Below are positions 1 to 64,000 of a stretch of DNA of 64,000 bases, in pieces. Origin of the DNA: Labia minor (lineage: Eukaryota > Arthropoda > Insecta > Dermaptera > Spongiphoridae); NCBI GenBank assembly GCA_963082975.1, contig OY720348.1, positions 52,588,421-52,652,420 of the forward strand, given 5' to 3'. A model generated the notes under the pieces. It was not told where the DNA came from. It was given only the letters and a program-made list of their open reading frames with translations, and ran no database searches. Both the position numbers and the translations under genes were made by a program. How positions within the stretch are numbered: position 1 is the stretch's first letter; each line of letters opens with the position of its first letter.

Positions 1-1498
1 GAGAATTAGAAAAGATGAAGTTATACGAAAATTTGCAAATTGAATAAAACAAAAAATATATTAATCTTCTAAAATTGATTTTATGTATTTATGTTAAGTA
101 AATGTTATTATTGAATAATAATTATTATAATATATTTATAAATAAATAATTTTTATTAATATGAGATTTTATAAATGTATATATATATATATATATAAAT
201 AAATATATACATTAATATAGAAAATAAATGAAACATCGATTTCAATTTGTTAAAAGAGCGAACAGACAGACAGACAAAGTACCAGGTGAACCAGGTACTA
301 TTAATCTAAAAAACTAACCAAAATTAAATTAAATTTACATTATTTAAAAGATTATCGAATTATATCTAGAATTGATTAAAAATTAAATTTTTTTGATATC
401 TATTTTTTTTAATTTAAGATATTTATATTATCATGATTATTAAACTTTAAAATTACATTAAGTCAAAGGGCTTAAAAAGTACTAATGAAAGATTCATAAG
501 GAAATAACATTTTTCTATATAGTGTTTTTTGTAACTAGTATCATGAAGGTGTAGAATCTCCATTCCCGCCTCTCGTTAATACAATTAGGACCGGGGGAGG
601 GGGGGGAAACTTACAATTTATTAATGGATCCTTCAAAAATAAATTATCTACACTTGAATAAAAAGATTAATTTTTCATTTCTCCATTCATTATAATTATT
701 AATTATTATTATATTAACTAATTATTTCTTTAAGTAGAGGGGTGGGATTCAGGTTGCAAGAGTAGTAATTTCACAAAGAGGCTTATTGATTGGTCAAGTG
801 GTTTCAGATCCTCGATTGATGATATTAATCTATTAAGTGCTACGATTGAAAGAGCATTCACCTGATTTCATTTAAGCATAATACTAGAAACTAATTTCTT
901 CCATGGTGGGGACATGAAGAGGGTATTACTAATTAGTGCGAAAACGTCTCTTAGAAAGGAGGGTTAAAGTAAAGTATAATTAAATTATAACATCTTGGCA
1001 TATGGGAATTGTTGTTCAAGAGATTACAAAATAACATTCTCTTAAAAATGAAACACTTTAACTACAAACTAGAATTGATAATTTATATAAATATTAGGTT
1101 ACTTATAAAATAAATTAATTTTTATATGTAGTTATGTATAATTAATATGTTATAATAATTAAAAATAATTAACTAAAGTACAAAATAATTATAGTTTTTG
1201 TTAAAATAATTTAAAATAAAATACCATGGATTATATAAATAATGGTAAAATTATTTTTGAAAACTACATTAAAAAAAATAACTACTTAGAAAAAATATAA
1301 GTATTTATAAAATTAAAATTACATATTAATAGAACTTTTTGTTTCGCCTATGTGAGTATGGTGTAAAGTCAATTATCTGAAGCTTCCTTCTCATATTGTG
1401 CAGTGATGTATTGGTAAAATAAGAAGTGAGGGAACGCATATTGGGAGCAAAAAAGTCATATCTTTAGCAAACTATTTTTTCCTATATAAGTTTTTATT
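1..1498. other. AT-rich stretch without a recognised gene
   Basis: No coding exon or complete element is recognised. A short GACA run followed by a small hairpin (AGTACC ... GGTACT, about 277-300) resembles the 3' end of a rolling-circle element. A GC-richer patch at 540-610 contains a long G run. The part at about 1200-1372 is a second copy of the repeat at 3210-3625 (family O) and lacks the LINE fragment found there. Confidence 0.5.
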
Positions 1499-2110
1499 AC
1501 TATCTCGCATGAGATAGTATTGCGATCACGAAAATTTTCGATGTTGAGATTTTGATGTTTTTATACGTTTTGAAGATTCCTGACTCATTTTCACTAAGTT
1601 TGAGAAAAATGTCTGTGTGTGTGTATGTGTGTGTGTATGTATATAACCAAGATTACGCAAAAACGGTTTGAGCTAGAATGATGAAATTTGGTACATGGGT
1701 ATTATTCAAAATTCATAGTTTTCTATCAACTTTTGAGAAATGTAGCTCAACCGAAAGAGGGTCATTACCTACAACGTTTTTATTTTTTTTCTTCTAAAGT
1801 GACCGTAAAAATAAAGATATATGTTTGATAATTTTTTACATGATTAATAATTGTATACAACTGCTATATATAGAATTTCAGCTTGATTGAATCGCTGAAA
1901 GTACCAGGAATAATTTTTTAACACTGCAAATCTCACGCGCCAACACGTGACGTGGTGCCATCAACAAAGAGCGAAACATGTGCTGGTTTAATAAATATTA
2001 TTTATTAATTTTAATTAATAATTTATAATTAATTAAATTTAATTTAAATATAATATATGTTATTTAATTCAAATCAAATTGGGGGATATTCGAGTGGAGA
2101 CATTCCAGAT
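1499..2110 (+). mobile_element. Rolling-circle family A element, copy 1 (non-autonomous, Helentron/HINE-like)
   Basis: The copy starts with ACTATCTCGC and a small palindrome (TCTCGCATGAGATA). A GT-rich microsatellite follows near 1612-1640, then a core with GAAATTTGGTA and a CACGCGCCAACACGTGACG block, and a 3' end with an inverted copy of the start motif and a TGGAG/TTCCA hairpin. At least five other copies or parts lie at 6126, 7607, 29547, 43131 and 44635. No ORF is present. Terminal motifs, 3' hairpin, microsatellite and lack of a clear target duplication match non-autonomous Helentron elements. The superfamily is inferred from structure only. Confidence 0.7.
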
Positions 2111-2862
2111 CTTTTTTATTTTAGTTTTTCCTTCATTATTCAAAGAATATTAAATACAAATCATTTGTAATTCACCTTGTAAAAAGTAATTGAAGTATAT
2201 AAAGTATTTATATAATTATACGAGTTTATGAATATGAAAAATAATATTACAATCATAATTAATAAATATAATCATAGAGGATGTTTATTAAACGAATAAC
2301 TATGATTGATTAATAATATATTTATAATTAAAAAGATATTATTAGTGGCTATATATAATATAATAGATGCTAATTACCTGTTAGAATGTTCTCTCAGCAA
2401 TTTTGGCGTCTTTTTCTATTCACTGTTCAATGAATACTGAAATTCTTTTATTTTATATATTTTAATATTTTTTAATATTATTTTTCAAAGAATTGGCCGA
2501 GTCGCTTATCGCTTTTCAATGCAATCCTATAAACAATCGAATTATTCTGGCTGTGTCCGTTTGCCTCCTGCATTTATAAAATAAAGAATATCATTTATTT
2601 TTTATATATTAATAATTAAATAGATAAAGAAAATAATTTAAGGAATGTTTTTCATTAGAAAAAAGAAAATCTATATATAATTTATAAATGTTTACATATT
2701 TTCTTTTATAATTACATTAGAAACAATTTTTTATTTTATATTATGTTGTTATAGATTATATATTATGATATTTTATAGCCTAAGAGTTTTTAATTATATA
2801 TATTAAATTTAATTATTTATAAGTGATAAAGTCATGAGGGCCTCGGACCCTCTCCATATATA
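2111..2862 (+). mobile_element. Extension H directly downstream of family A (copy 1)
   Basis: This 0.75 kb AT-rich block recurs at 45236-46003 with high similarity, and both copies begin exactly where a family A element ends. It closes with a perfect 5-bp-stem hairpin, GAGGG-CCTCGGA-CCCTC (2836-2852), followed by TCCATATATATA. It has no ORF. The likeliest reading is that an A element once ran past its own 3' terminator to a second, downstream hairpin, and that the longer A+H unit then moved. Both copies are followed by a further A 3' end. Confidence 0.65.
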
Positions 2863-2864
2863 TA

Positions 2865-2983
2865 TTAATAAATATTATTTATTAATTTTAATTTATAATT
2901 AATTATATTTAATTTAAATATAATATATGTTAATTAATCCAATTCAAATATGCGAGATAGTCGAGTGGAGACACTCCAGCTTT
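2865..2983 (+). mobile_element. Family A 3'-end fragment
   Basis: Only the AT-rich tail, the CGAGATAGT motif and the terminal hairpin (TGGAG-ACA-CTCCA) of family A are present. It sits directly after extension H, as a similar fragment does at 46056-46266. The bases after the hairpin resemble the start of H again, suggesting a truncated head-to-tail repeat. Confidence 0.65.
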
Positions 2984-3137
2984 TTTTTCTTATTCTTACT
3001 ATTCAAAATATTAATGAACACAAAAAAGAAATTCTAACAGTATAGTGGGGGTTGTCGGGACATGAAAAAGTGCTGGAAAACGTTCCGGTTCTGAAAAAGG
3101 TAAGGAAACATCGTTCCCCTCCCAATACACCACTGGT

Positions 3138-3625
3138 ATTGTGTAACAACCGAAATCCACATTAAGTAAAAATTTAAATCTTCACTGAGTGTTTAAAAAT
3201 TATTCCTATTAAATTGTATATTTTGGATTATATAAATAAAGGTAAAAGGTTATTTGACAACTACTAATCCATTAATAATAACTACCTAGAAAAAAAATAT
3301 TAGGGTTATAAAATCGAGAAAGCTGCAATAGGCAGATCACGTGGCTAGAATGAGAGAGGAAAGAATGACGAAAAATATATTAGTGAGGAGACCGATTGGG
3401 AAACGTCCGCTTGGGTAGAGAATATTGGAAGGGACATGAGAGAGATGGGAGAGGGTAGGGATTGGATGATTGTGGCTCAGCATAGATACACCTGGTGAAA
3501 TGTGGTTGCTGCGACCATAAACTTTTGAGTTCCGTAGAGTTCCGTATAGCAAATAATAATTATTTATAAAATTAAAATTACATATTGATAGGACTTTTTG
3601 TTTATCCTATGAGAGATGGTATAAG
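3138..3625 (+). repeat. Family O repeat carrying a LINE fragment
   Basis: The flanks of the LINE fragment (3138-3300 and 3558-3625) match a continuous stretch at about 1200-1372, and the first 90 bases match 3855-3950. The family is AT-rich and has no coding potential. I cannot name it. Confidence 0.55.
3301..3557 (+). pseudogene. RTE-like LINE, 3'-terminal fragment of ORF2
   Basis: The plus strand reads ADHVARM, then ILVRRPIGKRPLG, then a region corresponding to the usual 'AQDRxxWRxxVxAA' end. This is the C-terminal tail after the reverse transcriptase domain of RTE-type non-LTR retrotransposons common in arthropods. Stops interrupt the frame. Only about 85 codons remain, consistent with 5' truncation. 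The same tail occurs at 9440, 10438, 15255, 17330, 33355, 40150, 62125 and 63945. The clade call rests on motif memory; membership of the LINE class is more certain. Confidence 0.75.
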
Positions 3626-3628
3626 GGG

Positions 3629-3822
3629 CAGTGTTAACCAAGGTTTTTTTGTGTCATGCCCCACATAAGCCCTTCTAAAATTCTTATGCCTCCCTATGTA
3701 ACATATACATAATTTTTAATATTAAAAAGGGTTAAACTCGTGTTGAGTCCATTTTCGAATTGCCCCCGTTTACAATCCAATTGCCCCCCTGTGGGGCGTG
3801 GGCCCCACGTTTGAAAACACTA
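3629..3822. mobile_element. hAT-like MITE relic
   Basis: The left end CAGTGTTAACCAAGG and the right end (CACGTTTGAAAACACTAG) are imperfect inverted repeats. The inside is rich in GCCCC/GGGGC, as in many short hAT elements whose ends read CAGTGTTTCTCAACC. No coding sequence. A clean 8-bp target duplication is not visible, so the copy is old or its ends are slightly misplaced. Confidence 0.5.
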
Positions 3823-3854
3823 GTAGTACTAAAATGTAGTACATTATCTACTCA

Positions 3855-3950
3855 AATAGTATAACAGCCGAAATCCGCATAAAGTAAAAATTTGAAATTT
3901 CACTCAAATTTTAATTAAAAATTATTCTTATTGAATTTGAAATTTTACGT
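3855..3950 (+). repeat. Family O repeat, second fragment
   Basis: This stretch repeats 3138-3230 (ACAGCCGAAATCC ... AAGTAAAAATTTGAAATTTC) with scattered differences. It lies just beyond the hAT-like MITE. Function unknown. Confidence 0.5.
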
Positions 3951-3984
3951 TTAATTTTTTAGTTTACATAAAATATTAAATTAA

Positions 3985-4616
3985 ATTTCCCGATATAAAT
4001 TGAGCTCTAACTCGGGATTTTTTTTAAAAGCGTGTATAATTTGTTATCTCATTAATTAAGAGCCGGTAGGTGTGGGGATGGATAACTTTTTTTCTACTTA
4101 AATAAAAATTATACAACCAATAATATATCAACAGTACAAAGAGGTTTCCGGTTTAGTTAATTAATGAAGAATAAGAAATATATTTATATAAAATATATAT
4201 AAATAAAGTAAAAAAATAAAAAAAGTTTTTTTTTTGTTTTTAAAAGCACCTTTTTTAGAATTCATTGTTTTTTTTTTAAACAACTTTTCAACATCCATTT
4301 TGAATGAATGAATCCACAAATTTGACATATGCATATCTTCTAGATGGAAATCAAAGTTGAAATTAAATTAAAGTAGGGGAGAGAGAGAGAGAGAGGGAGA
4401 GATGCTGAAGTTGATTTAAGCAAGAATCGTTGACATTATATTTTATACATGAGTTCTTTCATCTGTTTTTACAAAAAGTAAAATAATATATAGATAGAAG
4501 AGAGAAACGGAAAAGATATAATAAAATAAAAGGAAATTTAATTGGATTCAATCAAAGTTTATAAACATTAATATTGAGAAAATTAAATAAAACAACTTTC
4601 ACTTGACAACTTCTTG

Positions 4617-4657
<41 letters not shown>

Positions 4658-5024
4658 CAATTTCATCTATTATATATTATTTTATATCTCTTGACAAATT
4701 TATTTATAATTTTCTTTTTGTATTTATAAAAAAAAAAATTAATTCCTGGCATAACGGAATTTGTTTTACAAAGAAGCGCAATAAAAGATGGGTATAAATA
4801 TGCAGCCGATTTAAAAATGAGTTACGTTCAAAAAAAAAGATGACGCAAATTGAAACGACGCAAATCGAAACGACGTAAAGTGAATTAAGATTTTCTATAG
4901 GAAACCTTGTAAAGATCGAAGATAGGTTCCAGAGTTACGAAAATACTACATTTTAAAAAGAAAATTGAAAAAAGTAAACATTTAAAAAACAAAAATAATA
5001 TAAAATTTTATTACATTCATACAA
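3985..5024. other. AT-rich stretch with simple repeats and a 15-bp tandem motif
   Basis: No gene seen. It holds a GA run (about 4378-4400), an uninterrupted (TA)18 tract (4621-4656), and three imperfect tandem copies of GAAACGACGCAAATC (about 4841-4885). A shorter version of the last motif recurs near 6008-6027. Confidence 0.6.
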
Positions 5025-5508
5025 AATAAGTTGACCTGTGGCAAGGTACGAACCAACCGACGGTTTGAAGTAAATTAATTTCCAGCTACAGAAACAATTT
5101 AAAATAAATTTAAGATATCTATTAATGTAATAAAAAACAGATATGGATATAACATAAATATTTTTAATTTTATTTTATTTATAACATATATGTAAGACCA
5201 GGCTGTGACGGCATGAATGGCTGGATGACGTCATATAATTTTAAATTAAGAAAAAACTAATAAAGATGATTTTTGCACCAAAAGTTGATCAATTCATCAT
5301 ACTGATACATTAAGTAAATATACCAAATTTCATCAAAATCCGTTGAGCCGTTCAAGCTGTACACATCTATACGGACGGACGGACGGACAGACATCATGCT
5401 AAAAATACTTTTTTCTGTTAAGAAAATGCATATATGTAAAAATCTCCACATGTGAAATTTGGTGTGAAAACAATACCTCCCTTACTATCGTCACTCGGTA
5501 AAAAAGAA
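5025..5508 (-). mobile_element. Rolling-circle family G element, copy 1
   Basis: Reading the minus strand, it starts with TTTTACCGAGTGACGATAG, carries a (GTCC)n microsatellite (plus-strand GGAC, about 5373-5393), the core GATGAAATTTGGTATATT, and a TGACGTCA-containing block. It ends with CCGTCGGTTGG and a decayed hairpin. Copies at 46420 and 55490 show the intact form: ACCGACCGACG at the 5' end, its inverse near the 3' end, then GACCTG-GTCA-CAGGTC. The layout is the same as in families A and B. No ORF. Confidence 0.65.
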
Positions 5509-6125
5509 ACTATTCAATTAATTTATGAAAAATAAAATTAAAATTAATTATTGACTGATGAGTCCATAGTGGCCGTTGTCCTAAGTCGGCTTCTTTCACA
5601 AAAAATTGATCCAATGTTTGCTGAACATTGAATATACACATCTAGATGAAACGAGCAATTCAATATATAATTAATATCTATTTAAGAATAAATTAAAATT
5701 AATAAATAAAATAAATAATAATAAATATATAAATTACTTAAAATTACAAAATACTATTTACAAAAATTTACGACTCACTAGGAAAGTTAAATTTTTTAAA
5801 TATTGTTTTGTTACACATTGTATTTAATTTTCCACAAAACATATCACCGTGATGTACATTCTGGGAAATCCCCCCAGGAAAAAAGAGAAAATCTCAAAAA
5901 ATAAAAAAAAAATAAAAAATTGAACACTCGAACCCAAAACAACGGAACCTCGAAAAATCTAACGGCACACAGTCAAATTAAGCAGCAACACAACTTCGAA
6001 AAAACGCAGAACGAAACGACGCAAAGCAAGGTATTGGTGTATTCCATATGAACATTTGTTTATTCTTGTTTCATTTATGTTGAGTTCTGGAACTAATGAA
6101 GCAGCATTTAAGATACAAGGTTTAC
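5509..6125. other. AT-rich stretch, no gene seen
   Basis: Contains a second occurrence of the CGAAACGACGCAAAG motif near 6012-6027, matching the tandem copies at 4841-4885. Together the two sites could be the ends of a degraded element, but terminal repeats are not clear. Nothing else recognised. Confidence 0.4.
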
Positions 6126-6824
6126 ACTATCTCGCCAGACAGAGTATTACGATCACGAAAATTTTCGATGTCGAGATTTTGATGTTTTTATACGTTTTGA
6201 AGGTCCCTGAGTCATTTTCACTAAGGTTGAGATAAATGTCTGTGTGTATGTGTGTATGAAGACAAGATTACGCAAAAACGGTTTTAGCAAGAATCATGAA
6301 ATTTGGTAAACGGGCTTTATTCGTTTTATACGTTTTGAAGGTTCCTGAATCATTTTCAGTAAGGTTGAGAAAAATGTGTTTGTTTGTGTGTGTAGACAAG
6401 ATTACGTAAAAATGATTTGAGCTAGAATAATGAAATTTGGTACACGGACATTATTCAAAATTCGTAGTTTTCTATCAATTTTTGAGAAATGTAACTCATT
6501 CGGAAAAGGACCAATACCTACCACGTTTTCATTTTTTTCCTCTAAACTGCCCGTAAAAATATAGATATATGTTTGATAGTTTTTCACATGATTAAAAATT
6601 GTATAAAACTGCTATATATAGAATTTTAGCTTGATTGATTGACTAAAAGTACCGGAATTAATTTTTTAACACTGCAAATCACGCTCCAGCACGTGACGTG
6701 CCATCAACAAACAGCCAAACATAAATATTATTTATTAATTCTAATTTATAATTTAATTAATTGAATTTATATGTAAATTAATCTAATTCAAATTTGCGAG
6801 AGAGTCGAGTGGAGACGCTCCAGA
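6126..6824 (+). mobile_element. Rolling-circle family A element, copy 2 with internal tandem duplication
   Basis: It begins ACTATCTCGCC and ends with AGTCGAGTGGAGACGCTCCAG. The segment from TTTTATACGTTTTGAAGG through GAAATTTGGTA occurs twice in a row (about 6188-6318 and 6319-6450), each time with its own GT-rich microsatellite, so this copy is longer than the others. No ORF. Confidence 0.7.
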
Positions 6825-7606
6825 TATATTACTAGTGAAGTTACAGTGCTATGTGTATAGAATATTTCTTCTTCAAATATTTATATTCTTTTAATATATT
6901 ATATTAAAATTTTCAAATCGACATATTGATTTAAATTAATCAAACACACACACACACACACACATCAAATCTGGTTTTAATAAAATTATTAATGAAATAT
7001 TTTAAATATAAAAAAATTATATCTAAATTGTAATTATAGATAATGCTCTTGTTTTTAAACTTGGTTATTGGATAAATGTAATGAATAAATGTCAAATTTT
7101 TCTTTAAAAAAATACTTCAATATAATTATTATTCATTATCAATAAAGTATATCAAATTTAGCTCTTAATGATAAATGATTAAACATTATCAGCGTCATCA
7201 TTTTCTGAATAATGTAACCGATAACCAGATCCCAAATGAAAATGATGTCAATTTAATCTTTCTCTCTGAGACCGTGATTGGTAACTCAGTGGAAAGTTTA
7301 ATATTAATTATTTTGATTATTTTTTGCAATTCATCACTGAAAATACATGAAAAAACAGGTAAATTAACATAAAACTGGCTTTACGTTTTTCATTATTATT
7401 ATAATTATTCCAATTTTTTTTTTAATTTATCCGTTTTTGGACTTTATGTCCATTTTAGGTAAATAAGTATTAAATCTTGAATCAAAGTGAACTTGGATAG
7501 GTTAAATTTTCCTTAACCCCAAGTTTGAAGAAACAAAGTTATTTGCTATTAAATGGAGAACCCAGAGAAATAGCATTAGTCAAGTAATCTATTACAAAAA
7601 CAATAA
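6825..7606. other. AT-rich spacer
   Basis: Contains a (CA)n tract near 6943-6963. No coding, RNA or mobile element feature recognised. Confidence 0.5.
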
Positions 7607-8142
7607 GCTCGAGTCGACTATCTCGCAATTTGAATTGTATTAAATAATATATATTATATTTAAATTAAATTTAATTAATTATAAATTTTAAATTAAAATT
7701 AATAAATTATATTTATTAAACCAGCGCATGTTTGGCTCTTTGTTGATGGCAGCACGTCACGTGTTGGCGCGTGAGATTTACAGTGTTAAAAAATTAATTT
7801 TGGTACTTTCAGCGATTCAATCAAGCTGAAATTCTATGTATAGCAGTTTTATACAATTTTTAATCATGGGAAAAACTATCAAACCTATATCTTTATTTTT
7901 ATGGACACTTTAGAGGAAAAAAAATCAAAACGTTGTAGGTAATGACCCTCTTCCGGTTGAGCTACATTTCTCAAAAGTTGATGGAAAACTACAAACTTTG
8001 AATAATGGCCGTATATCAAATTTCATTATTCTAGCTCAAACCGTTTTTGCGTAATCTTGTCTACATACAAACACGTATAAAAACATCAAAATCTCAACAT
8101 CGAAAATTTTCATGTTCGCAATACTATGTCTGGTGAGATAGT
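7607..8142 (-). mobile_element. Rolling-circle family A element, copy 3
   Basis: A minus-strand copy. The 5' end motif appears at the right (GAGATAGT at 8135-8142), the CACGCGCCAACACGTGACG block near 7750-7770, and the 3' end motif at the left. The terminal hairpin is altered, and the long GT microsatellite is almost absent compared with copies 1 and 4. Confidence 0.65.
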
Positions 8143-8689
8143 AAAAAATGTATATGACTTGAGTGGATGAATAAAAAGTAAAAAAATTTTATTAAAGATT
8201 TAAAATTTCTACAATAGAAATAAATACTTATATGTAGGGAGATTGTCATTTAATATTAGGAATTAAAAAATCATTTCATTCATCGGAACTTGAATACATT
8301 ATAATAAATGTAAAATAAAATATCGAATAATAATATAAATTAAAAAAAAAAAAATTAAAAAGCCTTAAATTGATTAATTATTATTTAACTTAGTATTTAA
8401 TAATTGTATGAGAAATTTTTATCAGTGTATCATCTTCTAAAAATATATAATGGTAATATTCTGAACAAGTTTATCCTTCATATTGAATTTTAGTTGAAGT
8501 AGCTAGAGTATCAACATTCAATCCCGATTTTTCATTTATCCAAAAATTATTGTAAAAAAAAATTTATATGGTAAAAAAAAATTGATCGAAAATCTGCATT
8601 AAATTTAACATTAATCATTTATTAATTTGTAGTGTCCACGCACCCAATAGATGGCGTTAATTAAATATAAACGTTGAGAACGATAGTAA
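8143..8689. other. AT-rich spacer
   Basis: No gene or named element seen. Poly-A runs and TA-rich sequence only. Confidence 0.5.
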
Positions 8690-8915
8690 CATCTATAATA
8701 ATAAAAGCAAGTGTAATGTGTCTGTCTGTTTGTTTGTCTGTTTGTCTGACCGAGCTCTCCAGCAAAAACTATCGCACGCAGGGACCTGGAATTTTTTACA
8801 CGGAAGCTCAAAGGGGCTGGCCACCAGACCTCGAGGCCCGATTTTCGATTTTTTAATTAGAAAAATTTTAAAAAAATTATAAAGAATATTAATTAAAAAT
8901 AGTTTAGTTACCATA
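8690..8915 (+). mobile_element. Helitron-like fragment with GTCT microsatellite (family P)
   Basis: TCTATAATAATAAAAGC is followed by GTGTCTGTCTG with variant GTTT/GTCT repeats, then a unique 100-base GC-richer block. This order, a TA-rich 5' end followed by a GTCY microsatellite, is typical of DINE-1-like elements. The last 50 bases (AGTTTAGTTACCATA) are shared with 41394-41420 and so are a common flank of the mini-Helitron next to it. No ORF. Confidence 0.5.
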
Positions 8916-9000
8916 CTAGATCATAGAGGCGCTGGTGGCGATAATTTGGCGATAATTTAAATTCTGAGCAATGTGCAGATAAAAATCTTTTTATATATCT
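8916..9000 (-). mobile_element. Very short Helitron (family L), internally deleted to about 85 bp
   Basis: On the minus strand it starts with a degenerate ATATATAAAAAG 5' end and GCACATTGCTCAG, as in the larger family C Helitrons. It ends CGC-CACCA-GCG, ten bases, then CTAG followed by T. The same 5' and 3' flanks surround a 611-bp version at 40783-41393, so this is a deleted copy of one insertion carried on both copies of repeat D. Confidence 0.6.
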
Positions 9001-9299
9001 ATTGATATTTACAATATCTCAATTGATCTTATTGGCCTTTTAAACTTTGATAACATTCACATTACGGCTATAATTTAATACTATTAATTTTTAAGATTAT
9101 GTGAGTAAATTATTTTAATTAAGAAAATTTAATCTCATAATTGGATTTTCACGTAAGATTTTAATATATAATATATTTTTTAATATTATTTTTATAGTAG
9201 TTTAGTGTTATGCTAATTTTATATTTTATTTTTATTTTGTTTACTCTGATTTTTTTTTAAATAAATTAATAGCATTTAAAGTAGCATAAAAAAATTAAT

Positions 9300-9640
9300 C
9301 GAGGCAGGAAAATTGATGGGGTTTGAAATTAATAGTGATAAGACAAAATAATTAGTATCAGAGAGAATAATATTTGCAAAGAATTTAAATCGAGGTTGCA
9401 ATCGGGAAATTATTATCAAAGGGGATCAAAATTATTAAATTATAGGTCATGAAATAGAGAAGGCTGGGGCCGACAGGGCACATGGCTAGCATGGGAGAGG
9501 AAAATATATTGGTGGGAGTTCGATTGGAAAACGTCCGTTTGGAAGACCAATTGTGAACAGGGTGGACAATGTAGGAAGGAACGTGAGAGAGATAGGATAG
9601 GGTAGGAGTTAGATGGTTATAGCTCAGAATAGGGACACTC
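9300..9640 (+). pseudogene. RTE-like LINE fragment inside repeat D (copy X)
   Basis: It contains parts of the reverse transcriptase C-terminal region (MGFEINSDKT-like) and then the AGHVARM-type tail in broken frames. The segment that would encode the VVLYGWEAW block, present in the other copy at 40150-40500, is missing here. It runs straight into the Helitron 3' terminus at 9641. Confidence 0.6.
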
Positions 9641-9711
9641 GGGGGGGGGGGTACAGGGGGCGGAGCCCCCGTCTAGGTGTGAAGAGCGCCGAAGGCGCTC
9701 TGATCAGCTAG
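9641..9711 (+). mobile_element. Family C Helitron 3' terminus
   Basis: GGGGGCGGAGCCCCCGTCTAG is followed by a perfect hairpin, GAGCGCC-GAA-GGCGCTC, then TGATCAG and a terminal CTAG (9708-9711) with T as the next base. This is the standard Helitron 3' end. Four other copies lie at 10189, 16487, 34598 and 51331, all followed by T in element orientation. The matching 5' end of this copy is not identifiable. Confidence 0.85.
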
Positions 9712-10437
9712 TGTTTAATAAATTGTACATATGTAAAATAAATGTCAAATTAAATCAAGCAAACATATTTATATTTGCAATTTGCAACTCTCACTATCCT
9801 TCCTTCACACATTCCATCCATCAAAACAAATCCATTCAGGTTGAATATTCAGAAAATATGCATTAATAAAAAAAACACTTGCATTAAATCTTAGTCATCT
9901 GAAAATGTCTAAACAGAACAGTGAATTTATAAAACCAAAATCATTGATGACCATATATACTTTTACAATTAGTATAAACATAATTTTATAATTTTATTTT
10001 AAATTTTAAATTTTAAATAAATCAAATATTTCAAATGTTAATTCGTATTAATACATTAAACTATTATGATTGATGGAATGATAGTGAAAGTTACAATTAC
10101 AAATATTAATATTTGTGATTTGGTAAAACTCTATGATTTTATTTGTCATTTATCTTATATATTTATATACAATTTATTATAAATATTACTAGCTGCTCAG
10201 AGCGCCTTCGGCGCTCTTCACACCTAGACGGGGGCTCCGCCCCCTGTACCCCCGCACTCGGGTACATAGTATTTGGTTGAAAGTAGTAAAAGGTTTTCAT
10301 CCATTTTGTTTCAATCCGTATATTACAAAAAACATTCATTTCTTTTTGTGTTCTTATTTAAAAATATATTTCAATTTAAAATCAGTAAATTAATTATATT
10401 TATTATTATTGTATATGGTATATCTATCTATCTATGT

Positions 10438-11410
10438 GGCTCAAAGATACTCGAAAGTTCTTGGCCGCAACAACCACATTTCTCCAAGTGTCCCTATCCT
10501 GAGCCCTTGTCCCATCTCTCTGTCGTCCCTTCCTACGCGCCATTGGTTTTCCAAGCGGACGTTTTCCAATCGGTCTCCCCACCAATATATTTTTCCTCTC
10601 CCATTCTAGCCACGTGTCCTGCCTATCGCAGCTTTTTCCCTATTATAACCCTAACTATTTCTGAAGATGCAGAGAGGCCATGCAATTTCTTGTTATGCAG
10701 TCTCCTCCATTCCCCGGTTACCTCATCTTTCTTTGGCCATTAAATGCAGGGAAGAATCCTATTCTCAAATACTCTGAATCTACTCTCATCTCCAAGGGTC
10801 ATAGACCATGCCTCCCACCCATATAATGCAACAGGCAAAATAATCTTTTTATATATTCCCTTTGATAATAATTTTCAAGAGATAAGCCTCTTTATTGCAG
10901 ATAACAGGCGTTTCCCGATTGCAACCCCGATTTAAATTCTTCTCAAATATTATTATCCTTCGTGTTTACATTCAATTTTTCTACATATTCAAATTCTACA
11001 TTTTGTATCTTAAGATTTTGTATGTTAATACTCTTCCTCTTTGTTACTAAATATTTTTTCTTATCACTATTAATTTCAAACCTCCATTAAATTATCTGTA
11101 ATTGCAATTGCCGAATCTCCTATTATATTTAAGTCGTCTGGGTAACCTAATATTTTACAATTGATTTCCGCATCTTATTCTTTCTTTACTACCTTCAAGA
11201 CAAATTTGAAGATTGAAAATTTGAAAAAGTTTATCCGGATCTATTGAGTCATGCGTATGTTTTACTAAAGTCTACAAATAATTAGTGAACAGAAATATTG
11301 AATTCGCGGTTTTTTTCCTAATATCTGTCATAATGAAAATATCTTAATTAATGTTGGTCGATTTGGCCTGAACCCGCAATGATATCTCCTAATATTTCCT
11401 CCGCCTATGG
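10438..11410 (-). pseudogene. RTE-like LINE reverse-transcriptase segment carried by the outer Helitron
   Basis: The minus strand encodes, in broken frames, an REFNISVH ... LVDF segment of the early reverse transcriptase domain. After a gap come a LGYPDD-LNIIGDS block at the position of the (F/Y)xDD catalytic motif, VVLYGWEAWSMTLGD, and the AGHVARM tail. The same gap and the same junctions occur in the other two Helitron copies, so the piece was already deleted when acquired or before amplification. It cannot encode a working enzyme. Confidence 0.8.
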
Positions 11411-11561
11411 TTCTTAAGTATTGTATATGTTATAATAGTGAAATAGAGTATAATATTTCTTGATCATTACATTTTGGTATTTTATTTTCATTGCTAGATT
11501 ATTATTGAATATTTTTAATTATAATGAAACTTGAGAAAATGCAAAAATAGAGACTTGAGAC

Positions 11562-12223
11562 CAGGGCCACGGCGTGCACGTGTGCAAGGTGGGCGCTGCC
11601 CACTGGCGCCTGGTGTAGGGGGCGCCAAACTGACCATTCTTTTTTATTTTATTTTAAGTGTTTTAAAAATGAATCAATATAATTGTGGACGTGAATCCTA
11701 CGACACGTTTAAATATATTTTCCAAATTTGTTTGTTTTACTGCGTATCTTTCTAACCTTGCCCGTAACTGTAGCTTCGGGTGAACGAAGCTTCTCTAAGT
11801 TAAAAATTATAAAAACGAATTTGCGTTCGACATTGTCGCAGGAGCGCTTAACAGATCTTTCTATGATAGCAATAGAAAATGAAATCATGGATAACTTAGA
11901 AATATATGATATTATTAAAGGTTTTGTAGCTTCAAAGGCTCGAAGAATCCGAATAGTATAGTTTTGTGATGGAATTTCATATTGTATTATGTTTTCATTT
12001 TTGAATTTTTTTTATGTTTATTGTTCTAGAAATTTAACCTTGTTTCTATTGTTAATGAGTTAATTATTTTGTTATTTCCTATTATTATGTAGATAAATTC
12101 CTCTGTATTCATAAACACAGTTTTCAAAATTAAATGTTTTATTTGATTTTATTCTTCTATTGATAGAGGGGGCGCTTTTTAAAAATTTGCACACGGGCGC
12201 TTTGCACCCACGTCGCGGCCCTG
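11562..12223 (+). mobile_element. hAT transposon with perfect 8-bp target duplication
   Basis: The ends read CAGGGCC and GGCCCTG and are flanked on both sides by CTTGAGAC (11554-11561 and 12224-12231). GGGGGCGCC and GCACACGGGCGC blocks form longer, imperfect subterminal repeats. At 662 bp it is an internally deleted copy that keeps only the 3' part of the transposase. Both other Helitron copies (near 15120 and 33215) have a single CTTGAGAC (as GTCTCAAG) at the same place, so the hAT element arrived after the Helitron copies separated. The duplication fits the Ac-group target pattern nTnnnnAn. Confidence 0.93.
11728..11961 (+). pseudogene. hAT transposase, C-terminal dimerisation region
   Basis: The 77-residue open frame includes TLPVTVASGERSFSKLK, LRSTLSQERLTDLSMIAIEN and a basic end (ASKARRIRIV). 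This is the C-terminal dimerisation (hATC) segment of hAT transposases, where the 'P.(S/T)..SERSFS' signature lies. Full hAT transposases are roughly 600 residues; the catalytic domain and zinc finger are absent here. It lies inside the element with matched ends and target duplication, so it is a deletion derivative rather than a host gene. Confidence 0.85.
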
Positions 12224-13661
12224 CTTGAGACAATTTATAAAAAAATTAACGGTATAAAACTATAGATAAATGACCAATATATACATTCATTAATAGTATT
12301 AATTTAAATTAATTGATTTATTTGTTTTTTTATTATTAAGTTCATTTATTAATTTTTTTAGATCATAGTTATTTTCCTTAAAAGAAACTTAAATTCTGTG
12401 GTGCTAGGGGATTTGAATATCATTCGTCGCAATATGAAGATTTCGCTTACAGTTTCTGTCATGTCCGACCTCCATCCAACAGTTATTTTCTGTCAAGTTT
12501 TTTGCTTCTCTTAATCATGTGATCTATATATTTAATTTTTTTTGATTCATTATAATAAAATTTAAACAAATAAAAATTTTTACTTTGTTAATTTATATAA
12601 ATTTCAATATAAACTGATTGTGAGTGATACGCTTAGCCAATACTCTGAATAATTTGTGTACAAAAATATTGAATGTTCTTAGCGAGATTTGATATAATGT
12701 TGTACGATTTGCCCTAAATCTGAATTAGAAGAAAATTATAAATTGCCTCCTCTTCCAGCCCAATTCATTTACCCACCCATGTTGCATATGGCATCTAAAT
12801 TTCTTAAAACTCCGTTTTTTTTAATTTAAAATAGGAGAGAAAGAGTTTTAAATTATATTCGAATAGTCTATATATTCTATATATCAGTATTTTTTTCTGA
12901 ATTTAATAGCAAGTTGATTTTAAAAATTTTCCATTCTTAATGCATATGATTGATTACATGTGTTAAAATTTAAAAAAATTCAAATATTCTAATTTTTATA
13001 TTTATATACAATTTAATATTATTTTTTATTAATATCATATAAAAAAAAGAGAATTTATTAAAAATTAAAAATAAAAAAAGAAGCCTATTAATAAAAAATG
13101 GAATGGTGATTTAAATATTTTATTAAATTAATTAAAATGAGACCTTTTAGAAAAAATTATTTAATTGAAATGATATTTAAATATAAGAATTTAAAAAAAT
13201 ATTATATTCTTTGTTTGACAATTGTTATTTAATTATGTGCAACATGATTCGACTTGCACAGAGCATCGTTATTTTTTATTAATATCACATAATAAAAATG
13301 AATCTTTTAAACATAATAAATAAAAAAGACATTTTAATAAATTTAAAAAATATACCCAATTTAAAAATGTCAAAAATTTAAAACAACTTTATATCATCAT
13401 ATTTTAATTTTTATATAATATATATATATATTTAGTAATTAATAATAGAGTAATTAAATTAAAATAAAAAACAAAGATAATATAATTCAGTCATTTTAAT
13501 TCAGGTTAAATAATATTTTTTTTTATTATTCAATGATAAAATTTATATCTATATATATAAAAAAAGGTTTTTGTCTGCACATTGCTCAGAATTTAAAATT
13601 TTTTGCATATCTTCGCGTTTCATGACCTCTAGAATCCAAAAGTGACTTTAGAATTTTTCAC

Positions 13662-13662
<1 letters not shown>

Positions 13663-13752
<90 letters not shown>
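13663..13752 (+). repeat. (GTCT)n microsatellite inside the inner Helitron
   Basis: About 22 near-perfect GTCT units. The equivalent tract is about 12 units in the outer Helitron, about 8 at 32260-32292 and 3 at 31556-31570, so it varies in length between copies, as in DINE-1-like elements. Confidence 0.95.
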
Positions 13753-15254
13753 CGGAAAATTACTATTTTATAGACTCAGAATTGGCTGAACCGATTTCTT
13801 TGAAATTACATCACAATATTCTTATATACCTCTAGAGTAACATAGGCTATAAATTTTATTAATATCTTATCAATAACCGCAGAAATTAATTTTTTAAAGT
13901 TTATATAATTCTCCGTGTTGTTCATTCAAGAGCAGCTCGCGGCTCACTGTCGGCCTAGCGGAATCATTTCAAACAATGAATTATCATAGAGATTCCCAAT
14001 CGAAGAATTATTATAATATTTCCCTTTTTATTTTAAATTCTAATATACAAATATCAATTCAATTAAATAATTTATTCTAAAAGTTCTCAATTTAATTAAA
14101 ATATTTATTAGATCATATTTTTATCTTAAATTATTTTTTATTTAATTGAATATTTCTTCTTTTCTATAATATATATATAATAATATATAAATTTTATCAT
14201 TGAATAATAAAAAAAAATATTATTTAACCTGAATTAAAATGACTGAATTATATTATCTTTGTTTTTTATTTTAATTTAATTACTCTATTATTAATTAACT
14301 ATATATATATATATATATATATTATATAAAAATTAAAATATGATGATATAAAGTTGTTTTAAATTTTTGACATTTTTAAATTGGGTATATTTTTTAAATT
14401 TATTAAAATGTCTTTTTTATTTATTATGTTTAAAAGATTCATTTTTATTATGTGATATTAATAAAAAATAACGATGCTCTGTGCAAGTCGAATCATGTTG
14501 CACATAATTAAATAACAATTGCCAAACAAAGAATATAATATTTTTTTAAATTCTTATATTTAAATATCATTTCAATTAAATAATTTATTCTAAAAGGTCT
14601 CATTTTAATGCAATTTATAATTTTCTTCTAATTCAGATTTAGGACAAATCGTACAACATTATATCAAATCTCGCTAAGAACATTCAATATTTTTGTACAC
14701 AAAATATTCAGAGTATTGGCTAAGCGTATCACTCACAATCAGTTTATATTGAAATTTATATAAATTAACAAAGTAAAAATTTTTATTTGTTTAAATTTTA
14801 TTATAATGAATCAAAAAAAATTAAATATATAGATCACATGATTAAGAGAAGCAAAAAACTTAACAGAAAATAACTGTTGGATGGAGGTCATGTAGAAACT
14901 GTAAGCGAAATCTTCATATTGCGACGAATAATTTTCAAATCCCCTAGCACCACAGAATTTAAGTTTCTTTTAAGGAAAATAACTATGATCTAAAAAAATT
15001 AATAAATGAACTTAATAATAAAAAAAACAAATAAATCAATTAATTTAAATTAATACTATTAATGAATGTATATATTGGTCATTTATCTATAGTTTTATAC
15101 CGTTAATTTTTATAAATTGTCTCAAGTCTCTATTTTTGCATTTTCTCAAGTTTCATTATAATTAAAAATATTCAATAATAATCTAGCAATGAAAATAAAA
15201 TACCAAAATGTAATGATCAAGAAATATTATACTCTATTATAACATATACAATAC

Positions 15255-16250
15255 TTATAAACTATAGGCGGAGGAAATATTAGGAGATATCATTGCGGGT
15301 TCAGGCCAAATTGACCAACATTAATTAAGATATTTTCATTATGACAGATATTAGGAAAAAAACCGCGAATTCAATATTTCTGTTCACTAATTATTAGTAG
15401 ACTTTAGTAAAACATACGCATGACTCAATAGATCCGGATAAACTTTTTCAAATTTTCAATCTTCAAATTTGTCTTGAAGGTAGTAAAGAAAGAATAAGAT
15501 GCGGAAATCAATTGTAAAATATTAGGTTACCCAGACGACTTAAATATAATAGGAGATTCGGCAATTGCGATTACAGATAGCGAGGAAAATTTAATGGAGG
15601 TTTGAAATTAATAGGGATAAGAAAAAATATTTAGTAACAAAGAGGAAGAGTATTAACATACAAAATCTTAAGATACAAAATGTAGAATTTGAATATGTAG
15701 AAAAATTGAATGTAATCACGAAGGATAATAATATTTGAGAAGAATTTAAATCGGGGTTGCAATCGGGAAACGCCTGTTATCTGCAATAAAGAGGCTTATC
15801 TCTTCAAAATTATTATCAAAGGGAATATATAAAAAGATTATTTTGCCTGTTGCATTATATGGGTGGGAGGCATGGTCTATGACCCTTGGAGATGGGAGTA
15901 GATTCAGAGTATTTGTGAATAGGATTCTTCCCTGCATTTATTGGCCAAAGAAAGATGAGGTCACCGGGTATGGGGGAGACTGCATAACAAGAAATTGCAT
16001 GGCCTCTCTGCATCTTCAGAAATAGTTAGGGTTATAAAAGGGAAAAAACTGCGATAGGCAGGGCACGTGGCTAGAATGGGAGAGGAAAAAGATATTGGTG
16101 GGAAGACCAATTGGAAAACGTCCGCTTGGAAAACCAATGACGCGTAGGAAGGGACGTAAGAGAGATGGAACAAGGGCTCAGGATAGGGACACTTGGAGAA
16201 ATGTGGTTGTTGCGGCTAAGAACTTTCGAGTATCTTTGAGCCACATAGGT
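15255..16250 (+). pseudogene. RTE-like LINE segment carried by the inner Helitron
   Basis: The same LINE piece as in the outer copy. REFNISVH lies near 15363-15390, then the gap, LGYPDD-LNIIGDS near 15522-15560, a VALYGWEAWSMTLGD block near 15850, and the tail ending about 16250. Frames are broken. Its borders inside the Helitron match the outer copy (10438-11410) and copy 3 (33355-34365). Confidence 0.8.
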
Positions 16251-16913
16251 AGATAGATATAACATATACAATAATAATATATATAATTAATATAGTGATT
16301 AAATTAAAATATATTTTTTAAATAAGAACACAAAAAGAAATGAATGTTTTATGTAATATACTGATTGAAACAAAATGGATGAAAACCTTTTACTACTTTC
16401 AACCACCAAATACTATGTACCACTCGGGGGTACAGGGGGCGGAGCCCCCGTCTAGGTGTGAAGAGCGCCGAAGGCGCTCTGAGCAGCTAGTATTATTATA
16501 TATATATTATAGAAAAGAAGAAATATTCAATTAAATAAAAAATAATTTAAGATAAAAATATGATCTAATAAATATTTTAATTAAATTGAGAACTTTTAGA
16601 ATAAATTATTTAATTGAATTGATATTTGTATATTAGAATTTAAAATAAAAAGTGAAATATAATAATTCTTCGATTCATTGTTTGAAATGATTCCGCTAGG
16701 CCGACAGTGAGCCGCGAGCTGCTCTTGAATGAACAACACGGAGAATTATATAAACTTTAAAAAATTAATTTCTGCGGTTATTGATAAGATATTAATAAAA
16801 TGTATAGCCTATGTTACTCTAGAGGTATATAAGAATATTGTGATGTAATTTCAAAGAAATCGGTTCAGCCAATTCTGAGTCTATAAAATAGTAATTTTCC
16901 GGACAGACAGACC

Positions 16914-16957
<44 letters not shown>

Positions 16958-17070
16958 TGAAAAATTCTAAAGTCACTTTTGGATTCTAGAGGTCATGAAA
17001 CGCGAAGATATGCAAAAATTTTTAAATTCTGAGCAATGTGCAGACAAAAACCTTTTTTTATATATATAGA

Positions 17071-17234
17071 TTATCACTTGGATCGCTGTGCGTTGATGTG
17101 GCGACATCTTGCGTTACCTGCGGTACTAGGCACCACAAAACTATATTAGTTACTTTAATGTAAATGTTTAATATAAACTTAGATTTGTTTTATATTATAT
17201 TTTCCTTTTAATATTAAATTAATTACAGAATATA
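17071..17234 (+). repeat. Repeat D, right part of copy X
   Basis: Continues repeat D beyond the outer Helitron and matches 39574-39735 in inverse orientation (GGCGACATCTTGCGTTACC and neighbours). The similarity ends near 17234. Confidence 0.8.
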
Positions 17235-17329
17235 TTATTTTAAAATCAAATTAAGATAAATAAATAAGAAAAAATTTTAAAATGTTTACATTATAAACAA
17301 AATATTGTAACTCACTCTTTGATATTACA

Positions 17330-17435
17330 AGACTCTCCCACGTCCCTTCCTACATTTTCCACCCACCGCGTTCTTGGTCTTCTTACAGGACGTTTCCCAA
17401 TCGGTCTCCCTACAAATATATTTTTCGGCGTTTTT
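17330..17435 (-). pseudogene. RTE-like LINE 3' tail fragment
   Basis: The minus strand carries the part corresponding to RPIGKRPxxRPRTRW ... of the LINE tail seen at 3301 and 62125. About 100 bases, truncated on both sides. Confidence 0.6.
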
Positions 17436-18311
17436 TCGTCTCTGCTCTATCAAAACAATAACTTGAGCGGCAACCTCTGACTTTATATCCATGATATTCT
17501 AATAAAAATGATGTCACTTTGTATAAATTTAATCCAATCAACATTTGAAATGCGATTAATAATAATAATTGATTGTATGAAATTTTATAAGGTAATTGCA
17601 AATAAACAGTAACAGCAGCTAGGAACAGCATTCTTTCCCAGTTCAACCAATCAGATCAAATAATTTAAAAAGTAATCAACCAATTTGCTTGGTTTTGATA
17701 TCAATGTAAAATGAAATAAATAAACTTTAAACAAATATACATTTTATAAATATCGGCTTAACCATTTCAAAACAATAAGATTTTGTATACGCGTTTCTGG
17801 GTTGAGTCAATTTAGCTGCACACAAATGTAGCAAACCAGGAATCTAGTGTTTGATATATACAAAATTTTCATTAAATTAATTTAAAAAGAAAATTTTTCT
17901 TTAGCTTCAGGAGTAGAAAGGAGAAGGCTGTAAAAAGCAGCAGACCCCCCAAGGAGCAAATTCTAGGAAGAAGAAGATATGTATTTATAGACTTGATTTT
18001 ATGTAATTTCGAGGATCCATTTTTATGGAAACACCAATCCAATTTTTAATTTTTTGCGGCTATAATCATATCTTAATGAATTGTAAGTGTATGCAAAATT
18101 TTCTATCTGTTGTTGTTGTCGAGTTCAAATATGGGGAATGACGGTCATTAGCGAAGAAAATAAGATTTATACATGGAAAGGAAAACGCCTTTTTATTATG
18201 ATTGCAGATTTGTATTCTTACATATTTCTTGAGTTATTCCTTGATTTGCCTTTTTATTATCATCGTAGGTTTGTATTCTTTCATAATTTTTGACTTATTT
18301 CTTTATTCTTC
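17436..18311. other. Stretch without a recognised gene
   Basis: Moderately AT-rich. Short open frames at 17410-17646 (minus) and 18087-18293 (plus) have no recognisable domain. The 17880-17990 portion is purine-rich. Confidence 0.4.
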
Positions 18312-18623
18312 TTTCTGCATCACTATAATGCACCAGCTCACACACCATTGCTTGTTCGTGGTTTTTTGTCCAAAAACAACACTGTAATCATGCCTCACCA
18401 GATTTGGCTCCCTTGTAACATTTTCTTATTCTCAAAACTGAAGCCAAGGAAAGGAAAGCGTTTTGTCATAATCGATGAGATTAAGTCGGAATCTAATAAC
18501 GAGCTGATGACCATACCGAAAAGCACATTTAAGAACTGCTTCGAAGATTGGAAGATGCGCTGGCATAAGTGCATTTTATCTGAGAGGAATTACTTTGTAG
18601 GGGACAAAACGGATATTGATTAA
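18312..18623 (+). pseudogene. mariner-family transposase, C-terminal fragment
   Basis: The frame reads FLHHYNAPAHTPLLVRG, then LPCNIFLFSKLKP, KGKRFVIIDEIK and WHKCILSERNYFVGD before a natural stop. These correspond to the mariner signatures HDNAPxHT and YSPDLxPxDFxLFxxLK and the C-terminal KRWxKCI...YFEGD. Two catalytic aspartates are replaced (HDNAP reads HYNAP; the PxDFFLF position reads PCNIFLF), so the protein would be inactive. About 100 of an expected 340-350 residues remain, and no terminal inverted repeats are clear. Confidence 0.8.
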
Positions 18624-19046
18624 TAAATAAATATTATCCGAAATAATTCAAAATTTTCTTTTGAACTAACCTCGTTTATATTTTAATATTTAATAAATTA
18701 ATTCATTGAATATTTATTTATTTTTTATTTATGGACATATAATATAATATAGATTTACATAAAAATATACAAATTCTATGTTAAATTCTATATTTTTGAA
18801 TTAAATACCTATAGATAAACTTTATTAACATAAATATTAATTTAAACGATTTCAATTATTAATTGTAAAATATATTATATATTTAATTAATAGCAAAAAT
18901 ATTATAACATACTTGTTCTAACAAAAAAATTTTGTTATAAAATATAATAATTTGAAACCTATTTTAAATATCCCACAAGAATTGCCTGACCAATTAGAAT
19001 AAGTTTATTTGACATAGTTGCACACTTTTTTTTACTTTATATATGT
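18624..19046. other. AT-rich spacer
   Basis: No feature recognised beyond TA-rich runs. Confidence 0.5.
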
Positions 19047-19156
19047 ACAGGTTCCTTAACTTCCTCATTGTTAGCAAATCTTTTTCCACGTCTTTGAGTG
19101 GTCCAAACAGGTAAAAATCAGATGGGACGAGGTCGGGACTGTAAGCAGGATGAGGT
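19047..19156 (-). pseudogene. mariner transposase fragment, isolated duplicate
   Basis: This 110-bp stretch repeats 19408-19520 (YSPDLVPSDFYLF region, minus strand) with a handful of differences, but has no terminal inverted repeats around it. It is either a deleted second copy of the same mariner family or a local duplication from the adjacent element. Confidence 0.7.
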
Positions 19157-19216
19157 ATTATAAATCATGCATGGAACTGAAGATTGCAGATTCAGCTTGT
19201 ATATATTTATAAGATA

Positions 19217-19674
19217 CCAGGATCATTCACTAAGAAATGAGACAAATGTCTATAGCTCACAGACTGTTTAATTGATTCTTACAAAATTAATTCTATTTTT
19301 CAACATAATCACCCCCCCCCCTACAGTTATGCATTTGCCCCATCTTTCTTGTAGCTTTCTAATTCACTTGGCGAAGAATTCTTTCAATTTACCTCTAAGT
19401 CACTTTTGCACAGCTTCCTTAACTTCCTCATTGTTAGCAAATCTTTTTCCACTTCTTTGAGTGGCCCAAACAGGTAAAAGTCAGATGGGACGAGGTCGGG
19501 ACTGTAAGCAGGATGAGGTAAAATCTCCCAACCCAATTTTTTCACGGGTCAGCTTAAGAAGCTACAAGAAAACTTGGGGGGGGGGGGGATTATGTTGAAA
19601 AATAGACTGAATTTTTTAAAAATCAAATATACCGTTTTTGAGTTATTTGTCTCCTTATTTATTTGAATGACCCT
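19217..19674 (-). mobile_element. mariner-type element with long imperfect terminal inverted repeats
   Basis: The left end CAGGATCATTCAC and the right end (GTGAATGACCC-like on the plus strand) are inverted. The similarity extends about 100 bp inward to facing C and G runs (19311-19321 and 19577-19588). A TA lies next to each end. Between them a minus-strand frame reads EILPHPAYSPDLVPSDFYLF and then loses frame, giving only the last catalytic block of a mariner transposase. A deletion derivative of about 458 bp. Confidence 0.75.
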
Positions 19675-20292
19675 TATATATATATGTATATAATATTATT
19701 TATTCAATTTCAAATGGTCCCTGAAAGAGTTTTCACTTCAAAAATATGTATTAATAAACTTTTTTTAATGATTTGATAGTTCTAGTTATTGTTATTTTCT
19801 TAGAAAATTAAAAAAAACATTATATGTGGATTATGATATTTCAAAATTTGAAGTAAGTAATGTTTGAAAATCTCGCGTTATTTAAGAAAAGTTGGTTGAA
19901 CTGAATAATGACCTGTGATATTTAAAATTTACAAATTTATTTCTTGAATTACTTCTTTGTCAAATATCTAGAGTAAATGAGAAGTTGTTTGGAAGTTTTG
20001 CTGTTTAATTGCAGTTTGAAACCTCCCATGGCGCTCTAATTTTCCTAATTTACCACCCACCCTCCCACACACGAAAACACACCCAGTTGAATTGATTTTA
20101 AGTAATCTATATCCATGTCCGAAACACAAAGTAACATTTAAAAAGAATTTATATAGGGCGTGGAGGATGAAAGGGGGTTATGGAGAAGAGAAAACATTTG
20201 AAAGAATATATATGGGTAGACGCCGTGAGCCCTCTGCCCTTTCCCTTTGTGTAATGCGGACTTCAATAGTGGCATCTCGCTCGCTCCATTAT
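19675..20292. other. Unassigned stretch leading into a GC-richer island
   Basis: AT-rich to about 20000, then a more balanced segment (20025-20290) with no clear domain in any frame. It joins the candidate exon that follows. Confidence 0.4.
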
Positions 20293-20475
20293 TGATTTTC
20301 TCCAGGCAGGAAGGAGAGCGACGTTAGAGGATGGTTGAGGTAGGCCTCCGAGGCGTTCAATAGGTCTTCTTCGGTTGAAGGGGATGCGAGATGCACCGGA
20401 TGACATCCAATCATCATCATCATCATCATCCTCATCATAGTAAGTGAGTGAAGAGGTTGGTTCGAAAATCATCAA
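20293..20475 (-). CDS. Candidate host exon (acidic run plus PAWRKSIMERAR motif)
   Basis: The minus strand reads YYDEDDDDDDDWMSSG, then IPFNRRRPIERLGGLP and NVALLPAWRKSIMERAR before a stop. Base composition is clearly less AT-biased than the surroundings, and the sequence is not repeated in the window. A 'PAWR/K..(L/I)(L/M)E(R/K)(R/K)R' motif after a disordered acidic stretch is known near the ends of some actin- or phosphatase-linked proteins (for example the espin and taperin/phostensin groups), so a real exon is plausible. I see no convincing splice acceptor and cannot name the gene. The aspartate run may simply be an ATC/GAT microsatellite. Confidence 0.35.
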
Positions 20476-20697
20476 AATTAATTGAAAATTACCACTAATT
20501 CCGAAAGAAAATTGAGTTTGTTATTTTGTTTTATTTTCAATTTCTTATTAATTTAACATGATCAAATATATAACAATTACAAAAATAATTGATTATGAAT
20601 GAAATTTACAGAACAAGGACCCAGAATGCATCATGAGAAATTATATGCAACTCTATGCATTCCCATATGATGGTCAAGACACTGGGTCAAGTATATA

Positions 20698-21104
20698 CGA
20701 GGGTAGGTCTATAAGTCCTGTCAAAATTTCAACCAGCTGAATCTTTTAGTTTTTGTTTGACATCTATTAATACACACTACCTCGTGATTTGAAAAGAAAA
20801 TGGAAAAAAGTGATTTCATGAAAATCCATTAATTGGGATATGAATAGCTCCATCATCCGCCCTATTCTTCGGATTTAGCCCCGAGTGACTATTTCTTGTT
20901 TCCAAACGTGAAGAAATGACTCGGCGGAAAGAGATTGGACTCCATCGATGAAATGATCTCAAAAACAAATACCTATTTTGATGTCCTCGACAAATCTTAT
21001 TTTTGGAAGGGATAAAAAACTTGAAGAAACGTTGGACAAAGGAGGCTACGTTGAAAAATAAAGTAATTTTTTTATCCAAAAACGGCCTTATTTATCTGCC
21101 CTCG
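20698..21104 (+). mobile_element. mariner element, deletion derivative with transposase C-terminus
   Basis: The left end follows TA and reads CGAGGGTAGGTCTATAAGTC. The right end is the imperfect inverse (CTTATTTATCTGCCCTCG). Between them the plus strand encodes, with stops, YSSDLAPSDYFLFPNVKK, LGGKRLDSIDEMI and TYFDVLDKSYFWKG. These match the last catalytic block and C-terminus of mariner transposases of the mauritiana-like type. Of roughly 1.3 kb expected, about 0.4 kb remains. It is distinct from the mariners at 18312 and 19217. Confidence 0.82.
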
Positions 21105-21279
21105 AAGACTAGGTTTTTCTTATATATAGCTTTTTCCTAGTCAGTTAGAAGAATAAAGATTATATCAAAATAAGCATAATGTAAATAATGTTAGACAATA
21201 TAAAAATAAAAATGTAAATGTATACTAATTACAACCATGAGCCACCAATTGAATGTGAAAATTATTGTAAACCCTTTTT
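21105..21279. other. Short AT-rich spacer
   Basis: Nothing recognised. Confidence 0.4.
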
Positions 21280-22010
21280 ACTTTCCCGCATACTTCGTAT
21301 AAGGGAAGTATTGGAATCGTCAAAAATTTCGACTTCGAGATTTCGATAGATCTTGACATTTTAGACCTCCCTGAGTCGGAAAATACCATTTTTACTTTCC
21401 CGCATACTTCGTATAAGGAAAGTATTGGAATCGTCAAAAATTTCGACTTCGAGATTTCGATAGATCTTGACGTTTTAGACCTCCCTGAGTCGGAAAATAC
21501 CATTTTTCGAATTATGTCTGTGTGTATGTATGTATGTATGTATGGATGGATGTAGGTAATGTTTCTCTGTGAGCAAATTTACTCAGAAACTAATCATGCT
21601 AGGACTTCGAAATTTGGTACACCGATATTATTCACAGTTTGTAGATTTCTTTCAAAATTTCGTCAAAATCGGTTAACCGGAAGTGGTACTTTACCTACAC
21701 TGGTTGCGTTTACCTTTCAAGTAAAGTACCAGTTTGCTTCGAGATATTTGCTTCATATTTTGTATATAGATTTAAAAATATGAAAAAAATTGAGATACCA
21801 AATTTCATCATGATCTGACTACTGGAAGTGACATTTTACCTATACAAGTAGCGTTAGGTGTAAATTATAAATATATATAATAGTGTTAAACCATTTTACT
21901 TTATAATTTAAATTAATTAGTTTGTTTATTTTTATTGTTGTTAAAACATAATAATAATAACCTAATTACCTATTTATATGCGGGAAAGTCTAGGGGAGGA
22001 CACTCCCGAT
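21280..22010 (+). mobile_element. Rolling-circle family B element, copy 1, with doubled 5' end
   Basis: The 5' end ACTTTCCCGCATACTTCGTA is present twice (21280 and 21394); the intervening ~114 bp are a tandem duplication. A TATG/TGTG microsatellite (about 21518-21548) follows, then core GAAATTTGGTACACC, GTTAACCGGAAGTGG and GATCTGACTACTGG blocks. The 3' end holds the inverse motif ATGCGGGAAAGT and a GGGAG-GACA-CTCCC hairpin. A second copy lies on the minus strand at 46304-47412. No ORF of known type; frames through the tandem 5' repeat are incidental. Confidence 0.72.
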
Positions 22011-22871
22011 TTTTTGATATATTCTGGGATAAAAAATTTTTATATATCACAAATTGATTAATAAGCATATGTTTTTAAACTATAACTAAAAAAACACTGG
22101 ATCGAGTGAGTGAAAAAAATCTTGATATAAATTTATTTTTATAAGAAAAGTGATTGAGAAAACAATAGGAAACTAGATATAATGGAATTAAATGGAAGCG
22201 CTGCAAGTAAGGGTTGGCTGGAGGAATGTGGAAGAGCAACAAAAAAACTTGAATATTTTATTAATATTATTTGTCGTTGTCATATTATTACCATCACTTA
22301 TCATCCATTATTAACATAATTACTCCTATTCAATATATTAACCATAACAAGAAATAATTACAGAAAACATCTGAAACCTATCATTGCCGGGGCACAGCCA
22401 GGCATAAACAATGAACCGAACAATTCTAATTAAGTTTTTACTCTTCATCAATGTGACACATGTGCAGATATTATATAATAAAATTATGAAATTGATTTGG
22501 TAATAGAAAATATTATAGTAATTATACATTTTTACATTTTATTGATTATTTATAAATAATATTTGTTAATAATTCCATTTTAAAAATTGAAAATTATTTA
22601 AATATACATATTAATATATTTATAAGATATAATAATTTATTTATTTAATAAGAAGACAAAAATTGGGGTCTATTTTTTTTATATCCAAACAACTTGTATT
22701 AAAGCAATATAGATAAAGTATTTTTTATTATAAAGTTCCATAAAGCGATACTAAATGTTTTATAAAATTAATTTCCAAAGTCTTTTGTATGAGAAACACG
22801 AGTGCACAACAAACTTTAAAGAACATCGCTTTTTATGTGGAACTTTCTGCGGAAATAACATTTGGTTAAAG

Positions 22872-22909
<38 letters not shown>

Positions 22910-23570
22910 TGCAAAAAAAAGAAAATGAAAGAAAGACCATAACTTATCAGCTAAATATACCTGGTCGGTCCGCTTTGAGTCTTATTTATCAATAAGATTT
23001 CTATTATTATTGATATAAAATATATATTGTAAAAGAAAATATTAAGAAAGTTTACTTGAAAGGGAAACTTTTCCCTTCATCACATTTTATTTCATATACA
23101 GGAAATGGAGTGGGAGAGAGAAAGACAGAAAATAAGCAAGAGAGAAAAGAATCTCTTATCTAATCAATTTGTATCCATTTCCTATGGTTGGGTATGATGG
23201 TTAAATATGCATTATTTTATATTTGGTGTTAATTCTTAAGCCGATATTGTGTCAACAAGTGGCGACATAACTCGCCCTTATCAATGAAAACGTTAGGTTA
23301 CAGAGTTACAGGAGTTCATGAATGTTCAATATACATATAAGAAAAAAAAGCATGAAAATATATTAAATATTTCTATAAAACAATAATATTGATTTACAAG
23401 AAATCTAAAGATTTATAAAATGAAAATTATTTAGTAATTTAAGATGGTGATCAAGACTAGCTAAATGGCCAGGCAATCTAGAAAACAGTTTGGGGCGCCA
23501 ATTTCGTAGGGGCGCCAATTGTTTTAAATTAGATTTAAAGATTGGACTGTCAACTCTCATTGAAACATTG
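22011..23570. other. Long AT-rich stretch, no gene seen
   Basis: Contains an (AT)n tract (22876-22907) and several unique AT-rich segments. I find no convincing exon, RNA gene or complete element. GGGGCGCCAA-type words at 23490-23520 recall hAT interiors but lack ends. Confidence 0.5.
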
Positions 23571-23868
23571 TATTATTTGTAGATTTAACCTGAAAAAAAG
23601 AATTTTTTTTTCTTATAACAACTTTCAATTATAAATGTAATTGAAAATTAATAACACAGAGTATAGTACAAGCTTCTGATGATGACGTTACTGTCGAAAT
23701 AATCATAAAGTTCAATATAAATTTATTTTGAAACCAAAAACCAAGTGTTGTTATTAATAACTTATCTTAAACCTTTTAATTTTATTAATAATTTTCAGTT
23801 ACATTTATAAATTGAAAGTTTTTTTCAGGTTAAATCTACAAATAATTGTTTTAAACTTAATTTCTATC
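23571..23868. repeat. Fold-back (inverted repeat) structure
   Basis: About 80 bases at 23575-23655 (GTAGATTTAACCTGAAAAAA) reappear in inverse orientation at 23784-23860, around a 125-base centre with a GATGATGACGTTACTGTCG stretch. This could be a fold-back or MITE element. Target duplications are not clear and there is no ORF. Confidence 0.6.
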
Positions 23869-24930
23869 TTCTGTTCTAGGTCGCCAAATTATTCGATTGT
23901 TTCTATTTTTCTATAATTTTTATTATTTATATATTAATATTCTGTTATGTGTGTCTAATATTTGGGAGAATTCATTTTGTTTATTTATCTTGATTAAGTT
24001 AAGTGATCGACACATGTCAATAAATAAATGATTTATTTCAAACGATTTTTTTAATCTGTTTTGGAAACAAGGCTAGGCCAACTAAAGTACATAATTACAA
24101 ATATACTCGCATATATTATTATCTTAATTAATATTATTATTATTATTATTAATAAGATAATATTATTAAAAATTCGACAAAGAGAATATACTATTTTTTA
24201 AATATAAATCTTATTTATCTATAATTTTTGGAATGAAGGGAATAATTTTTAAAGTAAATTTCAATTGGTTTATGTTTAGTATGGCTTCCATCAGCCCGGG
24301 GCAAGTAATAACAATTGGTAGTGAAATGTGACGTACTTAACATCTTTGATATCGTTGCTATAATTAGAATTTGATTTGATAATTGCATGCAAGTGACTGT
24401 CTGAGTTGGACTGACGAACAACATAGAAGGTAAAAAAAAAACGGATCTCTTTGTTGAGTCTTCACGTTAACAAAACAGATTAATTTGTTAATAAGTTTTT
24501 TGTTTTTGTTTTTGCTTTTTTTTATTTATTTAGGTTGATGGATGAAATCCAGAGTAGCCGTTTGTTGTCTTTTTCATATAGATTTACCACGATGAGATTT
24601 TACTCTGTAAGTCTTTGTTAAAGACGTGGTTTATGTGCCGCCCAATTCTCGTGTCCTTTAATGAAGTGTGTGATTGGATCAGGCATGAAATGAAGACCAT
24701 TACGTAGAACATTTCACAACGTGCATGGTAAGTATGTCATGTGACCAAGGGTGCACATATTGAATGATTAGGATTAGGTCAGTTTGAGGTTGTTAAGATT
24801 GCAATGTTTGATAATATAAAATAATAAATTGATTGTCTATCCAAAAAAGCATTTAAAGCACCACAATTCTTTTCTAAAAACTCTGTATATATGGATAAAT
24901 CTTAAAGTAATATTAATTATTATTATATGC
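23869..24930. other. Stretch without a recognised gene
   Basis: Mostly AT-rich. A more balanced segment at 24540-24780 has no coding signature I trust and no second copy in the window. Confidence 0.45.
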
Positions 24931-25062
24931 GGATAGATCCTGAGGATCAGACATAGCTTTTAAAGATAAATTTTTAATTATTGAATTTCCCTAGGTCCGA
25001 ACTTGAGTCTTCAATGTGGTAGACTGTCGTACTAACCAGTAAATCACTGAAGAGTCTAATAT
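24931..25062 (-). mobile_element. SINE J, tRNA-derived, copy 1
   Basis: The minus strand reads TTTACTGGTTAGTACGACAG, CTACCACATTGAAG, then CAAGTTCGGACC. These resemble the A and B boxes of an RNA polymerase III promoter. A unique body ending in GATCCTCAGGATC follows. It matches 53283-53785, which is the same SINE split by a MITE. Length about 130 bp. Confidence 0.65.
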
Positions 25063-25669
25063 TAATTATATATATTGTAAAAGAAAAATATCTATTTTTG
25101 TTTAATGCAATATAAATCATAAACTGATCTCACAGTCAGTAAAACAAGTTGCTCTTATTCTATTCCCAAATTTTCTTCAATATCACGTGTCCAATCTCTG
25201 GTTCGTCAGTCATTAACCAGTGAGGAACCTATTCATGTCAGCGCCCTCTTCAGAAGCTTGAGAGAAGCATTTCCCTTTCACTTCATCGAGGCATCCAACT
25301 GTCCTTATCAGGACATGTATATTTATTCAGATCAACAAAAATGAATATCTTACAATATATGTACAATACAATAATTCTCTCACAGGCTAAATTAAATGTC
25401 CTATCAATATAAAAATTTATAAATTATTCTAATATTCTCTTTTAAGAAATTCATCGGCTACTTATCTGAGTTTTCTCAAAAGCTTTTATATCAATTTAAT
25501 TTATAAACAACTAATTATTAAAAAATAATGTTCCAAAAATTGATATGTATATTAAAAATAACAATAATTTATAACATTTCATAAGCTATTTTTTTGTTTA
25601 TTATAAATAATTTTACTAATAATAATACTTGATAAATAATAAAAAAAAAACATCTGCCTTTTACACGTC
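25063..25669. other. Spacer, no gene seen
   Basis: 25180-25330 is GC-richer but neither coding-like nor repeated within the window. Confidence 0.4.
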
Positions 25670-25845
25670 TAGAGAAAGAAGAGCGCCTATCAGCACAACG
25701 GATCATCTCAACCTTTATCTTGATTTTATTGATTGAAGGGCGCTACTTTTTATTTCAAGTAGCTTCCTTCTTTTGATCAGATAGAATGGGTGGACCTCGT
25801 TCACACTGACCCCAACTAAAACTAGCGCCTTATTTGATAATTGAT
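25670..25845 (-). mobile_element. SINE I, 3' part
   Basis: The minus strand contains the SINE I body (GTAGCGCC, AAAATCAAGATAAAGGTTGA, then GATCCGTT with a CTGAT-like end). The 5' tRNA-like region is degraded. Other copies are at 28905, 30960, 35555, 49425, 61566 and 62619. Confidence 0.6.
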
Positions 25846-26639
25846 AAATAAATTATAATGTGAAATATAAATTAAATTAAATTAAATATTTTATATGCAT
25901 ATACATATATTGAATGAATGAATGTGATTGATACGAGTATATGAATTGATTTGTTTTGTTTTTATTGATTAGGCGTCAAGTCTCTATTGATTCCGATACA
26001 TTGTTCGATTCATTAAAAATACAAATTTCTTCATAATATTTATTTATATATATATAAAATTTTAATGGTCTATTCTATAAATTTTAATAAAACTGGATAA
26101 TAACAGTATTCTATTTAAAACTCTCATCTTGGAATCTTCACATAAAAAATTGTGGGTAATTTAAATTTCAAAAACAATAAACTTGATGTTAATTACCACT
26201 TGATAAAGGAAAGGGTTGCAACAAGTGAATCACAGCCTCTCCCCTTCCCTTCTCTCGATTCTGTATCATCAATCTATAATATATGAAATATTATATATGA
26301 TCACTAACCTTATAATTTATTAATTGAACTTACAAACAAGAATTAAGTAGAGTGGAATTTAATATTTTAGTACCTGGGGGGTTCACCAAGCCGTTGCTCG
26401 GTCCTTTAAAAAAAATATTCCTTATGAACTCTGAATTTTTAAGATTAAGATTATTATTTAAAATAAATAAACAACAAAATATATGAAACAATTTCAAATA
26501 ATTTAAAAGAACATAAATTAAAAAAATACAGCCCTTTAACGTACATATTAATGTACTGAAAGAAAGAAAAGTATGGCCTGTGGATATAACATAATATACA
26601 TTTCGTAATTTGATTACAAAATATTATTAAAATAAATAA
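25846..26639. other. AT-rich spacer
   Basis: Near 26370-26400 lies AGTACCTGGGGGGTTCACC, similar to the hairpin at 277-300. No gene seen. Confidence 0.45.
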
Positions 26640-26905
26640 TTTTAATTTTATTTTATTCAATATTTTGTATTTAAGGAATTGCTGTCCGGCGTTGCCCGGC
26701 TCCATTTTTTTTTATTATTAAAATTGTTATTTTAAATTAAGAAAAAAATAACAAAGATTATTTTTCCCGAGGCTAAAACCTATACAGACCGATTTTTCTT
26801 TATAAATATTATCTATGGTGTTAATTTCAAAAAAATCCTTCGAGCGGTTTGATATTTTAAAAATACAAATATAGGTATATAATTTTTGCTAGTATAATAA
26901 AATAT
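26640..26905 (-). mobile_element. Rolling-circle-like repeat N
   Basis: The minus strand starts ATACTAGCAAAAATTATATA and includes ATCAAACCGCTCGAAGGA, a CCTCGGGAAAAATAATC block also seen in family G, and a GCCGGGCAACGCCGGACAGC palindromic segment near 26687-26703. A 50-base match to its 5' end lies at 46010-46058. Structure suggests a Helitron/HINE relative; no ORF. Confidence 0.5.
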
Positions 26906-27342
26906 GATTTATTTCTAGTATGAATAAAAATAGAGAGTAGTTTTTTAAATTTTGACATCTATCTGAAAGTAACAAAGGAAAAGCTTTTTTCCAAATTTAA
27001 AACTTGATTCGACGTTCCCAAATGCACGTTTATATTTACAATCGGTATTGGTAGGCAAAACTGCAGAATGTTGTTAATGGAAAGTTGCTGAGATAAGGAT
27101 AGGCAATACATTTTCTCCATATCTGGGACTAATTTTAAAATTTAGTTTAATGTAAATGCCTTGAAATTAGAAAAAAGCCCAAGTTTGTTTCCAGGAAAAT
27201 TTCAGTTTTTACAACTATACGCTACACAATCGGCAACCATGCTTAGTTTTTACCTATCAGCTGACGCCGTGTCCATTTTTCTTATTGTATTTATGATTCC
27301 ATATTAATCATCTGACTTTAAAATGAGGCCGAAATCACCGTA
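26906..27342. other. Spacer, no gene seen
   Basis: Unique sequence of mixed composition. Nothing recognised. Confidence 0.4.
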
Positions 27343-27346
27343 TTAA

Positions 27347-27547
27347 CACACTATGAGCGGGGCGGGTATTTGTACCCGTTGCGGGGACTGCCACTTATAA
27401 GCGGGCGGGTATTTATACCCGTTGCCACTTATATAATATATATTTTCCCTTGTGTCACTTAAAATTACTTATATTTTAAACGATAACTAATATATATCCC
27501 TCATATAAGTGGCAACGGGTATAAATACCCGCCCCGCTCATAGTGTG
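27347..27547. mobile_element. TTAA-flanked MITE with GC-rich inverted repeats (piggyBac-like)
   Basis: TTAA at 27343-27346 and 27548-27551 flanks a 201-bp element. The outer 36 bases (CACACTATGAGCGGGGCGGG, then TATTTGTACCCGTTGC) are inverted at the other end with one visible mismatch. An internal third copy of CGGGCGGGTATTTATACCCG sits near 27402. GGGTA-TTTAT-ACCC is itself palindromic. TTAA duplication is the piggyBac hallmark. No transposase remains. Confidence 0.8.
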
Positions 27548-27551
27548 TTAA

Positions 27552-28904
27552 TATTGGTACTAATTCTTCAAATTCAAAATGTTAATTTAACTTGTTCTCG
27601 TCGGCATGTACCACATAAAATAAATAAATAAATTATGGAGACGGCGGGAACGTGTTAATTCAACACTTGAAAATTAATTTAATTCAATATACAATATAGA
27701 CCATTTAATAAAAAAAATGTTATAAATAAATAAAAATCATCCTAAGGTAAATTTTTTATATGAAGTTTCAAGTAACTACTAAAGTATTAAATGAATTATG
27801 ACCTTAAAGTTGGCCAATTAATCGTTTACTTTCATCATCATTTTTTTTCGTTTACTCCAAAAAAGTCACCTAAAATTCAATTGAATCATATTTTCTTTTT
27901 ACTTTTCATAAATTTTAATTTAATTTTTTTTTTCTCAATCCATTATATTGTACTCTCAATTGACCGATAATCAATATTGTATCTTCATTCAATAAGCCGA
28001 GTTATTATTTTTCAATTTTTATCTATATCTGAGCCGCTTTCGAATACCCATATTAAGTTTTATAGCGGATTTAAGCTGCGATCGGTTCCATTTCAATTCT
28101 TTCTTCCTGCTCTGTCATTCCTTATCAAATCGAAATTCAATCGGGATTCTTTCACTATATACTCTCCTCATTCCTTCACTTTTGCCCCCTCCTCCTTCCC
28201 CCCTCCCTCTCTCTTTCGATGAAACACATTTAGAAATGACAGTCTATTGAATGTCAAAAGAGTTGGGCCATTATAGAAGTCATAATCCCTTCAGTGTATT
28301 TTACCTTTTCTTAATCTTGCTACCCTTTCCTCCTCCCCTTTCCTCTACTTTACCCTACCATGCACGCTTTCAAATAAAGTTTGGAGTTCCCGAAGGTGGA
28401 TTTTTATTTTCCACTCTAATAATATTATATTAAAGTAAGGAAAGCTTTTGATATTAAAAGCAAGATATATAAGAATATACTTTATGGAGATGAGAGATTC
28501 AAAGCTTGACTGGCTCAGATGATTACAGATTTCAGTATTCAATACATTATAATGGATATTGATATCAATTTCAAATCGAAAATATTCAATAATCATTTGT
28601 GGATGTGGGTCGAGTGAGAGAAAAACGAGAAAAGTTCAAATTTAATAGAGATAACAAATTTAATAATATTAAGAGAATAAAAGTAAAATGTAATTATATT
28701 TTTTAAATATTTTAAATATGCCTTTAAAAAAAAAATTTAAAAAAATTGTATTAAATTTTTAAACAATAATAAAATAGAGCCGAAGAACTGGAGTTCAAAA
28801 ATAATTAATAATTGAGAAATTCAATAAGTAAACTTAATGGAAATTTAATAAAAGAACAATTTAATTTAATTTAAGAATTAATGAAAATAATTCTTAAAAT
28901 CGTG
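27552..28904. other. Stretch without a recognised gene
   Basis: 28010-28420 is less AT-biased and C/T-rich. Open frames there (27977-28222, 28251-28433) show low-complexity Ser/Pro/Phe-rich translation and no domain. The rest is AT-rich. Confidence 0.4.
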
Positions 28905-29135
28905 CGAAGTAACATGTGAGGATTCATTCAGTCTTCGGATATACAGCACTTCAAAGACCTATGCTGAGTAGAGGCAATATGATCAGTACAGCAGATCCTC
29001 TTAATTTTTATCATGATTCTTAGGATCGGTTCCTTACATTCCAGTTTTGATCACGTAGAATGAGTGTAGCTTTTGTATCAAAAACCAAAAACAAAAATCA
29101 CTTACTAGGAATTGAACTCGAATTCACTCAAGAAC
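28905..29135 (-). mobile_element. SINE I, degraded copy
   Basis: The minus strand has a B-box-like GAGTTCAATTCC near 29105-29120 and the 3' SINE block near 28980-29040 (AAAATTAAGAGGATCTGC-like). Many differences from other copies indicate age. Confidence 0.5.
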
Positions 29136-29546
29136 TAAATCTTATATATATTTATAAACGAATTAAAATATTGAAATTACACATTATACTTTATCTAGTC
29201 AATGCATTCATTAACTAGTTAGTAATATATTTACCCCTACTAATTCCGTTATTAATATTAGTTGAACAATTCTAACCTCAAAACTTTTAAAGAATTGATT
29301 TATTAAGAATAATTTTTAGGGTAAAAATATCATGAAAATTAATTTAAATATATATAATATATATAAATATAAATTATTTTTAAAATGGTAATTTCATTTT
29401 CTAATTTTGTAATACATTCCAATACACTATTTAGTTTGTAGATAAAAATCACAAATGTAAATAATCTTCATCAAATATGATTTCTATATTCAAGTATCAT
29501 GAATTTAATTTTAATTAATTTTTATTCTTGTAATTATTCCCTTTTT
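29136..29546. other. AT-rich spacer
   Basis: Nothing recognised. Confidence 0.5.
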
Positions 29547-30165
29547 ACTATCTCGTAAGAGATAGTATTGCGATCACGAAAATTTTCGATGTTGAGATTT
29601 TGATGTTTTTATACGTTTTGAAGGTTCCTGAATCATTTTCACTAAGGTTGAGAAAAATGTCTGTGTGTGTGTGTGTGTGTGTGTATGTGTGTGTGTATGT
29701 ATGTAGACAAGATTGCGCAAAAACGGTTTGAGCTAGAATGATGAAATTTGGTACATGGACATTATTCAAAATTCATAGTTTTCTATCAACTTTTGAGAAA
29801 TGTAGCTCAACCGGAAGAGGGTCATTACCTACAACGTTTTGATTTTTTTTCCTCTAAAGTGACCGTAAAAATAAAGATATATGTTTGATAATTTTTCACA
29901 TGATTAATAATTGTATAAATCTGCTATATATAGAATTTCAGCTTGATTGATTCGCTGAAATTACCAGAATTAATTTTTTAACACTGCAAATCTCACGCGC
30001 CAACACGTGGTGCCATCAACAAAGAGCCTAACATGCACTGGTTTAATAAATATTATTTATTAATTTTAATTTATAATTTAATTAATTTAATTTAATTTAA
30101 ATTAATATATGATATTTAATTCAATTCAAATTTTCGAGATAGTCGAGTGGAGACACTCCAGCTAA
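29547..30165 (+). mobile_element. Rolling-circle family A element, copy 4 (best preserved)
   Basis: It starts ACTATCTCGTAAGAGATAGT, carries a long GT/GTAT microsatellite (about 29660-29700), the GAAATTTGGTACATGG core and a CACGCGCCAACACGTGG block. It ends CGAGATAGTCGAG, hairpin TGGAG-ACA-CTCCA, then GCTAA. The CTAA after the hairpin would fit the CTRR end of Helitrons. Length 619 bp, no ORF. Confidence 0.75.
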
Positions 30166-30959
30166 TTTATAATGAAACATGGTTAAATGTAAGAGAAAAT
30201 ACAATTAAAAATACTTATTTTATGCAAAATCCATGCTTTATTGGGATCAAATTATGTAAATGGTATGTTTTTTGTCTTTTTCTCTGAGTGAATAAACAAC
30301 AACCAACAACCGAGCAAAAGTAACTCTCATTTTAAATAAATAAGTTCTATTAGTAGGTGAATAAAAAATGAAGCGGTGTTTGTATTTTCACATTAGAGTG
30401 TTTTAGTTTTCCATTCAACACTCGTTTAATAATAAAACAACCCAACTGAAGCTAAAGACCTCTATTTATTTAACAAACCCCTATGAAAAACATCAAATAA
30501 CGTTAAAATAATCTATTCATGTGTTATGAGAATAATCTACTAATTTCGAACATATTCTTCGTATTTAATAAATAAATATATTATGACTAAAGAGTGAAAT
30601 CAAAGGAAAGTACATATTATATAATATAAACATCAAACACACTAAATTAAAAAGTAATTTTTTTTTTAATCTGTTTTTAAATAAGCCACCCACATTTTTC
30701 GGTTTGCAAAATAAAACATTTTGAGTTAGAATATATTTTAAAAGTAGAATATAATAATATTAAATTTTTTGATATATTTTTTGTTTTAATCTAATCATTG
30801 TAAAAAAGCGTTGTTTTAAAAAAATAAAAATTTAATAAAAATTTTATATTAATATATTATGCATATATAGAAAGAAATTAATAAATTTAACTGTAGCAAT
30901 AAATAAATAAATTTGAATCTTCAAGAGGGTTTAATTACAAATTGTTCTTATTTTTCGCT
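30166..30959. other. AT-rich spacer
   Basis: Nothing recognised. Confidence 0.5.
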
Positions 30960-31215
30960 TGCCGTCTAATCGTAATCTAGCGTAGAGGTATGATCAGTAC
31001 AACGGATTCTCTTAACTTTTATCTTGATTTTCTTGATTGAAAGAGGCTACTTTTTATTTCAACTAACTTTTCTATTTTGATCACGTAAGCTGGATGGACA
31101 TCGTTACCATAAACTCCAGCTAGGAGAAATTCCCTTGTCAGAGCTGGGAGTTGAACCAGGGACCACGAGGTTGAGAGTCAAGCGTGTTGTATCCAATTCT
31201 ACGTGGTTTCCTGAC
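30960..31215 (-). mobile_element. SINE I, nearly full-length copy
   Basis: The minus strand has a tRNA-like start, a B box CTGGTTCAACTCCC, AGGGAATTTCTCCTAGCTGG, and the 3' block with AAAATCAAGATAAAAGTTAA. It matches the copy at 62619-62875 along its length with many substitutions. Confidence 0.68.
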
Positions 31216-31440
31216 ATTCTGATTAAATAATTAAAATATTACATATATCTTCGTCAGTATCGGTTTTGTTGTGTATTAATGTACGCGTATGTATATAGTT
31301 TTTTTTGCTGTACAAGGATAATTTATAAACATAATTTGCACATACTTATATAAACGTCCTCGCAGTTAATGGAGAATGTAATATAGTTAAGTGTGTAATT
31401 AATTATGTGTTACCTATCAATTTTTAATAATGCATAATCT
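31216..31440. other. Short AT-rich spacer
   Basis: Nothing recognised. Confidence 0.4.
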
Positions 31441-32143
31441 TCTATATATATAAAAAAAGGTTTTTGTCTGCACATTGCTCAGAATTTAAAAATTTTTGCA
31501 TATCTTCGCGTTTCATGACCTCTAGAATCCAAAAGTGACTTTAGAATTTTTCATGTCTGTCTGTCTGTCCGGAAAATTACTATTTTATAGACTCAGAATT
31601 GGCTGAACCGATTTCTTTGAAATTACATCACAATATTCTTATATACCTCGAGAGTAACATAGGCTATAAATTTTATTAATATCTTATCAATAACCGCAGA
31701 AATTAATTTTTTAAAGTTTATATAATTCTCCGTGTTGTTCATTCAAGAGCAGCTCGCGGCTCACTGTCGGCCTAGCGGAATCATTTCAAACAATGAATTA
31801 TCATAGCGATTCCCAATCAAAGAATTATTATAATATTTCACTTTTTATTTTAAATTCTAATATACAAATATCAATTCAATTAAATAATTTATTCTAAAAG
31901 TTCTCAATTTAATTAATTTAATAAAATATTTATTAGATCATATTTTTATCTTAAATTATTTTTTATTTAATTGAATATTTCTTCTTTTCTATAATATATA
32001 TATAATAATATATAAATTTTATCATTGAATAATAAAAAAAAAAATTATTTAACCTGAATTAAAATGACTGAATTATATTATCTTTGTTTATTATTTTAAT
32101 TTAATTACTCTATTATTAATTACTAAATATATATATATATATA
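31441..32143 (+). mobile_element. Family C Helitron 5' fragment (first of two 5' ends)
   Basis: It starts TCTATATATATAAAAAAAGG and runs about 700 bp through the CTCGCGGCTCACTGTCGGCC block into TA-rich sequence, then meets a second 5' end at 32144. The base before the start is T instead of the usual A. The GTCT tract has only three units. Confidence 0.82.
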
Positions 32144-32257
32144 TCTATATATATAAAAAAAGGTTTTTGTCTGCACATTGCTCAGAATTTAAAAATTTTT
32201 GCATATCTTCGCGTTTCATGACCTCTAGAATCCAAAAGTGACTTTAGAATTTTTCAC

Positions 32258-32292
<35 letters not shown>

Positions 32293-34601
32293 CGGAAAAT
32301 TACTATTTTATAGACTCAGAATTGGATGAACCGATTTCTTTGAAATTACATCACAATATTCTTATATACCTCTAGAGTAACATAGGCTATAAATTTTATT
32401 AATATATTATCAATAACCGCAGAAATTAATTTTTTAAAGTTTAGATAATTCTCCGTGTTGTTCATTCAAGAGCAGCTCGCGGCTCACTGTCGGCCTAGCG
32501 GAATTATTTCAAACAATGAATTATCATAGCGATTCCCAATAAAAGAATTATTATAATATTTCCCTTTTTATTTTAAATTCTAATATTTAAATTTCAATTC
32601 AATTAAATCATTTATTCTAAAAGTTCCCATTTTCATTAATTTAATAAAATATTTAGATCATATTTATATTAACTTAATTTTTATTTATTCTTTCTATATA
32701 TTTGAATATTTCTTCTTTTCTATATGAAAGTGAAAGGTTAAAAAATCTCGCTAAGAACATTCAATATTTCTATACACAAATTATTCAGAGTATTGGCTAA
32801 GCGTATCACTCAAAATCAGTTTAAATTGAAATTTATATAAATTAACAAAGTGAAAACTTTTATTTGTTTAAATTTTATTACAATGAATCAAAAAAAAAAT
32901 TAAATATATAGATCACATGATTAAATGAAGCAAGAAACTTGAGAGAATATAAATGATGGACGGAGGTCGGACATGACAGAAACTGTAAGCGAAATCTTCA
33001 TATTGCGACTAATAATTTTCAAATCCCCTTGCACCACAGAATTAGATAAGTTTCTTTTAAGGGAGGAAAATAACTATGATCAAAAAAAAATTAATAAATG
33101 AACTTAATAATAAAAAAACAAATAAATTAATTAATTTAAATTAATACTATTAATGAATATATATATTGGTAATTTATCTATAGTTTTCTACCGTTAATTT
33201 TTATATATTGTCTCAAGTCTCTATTTTTACATTTTCTCAAGTTTCATTATAATTAAAAATATTCAATAATAATCTAGCAATGAAAATAAAATACCAAAAT
33301 GTAATGATCAAGAAATATTATACTCTATTTCACTATTATAACATATACAATACTTAAGAACCATAGGCGGAGGAAATATTAGGAGATATCATTGCGAGTT
33401 CAGGCCAAATCGATCAAAATTAATTAAGATATTTTCATTATGACATATATTAGGAAAAAAAACCGCGAATTCAATATTTCTGTTCACTAATTATTTGTAG
33501 ACTTTAGTAAAACATACCATGACTCAATACATCCGGATAAACTTTTTCAAATTTTGATCTTCAAATTCGTCTTGAAGGTAGTAAAGAAAGAATAAGATGC
33601 GGAAATCAATTGTAAAATATTAGGTTACCTAGACGACTTAAATATAATAGGAGATTCGGCAATTGCAATAACAGATAGCGAGGAAAAATTAATGGAGGTA
33701 GGAAAAGAGATGGGGTTTGAAATTAATGGTGATAAATAAAAATATTTAGTAACAAAGAGGAACAGTATTAATATACAAAATGTAAAATTTGAATATGTTG
33801 AAAAATTGAATGTAATCACGAAGAATAATAATATTTGAGAAGAATTTAAATCGAGGTTGCAATCGGGAAACGCCTGTTATCATGCAGTAAAGAGGCTTAT
33901 CTCATCAAAATTATTATCAAAGACAATCAAAATTAAAACTCATAAAACAATTATTTTGTCTGTTGTATTATATGGGTGGGAGGCATGGTCTATGACCCTT
34001 GGAGATGAGAGTAGATTCAGAGTATTTGAGAATAGGATTCTTCCCTGCATTTAATGGCCAAAGAAAGATGAGGTAACCGGGGAATGGAGGAGACTGCATA
34101 ACAAGAAATTGCATGGCCTCTCTGCATCTTCAGAAATAGTTAGGGTTATAATAGGGAAAAAGCTGCGATAGGCAGGACACGTGGCTAGAATGGGAGAGGA
34201 AAAATATATTGGTGGGGAGACCGATTGGAAAACGTCCGCTTGGAAAACCAATGGCGCGTAGGAAGGGACGACAGAGAGATGGGACAAGGGCTCAGGATAG
34301 GGACACTTGGAGAAATGTGGTTGTTGCGGCCAAGAACTTTCGAGTATCTTTGAGCCACATAGATAGATATACCATATACAATAATAATAAATATAATTAA
34401 TTTACTGATTTTAAATTGAAATATATTTTTAAATAAGAACACAAAAAGAAATGAATGTTTTTTGTAATATACGGATTGAAACAAAATGGATGAAAACCTT
34501 TTACTACTTTCAACCAAATACTATGTACCCGAGTGCGGGGGTACAGGGGGCGGAGCCCCCGTCTAGGTGTGAAGAGCGCCGAAGGCGCTCTGAGCAGCTA
34601 G
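32144..34601 (+). mobile_element. Family C Helitron, copy 3
   Basis: From the second TCTATATATATAAAAAAAGG to the 3' hairpin and CTAG (34598-34601) before T. At 2458 bp it is shorter than the inner Helitron because the central AT-rich part is missing. It carries the same LINE segment and 3' tail, and keeps the unfilled hAT site (GTCTCAAG near 33212). No Rep-helicase ORF. Confidence 0.88.
33355..34365 (+). pseudogene. RTE-like LINE segment carried by Helitron copy 3
   Basis: This is the most readable copy. After REFNISVH and LFVDF come the shared gap, GYLDD-LNIIGDSAIAIT (here YLDD), SVVLYGWEAWSMTLGDESRF, KDEVTGEWRRLHNKKLHGL, AGHVARM and RPIGKRPLGKPM, with the end RDTWRNVVVAAKNF. Stops and frame changes separate the blocks. 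It derives from the palm and C-terminal part of a LINE ORF2 and is now only passenger DNA of the Helitron. Confidence 0.82.
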
Positions 34602-34602
34602 T

Positions 34603-35554
34603 TGAAATTAAGAATATAAATATAATGTTAATAATAAATATGATTTTTAAAACTTAATTAATAAAAATAATCTGGAATTTTATAGTTTATATTATAAATT
34701 ACCAGATTTATTTTAATTTTGACTTTTTAAGAGACATCAAACAAAGTGGTTGGGAATAAAAAAAAACAAATTGAGTTTCAAACGAACGACTTTCCGATCT
34801 TGTCAATATTTAATTCTCATTTTACAAGCGATTCAATTAAGTTGAAAAATATTGACATCTTCTCATACATTTTCACCCCTCATCTCTCTGACATCTTTAT
34901 TTTCATCTTTTTTTTCTCGTCTATCTTTCAGTCTATTTATTTTACTATATCATTATATATATATATTAATTTACTTTTGCATTTTATACAAATATTTTTG
35001 GAAAAAAAGAGAAAATATTATTTTTTCTTTATATTTTATTTTTATTCATATTCTGTAAAATTTCGATATACTATTTTCATTTACAACATTTAAAATGAAT
35101 TTTAATTTTAAATGTTATAAATAATTATATAAAAGTACTAAAAAAGATGTAATTACATGTGATTCTCATTTGAGATAAATTATATATACCATATATATGT
35201 ATATTCTTTCAAATGAATCATAGAAATATTAAATGCTATATTTTTTTATTTTTGTATTTTTAATTAATTAGAACATTTTAAAAAAATTAAAATGAAATAA
35301 ATATCCATTTATTCATATGAATGCAAAAAGGGCAAATATTTGCATTTTGAATATATTAAATTTCAATTTTCATTCAATTTTAATTAATTTTGATTTTTAA
35401 AAAATAATAATAACATTATATATTAGAAAAAAATATTAAATAAATTTAACTGGTATAAAATTAAATTTAATTTTATAAATACAATTTTATAAATAAGCTA
35501 TGCAATAAGTTATTTTCTCTAATTAATTCAATTCTATAGGACCAAGTCTACCCA
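34603..35554. other. AT-rich stretch, no gene seen
   Basis: The open frames here translate to low-complexity Phe/Ile/Tyr-rich runs, as expected from T-rich DNA. Nothing recognised. Confidence 0.5.
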
Positions 35555-35690
35555 ACTTCAGGAACCGAAATTGGGAAGCCACTTGGTAAAAAGTAGCGCC
35601 TCCGCTCAAGAAAATCAAGATAAAGGTTAAGAGGTTCTGTTCTACTGATCAAACACATTTACCCCCCTTAAGCGACAACAGATTTGATCC
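35555..35690 (+). mobile_element. SINE I, 3' part
   Basis: Contains AAAAAGTAGCGCCTCCGCTC and AAGAAAATCAAGATAAAGG, then GGTTCTGTTCTACTGATCA, matching the 3' half of SINE I. The tRNA-like head is missing. Confidence 0.65.
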
Positions 35691-37250
35691 TGGCGATTCG
35701 TAGGATGTATAAAAACCAGAAGTTTATTTTTTTTTATTAATTCAAAATGCATTACTATTTACAAAACTTTTTAACAATTTACCTTGATATTATTTATTTG
35801 AAAATTAAAAATATATATACCTTATTTTCTTTTTATTTTGTTTATCTCTTATAAAAATAATCTCATAAGCTGTTTTATATGATATAAAAAATATCACCCT
35901 CATACTTTATGGTAACTCCATTTGAATTTTTTTTTTCTCTCTCTCTCTCGTCTAAATTTCAATCTAAAAAAAAGAAGATTATTTTTCCGCGTTTGTTCAT
36001 TCTTTAGGATATATCTTTTCGGAAAACCCAGGATAATTACATTCATTAGATTGTGAATCGTGGTCTTAATCAGTGAAATAGATTTAAGAGGTTGTCACGC
36101 AACCATTTTTATCTGGACGTTTGCTAACTTTCAAGCTACAATAACAGTGGTGATTGTGAAGCAGACAAAGGATAGTAGAACGTTGCTCTCTAATGGAACA
36201 CTTTTCGCCGGGGGTATCAAGGGAGGCGATTATGTTTTGTGTTGAATCGTCCCAGTGATGATGTTCACTCGTTAATTTTGTTCATTGCTTTTTGTACAAT
36301 CCATGAATGAACAAGAAAACGACCTCCATTGGTTAACTTTAGAAATAAATCTGATTATTATAAATGATTAATTAATGAGCTAAATAGAACAAATTTAAAT
36401 CAAATAAGTTGTTACTTTATATTTATTTATTTTTCTTACTTTATCGCGTGCAAAAAGTATTTTAATTTTGTTTTTAAAATTATTTATATACCTACTAGAT
36501 ATTCGTTTGTATATGAGCCAATTATTTTTTCTTAATTTTATTATTAATTATTATTATACTAACTTAAGAAGTCTTTTTTTTACTTCCTACTTAAATGCCA
36601 TTCCATGAAAAATAACTTATCTATTTGTTTATTTATATATTCGATATATCAATCAATAGTATAAATTGTTAAAGTTCTAATATACCATATACTGAAATCA
36701 CTTGTAAGAAATTATAATATAACTCAAACAAAACTGAGTAACCAATTACTAAACTGTCGCAAATGGTTTTTTATTACGAAATCTCATCTTTCTAATCCTG
36801 TCTAGCGTAACCCTATCAGACTTATACAACGCGAGATAGAAATAACTAAAATCATCTATTGGAAAAATAATGGATTTCTTTTTATTACACCTATTATAGA
36901 AGGTTAATGTGCTTTATACGGTTAAAAACTTACGAGTTCAGTAGCATAATATAGAGAGATGGTGTTCAGGGTACAATTTACGGTGAAGTTAACTCTATGA
37001 TGCTTTCTGTAGAAAAAACTTAACTAAGGACAAAAATAATTAATGGTACTGGTGGAGGTAACCCAATGATAATATGTTAATACCTCAAGAGATCATTTCT
37101 GGTGAATATGTGGCTGGCATCATTGGGTGTTTTGAGTTGATGGTTGATTGACGAGGAGTGTCGAAAGAGTAATCCAGTCGTGGTCCATTAATTTTCTCAT
37201 GCAAAAAAAAAAAAAAATTAGAAGTTATTATTTACTGAGTTCTTATTTTA
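35691..37250. other. Stretch without a recognised gene
   Basis: 36055-36260 and 37020-37180 are less AT-biased. The 61-codon open frame at 36060-36245 shows no domain I know. Otherwise AT-rich. Confidence 0.45.
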
Positions 37251-38162
37251 GAAAAGGGTGTTTCTTTTAGAGGTATAGAACTTTAAATTGCAATAAAACA
37301 ACGATGGATTATTCGATTGACATGAATTTTATTTATATGAAAGATAATCTTATGGCATTACATTTTTTATATGATTTCTGGCATATGACCGCCACGGCTG
37401 GCTCGGATGTAGTCCAATCTGGACGTCCAATTTTCGATAACTTTTTCCAACATTTGTGGCTGTATATCGGCAATATCACGGCGAATGTTGTCTTCCAAAT
37501 GGTCAAGCGTTTGTGGCTTATCCGCATAGACCAAGGACTTTACATACCCCCACAGAAAGTAGTCTAGCGGTGTTCAATCACAAGATCTTGGAGGCCAATT
37601 CACAGGTCCAAAACGTGAAATTAGGCGGTCACCAAACGTGTCTTTCAATAAATCTATTGTGGCACGAACTGTGTGACATGTTGCGCCCTCTTGTTGGAAC
37701 CACAGCTCCTGGACATCATGGTTGTTCAATACAGGAATAAAAAAGTTAATAATCATAGCTCTATACCGATCACCATTGACTGACCATTGGTCTTCCTCAA
37801 TGCTACGCTCTACAGTAGCAATAGCTTCTTCTGTACGCACCGTACGGCGTCTCTGGGGATTCGAGTTATCAATAAGAGTAAACGTGGTGCGAAAACGTTC
37901 CATGGTTAATCGAATTAACTGCTCTGATGGACGATTTTGTCGACGATAAAATGGACGTAGTGCTCGATACGTATTCCGCACAGAACCATTATTTTCGAAA
38001 TAAAATTGCACTATTTGCAAGCGTTGTTCAGGCGTGAGTCTATTCATGATGAATTTCCAAACTAAACTGTGAATAAATCACTTGACAGCTGTTAAATCGG
38101 TCGTCAACTTAAACAGTAATGCCAACTTAAAGTTATATACCTCGAAAAAAAACACCCTTTAT
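37251..38162 (-). mobile_element. IS630-Tc1-mariner superfamily transposon, deletion derivative
   Basis: The ends are inverted repeats of about 35 bp: AAAGGGTGTTTCTTTTAGAG at the left and AAAGGGTGTTTTTTTTCGAG at the right (minus strand), with TA next to each end. Total about 0.9 kb. It encodes one minus-strand transposase relic. Confidence 0.85.
37368..38047 (-). pseudogene. Tc1/mariner-superfamily transposase, internally deleted
   Basis: The frame starts MNRLTPEQRLQIVQFYFENN, a helix-turn-helix N-terminus typical of this arthropod family, and continues to TVERSIEEDQ. It then jumps to WSVNGDRYRAMIINFFIP, so roughly 110-170 residues with the first catalytic aspartate are missing. WFQQEGATCHT has E where relatives carry the second catalytic D. 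One in-frame TGA (37574-37576) follows RSCD, before TPLDYFLWGYVKSL, which holds the last catalytic acid. The frame then stays open to HMPEII and a natural stop. It looks relatively young: one nonsense change and one deletion. Confidence 0.88.
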
Positions 38163-38292
38163 ATGATCAAAAATGTCGGGTTGTCACATGGAAATGATAA
38201 GGTCTTTATAAAATATTGTTGCAGGATGTGATGCGTCTATGGTTATATAAAGGGAATGTCACCTCCGAAGAAATAGGTGACGAAATTTGTAT
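38163..38292. other. Short spacer
   Basis: Nothing recognised. Confidence 0.3.
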
Positions 38293-39573
38293 AAGGTAAA
38301 TGTACCAGTAGTTGAAACTTGTACATTCAATATCGGATAATAAGACATCTTTCTAAACATTTCTAAATGCGTGCTATATGAAAGTAATTCCTTCAAAATT
38401 AAATATGTGGAACTATAAAAGTTTGGAATCACCGTCTGAGTAGACGTCACAACAATTACTTTTTTGGATATTTTAAAATTTTGTTCTTCAAATCCTTAAG
38501 GAAGTAAGTTACTAATTTTTATTTTTATTCGTTTGTTTTTAGTATTGACATCAATATTAAATAATATTAATTGAATGTCCATATTACTTAGAAGATAATA
38601 ATATAAGATTTTAACTTAAGTGAAAGAATATTTAACATTAAGGCTATGTCAAGTACTCGGTGCTCAGAATAAATATCTGCATTATTAGTTGACAGTAATG
38701 TCAATTGCTGTTGCAGACGGTGAAGTAGTAATATTAAGTTAAATGTTATTCGGCTTGTGACACTATACACAAAAATGCTTTATTTTTTACATTATTATTT
38801 CATTATCCAGTAGTTGACTTCGGAGTCATCTACTGGTACAAGTTGGTTCCAGTAGTTGAGATAATTTCAAAAAGTAAAAAAAATGTGCACATTAAAGTAA
38901 ATTCATATGAAAGAGAATGTCTCATTGTTTTAATGAAAATATATGATTGAGAAAGAAATACAGAATATAAAAGTTTTTATGATATATGGAAAAATATTAA
39001 CTATTCGATTTTAAATTATCAGCCTAATGTTTCTGAAATAGGATGTGTACAACAACCCAAGATTGAAAAAGATTTTGAAGAAATTGAGGTTTACAATGAG
39101 GATTATACAGCATTTGAAATTATTAATAATACTGAGAATAATAATACTATTTCCAACCAAAATAGTGATAGCTTACAGATAAATTTTCATTCAGAAACCT
39201 CAAAATCAAACATACCTAGCCCTTTTAAAAACGTATTATAATAGTCATCTCCCCCTTTCAAAAATAAAGTTTTCCGGAAAAAGTACCGAATGTCCTAGAT
39301 AAATGGCAGGAGTACCACAATGTTAAACTGCTAAAGAAACTTCCAGCTGAGAAAAAATAAAACAAGAGAGAACTGCTGCTAGACTAAAAAAGTAGGAGGA
39401 AGAAAAATTTAAAAAGAAATCCCCAGAGAAAGCTAAAAATCAACGAAAGAAAAAAGAAAAAACAATCCATTATTTCATCATCGGAAGATAAAATTTAAAG
39501 AGCACCATCGGCGGGTAGCGGTTTGGATAGTATAATCTATCAACATAATTTTACATTTAAGTTGTATTTATTA
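38293..39573 (+). mobile_element. pogo-like element, left part
   Basis: After TA it starts AAGGTAAATGTACCAGTAG, the same terminal sequence as the element at 44218-48303. The CCAGTAGTTGA motif recurs at 38811 and 38848 and in inverse near 38832 and 41664. A pogo/Tigger-type transposase C-terminus lies inside. The right end is not clear, because repeat D and other insertions follow from 39574. Confidence 0.6.
38962..39500 (+). pseudogene. pogo/Tigger-type transposase C-terminal relic
   Basis: An open stretch of about 90 codons (SFYDIWKNINYSI to NIPSPFKNVL) leads into a lysine-rich, stop-broken tail with KWQEYH-like and KKEEEK-like words in shifting frames. PSPFKxVLxWP followed by a charged coiled tail and a serine-rich end is how many arthropod pogo/jerky-like transposases finish. 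The DDE catalytic core is absent. The family call is from motif memory and moderately sure. Confidence 0.6.
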
Positions 39574-40782
39574 TATTCTGTAATTAATTTAATATTAAAA
39601 GGAAAATATAATATAAAACAAATCTAAGTTTATATTAAACATTTACATTAAAGTAACTAATATAGTTTTGTGGTGCCTAGTACCGCAGGTAACGCAAGAT
39701 GTCGCCACATCAACGCACAGCGATCCAAGTGATAATAATATTTATAATAAATTGTATATAAATGACAAATAAAATCATAGAGTTTTACCAAATCACAAAT
39801 ATTAATATTTGTAACTTTCACTATCATTCCATCCATCATAATAGTTTAATGTATTAATACGAATTAACATTTGAAATATTTGATTTATTTAAAATAAAAT
39901 TATAAAATTATGTTTATACTAATTGTAAAAGTATATATGGTCATCAATGATTTTGGTTTTATAAATTCACTGTTCTGTTTAGACATTTTCAGATGACTAA
40001 GATTTAATGCAAGTGTTTTTTTTATTAATGAATATTTTCTGAATAGTCATTTCACCTGAATGGATTTGTTTTGATGTATGGAATGTGTGAAGGAAGGATA
40101 GTCCGAGTTGAAAGTATGTATATGGTTGCTTGATTTAATTTTACATTTATTTTATGACCTATATCTAGAGATGCATAGAGGTCATGCAATTCCTTGTTAT
40201 GCAGTCTCCGCCATTTCCCGGTGTCCTCATCTTTCTTTGGCCCATAAATGCTGGTAAGAATCCTATTCTCAAATACTCTGAATCTACTCTCATCTCCCAG
40301 GGTTATAGACCATGCCTCCCACCCATATAATACAATTAATAATTTAATAATTTTGATCCCCTTTGATAATAATTTCCCGATTGCAATCTCGATTTAAATT
40401 CTTTGCAAATATTATTCTCTCTGATACTAATTATTTTGTCTTATCAAATTAATTAATTTCAAACCCCATCACTTTTCCTGTCTCGATTAATTTTTTTATG
40501 GCTCTTTAAATGTTATTAATTTATTTTAAAAAAAAACACAAAGTAAACAAAATAAAAATAAAATATAAAGAAATTAGCATAACAGTAAACTACTATAAAA
40601 ATAATATTAAAAAATATATATTAAAATCTTACGTGAAAATCCAATTATGAGATCAAATTTTCTTAATTAAAATGATTTACTCACATAATCTTAAAAATTA
40701 ATAGTATTAAATTATAGCCGTAATGTGAATGTTTTCAAAGTTTAAAAGGCCAATAAGATCAATTGAGATATTGTAAATATCA
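39574..40782 (-). repeat. Repeat D, copy Y (carries the outer Helitron's empty site)
   Basis: Inverted relative to 9001-10188 plus 17071-17234. At 39735/39736 it reads straight through CCAAGTGATAA-TAATATTTATAA, where copy X holds the 6.9 kb Helitron. It contains a LINE remnant (40150-40500) with a different internal deletion from copy X and lacks the Helitron 3' end present in X. The origin of the repeat is unknown; no ORF. Confidence 0.78.
40150..40500 (-). pseudogene. RTE-like LINE fragment in repeat D (copy Y)
   Basis: On the minus strand, from GAGGCAGGAAAAGTGATGGG through part of the YGWEAWSxTLGDESRFRVF region to the KKDEDTGKWRRLHNKELHDL region. The AGHVARM tail is cut off. Complementary in content to the copy X fragment at 9300-9640. 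Confidence 0.65.
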
Positions 40783-41393
40783 ATATATATATAAACAGAT
40801 TTTTATTTGCACATTGCTCAGAATTTAAATTTTTTTGCGTATATTCGCGTTTCATGTCCTCTAGAATCCAAAAGTGACTTTAGAATTTTTCATTTCTGTT
40901 CGTAGACTATAAATTTTATTAATATCTAATCAATAACCGCAGAAATTAATTTTTAAAAATTTGATATAAACATGTCATTTAGCAGCGCAAAGAATACAAT
41001 AAAAAAGATGTTTTTAATATTTATATTTATATTTTTATTTTTCTAATATTTACAATATTTCAATTAATCATATAGTTTTTTATATATGTTTATTTATGCA
41101 CAAAAAATTAATTGACATAATTATTAATTTAATAAAATAAAATTTAATTTAATAAAATTAATTTAATAAAATAAAATAATTTAATAAAATATTAAAATAA
41201 TAAAAATTAATAAATTTGTAAAAAAAATATATAATATTTAAAAAAAATGTACCTTTGCGAGTTTCGAACCAAGAGTGCAAAGTCATAAGATAACGCCTTA
41301 GACCGTTGACCCATGAAACACTTTTGTTTGCACGTCTACTATTAGAATATATAGACATGTCAAATTTTCGCCACCAGCGACTCTATGATCTAG
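40783..41393 (+). mobile_element. Helitron family L: family C 5' end joined to a different 3' end
   Basis: The first 190 bases match family C (GCACATTGCTCAG, TCGCGTTTCATGTCCTCTAG, CCGCAGAAATTAATTTT). The 3' end is unrelated to the GC-rich family C terminus: it reads CGC-CACCA-GCG, then ACTCTATGAT, then CTAG (41390-41393) before T. A tRNA-like stretch is carried inside. An 85-bp deleted version of this insertion is at 8916-9000. Confidence 0.65.
41250..41346 (-). mobile_element. tRNA-derived segment inside Helitron L
   Basis: The minus strand reads CATGGGTCAACGGTCTAAGG (A-box-like D arm) and, about 35 bases later, TTGGTTCGAAACTC (B-box-like T arm), then a T run (plus-strand A run at 41240-41248) that could end pol III transcription. 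The acceptor and anticodon stems do not pair well, so it is a tRNA-derived SINE head or decayed tRNA, not a working tRNA gene. Confidence 0.5.
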
Positions 41394-41590
41394 TATGGTA
41401 ACTAAACTATTTTTAATTAATTAGCACCCCCTGGACACACCTTACCAATTAGCTGTTTAATAAAAGAAGTCTGACATGCCCTGAGACCTACTGAATATGC
41501 ATAAAAAATTTCATAAGAATCGGTCCAGCCGTTTCGGAGGAGTATCATTTCAAAGTTTTGTGACACGAGAATTTTATATATAAGATTGTA
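41394..41590 (-). mobile_element. Insect-type Helitron/HINE 5' region (family E)
   Basis: The minus strand starts TATATATAAAATTCTCGTG and contains CTCCTCCGAAACGGCTGGAC, CGATTCTTATGAAATTTTTT and a GTAGGTCTCAGGGC block. I recall this as a widespread short rolling-circle repeat of insects. Its inner border (AGTTTAGTTACCATACTAG on the plus strand) is where Helitron L is inserted, and the same border occurs at 8900-8919. Confidence 0.6.
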
Positions 41591-42089
41591 TTTTTATCAA
41601 ATAAATAAACAAAGATAAAAAAATAAAATTTTAATTTAGTGTCAATTAGTGGGTATCGTTTCAGTCAACTACTGGATCTTTTAGATGCAAGTGTTAAATA
41701 AATATAATAACTAAAAAAAATAAAAAATTGCATTGGTTTACAGATAAATTCTTCATAATTAAATAATGAATCATATCACCCAAAACTCAAATTGATATCT
41801 GATAAAAAATAGAAGATCTCTTAAAGTTGTCTCTATAGTGTCAACCTTAACTAGCAAGGAAATAAAATATTTGTTTGAACAAAATTAATTAATTCAAATA
41901 TTCAAACTATACACAAACTGATGAAATATAAAGCAATGTGGATCGAATTAAAGAAAAGAGGATAATGACTATTGATAGATTCTTTTAACGATACCCTATT
42001 TGATTGCCAAAACCTCTCCAGTCCAGTAAGTAGTATAGGCAACAGACTCTCAAATCAATTCGAACATTGATAAACAAATACGATTAACA
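41591..42089. other. AT-rich spacer
   Basis: Near 41650-41672 it holds TCAGTCAACTACTGGATC, inverse to the subterminal motif of the pogo-like element at 38293, so this may be its right part. No gene. Confidence 0.4.
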
Positions 42090-42430
42090 GTCTGAATAGG
42101 TAGAATGAGGTTGAGGTAGAGCATAGGATTTAATAAAAAAAGAGGCTCTACCAGCTAGACGAAAATCGAGATAACTTCTTACTACTCTAACAAATGTATA
42201 AGAATTTCAGGCGATCAATAAAAAGAGCCATAAAATCAAGTAAACGCTACTTCTTTGATGGACTTTGTATAGAAGTAAATTTAGATCCATGGGGGGGAGG
42301 GCGTATAAAGTCATCATGATGAAACTTACCAGAATTTGAGGAAGATATAGCTGTGGTAGTGAAGGCAAAATTCACTGAGGAGGCAACAAGAAAGATTTAA
42401 AATCGTCGAAAAATGGTTTTGATCCGTTGA
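42090..42430 (+). pseudogene. LINE ORF2 fragment (endonuclease-RT linker, R1/Jockey/I-like)
   Basis: The plus strand reads RLYQLDENRDNFLLL, YKNFRRSIKRAIKSSKRYFF, DGLCIEVNLDPWG, a frame change in a G run, then AYKVIMMKL and DIAVVVKAKFTEEATRKI. The block 'SKRxxxxxLCxEVNxDPWGxAYKxVMxKL' sits between endonuclease and reverse transcriptase in R1/Jockey/I-type elements. This is a different LINE from the RTE-like tails. Frame changes and stops make it non-functional. Confidence 0.7.
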
Positions 42431-43130
42431 GTTTCAATTGGCGACAAATTAAAGGTTGTTGTTATCGAGACAGGTCGTAATCGTCTTGAGATTTCTCACC
42501 TACTGCGGTCAAAAATATAAATAATATATAGCCAGGTATAGGAATATATGAAATGTCCATTTCTTAAGTTCTTAAAAAATATAGTTATACAATATAATTT
42601 ATGGAAATGTACGAAATTTAATGTTGAATGGAAATTAGCTGGTATAATCTATCCCAGGAATTTTTGAAGTGAAAACTTCTTTAGCGGCGTTGAGCACTTT
42701 TGCGGGATGGGGAAAAAGTATAGAACTCGCGTGAGATTCCAGAACGACCCGACCCGTGAGATCGACTCGACCGTTCGAAAACGACCCGACCCGACAGATA
42801 TACGCATGCGCAATACGCCAGAATGTTAGACACTAAACTTCTGATACATTCTTTACAAAATTTTACATATTTGCCATATTAAATATTATTATTTATATTT
42901 ATATTAATAATCAGTATTACTAAATTATGTATATATAAAATAAAATATTTTAATATATTATTATATGTTAAATTATATTAAATTAATTTCTAATATATTT
43001 ATATAATTTAAAATTAATTTCAGAATATATATATATATACATATTAAATTATATACTATATATAATATATTATATAATATATATTTTAATAAATTAATTT
43101 TTAAATAAGTGTGTGTATGTGTGTGTGTGT
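42431..43130. other. Stretch without a recognised gene
   Basis: 42680-42820 is GC-richer with repeated GACCCGACCCG words. The remainder is AT-rich with TA runs near 43025-43090. Confidence 0.45.
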
Positions 43131-43410
43131 GACCGTAAAAATAAAGATATATGTTTGATAATTTTTCACATGATTAATAATTGTATAAAACTGCTATATA
43201 TAGAATTTCAGCTTGATAGAATCGCTGAAAGTACCAGAATTAATTTTTTAACACTGGAAATCTCACGCGCCAACACGTGACGTGGTGCCACAAAAAAGAG
43301 CCAAACTTTCGCTGGTTTAATAAATATTATTTATTAATTTTAATTTATAATTGAATTAATTTAATTTAAATTAATATATGTTATTTAATCCAATTCAAAT
43401 TTGCGAGATA
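43131..43410 (+). mobile_element. Family A element, 3' half only
   Basis: Starts abruptly at GACCGTAAAAATAAAGATAT after a GT run and continues through the CACGCGCCAACACGTGACG block to GCGAGATA. The terminal hairpin is missing. Confidence 0.65.
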
Positions 43411-43779
43411 TGCTGAATATGCTTTTAAATAAAAAAAAATTTCAAGAAAGTAATTGGAATTATTAATATTAAGAATCAATAAATAAATTTATTAAATATA
43501 CATTTAAACATGTAAATTAATCTATATATAAATTTAATAAATATTCAAACAATAATTGAAACAATATAAATAAAACGATTCAATATTTTACTTACATTGT
43601 GAATTATATTTTTATTTTTATTACAACTATTACTATTACTAAAACTATTATGGGTATGTTATTTTTGGCAGTTTAAAAAAAATTAAAAATATTAATAAAA
43701 TTTATCAAAATAATAAGTTGAAAAGATTTCCAATTATTTTTATTTATTTATTGTAAATTTTTCAATGTAACCATGGTAA
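43411..43779. other. AT-rich spacer
   Basis: Nothing recognised. Confidence 0.4.
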
Positions 43780-43955
43780 CCATAAATAAACTTTTACCAA
43801 AATATTACTAATTAAATTAATTTTGGATAAATTAATTTTAGATTTAACTACACTAAAACCTTCCCTGGGACGCCCACAACAATCCCTGAAAGTTTTTGAG
43901 TATTTGACAGACACACACACAGACAGACAGACAGACATTGCCTTTTATATATAGA
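43780..43955 (-). mobile_element. Helitron/HINE family F, 5' part
   Basis: The minus strand starts TCTATATATAAAAGGCAATG, then a GTCT microsatellite, ACTTTCAGGGATTGTTGTGG and AGGTTTTAGTGTAGTTAAAT. It matches 49674-49860 on the plus strand. A (GATA)n tract flanks the 5' end at 43952-43976. Confidence 0.7.
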
Positions 43956-43975
43956 TAGATAGATAGATAGATAGA

Positions 43976-44217
43976 TATTCATACACATCGTATTTTTAAT
44001 ATTTTTGTAATAATAATCAGTTTGCTGAAAAAAATAATTATGAATTTTATATACGTATATAAATTTCATTTTTCTCGTGAAGCTGGTGCGCATTCCGTCT
44101 GCTTTCAAATTTCTTACGCACAAGTTTTCACTTCTGTCGGCCAGTCCCACGACTGCCAATTCGATTTATTTTTTTAAATTCATTTTATTTATAAAAAATA
44201 TAATTGAAATATGACAC
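43976..44217. other. Short spacer
   Basis: Nothing recognised. Confidence 0.3.
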
Positions 44218-44634
44218 AAGGTAAATTTACCAGTCGTGGGCCACTGTACCAGTAATGGACTATTTGATAGATTTTGATCAAAATAAGCTTTTTAATTTCA
44301 AATTAAACTTGAGATATCGATAAATATCAAGACGAGCCTTTTTCGGATTGCTTAACAATGAAACAGAGACCAATCGCTGCATTTATATTATAATTATGAA
44401 TTTTTTAAAACAAGCGTTCTTGCATTTTAAGGTTCGTTTCATATGCAAAACGTTAAGGATATGCTTCACTTTATTTTCAATAGATTATATTTTATTTAAT
44501 AATAATTTCTCAATCCAAAAATTCATTTCAATAGTTGATACTACAAATTATATTAATAGTTTGAAATATTTAATTTATGTGATGATTATAAATTATTATG
44601 GGTGGTCATTTACTCAAACACATATTTTATTTTC

Positions 44635-45235
44635 ACTATGTCGTAAGAGATAGTATTGCGATCACGAAAATTTTCGATGTTGAGATTTTGATGTTTTTAT
44701 ACGTTTTGAAGGTTCCTGAATCATTTTCACTAAGGTTGAGAACAATGTCTGTATGTGTATGTGTGTGTGTGTGTATGTGTGTGTGTATGTATGTAGGCAA
44801 GATTACGCAAAAACGGTTTGAGCTAGAATGATGAAATTTGGTACATGAGCATTATTCAAAATTCGTAGTTTTCTATCAACTTTTGAGAAATGTAGCTCAA
44901 CAGGAAGAGGGTCATTACTTACAACGTTTTGATTTTTTTTCCTCTAAAGTGACCGTAAAAATAAAGATATATGTTTGATAATTTTTCACTTTACAATTTA
45001 AAACTGCTATATATAGAATTTCAGCTTGATTGATTGGCCGAAATTACCAGAATTAATTTTTTAACACTGCAAATATCACGCGCCAACACGTGACGCGGTG
45101 CCATCAACAAAAAGCCAAACATGCGCTGATTTATTATTTATAATTTATAATTAATTAAATTTAATTTATATATAATATATTATGTTATTTAATCCAATTC
45201 AAATTCGAGATAGTCGAGTGGAGACACTCCAGCTA
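44635..45235 (+). mobile_element. Rolling-circle family A element, copy 6
   Basis: ACTATGTCGTAAGAGATAGT start, long GT/GTAT microsatellite (about 44750-44795), GAAATTTGGTACATGAG core, and a CGAGATAGTCGAG plus TGGAG-ACA-CTCCA hairpin end followed by GCTAA. It continues directly into extension H. Confidence 0.75.
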
Positions 45236-46003
45236 ATTTTATTTTAGTTTTTCCTTTATTATTCAAAGAATATTAAATACAACTCATTTGTAATTCATAT
45301 TGTAAGAAGTAATTGAAGTATATAAAGTATTTATATAACTATACGAGTTTATGAATTTGAAAAATAATATTACAATCATAATTAATAAATATAATCATAG
45401 AGGAAGTTTATTAAACGAATAACTATGATTAATTAATAATATATTTATAATTAAAAAGATATTATTAGTGGCTATATACAATATAATAGATGCTAATTAC
45501 CTGTTAGAATGTTAACTCAGCGATTTTGGCGTCTTTTTCTTCACTGTTCAATGAATACTGAAATTCTTTTATTTTATTATAATTTATTTTATTTTATTTT
45601 AATATTTTAATATTATTTTTCAAAGAATTGGCCGAGTCGCTTATCGCTTCTCAAAACAATCCTATAAACAATCGAACCTTCTGGCTGTGCCCGTTTGCCT
45701 CCTGCATTTATAAAATAAAGAATATCATTTATTTTTTATATATTAATAATTTAATTGATAAAGAAAATAATTGAAGGAATGTTTTTCATTAGAAAAAAGA
45801 AAATCTATATATAATTTATAAATGTGTATACATATTTTCTTTTATAATTACATTAGAAACAATTTTTTATTTTATATTATGTTGTTATAGATTATATATT
45901 ATGATATTTTATAGTCTAAGAGTTTTTAATTATATATTTTAAATTTAATTATTTATAAGTAATAAAGTCATGAGGGCCTCGGACCCTCTCCATATATATA
46001 TTC
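45236..46003 (+). mobile_element. Extension H (copy 2)
   Basis: Matches 2111-2862 closely, including the closing hairpin GAGGG-CCTCGGA-CCCTC (about 45972-45988) and TCCATATATATA. Again it starts exactly at the family A 3' end. Confidence 0.68.
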
Positions 46004-46009
46004 ATATAT

Positions 46010-46058
46010 CTTATTATACTAGCAAAAATAGTATATATATTTGTATTTTTGAAATATT
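46010..46058 (+). mobile_element. Repeat N 5' fragment
   Basis: TTATACTAGCAAAAATAGTA and the following 30 bases match the 5' end of the repeat on the minus strand at 26640-26905. Confidence 0.45.
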
Positions 46059-46266
46059 AAATTAATTTTTTAACACGGCTGCAAATCACGCGCCAGTACG
46101 TGACGTGGTGCCATCAACAAAGAGCCAAATACGCGCTGGTTTAATAAATATTAATTATTAATTTTAATTTATAATTTATAATGAATTAAATTCAATTTAA
46201 ATATAATATATTATGTTATTTAATCCAATTAAAATTGCGAGATAGTCGAGTTGAGACACTCCAGCT
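46056..46266 (+). mobile_element. Family A 3'-end fragment
   Basis: From AATTAATTTTTTAACACG to CGAGATAGTCGAG and a hairpin with one altered base (TTGAG-ACA-CTCCA). It follows extension H as the fragment at 2865 does. Confidence 0.7.
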
Positions 46267-46303
46267 TATTTTCAGAAGTGGACCGGCGTGGCCCATTACT
46301 AAA

Positions 46304-47234
46304 TAAGCGGGAGTGTCCTCCCCTAGACTTTCCCGCATATAAATAGGTATAAAGAGTTGCGAATGAATATTTAGAATGTAATAAAGTGCTACTTCCGGTT
46401 AACTGATATTTTAAATGTAAAAAAAACAGATATGGATATAATATAAATATTTTTAATTTTATTTTATTTATAATATATAAGGGCTGGCTGTGACGTCATG
46501 AAGTGCTGGGTGACGTCATATAATTTTAAATTAAGAAAAAACTAATGAAGGTGATTTTTCTCGAGGATAAAATCAATACAAAGTGCATAACACGTGGAGA
46601 TATGCCTTCACGTGAAATTTGATATGAAAATAACCCTTCACTTCCTCTCTTCGATCGGCAATACTAGCACTTCCGGTTTCCGGATTTGCACCAAAAGTTG
46701 ATCCATTCATCATACTGATGCATTAAGTAAATATACCAAATTTCATCAAAATCCGTTGAGCCGTTCAAGCTGTACACATCTCTACGGACACACATCGGAC
46801 GGACGGACAGACATCATGCTAAAAATACTTTTTTCTGTTAAGAAAATGCATGATTCGTGGAGATATGTACCTAAAAATATCCATAGGTGAAATTTGGTGT
46901 GAAAACAATACCTCCCTTACTATCGTCGGTCGGTAAAAAGGAAACGCTACTTGTATAGGTAAAATGTCACTTCCGGTAGTCAGATCATGATGAAATTTGG
47001 TATCTGATTTTTTTTCATATTTTTAAATCTATATACAAAATATGAAGCAAATATCTCGAAGCAAACTGGTACTTTACTTGAAAGGTAAACGCAACCATTG
47101 TAGGTAAAGTACCACTTCCGGTTAACCGATTTTGACGAAATTTTGATAGAAATCTACAAACTGTGAATAATATCGGTGTACCAAATTTCGAAGTCCTAGC
47201 TTGATTAGTTTTTGAGTAAATTTGCTTACAGACA

Positions 47235-47265
<31 letters not shown>

Positions 47266-47412
47266 CATACATACATACACACACACAGACATAATTCCAA
47301 AAATGGTATTTTCCGACTCAGGGAGGTCTAAAACGTCAAGATCTATCAAAATCTCGAAGTCGAAATTTTTGACGATTCCAATACTTCCCTTATACGAAGT
47401 ATGCGGGAAAGT
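46304..47412 (-). mobile_element. Rolling-circle family B element, copy 2, split by a family G element
   Basis: 5' end at the right (ACTTTCCCGCATACTTCGTA on the minus strand), a (TATG)n microsatellite (plus-strand CATA, about 47232-47278), and GTTAACCGGAAGTGG and GATCTGACTACCGG blocks. It is then interrupted near 46943, resumes before 46420, and ends with ATGCGGGAAAGT and the GGGAG-GACA-CTCCC hairpin near 46308-46323. No ORF of known type. Confidence 0.72.
46420..46942 (-). mobile_element. Rolling-circle family G element, copy 2, inside family B
   Basis: The minus strand starts TTTTTACCGACCGACGATAG and carries the GTCC microsatellite (plus-strand near 46797-46810), GATGAAATTTGGTATATT, CGGAAACCGGAAGTGC and the TGACGTCA block. 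The 3' hairpin region is missing, so the element is 3'-truncated or its end is diverged. Confidence 0.7.
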
Positions 47413-48303
47413 AAAAATACGATTAAAATTTTTTTTACTAAAATCGTTTTTTTTTTTTTATTAAAATAAATGTGATGTATACAATTTTTTTTTGTTTTAA
47501 ATGTCTAGAACAATTTTATTCAGTAGTGGACCACTTGGCCAAATACTGACACAACACATGGTAAAACAAATTTACAAATTAAATTATATTTTCATCAGAT
47601 TCCTTTAGATATTTAAATTTTATGCTGATAATAAATTGTGTTAGCTTAATTCATAATTTATAAACATTATTAAATTTATAATTTTATTTTATGAAATTAA
47701 ATCAGCAACAATTTATTAGATTTAAATATCTTATTACTCAATAATAAATTTAATAAATGATATTTATTATTTATTATTGTAAGAATAATTATAATTATAT
47801 TAAATTAATATTACTAAAATTTCCAATATATATTTTTTAAATTATATTAATGTCATTATCTTTCTCTTTTCGATTGCATTAACTGACCTTATTTCTTGTG
47901 TAAAAACCGCGCGTTTAAATGGATAAGAATTGTAAATATAAAGAATAATTAAAATAAATTATAAAAAATTATATGAAATTATAAAAAATATGAATAAAGC
48001 CAATCCTTAGTGAATTTTATTCCATTTATTTATTTCAAACCTATTTTAGGTTGATGGACCATTACTGGATCAAAAAGTGGCCCACTACTGAAACTTTCGA
48101 TTTTCAGATGGCCCACTACTAGAACAAAAAATTCGTTTTGAAAAAAATTAAAAAAAAATATTTAAATATAAATTTACCAAATGTTTGTGTTGTACAATAT
48201 GTTAGCACTTGTTTTGTTGTTATTCTCACTTTTATTACAGAATAATAGTGTTTTTTAATGAAAATTTCTCTTAACATCTTCCACCACTGGTACATTTACC
48301 TTA

Positions 48304-49259
48304 TACCATTGTAAATGTAATATATGATGTAAAATGTATATATTTTGAATTTTTCAACAACCTACTCTTGGTGGTATTTACCAAGAACAAAATTTTACTA
48401 CTCCAATCCTATCACTGTAGATTGTCATATAATAAAAAAGATTTAGACAAAATTATATTATCCTCGACATTCAACATTCATGGTTTCTGCTCTCTATATA
48501 TTCTACATATATATATATATCAAAATTTTATCGAAATTCCATTTATATAATATATATATATATATATATATATTAAATAACTAAAGAAATTATTTAGGTA
48601 TAATTTTCTTTCATTGCCTTTGGAGGAGTTTAATATCCTTAAAGAAGTTGGCGAAGATTAATCAAAAGGCGTTATAGCCGTTTTCTAGCAAAGTGATAAA
48701 AAGTATAAAAGTACCAAAGTTCCTATCCTTCACTCTTCTATTACCATAAATCCTCTAGGATAATTTCTTTAATTTCTTTCTTTTATTGCCACACTTATAC
48801 GCCTTGCTTGCACCCCGCGAAAAGAATGAGACGTTTTAAATTCGCCTCGTTGTATTCATAAATTATAATTGTTTTAAGATAGTTTGCGGTGGTGGAGGCC
48901 ATTTAGCTGAGAAATATTTTTTCTCACTTTTATCTGTCATAGGAAAATATACTGGATGCCGTTTAATTTCCTCCTTTAATATTATCACGGTTTTTTTTTT
49001 TTTTGAATTATTTGCGAATTTTTATTTACAGCATTGTTTTTTTTTTCCTTTTTTTTGTGAATATTAAATTTTTCCCCTCAACACACCAGAGAGGGTTCCA
49101 CCTGCTTTTGTTTCCATTTACCCCTCTAAATAGGAATGTTAATGTAAGAATAATTTCCGTCCATGTTCAACTATTTGATTATAATTAAACATTGATATTT
49201 AATTACTTAACAGTCCAACCCACTGAAAAGAATAAATTAAAATGAAATTAAGTACATTT

Positions 49260-49299
<40 letters not shown>
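48304..49299. other. AT-rich stretch, no gene seen
   Basis: Contains (TA)n tracts (about 48548-48573 and 49266-49299) and a poly-T run (48990-49003). 48770-48960 is more balanced but shows no domain. Confidence 0.45.
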
Positions 49300-49301
<2 letters not shown>

Positions 49302-49424
49302 AGATTTTTGTCTCTACATTGCTTAGAATTTAAAAATGTTTACATATACCTCTTTACATTTCTTGTTCTGTAAAATATAAATAAAATTTTAGAATTTAGT
49401 TTATTTGTCTGTCCAAGAAGACAC
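49300..49424 (+). mobile_element. Degraded family C Helitron 5' end
   Basis: AAGATTTTTGTCTCTACATTG and CTTAGAATTTAAAAATG resemble the family C 5' region, with a trace of the GTCT tract (TTTGTCTGTCC) just before a SINE I copy begins. Confidence 0.5.
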
Positions 49425-49605
49425 TCAGTCATGGGGTCAACGAGCTTGTCTCACTTTGTAGTACCGGGTTCAAGCCCCGGGTCTGGCAAGAGAATTTCTC
49501 AACCTGGGGTCTATCAGACGGATTCCACCCAACCTCCTGGATCAAAATTAGTAAGCTACTTTACTTTGACAGGATCATAGAACACCTCTACCTCTCTTAG
49601 ATAAT
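49425..49605 (+). mobile_element. SINE I, tRNA-derived, with recognisable pol III boxes
   Basis: GGGGTCAACGAGCTTGTCTC (A-box region) and CCGGGTTCAAGCCCCGGG (B box within a T-arm-like palindrome) are followed by CTGGCAAGAGAATTTCTC and the SINE body. The 3' part is shorter and more diverged than at 62619. Confidence 0.7.
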
Positions 49606-49673
49606 ATATATGGGCAAATACTTATTTTCTAATATTAGTTTACTAATATATTTATACGCATTCTAACTTAAAT

Positions 49674-50512
49674 CTATATATATAAAAGGCAATGTCTGTG
49701 TGTCTGTCTGTCTGTCTATAGACTCAAAAACTACCCGTCCGATTACGGTGAAACTTTCAGGAATTGTTGTGGGCATACCAAGGAAGGTTTTAGTGTAGTT
49801 AAATCCAAAATTAATTTATCCAAAATTAATTTAATTAGTAATATATTGCTAAAAGTCTGTAGTGTCACAAAACTATCGACAGATGGCGCTACATATAATT
49901 TTCAAAATTCAAATATTTTAAATTTTTTTTAAACTTAATATTTCTAACTTTGTATTACAATACAATAATGAGACGGAAGTGTTGTGTGTTAAATTAGATT
50001 TTATAAATTGAAAACCATTAGTTATACTCTTAAGTTATTTAGTTTTATTGATCACATATCTGGAAAAAATCATCTTCATTAGTTGTTTTTAATTTAAATG
50101 TATATATGTGACGTCACAGTTACCTCCTTTTAGATATATATCTATTCTTAAAATAAAATTAAAAATATTTATATTATATTCATATATATGTAAAATAATA
50201 ATTATATTATTTTAATATTCCTATAAGTTGGTATCACAATTTATTATTATTATGAATTATTTATAAGTAATTAATATTATTAATTGGTATTAATAAATAA
50301 ATAATATTAATTATATTAACTTAATATTTCTAACTTTGTATTACAATAATGAGACGGAATTGTTGTGTGTTAAAGAATTGTTGACTATAAAAACCAATTT
50401 GTTTTTAGGTAAGAATATATTATTCTATTTATTGTAATTATTTAAAATTTTTTTTAGCAAACAAATCTGTCTATAGTCCATTTGATTAAACCTACCATCT
50501 TATATATAGATT
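49674..50512 (+). mobile_element. Helitron/HINE family F, long copy with internal tandem repeat
   Basis: It starts TCTATATATATAAAAGGCAA after an A, then GTCT repeats, CCGATTACGGTGAAACTTTC and GACAGATGGCGCTAC. A stretch around ATGAGACGGAAGTGTTGTG occurs twice (49966 and 50350) about 390 bases apart. Between them 50040-50180 resembles the TGACGTCA part of family G. At the far end the minus strand again shows TCTATATATAAGATGG (50512), possibly a second element in inverse orientation. Confidence 0.6.
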
Positions 50513-51100
50513 GTCGTGTATAAGATATTAGGGGTGAGGTATTTTATAAGAAAAATTGGGTTAAAAATAAGTTTAATTAATTGGTAGCACTCTGGATTGA
50601 ATTTAGAATAATTAAAAGGGTTATTGAAACCGCGTAGGTTGATTAGGGAATGACAAGATTGAATAGGTTCAATTAAAAAATGCTTATATAAAATTATAAC
50701 TAAAAATGATTTATTTAATAAAACTGTAAGAATTTAAATTAAAATAGATAACTCAAGAAATTAAGATGAAATAGAATAATTGAAAGGTACCGTAAAAATA
50801 TAAATATAAATTAAAAGAACTTTAATTTATATTTTAGCAAATGCAATTTATAATTAATTATTAATTACCAATTGTCGACCACAGTTGGTATATTGTGTAG
50901 TTAAGGAATTGAGAATTCAAAATATGTCGAAGCCAATCATCCCCTCCTCTGCCACTTGGCAAAATTGTCCACCCCTCTCTCTCTATTGGGGTAACGAAGA
51001 GGCATATCTCTGGGTTTTCCCTGCGTTTTTTTTTAAAACAATTATTTTTAGAAAGTCTTTGCCATGTGCTCAGTATCATAATACATCCAATATATAAGCA
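50513..51100. other. Spacer, no gene seen
   Basis: 50880-51090 is more balanced and open on both strands, but neither translation shows a domain. Confidence 0.4.
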
Positions 51101-51334
51101 TAAAAAACAAGCATTTTTATATTTATACTAGGAAAATTTGTTGTTGATTAAATTAAAATATATTTTCCAAGAAAACAAATATATGTCTTATCTACTTATA
51201 CTGATTGAAACAAAATGGATGAAAACCTTTTACATACAGACTTTCAACCAAATACTATGTATCACTCGGGGGTACAGGGGGCGGAGCCCCCGTCTAGGTG
51301 TGAAGAGCGCCTGGAAGGCGCTCTGATCAGCTAG
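51101..51334 (+). mobile_element. Family C Helitron 3' end without the LINE segment
   Basis: From ATTGAAACAAAATGGATGAA through the GGGGGCGGAGCCCCCGTC block to a hairpin with a 2-base enlarged loop (GAGCGCC-TGGAA-GGCGCTC) and CTAG (51331-51334) before T. No 5' end or LINE part nearby. Confidence 0.78.
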
Positions 51335-53282
51335 TCCAAAATAAAATAATTAAAATATATTTTCTTAAAACCAATATGTAGAATTATAATATTTTACCTT
51401 GACTAATTTAAATAATTTTTAAATAAATAAAACATTTTAAAAAAATAATCAATTTTTTTTAGTTTACTTTCGTTTATTTGTTTTATACACGTTTCCATTT
51501 TATGGGTAAATAATGTTTTTATTTTATATGTATTGTAATTTGGAATATATGAATATGAATTTTTGTTTTGCCAATAAAATTCATATTTGTTTAGTAATTG
51601 TTATTTTTCAATTTCCTGTTCATTAAAGTGTTCTATAGCCTACCGAGACCATTATTAAATAAGGTCATCTAAACATTATTTTATATTTATATTTATTTAT
51701 TTCTATGAAAATATAATTATTATTAAACAAAACTTTGTTTATTGCATAATTCAAGGCGGATTTTGATTTATCTTAACACTATCCGCACCAAGGTTTGTGT
51801 TAAGTGATTAATCGTTCAAAGCAAACAGACCGATTAATTAGAGTTATATTATAAGGTGATTTATCTTGTAAACCGCAAACAATTGTTTAACAATGCATCG
51901 TGTAAATAGGCAGAATGGCTTGCGGTCCAAAAGCGCACTTGAGCATATGCCACCAAGTGGAATTAAGATGACAAAGAAAAGAAACTGGTAAAACAACGAC
52001 GAATGCTTTTTTTTATTGTATTCCTAGAGATTATTTTTTTCTTTTTTTGGGACTGTAAGCTTAACAATGAAATTATTATTTTAGAAGAAATTGTCCAGTG
52101 AAGTTTAAAAATCATCATCATTTGATGGTTATTGATCGGAATATACATATTTTTGAAGGACTTAAAAGAAGTAATGCAGAAATCGATACTACTAATAGGT
52201 GATTGATAATTGAAGAATATTTGAATATGCACTGTTAAAATGCATTCAATCTAAATTATAATTATTCTATTCCTTTTTTGTTAATCCCATCATAATGGCA
52301 TTGATTTGGGCCCTGAACATGCAATTCATTCATGGTTTTGCATGATAAATGGTGGATAACATGAAATAATTCTCCCTCTTCTCGTTTCCTCCCACCCGCT
52401 GTTGTGGTCTCATAATTGAAACTATAGGTCACATAGTTGACCGATTGGCTTATTGAGCCAAAAGGAGGTCTTATTTTGTGATGCGATGGTGTTTTCCCAA
52501 GGTAAACTGAAAGGCTAAAGCCATCAGAGAACTAGCTATCCTAAGGGAAGTTTCTAATCCAGGGGGATCTCCGGGGGGAATGGGCTTCTAATCCCAAGTG
52601 GCAGTGCAAGTCCGGGGGTAATGGAATCGGCCCAAGGAGCCCCTTGAGCTCCCAACTTGCTACACTCACCCATTTCACCAAGCTATTTGTCAGCTTAGAC
52701 TTTTATCAGATAAACATTTTTAGCAAGCAGAAACTGGCGCCATTTGCGGCCATCCTTCTCTCTACTTAAACACACCCTAATAGAATTAGATATACAGTGG
52801 AAATCCAGATTTAACATTCGTATTTTCAGGATTACCCTTATCCTAGAATAAGAAAAAAAATACATCAACATTCTTAAACGGTATTTATTTATTGATTTTT
52901 ATTTTTTTAAATTTATAATCAACAAAACACATATATAAATAAACATATCAAGTAAAATAAAATGTCTATTTGAGGGGTGCCTAAATGATTAATAATATTC
53001 ATTTATGATTTTGTTCATTTTTTTTATCAATATTTTTTTTTTCTTTTTATATGCTTAAATTAAAATCTCGATGAATGTTAAAATACTTTAAACAAGAAAT
53101 TAGGCATCTCTCTTCCTATTCCTTATAATATAAAATTATATTTTATTATATATCCACCATTGGGATCGTATTTCATTTATTTTTCTTTTGGATCATTCAA
53201 ATTAAATGGTAAGTGTGTAAATACACATATTCCATAAACTAAAGTAATATCTAAATTTAAAATTTAATAATAATAATAATAT
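51335..53282. other. Long stretch without a recognised gene
   Basis: Two less AT-biased islands: 51755-51960, rich in possible homeodomain and Runx-like words, and 52370-52760, with GGGGG runs. Neither is repeated in the window nor clearly coding. The remainder is AT-rich. Confidence 0.45.
51755..51960. promoter_or_regulatory. Possible conserved non-coding regulatory island
   Basis: A unique, compositionally balanced segment with clustered candidate factor sites: GATTAATCG, GATTAATTAGA, AAACCGCAAACAATTG and AACAATGC. It is suggestive of an enhancer but rests on word matches only. Confidence 0.2.
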
Positions 53283-53785
53283 TCTAATAGACTCTTTAGA
53301 GCAGTGATTCACAACCAATGTACCTCGAGATTATCAAAATGTGCCGCCAAATTATTACAAATGTAAAGTGGCTCTTAAACATTTCCGACTTTTTTTCTAA
53401 ATTTTTTCAATTTGGTTCTAAAAAAAAAGGTAAAACGTTTTTGGGACTAGGCTCTTAAACATTTTCGACTTTTTTTCTAAATTTTTTTCAATTTGGTTCT
53501 AAAAAAAGGTAAACCACGTGGGACCATTTATTTTCAATATGGTAAACTTTTACACTTATCTTTTTCTTTGTGCGCCGTCAAATTTTTAAACCGTTAAAAG
53601 TGTACCGCGGTAAAAAAAAAAGATTGAGAATCACTGCTTTAGAGGTTTAGTGATTAGCACGACAGTCTACCACACTAAGACTCGAGTTCGGGCCTAACGA
53701 AATTAAATAATATAATATTAATAATTAAAATAATAATAATTTTTTTTAAAGCTCTACGTGATCCTCAGAGTCTTTCCGCAAATAA
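53283..53785 (+). mobile_element. SINE J, tRNA-derived, copy 2, split by a hAT MITE
   Basis: Outside the MITE the sequence reads TAATAGACTCTTTAGAG and GTTTAGTGATTAGCACGACA, then CTACCACACTAAGACTC and GAGTTCGGGCC, and further on GATCCTCAGAGTC. It aligns with the uninterrupted copy at 24931-25062. A- and B-box-like stretches suggest a tRNA origin. Confidence 0.68.
53302..53636. mobile_element. hAT MITE 1, with perfect 8-bp target duplication
   Basis: The ends CAGTGATTCACAACC and GATTGAGAATCACTG are flanked by CTTTAGAG on both sides (53294-53301, 53637-53644). An ~85-base segment with CTTAAACATTTCCGACTTTT is tandemly repeated inside (about 53370-53510). 335 bp, no ORF. Confidence 0.9.
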
Positions 53786-55489
53786 TATTCTAATATCTCC
53801 ACCTCTTAATCAGTAGAAAATTGGCTGCGCCTTCATTTTAAAAATATAATTTTTTTGAAATAATTTATATAAATATTGTTTTAATGAAAATACGACTTCT
53901 TTGAAAAAATGAATATTTCTTGTAATTAAATTCTTACTTTTAAATTAGAAAAAAAGTACAAATTAATTGATGAAAATTGATAGCATAGCATTATAATGTA
54001 TATTTTTTTTATTTCTTCATATTAAGCTGAATTTAATGAAGAATTTTATAAAAGAGAAAACCAGATATTTAAATACTTGAGTGAAAAATTTCTTAATTTA
54101 TGTTTTCTCCACTTTTAAAGGAAGGGGTATTTTAAATGTACAATATATATATATATACATATTATATTTGTTTTAAATTAATAGAAAGGGAATTATAATA
54201 TTTCTATTCGATTTATAATAATTTTATACAGTGAAAGAAATATCGGCCCGGGACGTTTACGGCCCGGGACAGTTAATTCGTAATCGCATGGTGTTGGCAA
54301 AGAATACAGAACTGTTATGTCGTATTTTACTTGCTGGGCTCTGACTTCTATTGAAATGCTAATTTAGGGCGGTCTTTGAGTTGCAAATGGGACAACTTTC
54401 CCCTATTTTCAACCCGTCTGTCTCTATACTAACATCACAACTAGAATCGCATTAAAAGAATTCACCACATGCCTTTATTTTCCAGTCTCAAAATCCCCAC
54501 TTGGGAAACCCTTTTAACCTAAAATGCCTTAATTAACTTTTTCATCTTTGTTTTTTTTATTTATATATATATGTATATATATATATATACCATATATTCA
54601 TTCAACACAACGAATTTGGCTTAGTCAATTTGTTAGGTTCAATTTACACCTTTATTATTATTATTATTATTTTTTTGTTATTATTATTCTTAAACAATTA
54701 TATTTCTCTAGGCTTATCTAATTAACTTTTTTTTACGAGTGGTAATAAAATGCATTGTGGGTGTAAAAAATACACATTTTTTTTTTATTTAAGCGCAAAG
54801 AAGAAGGTAAATAATATGAAAATTCTCTCACTGATTCTTTTTATTTAATAAAATTATTTTTCACACTTGAAAGAAAATATATATATATTACTATAAAGGT
54901 AGATATTTATGAATAAAGAAATAGCATATAATGAGAATATAGAGATTATCTAAATAAGTAAACATAAATTAAAAAATAAAAAAAAAATGAAGAATCACCT
55001 GAAAATAAATTAAATAAAAAAAAAAATGTTTTCATTAAAAAGTTAAAATTTTCTTTATTTATTGTAAAAAAAGTAGCTTCAAATTAAATAATATCTCTTT
55101 TATGGTTGTAAGTATATTTAGCTAAATTAAAATCTACATTAAAAAAAACCTACCTAAATTTATATTATTTTATTCAAATATTTAATCCCCTTTTGTTATT
55201 TTAAATTAGTAGTTGGGCATATTAATGCGACAGATCGTATCAGTATCTTATATTAAGCAAAAATTTTAATATAAAAATTTCTCAATAAAAAATAATAATT
55301 AATAAATTAGAGAAGAGTATAACAAATAATAATAAAAAAAGAATCAAAAATAATTAAAAAATTCAGTGGCAATGAATTGACCCCCTAGTGGTGGGTTCGG
55401 GAATGAACCTTCTCTTTAGGTCCCATCCGGTACTATCTATGTTTATTATGTTGTGGGAAGCCATCTTATGTAGGAAATTCTCTTACAAT
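53786..55489. other. Long stretch without a recognised gene
   Basis: 54240-54530 is less AT-biased and starts with a tandem CGGCCCGGGAC pair. The rest is AT-rich with (TA)n and ATT repeats. Confidence 0.45.
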
Positions 55490-56135
55490 TTTTACCGACC
55501 GACGATAGTAAGGAAGGTATTGTTTTCACACCAAATTTCACATGTGGAGATTTTTACATATATCCACGAATCATGCATTTTCTTAACAGAAAAAAGTATT
55601 TTTAGCATGATGTCTGTCCGTCCGTCCGTCCGTCCGTCCGTCCTTATAGATGTGTACAGCCTGAACGGCTCAACCGATTTTGATGAAATTTGGTATATTT
55701 ACTTAATGCATCAGTGGGATGAATTGATCAACTTTTGGTGCAAATCCGGAAACCGGAAGTGGTAGTATTAGCGATCGGCGATAGGAAGGGTAGGGTTATT
55801 TTCACACCAAATTTCACATGAGGAGATTTTTTTTATATATCACCACGAATCATGCACTTTGTATTGGTTTTATCCTCGGGAAAATCATATTTATTAGTTT
55901 TTTCTTGATTTAAAATTATATGACGTCATCCAGCCATTCATGACGTCACAGCTTGGTCTTGCATATATATTATAAATAAAATAAAATTAAAAATGTTTAT
56001 ATTTATTATTTATGTATCCATATCTGTTTTTTATTACATTAATAGATATATTAAAATTATTTGAAATTGTTTCTGTAACTGGAAATTAATTTACTTCAAA
56101 CCGTCGGTCGGTTCGGACCTGGTCACAGGTCAACT
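55490..56135 (+). mobile_element. Rolling-circle family G element, copy 3 (most complete)
   Basis: TTTACCGACCGACGATAGTA start, (GTCC)n microsatellite (55616-55642), GATGAAATTTGGTATATT core, and CGGAAACCGGAAGTGG. Part of the 5' section is then repeated (CACCAAATTTCACATGAGG at 55802), followed by the TGACGTCA block. It ends CGTCGGTCGGTTCG and the perfect hairpin GACCTG-GTCA-CAGGTC (56116-56131). The open frame 55388-55765 is incidental. 646 bp. Confidence 0.75.
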
Positions 56136-56651
56136 TATTTTATTAATAAATTCTTTGTATTTTAAGTTTATTTGTTTATTTTTCTAATTTATTTAATAAC
56201 ATCTCGTCTCCTACAAAATGAATATAAATAAAATTAAATAAATAATCTAACACTAATGGAGTCACTGTAAAGGGGCCACCTCCAGACCCCCCCCCCCAAA
56301 CATAATAGATCACGCTACGCCTATGCCCAGATTAGAAGATGATATAAATAAATATTAAAGTTTTGTTTAACTTTATAAAATAATATATATATATATATAT
56401 ATATACATATAAATAATTAAATAATAAAATTATAAATTATTTTAAATAAATAAATCATGATATATATATATATGAGTATGTATTAATTTCTTTATTAATT
56501 TATCAATTTTTTTATCTTTTTCTTATACAATCTTTTTTCAAAATATAGAAAAGGGTTTAAAGAGATTATATTTAAATAATATTTGATAAAAATACAGTAA
56601 TGATTTTATTAATTACTTTTAAAGTGAAATTTATCAGTATTTATTTTAAAT
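56136..56651. other. AT-rich spacer
   Basis: Contains a C run (56289-56297) and (TA)n tracts. No gene. Confidence 0.5.
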
Positions 56652-56659
56652 GTTTAGAA

Positions 56660-56956
56660 TAGTGATTCTCAACCTGGGCGATCGACATCTTAAAGGGGGC
56701 GATTATTTGACTATACGCTTTTGGGGGATAGTTATTTTTGGAGGGCGAAATCATTTTCAACTCTAAAAAAAAGTAAGATGATTTTGCGATCAGGTTCTGA
56801 AACTCGATTTCAATATGGCTCTAAGTATCACCAAGTGTACCTACCTTATATTAGGGATTATCATGCAATTTTTATCTGTTAAAATTGATAGGGGGGCGAA
56901 TTATGAAGCCGGCCTTACGAAGTGGGCGTTTGGTCCAAAAAGGTTGAGAAACGCTA
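56660..56956. mobile_element. hAT MITE 2, with perfect 8-bp target duplication
   Basis: The ends TAGTGATTCTCAACCTGGG and GGTTGAGAAACGCTA are flanked by GTTTAGAA (56652-56659, 56957-56964). The interior has GGGGGCGA words and matches MITE 3 at 59963. 297 bp, no ORF. Confidence 0.9.
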
Positions 56957-56964
56957 GTTTAGAA

Positions 56965-57885
56965 TCATAAGTTAGAAGTGAATGGTTCTCGATAATTATC
57001 TATGAATAGGATAGAAATATGTAATTTCATTTCTTAGTATAATAATTTTTAAGATTATAAAAAAAAATAAAAAATTTCCATATTTGTTTCTTTTATTACT
57101 ACAAAACAAATTTTATGGTAGAAATTTTTTTCCAATTTTCCTTCTTACACTTGCCTTGGTTTGAATTGTTTGTTATTTATTTATTTTATTTTATTTTATT
57201 TATTGTTTTTTTTTTTGGAATTGAAAATAAAAAAAACAGGAAATAAAAAAAAAATCAAAACAAATTCTTTCAAATCCGGGTGGCATATAAGAAGAAAGAC
57301 AAGGCAACCAAGTCCGGATTAGATGAGAAGAAAGTATTCGATGTCTGGATAAAGAGATTTTAGCTTCTCGAAACTGCTATGGTAAGGATTCAATTGGATG
57401 GTTTTCTCTCAAATCGGTCACATCCATCGGAGGACGGTGTTTTGCAAAGAGAGAGGTAGCTAGCGAAAAAAGAGAAAAAAAAAAAAAAAGAAAAGAAAAA
57501 TCCAAATGGGTGAAGAGGGGGAAGTGTAGAGACGATTGAGGAGGTTAGATGGTAAAGGGGGGGGGTGCTTTTGGCTCGATGGCCTGAACTCCGTAACTCA
57601 CTGAATCCTCCTCGACCGCCAAAAAATTGAACCCATCTGATCTCACTCCTACTTTTGGAAGGGGTGCCAACCTTTAAAGGCCCCTTCTATTTCAATCGGC
57701 CTTCTACCAACAGCCAATAATTTTACAAGAAGATATCTTTACCACCACTTGAGGAACGTGGCACATAAATTTCAAAACCCGTCTCTTATTGCTTGAACTA
57801 AGGGCCAATAGAAATGTAAACGGTCACTGTTTTTACCCTCTCTTCACATTATGCAATATACATATATATTGTATAATTTTTTTCC

Positions 57886-57919
<34 letters not shown>

Positions 57920-58053
57920 GGAAAAAACAATTAAATATAAAAATAAAATTAAAACATTAAAAAATATATAAATAAATAAAAAAAAATGTTATTTAATTAT
58001 GTATTTAATATTACTCTAAAAATAACTATTATTTTTTTTATTATTTACTATTA

Positions 58054-58090
<37 letters not shown>

Positions 58091-58509
58091 GAGTATCTTT
58101 ACGACCTCCTTTCAAGTAAAATTTCAAGTATTTGAATAGTATAATAGAATTTTAATAATAAAAATATATATTAAATTAAATTAATAGTTTTGCTATAATT
58201 AGCTTTAAAAATATTTTTAAAGCGTTATTTATTTTAATTCCACAGAGACTTGGCCCTGATGACCTTTCCTTGTATAATAAACTTTTTTAATTGTCTGTAA
58301 TAATAATAAATTAATTATACATATACATAAATATATATATATATATATCAAAAAATATTTTATTTCTCTGTCTCTGTTTTTCAAGTCTAGGTTTTATTTT
58401 TAAATTAATATTTACTTAAAATTAACTATGAACATAAAGTAAATTATTTTATATACAATAAATAGTTTAATTTATTTCTTTTTTTTTTACACTTTATACA
58501 TAGAATTTA

Positions 58510-58550
<41 letters not shown>

Positions 58551-58861
58551 CTAGAATATATAACAAGTTTTCAAAAAATTAAAATATTAAAAATTTATAA
58601 GGATAAAAATTTCATAAATCTAATTTTTTTTTTTTTCTATTTTAAAATAAAAATGTCGTATCTTAATTTTTAATTTATAGTGTTATAAAGTAAACAAATG
58701 AAAAAAAATTACAATTTACAAATTACATTTTTTATAATAAATTAATATTAATAATGATTGTTTTTCGCTTAAAATTAAATATATATATATTAATATATTT
58801 TTGTTCTTTTAGGTTTCTGTGAAAGTTTTTATTATTATGAAATATTATTTCCGGGTTATAT
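56965..58861. other. Long stretch without a recognised gene
   Basis: 57270-57780 is markedly less AT-biased. A 30-codon open segment there (RVAYKKKDKATKSGLDEKKV) ends at a stop and cannot be assigned. A perfect hairpin with arms TTTTTTCCCAAA / TTTGGGAAAAAA around a (TA)n loop lies at 57877-57928. (TA)n tracts occur at 58058-58089 and 58512-58549. Confidence 0.5.
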
Positions 58862-58994
58862 TTTCACATTTAATTGTGAGATTTGAGTATCAATCCTTCG
58901 GTGTCCATTTTGGTCACACAGGCCAAAAATTCCCTCCTGAATATGGCGCCAAAATGAGCGCCCAAACGCCGAGACTCATATCTCACATTTAAAG
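58862..58994. mobile_element. Short MITE-like inverted-repeat element
   Basis: The left arm CATTTAATTGTGAGATTTGA and the right arm (inverse: TTTAAATGTGAGATATGAGT) pair imperfectly over about 26 bases around a GC-richer centre with CCATTTTGG and GGCGCCAAAATG words. About 130 bp; target duplication not clear. Confidence 0.5.
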
Positions 58995-59294
58995 TTGAAA
59001 TGAATGATATTATTTTTTTAATTAACTTATATATTATTGAATGTTTTTTAGTTTTAAATTAGTTTATTTAATTTCGGTATTAATACCATTCTCAAAAGCA
59101 GAGAATTAAGAAAACAAAATATGGTCTAACTATCGAAATATGTACTTGTAAAGAAATCAAATAATTTAGGAGTAACCACACAGATTATCTAAATTGAAAT
59201 TTTAATTTTAATCAATAACTGTTTTAACAAATAAAATACCATTTGGAAAAAGTTCAACTTTATTCATCAAGAAGTTCTCCTACAATAGTGATGT
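58995..59294. other. AT-rich spacer
   Basis: Nothing recognised. Confidence 0.4.
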
Positions 59295-59557
59295 CAGAGC
59301 CCGCTCTAGCTTTTTGGCCGCCCGGACAAAAAGACAAATTGCCGCCTCTTTAAACAAAATTGTTTTTAATCAGAGCAAAAGTTTAAGACAAAAATCCATC
59401 ATACATACGTTAAACTGAACAATTACCAAAAGATCAACAAATATATATTTTGATTAACTGATTATCAATATTTTATGTCAATAACGACCAAAATGCCGCC
59501 CTTTAGATTTGCCGCCCAGGACAAATATCCGCTCAGTCGGCCCTGGAGAGGGCTCTG
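59295..59557. mobile_element. hAT-like MITE (CAGAGCCC ends)
   Basis: Starts CAGAGCCCGCTCTAG and ends with the inverse, CTGGAGAGGGCTCTG. GCCGCCC words near both ends are typical of one short hAT group. Flanks AGTGATGT and ATGATGTA are similar but not an exact 8-bp duplication. 263 bp, no ORF. Confidence 0.65.
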
Positions 59558-59954
59558 ATGATGTAAGTGAATTGATTCACTTGTTTGAAGGTTAGAAGTA
59601 CTAGATTAATTTTTTGAAGATTAAGATAAAGTGCTATCTATCTGGCAAATGTGGGACTTATTGAATGGCTCATGCATTCTGTTGGTAATACGAATTATAG
59701 ATACAAGATCTGTTTAAAAAATTGTCCACAAAATTTTACTTGTACTGTTGTTCTCCACAATTGATGTGCTCATTCCGTTTCCACTTCTACAAGCACATTT
59801 CTTGCTGGATAACGCGAATTTTGAATCTTGTCTATCGTTGCATATGTTCCTTCTTTCAACTTTAGAAATAAATAAATGTCCGTAGCTCTTAAAAGATTGC
59901 TTGTCGACTGTCTTTCTCTTCTCATGTATCGTTAAACACACATTATACAGATGC
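59558..59954. other. Spacer, no gene seen
   Basis: A minus-strand open frame of 75 codons (59714-59941) has no recognisable domain. Confidence 0.4.
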
Positions 59955-59962
59955 GTGTAGAG

Positions 59963-60372
59963 CAGTGATTCTCAACCCGGGCGATATCGCCCCCTGGGGG
60001 GCGATCGACATCTTAAAGGGGGCAATTATTTGACTATACGATTTTGGGGGGCGATAAGTTATTTTTGGGGGGCGAAATCATTTTCAACTCTAAAAAAGGT
60101 AAGATGATTTTGCGAACAGGCTTTCTAAACATTTCCTCTTTTTTCAAGTTTTTTCAAAATGGTTCTAAAAAAATGGTCAGATGATTTTGCAATCAGGTTA
60201 TGAAACTCGATTTTTCAATATGGCTCTAAGTATTATCTAAGTATTACCTAGTGTACCTACCTTATATTAGAGATTATCATGCAATTTTTATCTGTAAAAA
60301 TTAATAGAGGTGCGAATTAAGAAGCTGGTCTTACAAAGGGTGCGTTTGGTCCAAAAAGGTTGAGAAACGCTG
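59963..60372. mobile_element. hAT MITE 3, with perfect 8-bp target duplication
   Basis: The ends CAGTGATTCTCAACCCGGG and GGTTGAGAAACGCTG are flanked by GTGTAGAG (59955-59962, 60373-60380). Same family as MITE 2 but about 110 bp longer, because it keeps a 5' GCGATATCGCCCCCTGG block and a central CTTTCTAAACATTTCC block. No ORF. Confidence 0.9.
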
Positions 60373-60380
60373 GTGTAGAG

Positions 60381-61565
60381 AGATACCAACCGCATTTCAC
60401 TCCAATAATGGCGCGAAATTATGAATATTCTATAATTTTTGGAACAAATCTCATAAACAACAGATATATTTTATTTAAAATTAATTACTTATATAATTTT
60501 TTTTGTACAATTTTTTATGCCTTCGAATCTAAATCGAAGAACAGAAGGAAAGTATTAGGATTGAGAGTGTCAAAGTAGGGTAAAAAAAAATCGCATGAAG
60601 GGGAAAAGGGTTGAAAAATCGGTCATCCCTCACATTGCGGCAAATGAATCAATCAATGTCAAACAGGCAACCCTCTCCATTGAAGCCGCATCAATCTACG
60701 TATTTTTTCTCTCTCAACCATAGCTACGCTAAAAAATTATACCCTACTCGCTAAATAGGAATCTCGCTTCATTGGTGCCTAACAATAACAAGTCACACTC
60801 CCGATTACATAATACTCAAGTTAAATACAGATTTATCGCTAAATAAAAAAAAAAATAAAAAATAAAAATAAAAATAAAAAAAATAAATAAATAAAATCCG
60901 TCGAAACCTGATTATACGTCAATATTTTTTGCCTTCCATTAACATGGTTTAAAATTAATCGATCGGTAAACAATGAGTCGATTGGATGTTGTAGATACAT
61001 ATATCGACAATCGATTCAAATCTCTTTAAAGGTAAATGTATATAAGGAAAGTAATTTGAAATCGATTTAGATGAAAAAAAAATAATAAAAAAGTCAAGTT
61101 TCCTTTACGGATTTTTCTGATTTTAAAACGCTTACTTCAAAGTGATGGAGTGGAAATAGCAAGTGATAGAGAGTAGAAGAAGAAGAAGAAAAAAAAAGAG
61201 AGAAATCGTCTTAAGTCAGGTTGGAACAACAATTTTTTATGATATATAAATGGCACAAATACATTAAATATTTGTGGAAGATTGGTTTCTCCACTTTACT
61301 TAAAATGGGAGAGTCGAAGAGAGATAGAGAGCAAATAGTTTTCGTATATTTCCACAAAATTGAGCTATCATCCAAGCAATGTGTGAAAATAAATTTTTAA
61401 TATTATATTAGAATGGTTAAGGAACAATTCTTTCGTTCTTTAGAGGTTATTTGATGCTATCAAAAGTGAACGACATTTTCAAAAGAAAAGGCAAGAAAAT
61501 ATTTACTTAAGATCAAGAAGTAAGTTATATATAATAGTGATATTTATTATTAAAAGACACCACGC
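60381..61565. other. Stretch without a recognised gene
   Basis: 60590-60800 is less AT-biased; poly-A and AAG runs lie at 60845-60895 and 61170-61200. No gene seen. Confidence 0.45.
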
Positions 61566-61745
61566 GCAGTGCTTTTCAAGGGAATTTCTCTAGCTAAGGT
61601 CAATCCAGCCTCCGAGTTAAAAATTAAGAAGCTACTATGAAAAAAGTAGCGCCTCCAATCAGGAAAATCAAGATAAAGGTTGAAAAGATCCGTTCTACTG
61701 ATCATATAACATTTTTACCCCGCTTATCCAAAGGGGGTCTCAGAG
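61566..61745 (+). mobile_element. SINE I, 3' two-thirds
   Basis: AAGGGAATTTCTCTAGCT, AAAAAGTAGCGCCTCC and AAAATCAAGATAAAGGTTGA in the SINE I order. The tRNA-like head is lost. Confidence 0.68.
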
Positions 61746-62124
61746 GTTTGTTTTTTATATGGAACAATATAACTCGCTAATAAATATTTATTATTATTAT
61801 TAACATTTATTTGATTTAAGCGAAGATAAGAAATGAAATGAACTCTTGATTTTATTATTCAAATGCTTTTTTATTTATTTAAAAAAAAAAGTATTTGTTT
61901 ATAATTTATTTATAAATGTATATAAAACTCTAATGGGTGAATAAAGGCTAGTGAGAAGTTTATTTATAAGAAAACACACAATTGAAAAAACGTCAATGAG
62001 TAGTAGAAAGAAAATAGTCTAAGAAAGCGGTAAGAAAATACTACAATTGAAAATAGATACATTTTAAATTATATGTTGATAAACTATTTACAGTAGTTTT
62101 GATGGAATTAAACTATTTAACTTT
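61746..62124. other. AT-rich spacer
   Basis: Nothing recognised. Confidence 0.4.
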
Positions 62125-62412
62125 CTATCTCTATGACTCTACAGAACTCGGAAGTTCTTGGATGCAGCAACCACATTTCTCCAAGTGTCCCTATCCTGAA
62201 CCACAACCATCCATCCGCTACCCTCTCCCGTCTCTCTCACGTCCCTTCTTATATTGTCCACCCACCGCGTCCTTGCTCTTCCAAGCGGACGTTTCTCAAT
62301 CAGTCACCTCACAAATATATATTTTTCGCCATTCTTTTTTCTCCCACGTGCTTTGCCCATCGCAGTCTTCTCGATTTTATAGCCCAAACTATGTCTGGAG
62401 ATGCATAGAGGT
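62125..62412 (-). pseudogene. RTE-like LINE 3' tail fragment
   Basis: The minus strand carries the AGHVARM-equivalent region, then KTRTRWVDN-like and the DRDTWRNVVAASKNF end, in broken frames. It is the same tail as at 3301-3557. Confidence 0.72.
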
Positions 62413-62618
62413 CAATTAAACTATTTAAAAAAACATATAATATTAGCATACTCCTTATCAAATAAAATAAATAATTTCTAGAGAATAGATTGGAATGAAT
62501 TAGTCTATTATTATATTTGTATAATTTAATAAAATATAATCGACTTGTAATATTATTAAATTTTATGATAATTGGAAATACATAGAGTTTATAAAACGGT
62601 TTTTATTTAATAATTGAG
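62413..62618. other. Short AT-rich spacer
   Basis: Nothing recognised. Confidence 0.3.
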
Positions 62619-62875
62619 AAGGCGCCATTGGTTGAAAGGCTAGCCTCGCTGTCTCACATTCATATGGTCCCGGGTTCAAGTCCCGGGCCTGGCAAGGGAA
62701 TTTCTCTAGCTGGGGTCTATGGGGCGGAGTTAACCCAGCCTCCAGGATCAACATTGGGGAATAGCTAGTTGATAAAAAGTAGCGCCTCCGATCAAGAAAA
62801 TCAAGGTAAAGGTTGAGAGGACCCGTTCTCCTGATCATAGGACACCTCATTGATATAACCGACTTGAAAGGCGTT
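62619..62875 (+). mobile_element. SINE I, best-preserved copy
   Basis: The tRNA-like head GGCGCCATTGGTTGAAAGGC (A-box region) is followed by CCCGGGTTCAAGTCCCGGG, a textbook B box inside a palindromic T arm. Then come CCTGGCAAGGGAATTTCTC, TCTAGCTGGGGTCTATGG, GTAGCGCCTCCGATCAAG and the 3' block with CTCCTGATCATAGGACACC. Transcription would be by RNA polymerase III; movement depends on a LINE. A minus-strand open frame (62563-62850) is incidental. Confidence 0.82.
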
Positions 62876-62959
62876 GTCCTTGCGTAGAATCATTTGAATC
62901 AAGGTTTAATTATATATATAATTAATTCTCTAATACTAACAATCAGAAAATAAGATAAA

Positions 62960-62998
62960 ACAATACCTCCCTTACTATCGTCGGTCGGTAAAAATACA
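62960..62998 (-). mobile_element. Family G 5' tip
   Basis: About 36 bases, ACAATACCTCCCTTACTATC followed by GTCGGTCGGTAAAA, identical in type to the G 5' end and with nothing else of the element attached. Confidence 0.6.
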
Positions 62999-63944
62999 TA
63001 TAAAAATAAATTAATATATATTACAGTTCAAGAGATTGGTGGTGGTTATGGGACCACAAATTTCGAAGAATAAAGATTATTTATTTTTTAATTATTTTAA
63101 TTATTAGTTTTATTTCAATATATATATATATATATATATATATACGTATAACATAGAGTAGATTAAAGTATATATCGATGAATCTATGAAAATCCTGGTA
63201 TTTCAAGATTATAAATGAATATACGTTAATGGAATCATCAGTTTTTCGCATTCGATGTGCTGCTTGTGGAAGGACCATCAGTTAGAAGAAGTCTAAGTGG
63301 GTGGTTGTACGCGTGGAGGAAGTGGTTGGGGGAGTTTCTCTTCGGGAAGTGATATTTTTTTCCAATCCCCGAAAAGCATTTGGTACGCAAGACGAATTGC
63401 ATGTTCCTAAAGGAAACCATTCTACCATTTGAGGTTAAGTCTTGAGACATGGGTTCGTTCTTCTTCTGCCTCAGGCAAATAATGCCCTTTTCTTTGCAAT
63501 GTTTTTTTTTCTTATTTTGAAAGCCACTCAAGCTCTTTGGACCGACTTATAGACATTTAATGATGGTGTTCTTTGAGCATATTTATCATAGCCACTTGTT
63601 TATTTATATAGATATATTATAAATGTTAGTATCATTCAGAATTCTTAGAAATATAAAATAAAGTATTCGTGTTTAATAAATCAAATCATTAATCATAGAG
63701 TAAAAAAAATAATTAATCTAAAATTTAAATTTTTCAATGATTTACTTTTATTAATGTCTTTTATATATGTAAGAAAATTTTTAAAAAACCGATAATAAAA
63801 ACTGACAACATTACATTGATATATATTAAACTAAATTTAATCATTAATTATTAATTTAGAATAAATTTAATACATTTATTATTACTTTGGTGCTTTTCAG
63901 GTCCTATATATCAATAAATAGTATATAATTCCTGTCTCTCTCTT
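62999..63944. other. Stretch without a recognised gene
   Basis: Contains (TA)n at 63119-63144. 63230-63540 is a balanced island with a 97-codon minus-strand open frame (63238-63531), basic at its start and Ser/Thr-rich at its end, with no known domain. The rest is AT-rich. Confidence 0.4.
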
Positions 63945-64000
63945 TGTAGAACTCAAAACTTCTTGGCCGCAGCAACCACACTCCCCCAAATGTCGTTATC
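63945..64000 (-). pseudogene. RTE-like LINE 3' tail, cut by the window edge
   Basis: The minus strand reads DNDIWGSVVAAAKKF, the last block of the LINE tail. It continues beyond the window. Confidence 0.65.

Follow-up and report, generated by a model that had tools for sequence, protein, structure and literature searches.

Results

A Helitron inserted head-on into a relative

The window analysed here is a stretch of 64,000 nucleotides of the Labia minor genome (C10:52588421-52652420), and its low G+C content and few long open reading frames fit an A/T-rich animal genome. It contains a Helitron of 2943 bp on the plus strand (13548-16490) that lies within an outer Helitron on the minus strand (10189-17070), which measures 3939 bp without the inner one. 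Both elements carry the canonical Helitron ends (5' TC, 3' CTRR) in the form TC...CTAG, as do the 30 best-scoring loci in the genome, each of which matches the query end to end. The junctions of the inner element read AAAATTTATA|TCTATATATA...GAGCAGCTAG|TATTATTATA (left flank|start...end|right flank), with an A before the TC start, a T after the CTAG end and no target duplication. The insertion point is A^T, which is the customary way of writing it for Helitrons, and could equally be written one base rightward as T^A. The preliminary description had reported a plus-strand inner Helitron within a minus-strand outer one, inserted between A and T without target duplication; our analysis confirmed the ends of the inner element to the base and found the A and T, and no duplication, at both junctions.

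Removal of the inner copy had also been predicted to restore uninterrupted sequence present elsewhere in the window, over about 45 bases. The restoration is exact, and the matches are considerably longer than that. The reverse complement of the joined flanks agrees with the inner copy itself over 162+112 = 274 bp without a difference (14024-14297, plus strand; junction 14185|14186), and the joined flanks match a further copy (31441-32143) exactly over 89+32 = 121 bp (31922-32042, plus strand; junction 32010|32011), both junctions falling within the regions proposed earlier for alignment (14140-14230 and 31980-32050). The second of these empty sites belongs to the 5' module of a composite Helitron at 31438-34601. 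The locus is a Helitron inside a Helitron, in head-on orientation, at A^T, without duplication and with exact empty sites, and the event itself, insertion of a Helitron into a relative, is an ordinary one.

Just upstream of its 3' CTAG the inner element has a hairpin stem-loop (16462-16480, plus strand); the DNA fold of 16451-16490 reaches -14 kcal/mol (z -5.38), a value equalled by none of 200 shuffles. Near its 5' end lies a (GTCT)22 microsatellite (13662-13749, plus strand). We found no Rep gene within the inner element, and a likeness to the C-terminus of a LINE reverse transcriptase at 15750-16260 was rejected, as it had no Pfam support and the region gave only a primase match below the cut-off. 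An Rfam search returned no matches at the gathering thresholds, and neither a comparison of the inner element with plasmids nor a search of viral contigs with a 22-base 5' pattern gave a match.

The outer element and the inverted repeat

The outer Helitron also sits at an A^T target and has an empty site of its own in the window, an uninterrupted paralogue of its flanking DNA at 39569-40154 (minus strand), which matches one flank over 166 bp at 99.4% and the other over 459 aligned positions at 87.8% in a gapped alignment. This site belongs to a larger inverted paralogous segment (39569-40831 versus 8954-10188 plus 17072-17237) that also contains the relic of an older Helitron. Older relatives of the Helitron studied here, now diverged, have ends at 8956-9008, 9647-9711, 40780-40899, 49304-49334 and 51145-51334.

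Within the outer element we identified a hAT-type insert of 662 bp (11562-12223, plus strand) with inverted CAGGGCC ends and an 8-bp duplication, CTTGAGAC, on either side, as expected of hAT elements; it includes a match to the hAT dimerisation region (PF05699, E 3.5e-11, plus-strand frame 11713-11958). The insert is missing from the inner and third copies in the alignment. When the whole nest was used as query, 24 of the 29 scored among 7663 candidates were copies of the outer type that matched at 96-98% across the hAT insert, which indicates that a subfamily of the Helitron carries the hAT piece along. The outer Helitron was already in place before the inner one arrived, and together they form the large imperfect inverted repeat that had been described between 10189-13547 and about 14150-16490. 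This repeat is real, with its second arm measured as 14186-16490 and a spacer of 638 bp, and might, as had been suggested, extrude as a hairpin; beyond this pair, 13548-14185 and 16491-17070 form a second one with a spacer of 2305 bp.

Subfamilies and age of the inner copy

Although the two elements belong to the same family, the outer one is not, as first proposed, a copy of the inner one but a member of a different subfamily, since the two differ at 56 of 2864 aligned sites (2808 agree; 2804 of 2864 under another alignment setting). An origin of the inner element from the outer copy is ruled out by these differences and by the existence of zero-substitution copies at other loci. Four loci (L002, L003, L004 and L005) show no substitution relative to the inner copy over 2939, 2935, 2915 and 2907 sites, respectively, and the sole difference is the microsatellite, with 22 GTCT units in the inner copy and 21, 20, 15 and 13 in these four. 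The remaining 25 of the 29 compared loci differ from it at 27-38 sites. Because of this identity with four copies elsewhere in the genome the inner copy looks young, and sequence comparison suggests that it comes from a recently active subfamily and that the family has moved very recently.

Family size and frequency of nesting

Searching the genome (604 Mb, 71 contigs) yielded 2864 exact matches to a 31-base pattern for the 5' end and 2577 to an 18-base pattern for the 3' end. When the first 100 5' ends along contig C1 are considered, at least 77 have a 3' end within 8 kb, with a median length of 3122 bp. From the copy count and this median length of paired copies we roughly estimate that the family makes up about 1.5% of the genome. 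As a position-ordered sample we used the 5' flanks of 95 of these first 100 5' ends, leaving out the last five. In this sample an A precedes 75 of 77 canonical 5' starts when TCT extensions are counted as part of the element. The 5' end adjoins close kin in 5 of the 95, corresponding to three distinct junctions (L070, L071 and L121, which share one, L082 and L122), and older relatives in two more (L046 and L064). This frequency is not clearly above the estimated genome share of the family and hence gives no clear overall excess of self-insertion.

Among the 30 best-scoring loci, L001, L003, L021 and L024 each sit within a single interrupted relative that continues on either side, and L005 and L015 are joined to another copy in other ways, with a perfect CTAG|TCTATA tandem joint read at L015 and others indicated in match tables. 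The self-nest share is lower in the position-ordered sample, and we set the share among best-scoring copies aside as a rate, since such a list may favour clustered copies. Exact 50-bp empty sites exist for all four clean self-nests, in 34-46 places each among the loci searched. Judged by sequence, the genome contains several nests of this kind, the pair in the window being one.

The recurrence of nests of the same form elsewhere also argues against an artefact of assembly and against a conversion tract or inversion in place of an insertion. Long inverted repeats are generally difficult to assemble; against this stand the exact canonical ends, the exact empty sites, the two different subfamilies and a microsatellite length of 22 units that is not found in the four otherwise identical copies. 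A local assembly error is also less likely because the window lies 52.6 Mb into its contig, and we consider these explanations very improbable.

Head-on junctions in an A/T-rich stretch

The inner element entered its relative in a region, at about element positions 622-638, that is 93-95% A/T over 40 bp, and the A/T content of the element is highest, at 90%, at positions 601-800. We searched the genome with a pattern for head-on junctions no more than 12 bp from GATAAAATTTATA, using the reversed pattern as control, and obtained 18 places versus none in the control. They fall on six insertion points, with gaps of 0, 2, 5, 8, 10 and 12 bp at 3, 2, 7, 1, 2 and 3 places, respectively, which correspond to the A^T points that the stretch offers within that range. 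Five of the seven gap-5 places have raw gaps of 8 or 11 and were assigned to this point on the view that TCT or TCTTTA belongs to the element as a 5' extension, which seems to be the case at other loci as well. For two of the 18 places, the window and C1:14.23M (L082), the reading extended past the pattern into the surrounding element. The latter is a second head-on nest, at C1:14227149-14233521, deduced from where its four ends lie and from one flank, and has its target 5 bp from that in the window. At C1:66391057-66401310, four direct and two head-on junctions lie within about 10 kb, probably a multiple nest.

Intact copies of the stretch number 1160 genome-wide and are present in 16 of 30 position-ordered copies. 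From 2864 insertions we roughly expected 0.13 head-on events in the stretch, or 0.20 after the largest A/T-class effect, with the background composition taken from the 64-kb window alone; the A/T class of the 5' flank raises insertion at most 1.59-fold (77 insertions).

Gap-0 head-on junctions like that in the window also occur at C6:70531614 and C10:42967104, which would be in line with arrival of the nest as a whole, the outer element having transposed with the inner one already inside; a head-on inner terminator should, we infer, not stop the outer element. However, the window is the only full match among the 29 scored of 7663 candidates, and at least 18 of the 24 outer-type copies run uninterrupted over the insertion point, which makes such an arrival improbable.

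Direct junctions and composite elements

Direct-orientation junctions in the same stretch occur at 55 places genome-wide, with none in the control. Gaps of 0 (17 places) and 11 (22 places) dominate; other gaps are 2, 3, 4, 8, 14 and 17, at 2, 4, 1, 5, 2 and 2 places, respectively. Two of these gaps, 3 and 17, do not coincide with A^T points in the stretch of the window; where the letters are shown, they derive from a TCT or TCTTAA extension or from a shorter host run. The dominant junctions look amplified, and places are not equivalent to events.

For direct junctions at element position 622|623 we counted 18 left-hand and 10 right-hand places. Both patterns are found at two loci, C5:54.41M and C5:64.41-64.42M, and at the second of these two tandem elements seem to occupy the gap. 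At C4:23314843, a left junction with gap 3 lies 3.3 kb from the right-hand place. Among the places listed, 16 left-hand ones have no right-hand partner and seven right-hand ones no left-hand partner. The left-only places would fit elements that transposed with the outer 5' end and the inner 3' end as their termini, and the right-only places perhaps reflect read-through in which the inner 5' end was paired with the outer 3' end. The parts inserted at 622 differ, with 28 substitutions from the inner copy at L024 versus none at L005, which may mean more than one hit at this point.

The window itself contains a composite Helitron (31438-34601, plus strand) with one 3' end and two 5' ends 703 bp apart, at 31441 (31438 when its TCT extension is included) and at 32144, a structure predicted for an element that has left a direct self-nest by transposition. 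A similar form is suggested at C1:48.32M, where intact stretches lie 703 and 713 bp apart. Direct self-insertions seem to have given rise to chimeras with two 5' ends, in keeping with a model proposed for Fusarium Helitrons. Apparent tandem 5' modules, with direct junctions spaced 566-622 bp, lie at C9:13888942-13890216 and C6:2554914-2555520.

Discussion

First, we propose that a Rep-less Helitron of a recently active subfamily very probably inserted head-on at an A^T of the A/T-rich stretch of a relative, about 640 bp from its 5' end and in opposite orientation. From what is known of Helitrons, the inner element would have been moved by a Rep/helicase protein encoded at another genome locus, by rolling-circle transposition and probably via a circular intermediate. 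The Helitron Rep domain (PF14214) has 104 matches in the genome and none in the window; several lie in open frames longer than 1600 aa, about 1650 aa with identical scores, and these are candidate partners only. The A/T stretch would have been hit repeatedly, direct hits giving chimeras with two 5' ends that moved on and head-on hits giving long inverted repeats such as that at 10189-17070.

Second, the stretch hit here appears, from the junctions matched, to have been struck many times in this genome, and two explanations of this recurrence have to be weighed. The one towards which we lean holds that A/T-richness alone guides insertion, thousands of copies nest by chance, and chimeras are then amplified. 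This is in line with the estimated occupancy of about 1.5% and the three distinct junctions in 95 copies, with the A/T peak of the element coinciding with the stretch, and with the amplified appearance of the gap-0 and gap-11 direct junctions. Yet an A/T effect of at most 1.59-fold is too small for the head-on count if the six points represent separate events. Alternatively, the family might prefer its own A/T stretch, for example while it is unwound as a resident copy is peeled off, and the window would be one product of this preference. The 18 head-on junctions at six points within 13 bp, set against an expectation of 0.13-0.20, the 55 direct junctions in the same stretch and the 1160 intact stretches as denominator all speak for such a preference. 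Of the five zero-substitution copies, those in the window and at L003 are head-on nests and L005 is part of a direct chimera, but this supports it weakly because the window was picked for being nested. Moreover, nests can be copied and TA/TTA slippage can turn one junction into another, so that the independent head-on events may number only three (Poisson P 0.0012, compared with 8e-8 for six); the expectation covers the 5'-side preference only and takes its background from the window, and the position-ordered sample as a whole has no clear surplus of self-insertions. A preference of the family for its own sequence is therefore a tentative and rather doubtful proposal. In that case, and with the same reserve, self-insertion might produce two-ended chimeras and runs of 5' modules, which would serve as new mobile families and tandem-repeat seeds, and head-on events might produce long inverted repeats.

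Third, in the parts of the literature on Helitron nesting, self-insertion and satellites that we covered, the nearest known system is FoHeli of Fusarium oxysporum, for which the sections consulted present a model in which two 5' ends arise from self-insertion (PMC5148889). Like FoHeli, the family described here shows self-insertion and elements with several 5' termini and one 3' terminus, and the legend of Fig. 8 of that paper proposes head-on insertion as found here. FoHeli elements are non-canonical fungal Helitrons with one nested example in the sections consulted, whereas in this family the TC...CTAG ends are canonical and the empty sites exact, and a single genome contains dozens of junctions. 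The same literature, which mostly lies outside subscription journals, yielded no report of a recurrent self-insertion stretch. The insect Hel-2 elements are likewise non-autonomous, with TC...CTAG ends, A/T flanks, a 3' stem-loop and a (CTGT)n tetranucleotide microsatellite after the 5' end, as is present here (PMC4344730); the likeness lies in these structural features, and the two-element Hel-2 consensus is 339 bp, compared with 2.9-3.9 kb here. Insertion at A^T, preference for A/T-rich targets and, perhaps, read-through past the 3' end are shared with Helraiser and bat Helitrons (PMC4778049), although Helraiser, a reconstructed bat Helitron that has been assayed in cells, codes for its own protein, unlike the element here. 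Helentrons and DINE-1 similarly have a 3' palindrome and a microsatellite, and DINE-1 is reported to prefer T/T (PMC4067079). Membership of the Helentron/HINE group was ruled out by insertion at A^T rather than T/T.

Finally, what adds interest to this otherwise ordinary insertion is that it looks young and that junctions recur in the stretch it entered. A Helitron self-insertion that is exact to the base and seemingly young lies in the window, and the genome seems to contain the complete series, from the empty site through direct and head-on nests to chimeras with two 5' ends. Such a series would allow the idea that self-insertion gives rise to new Helitron families to be tested on real loci.
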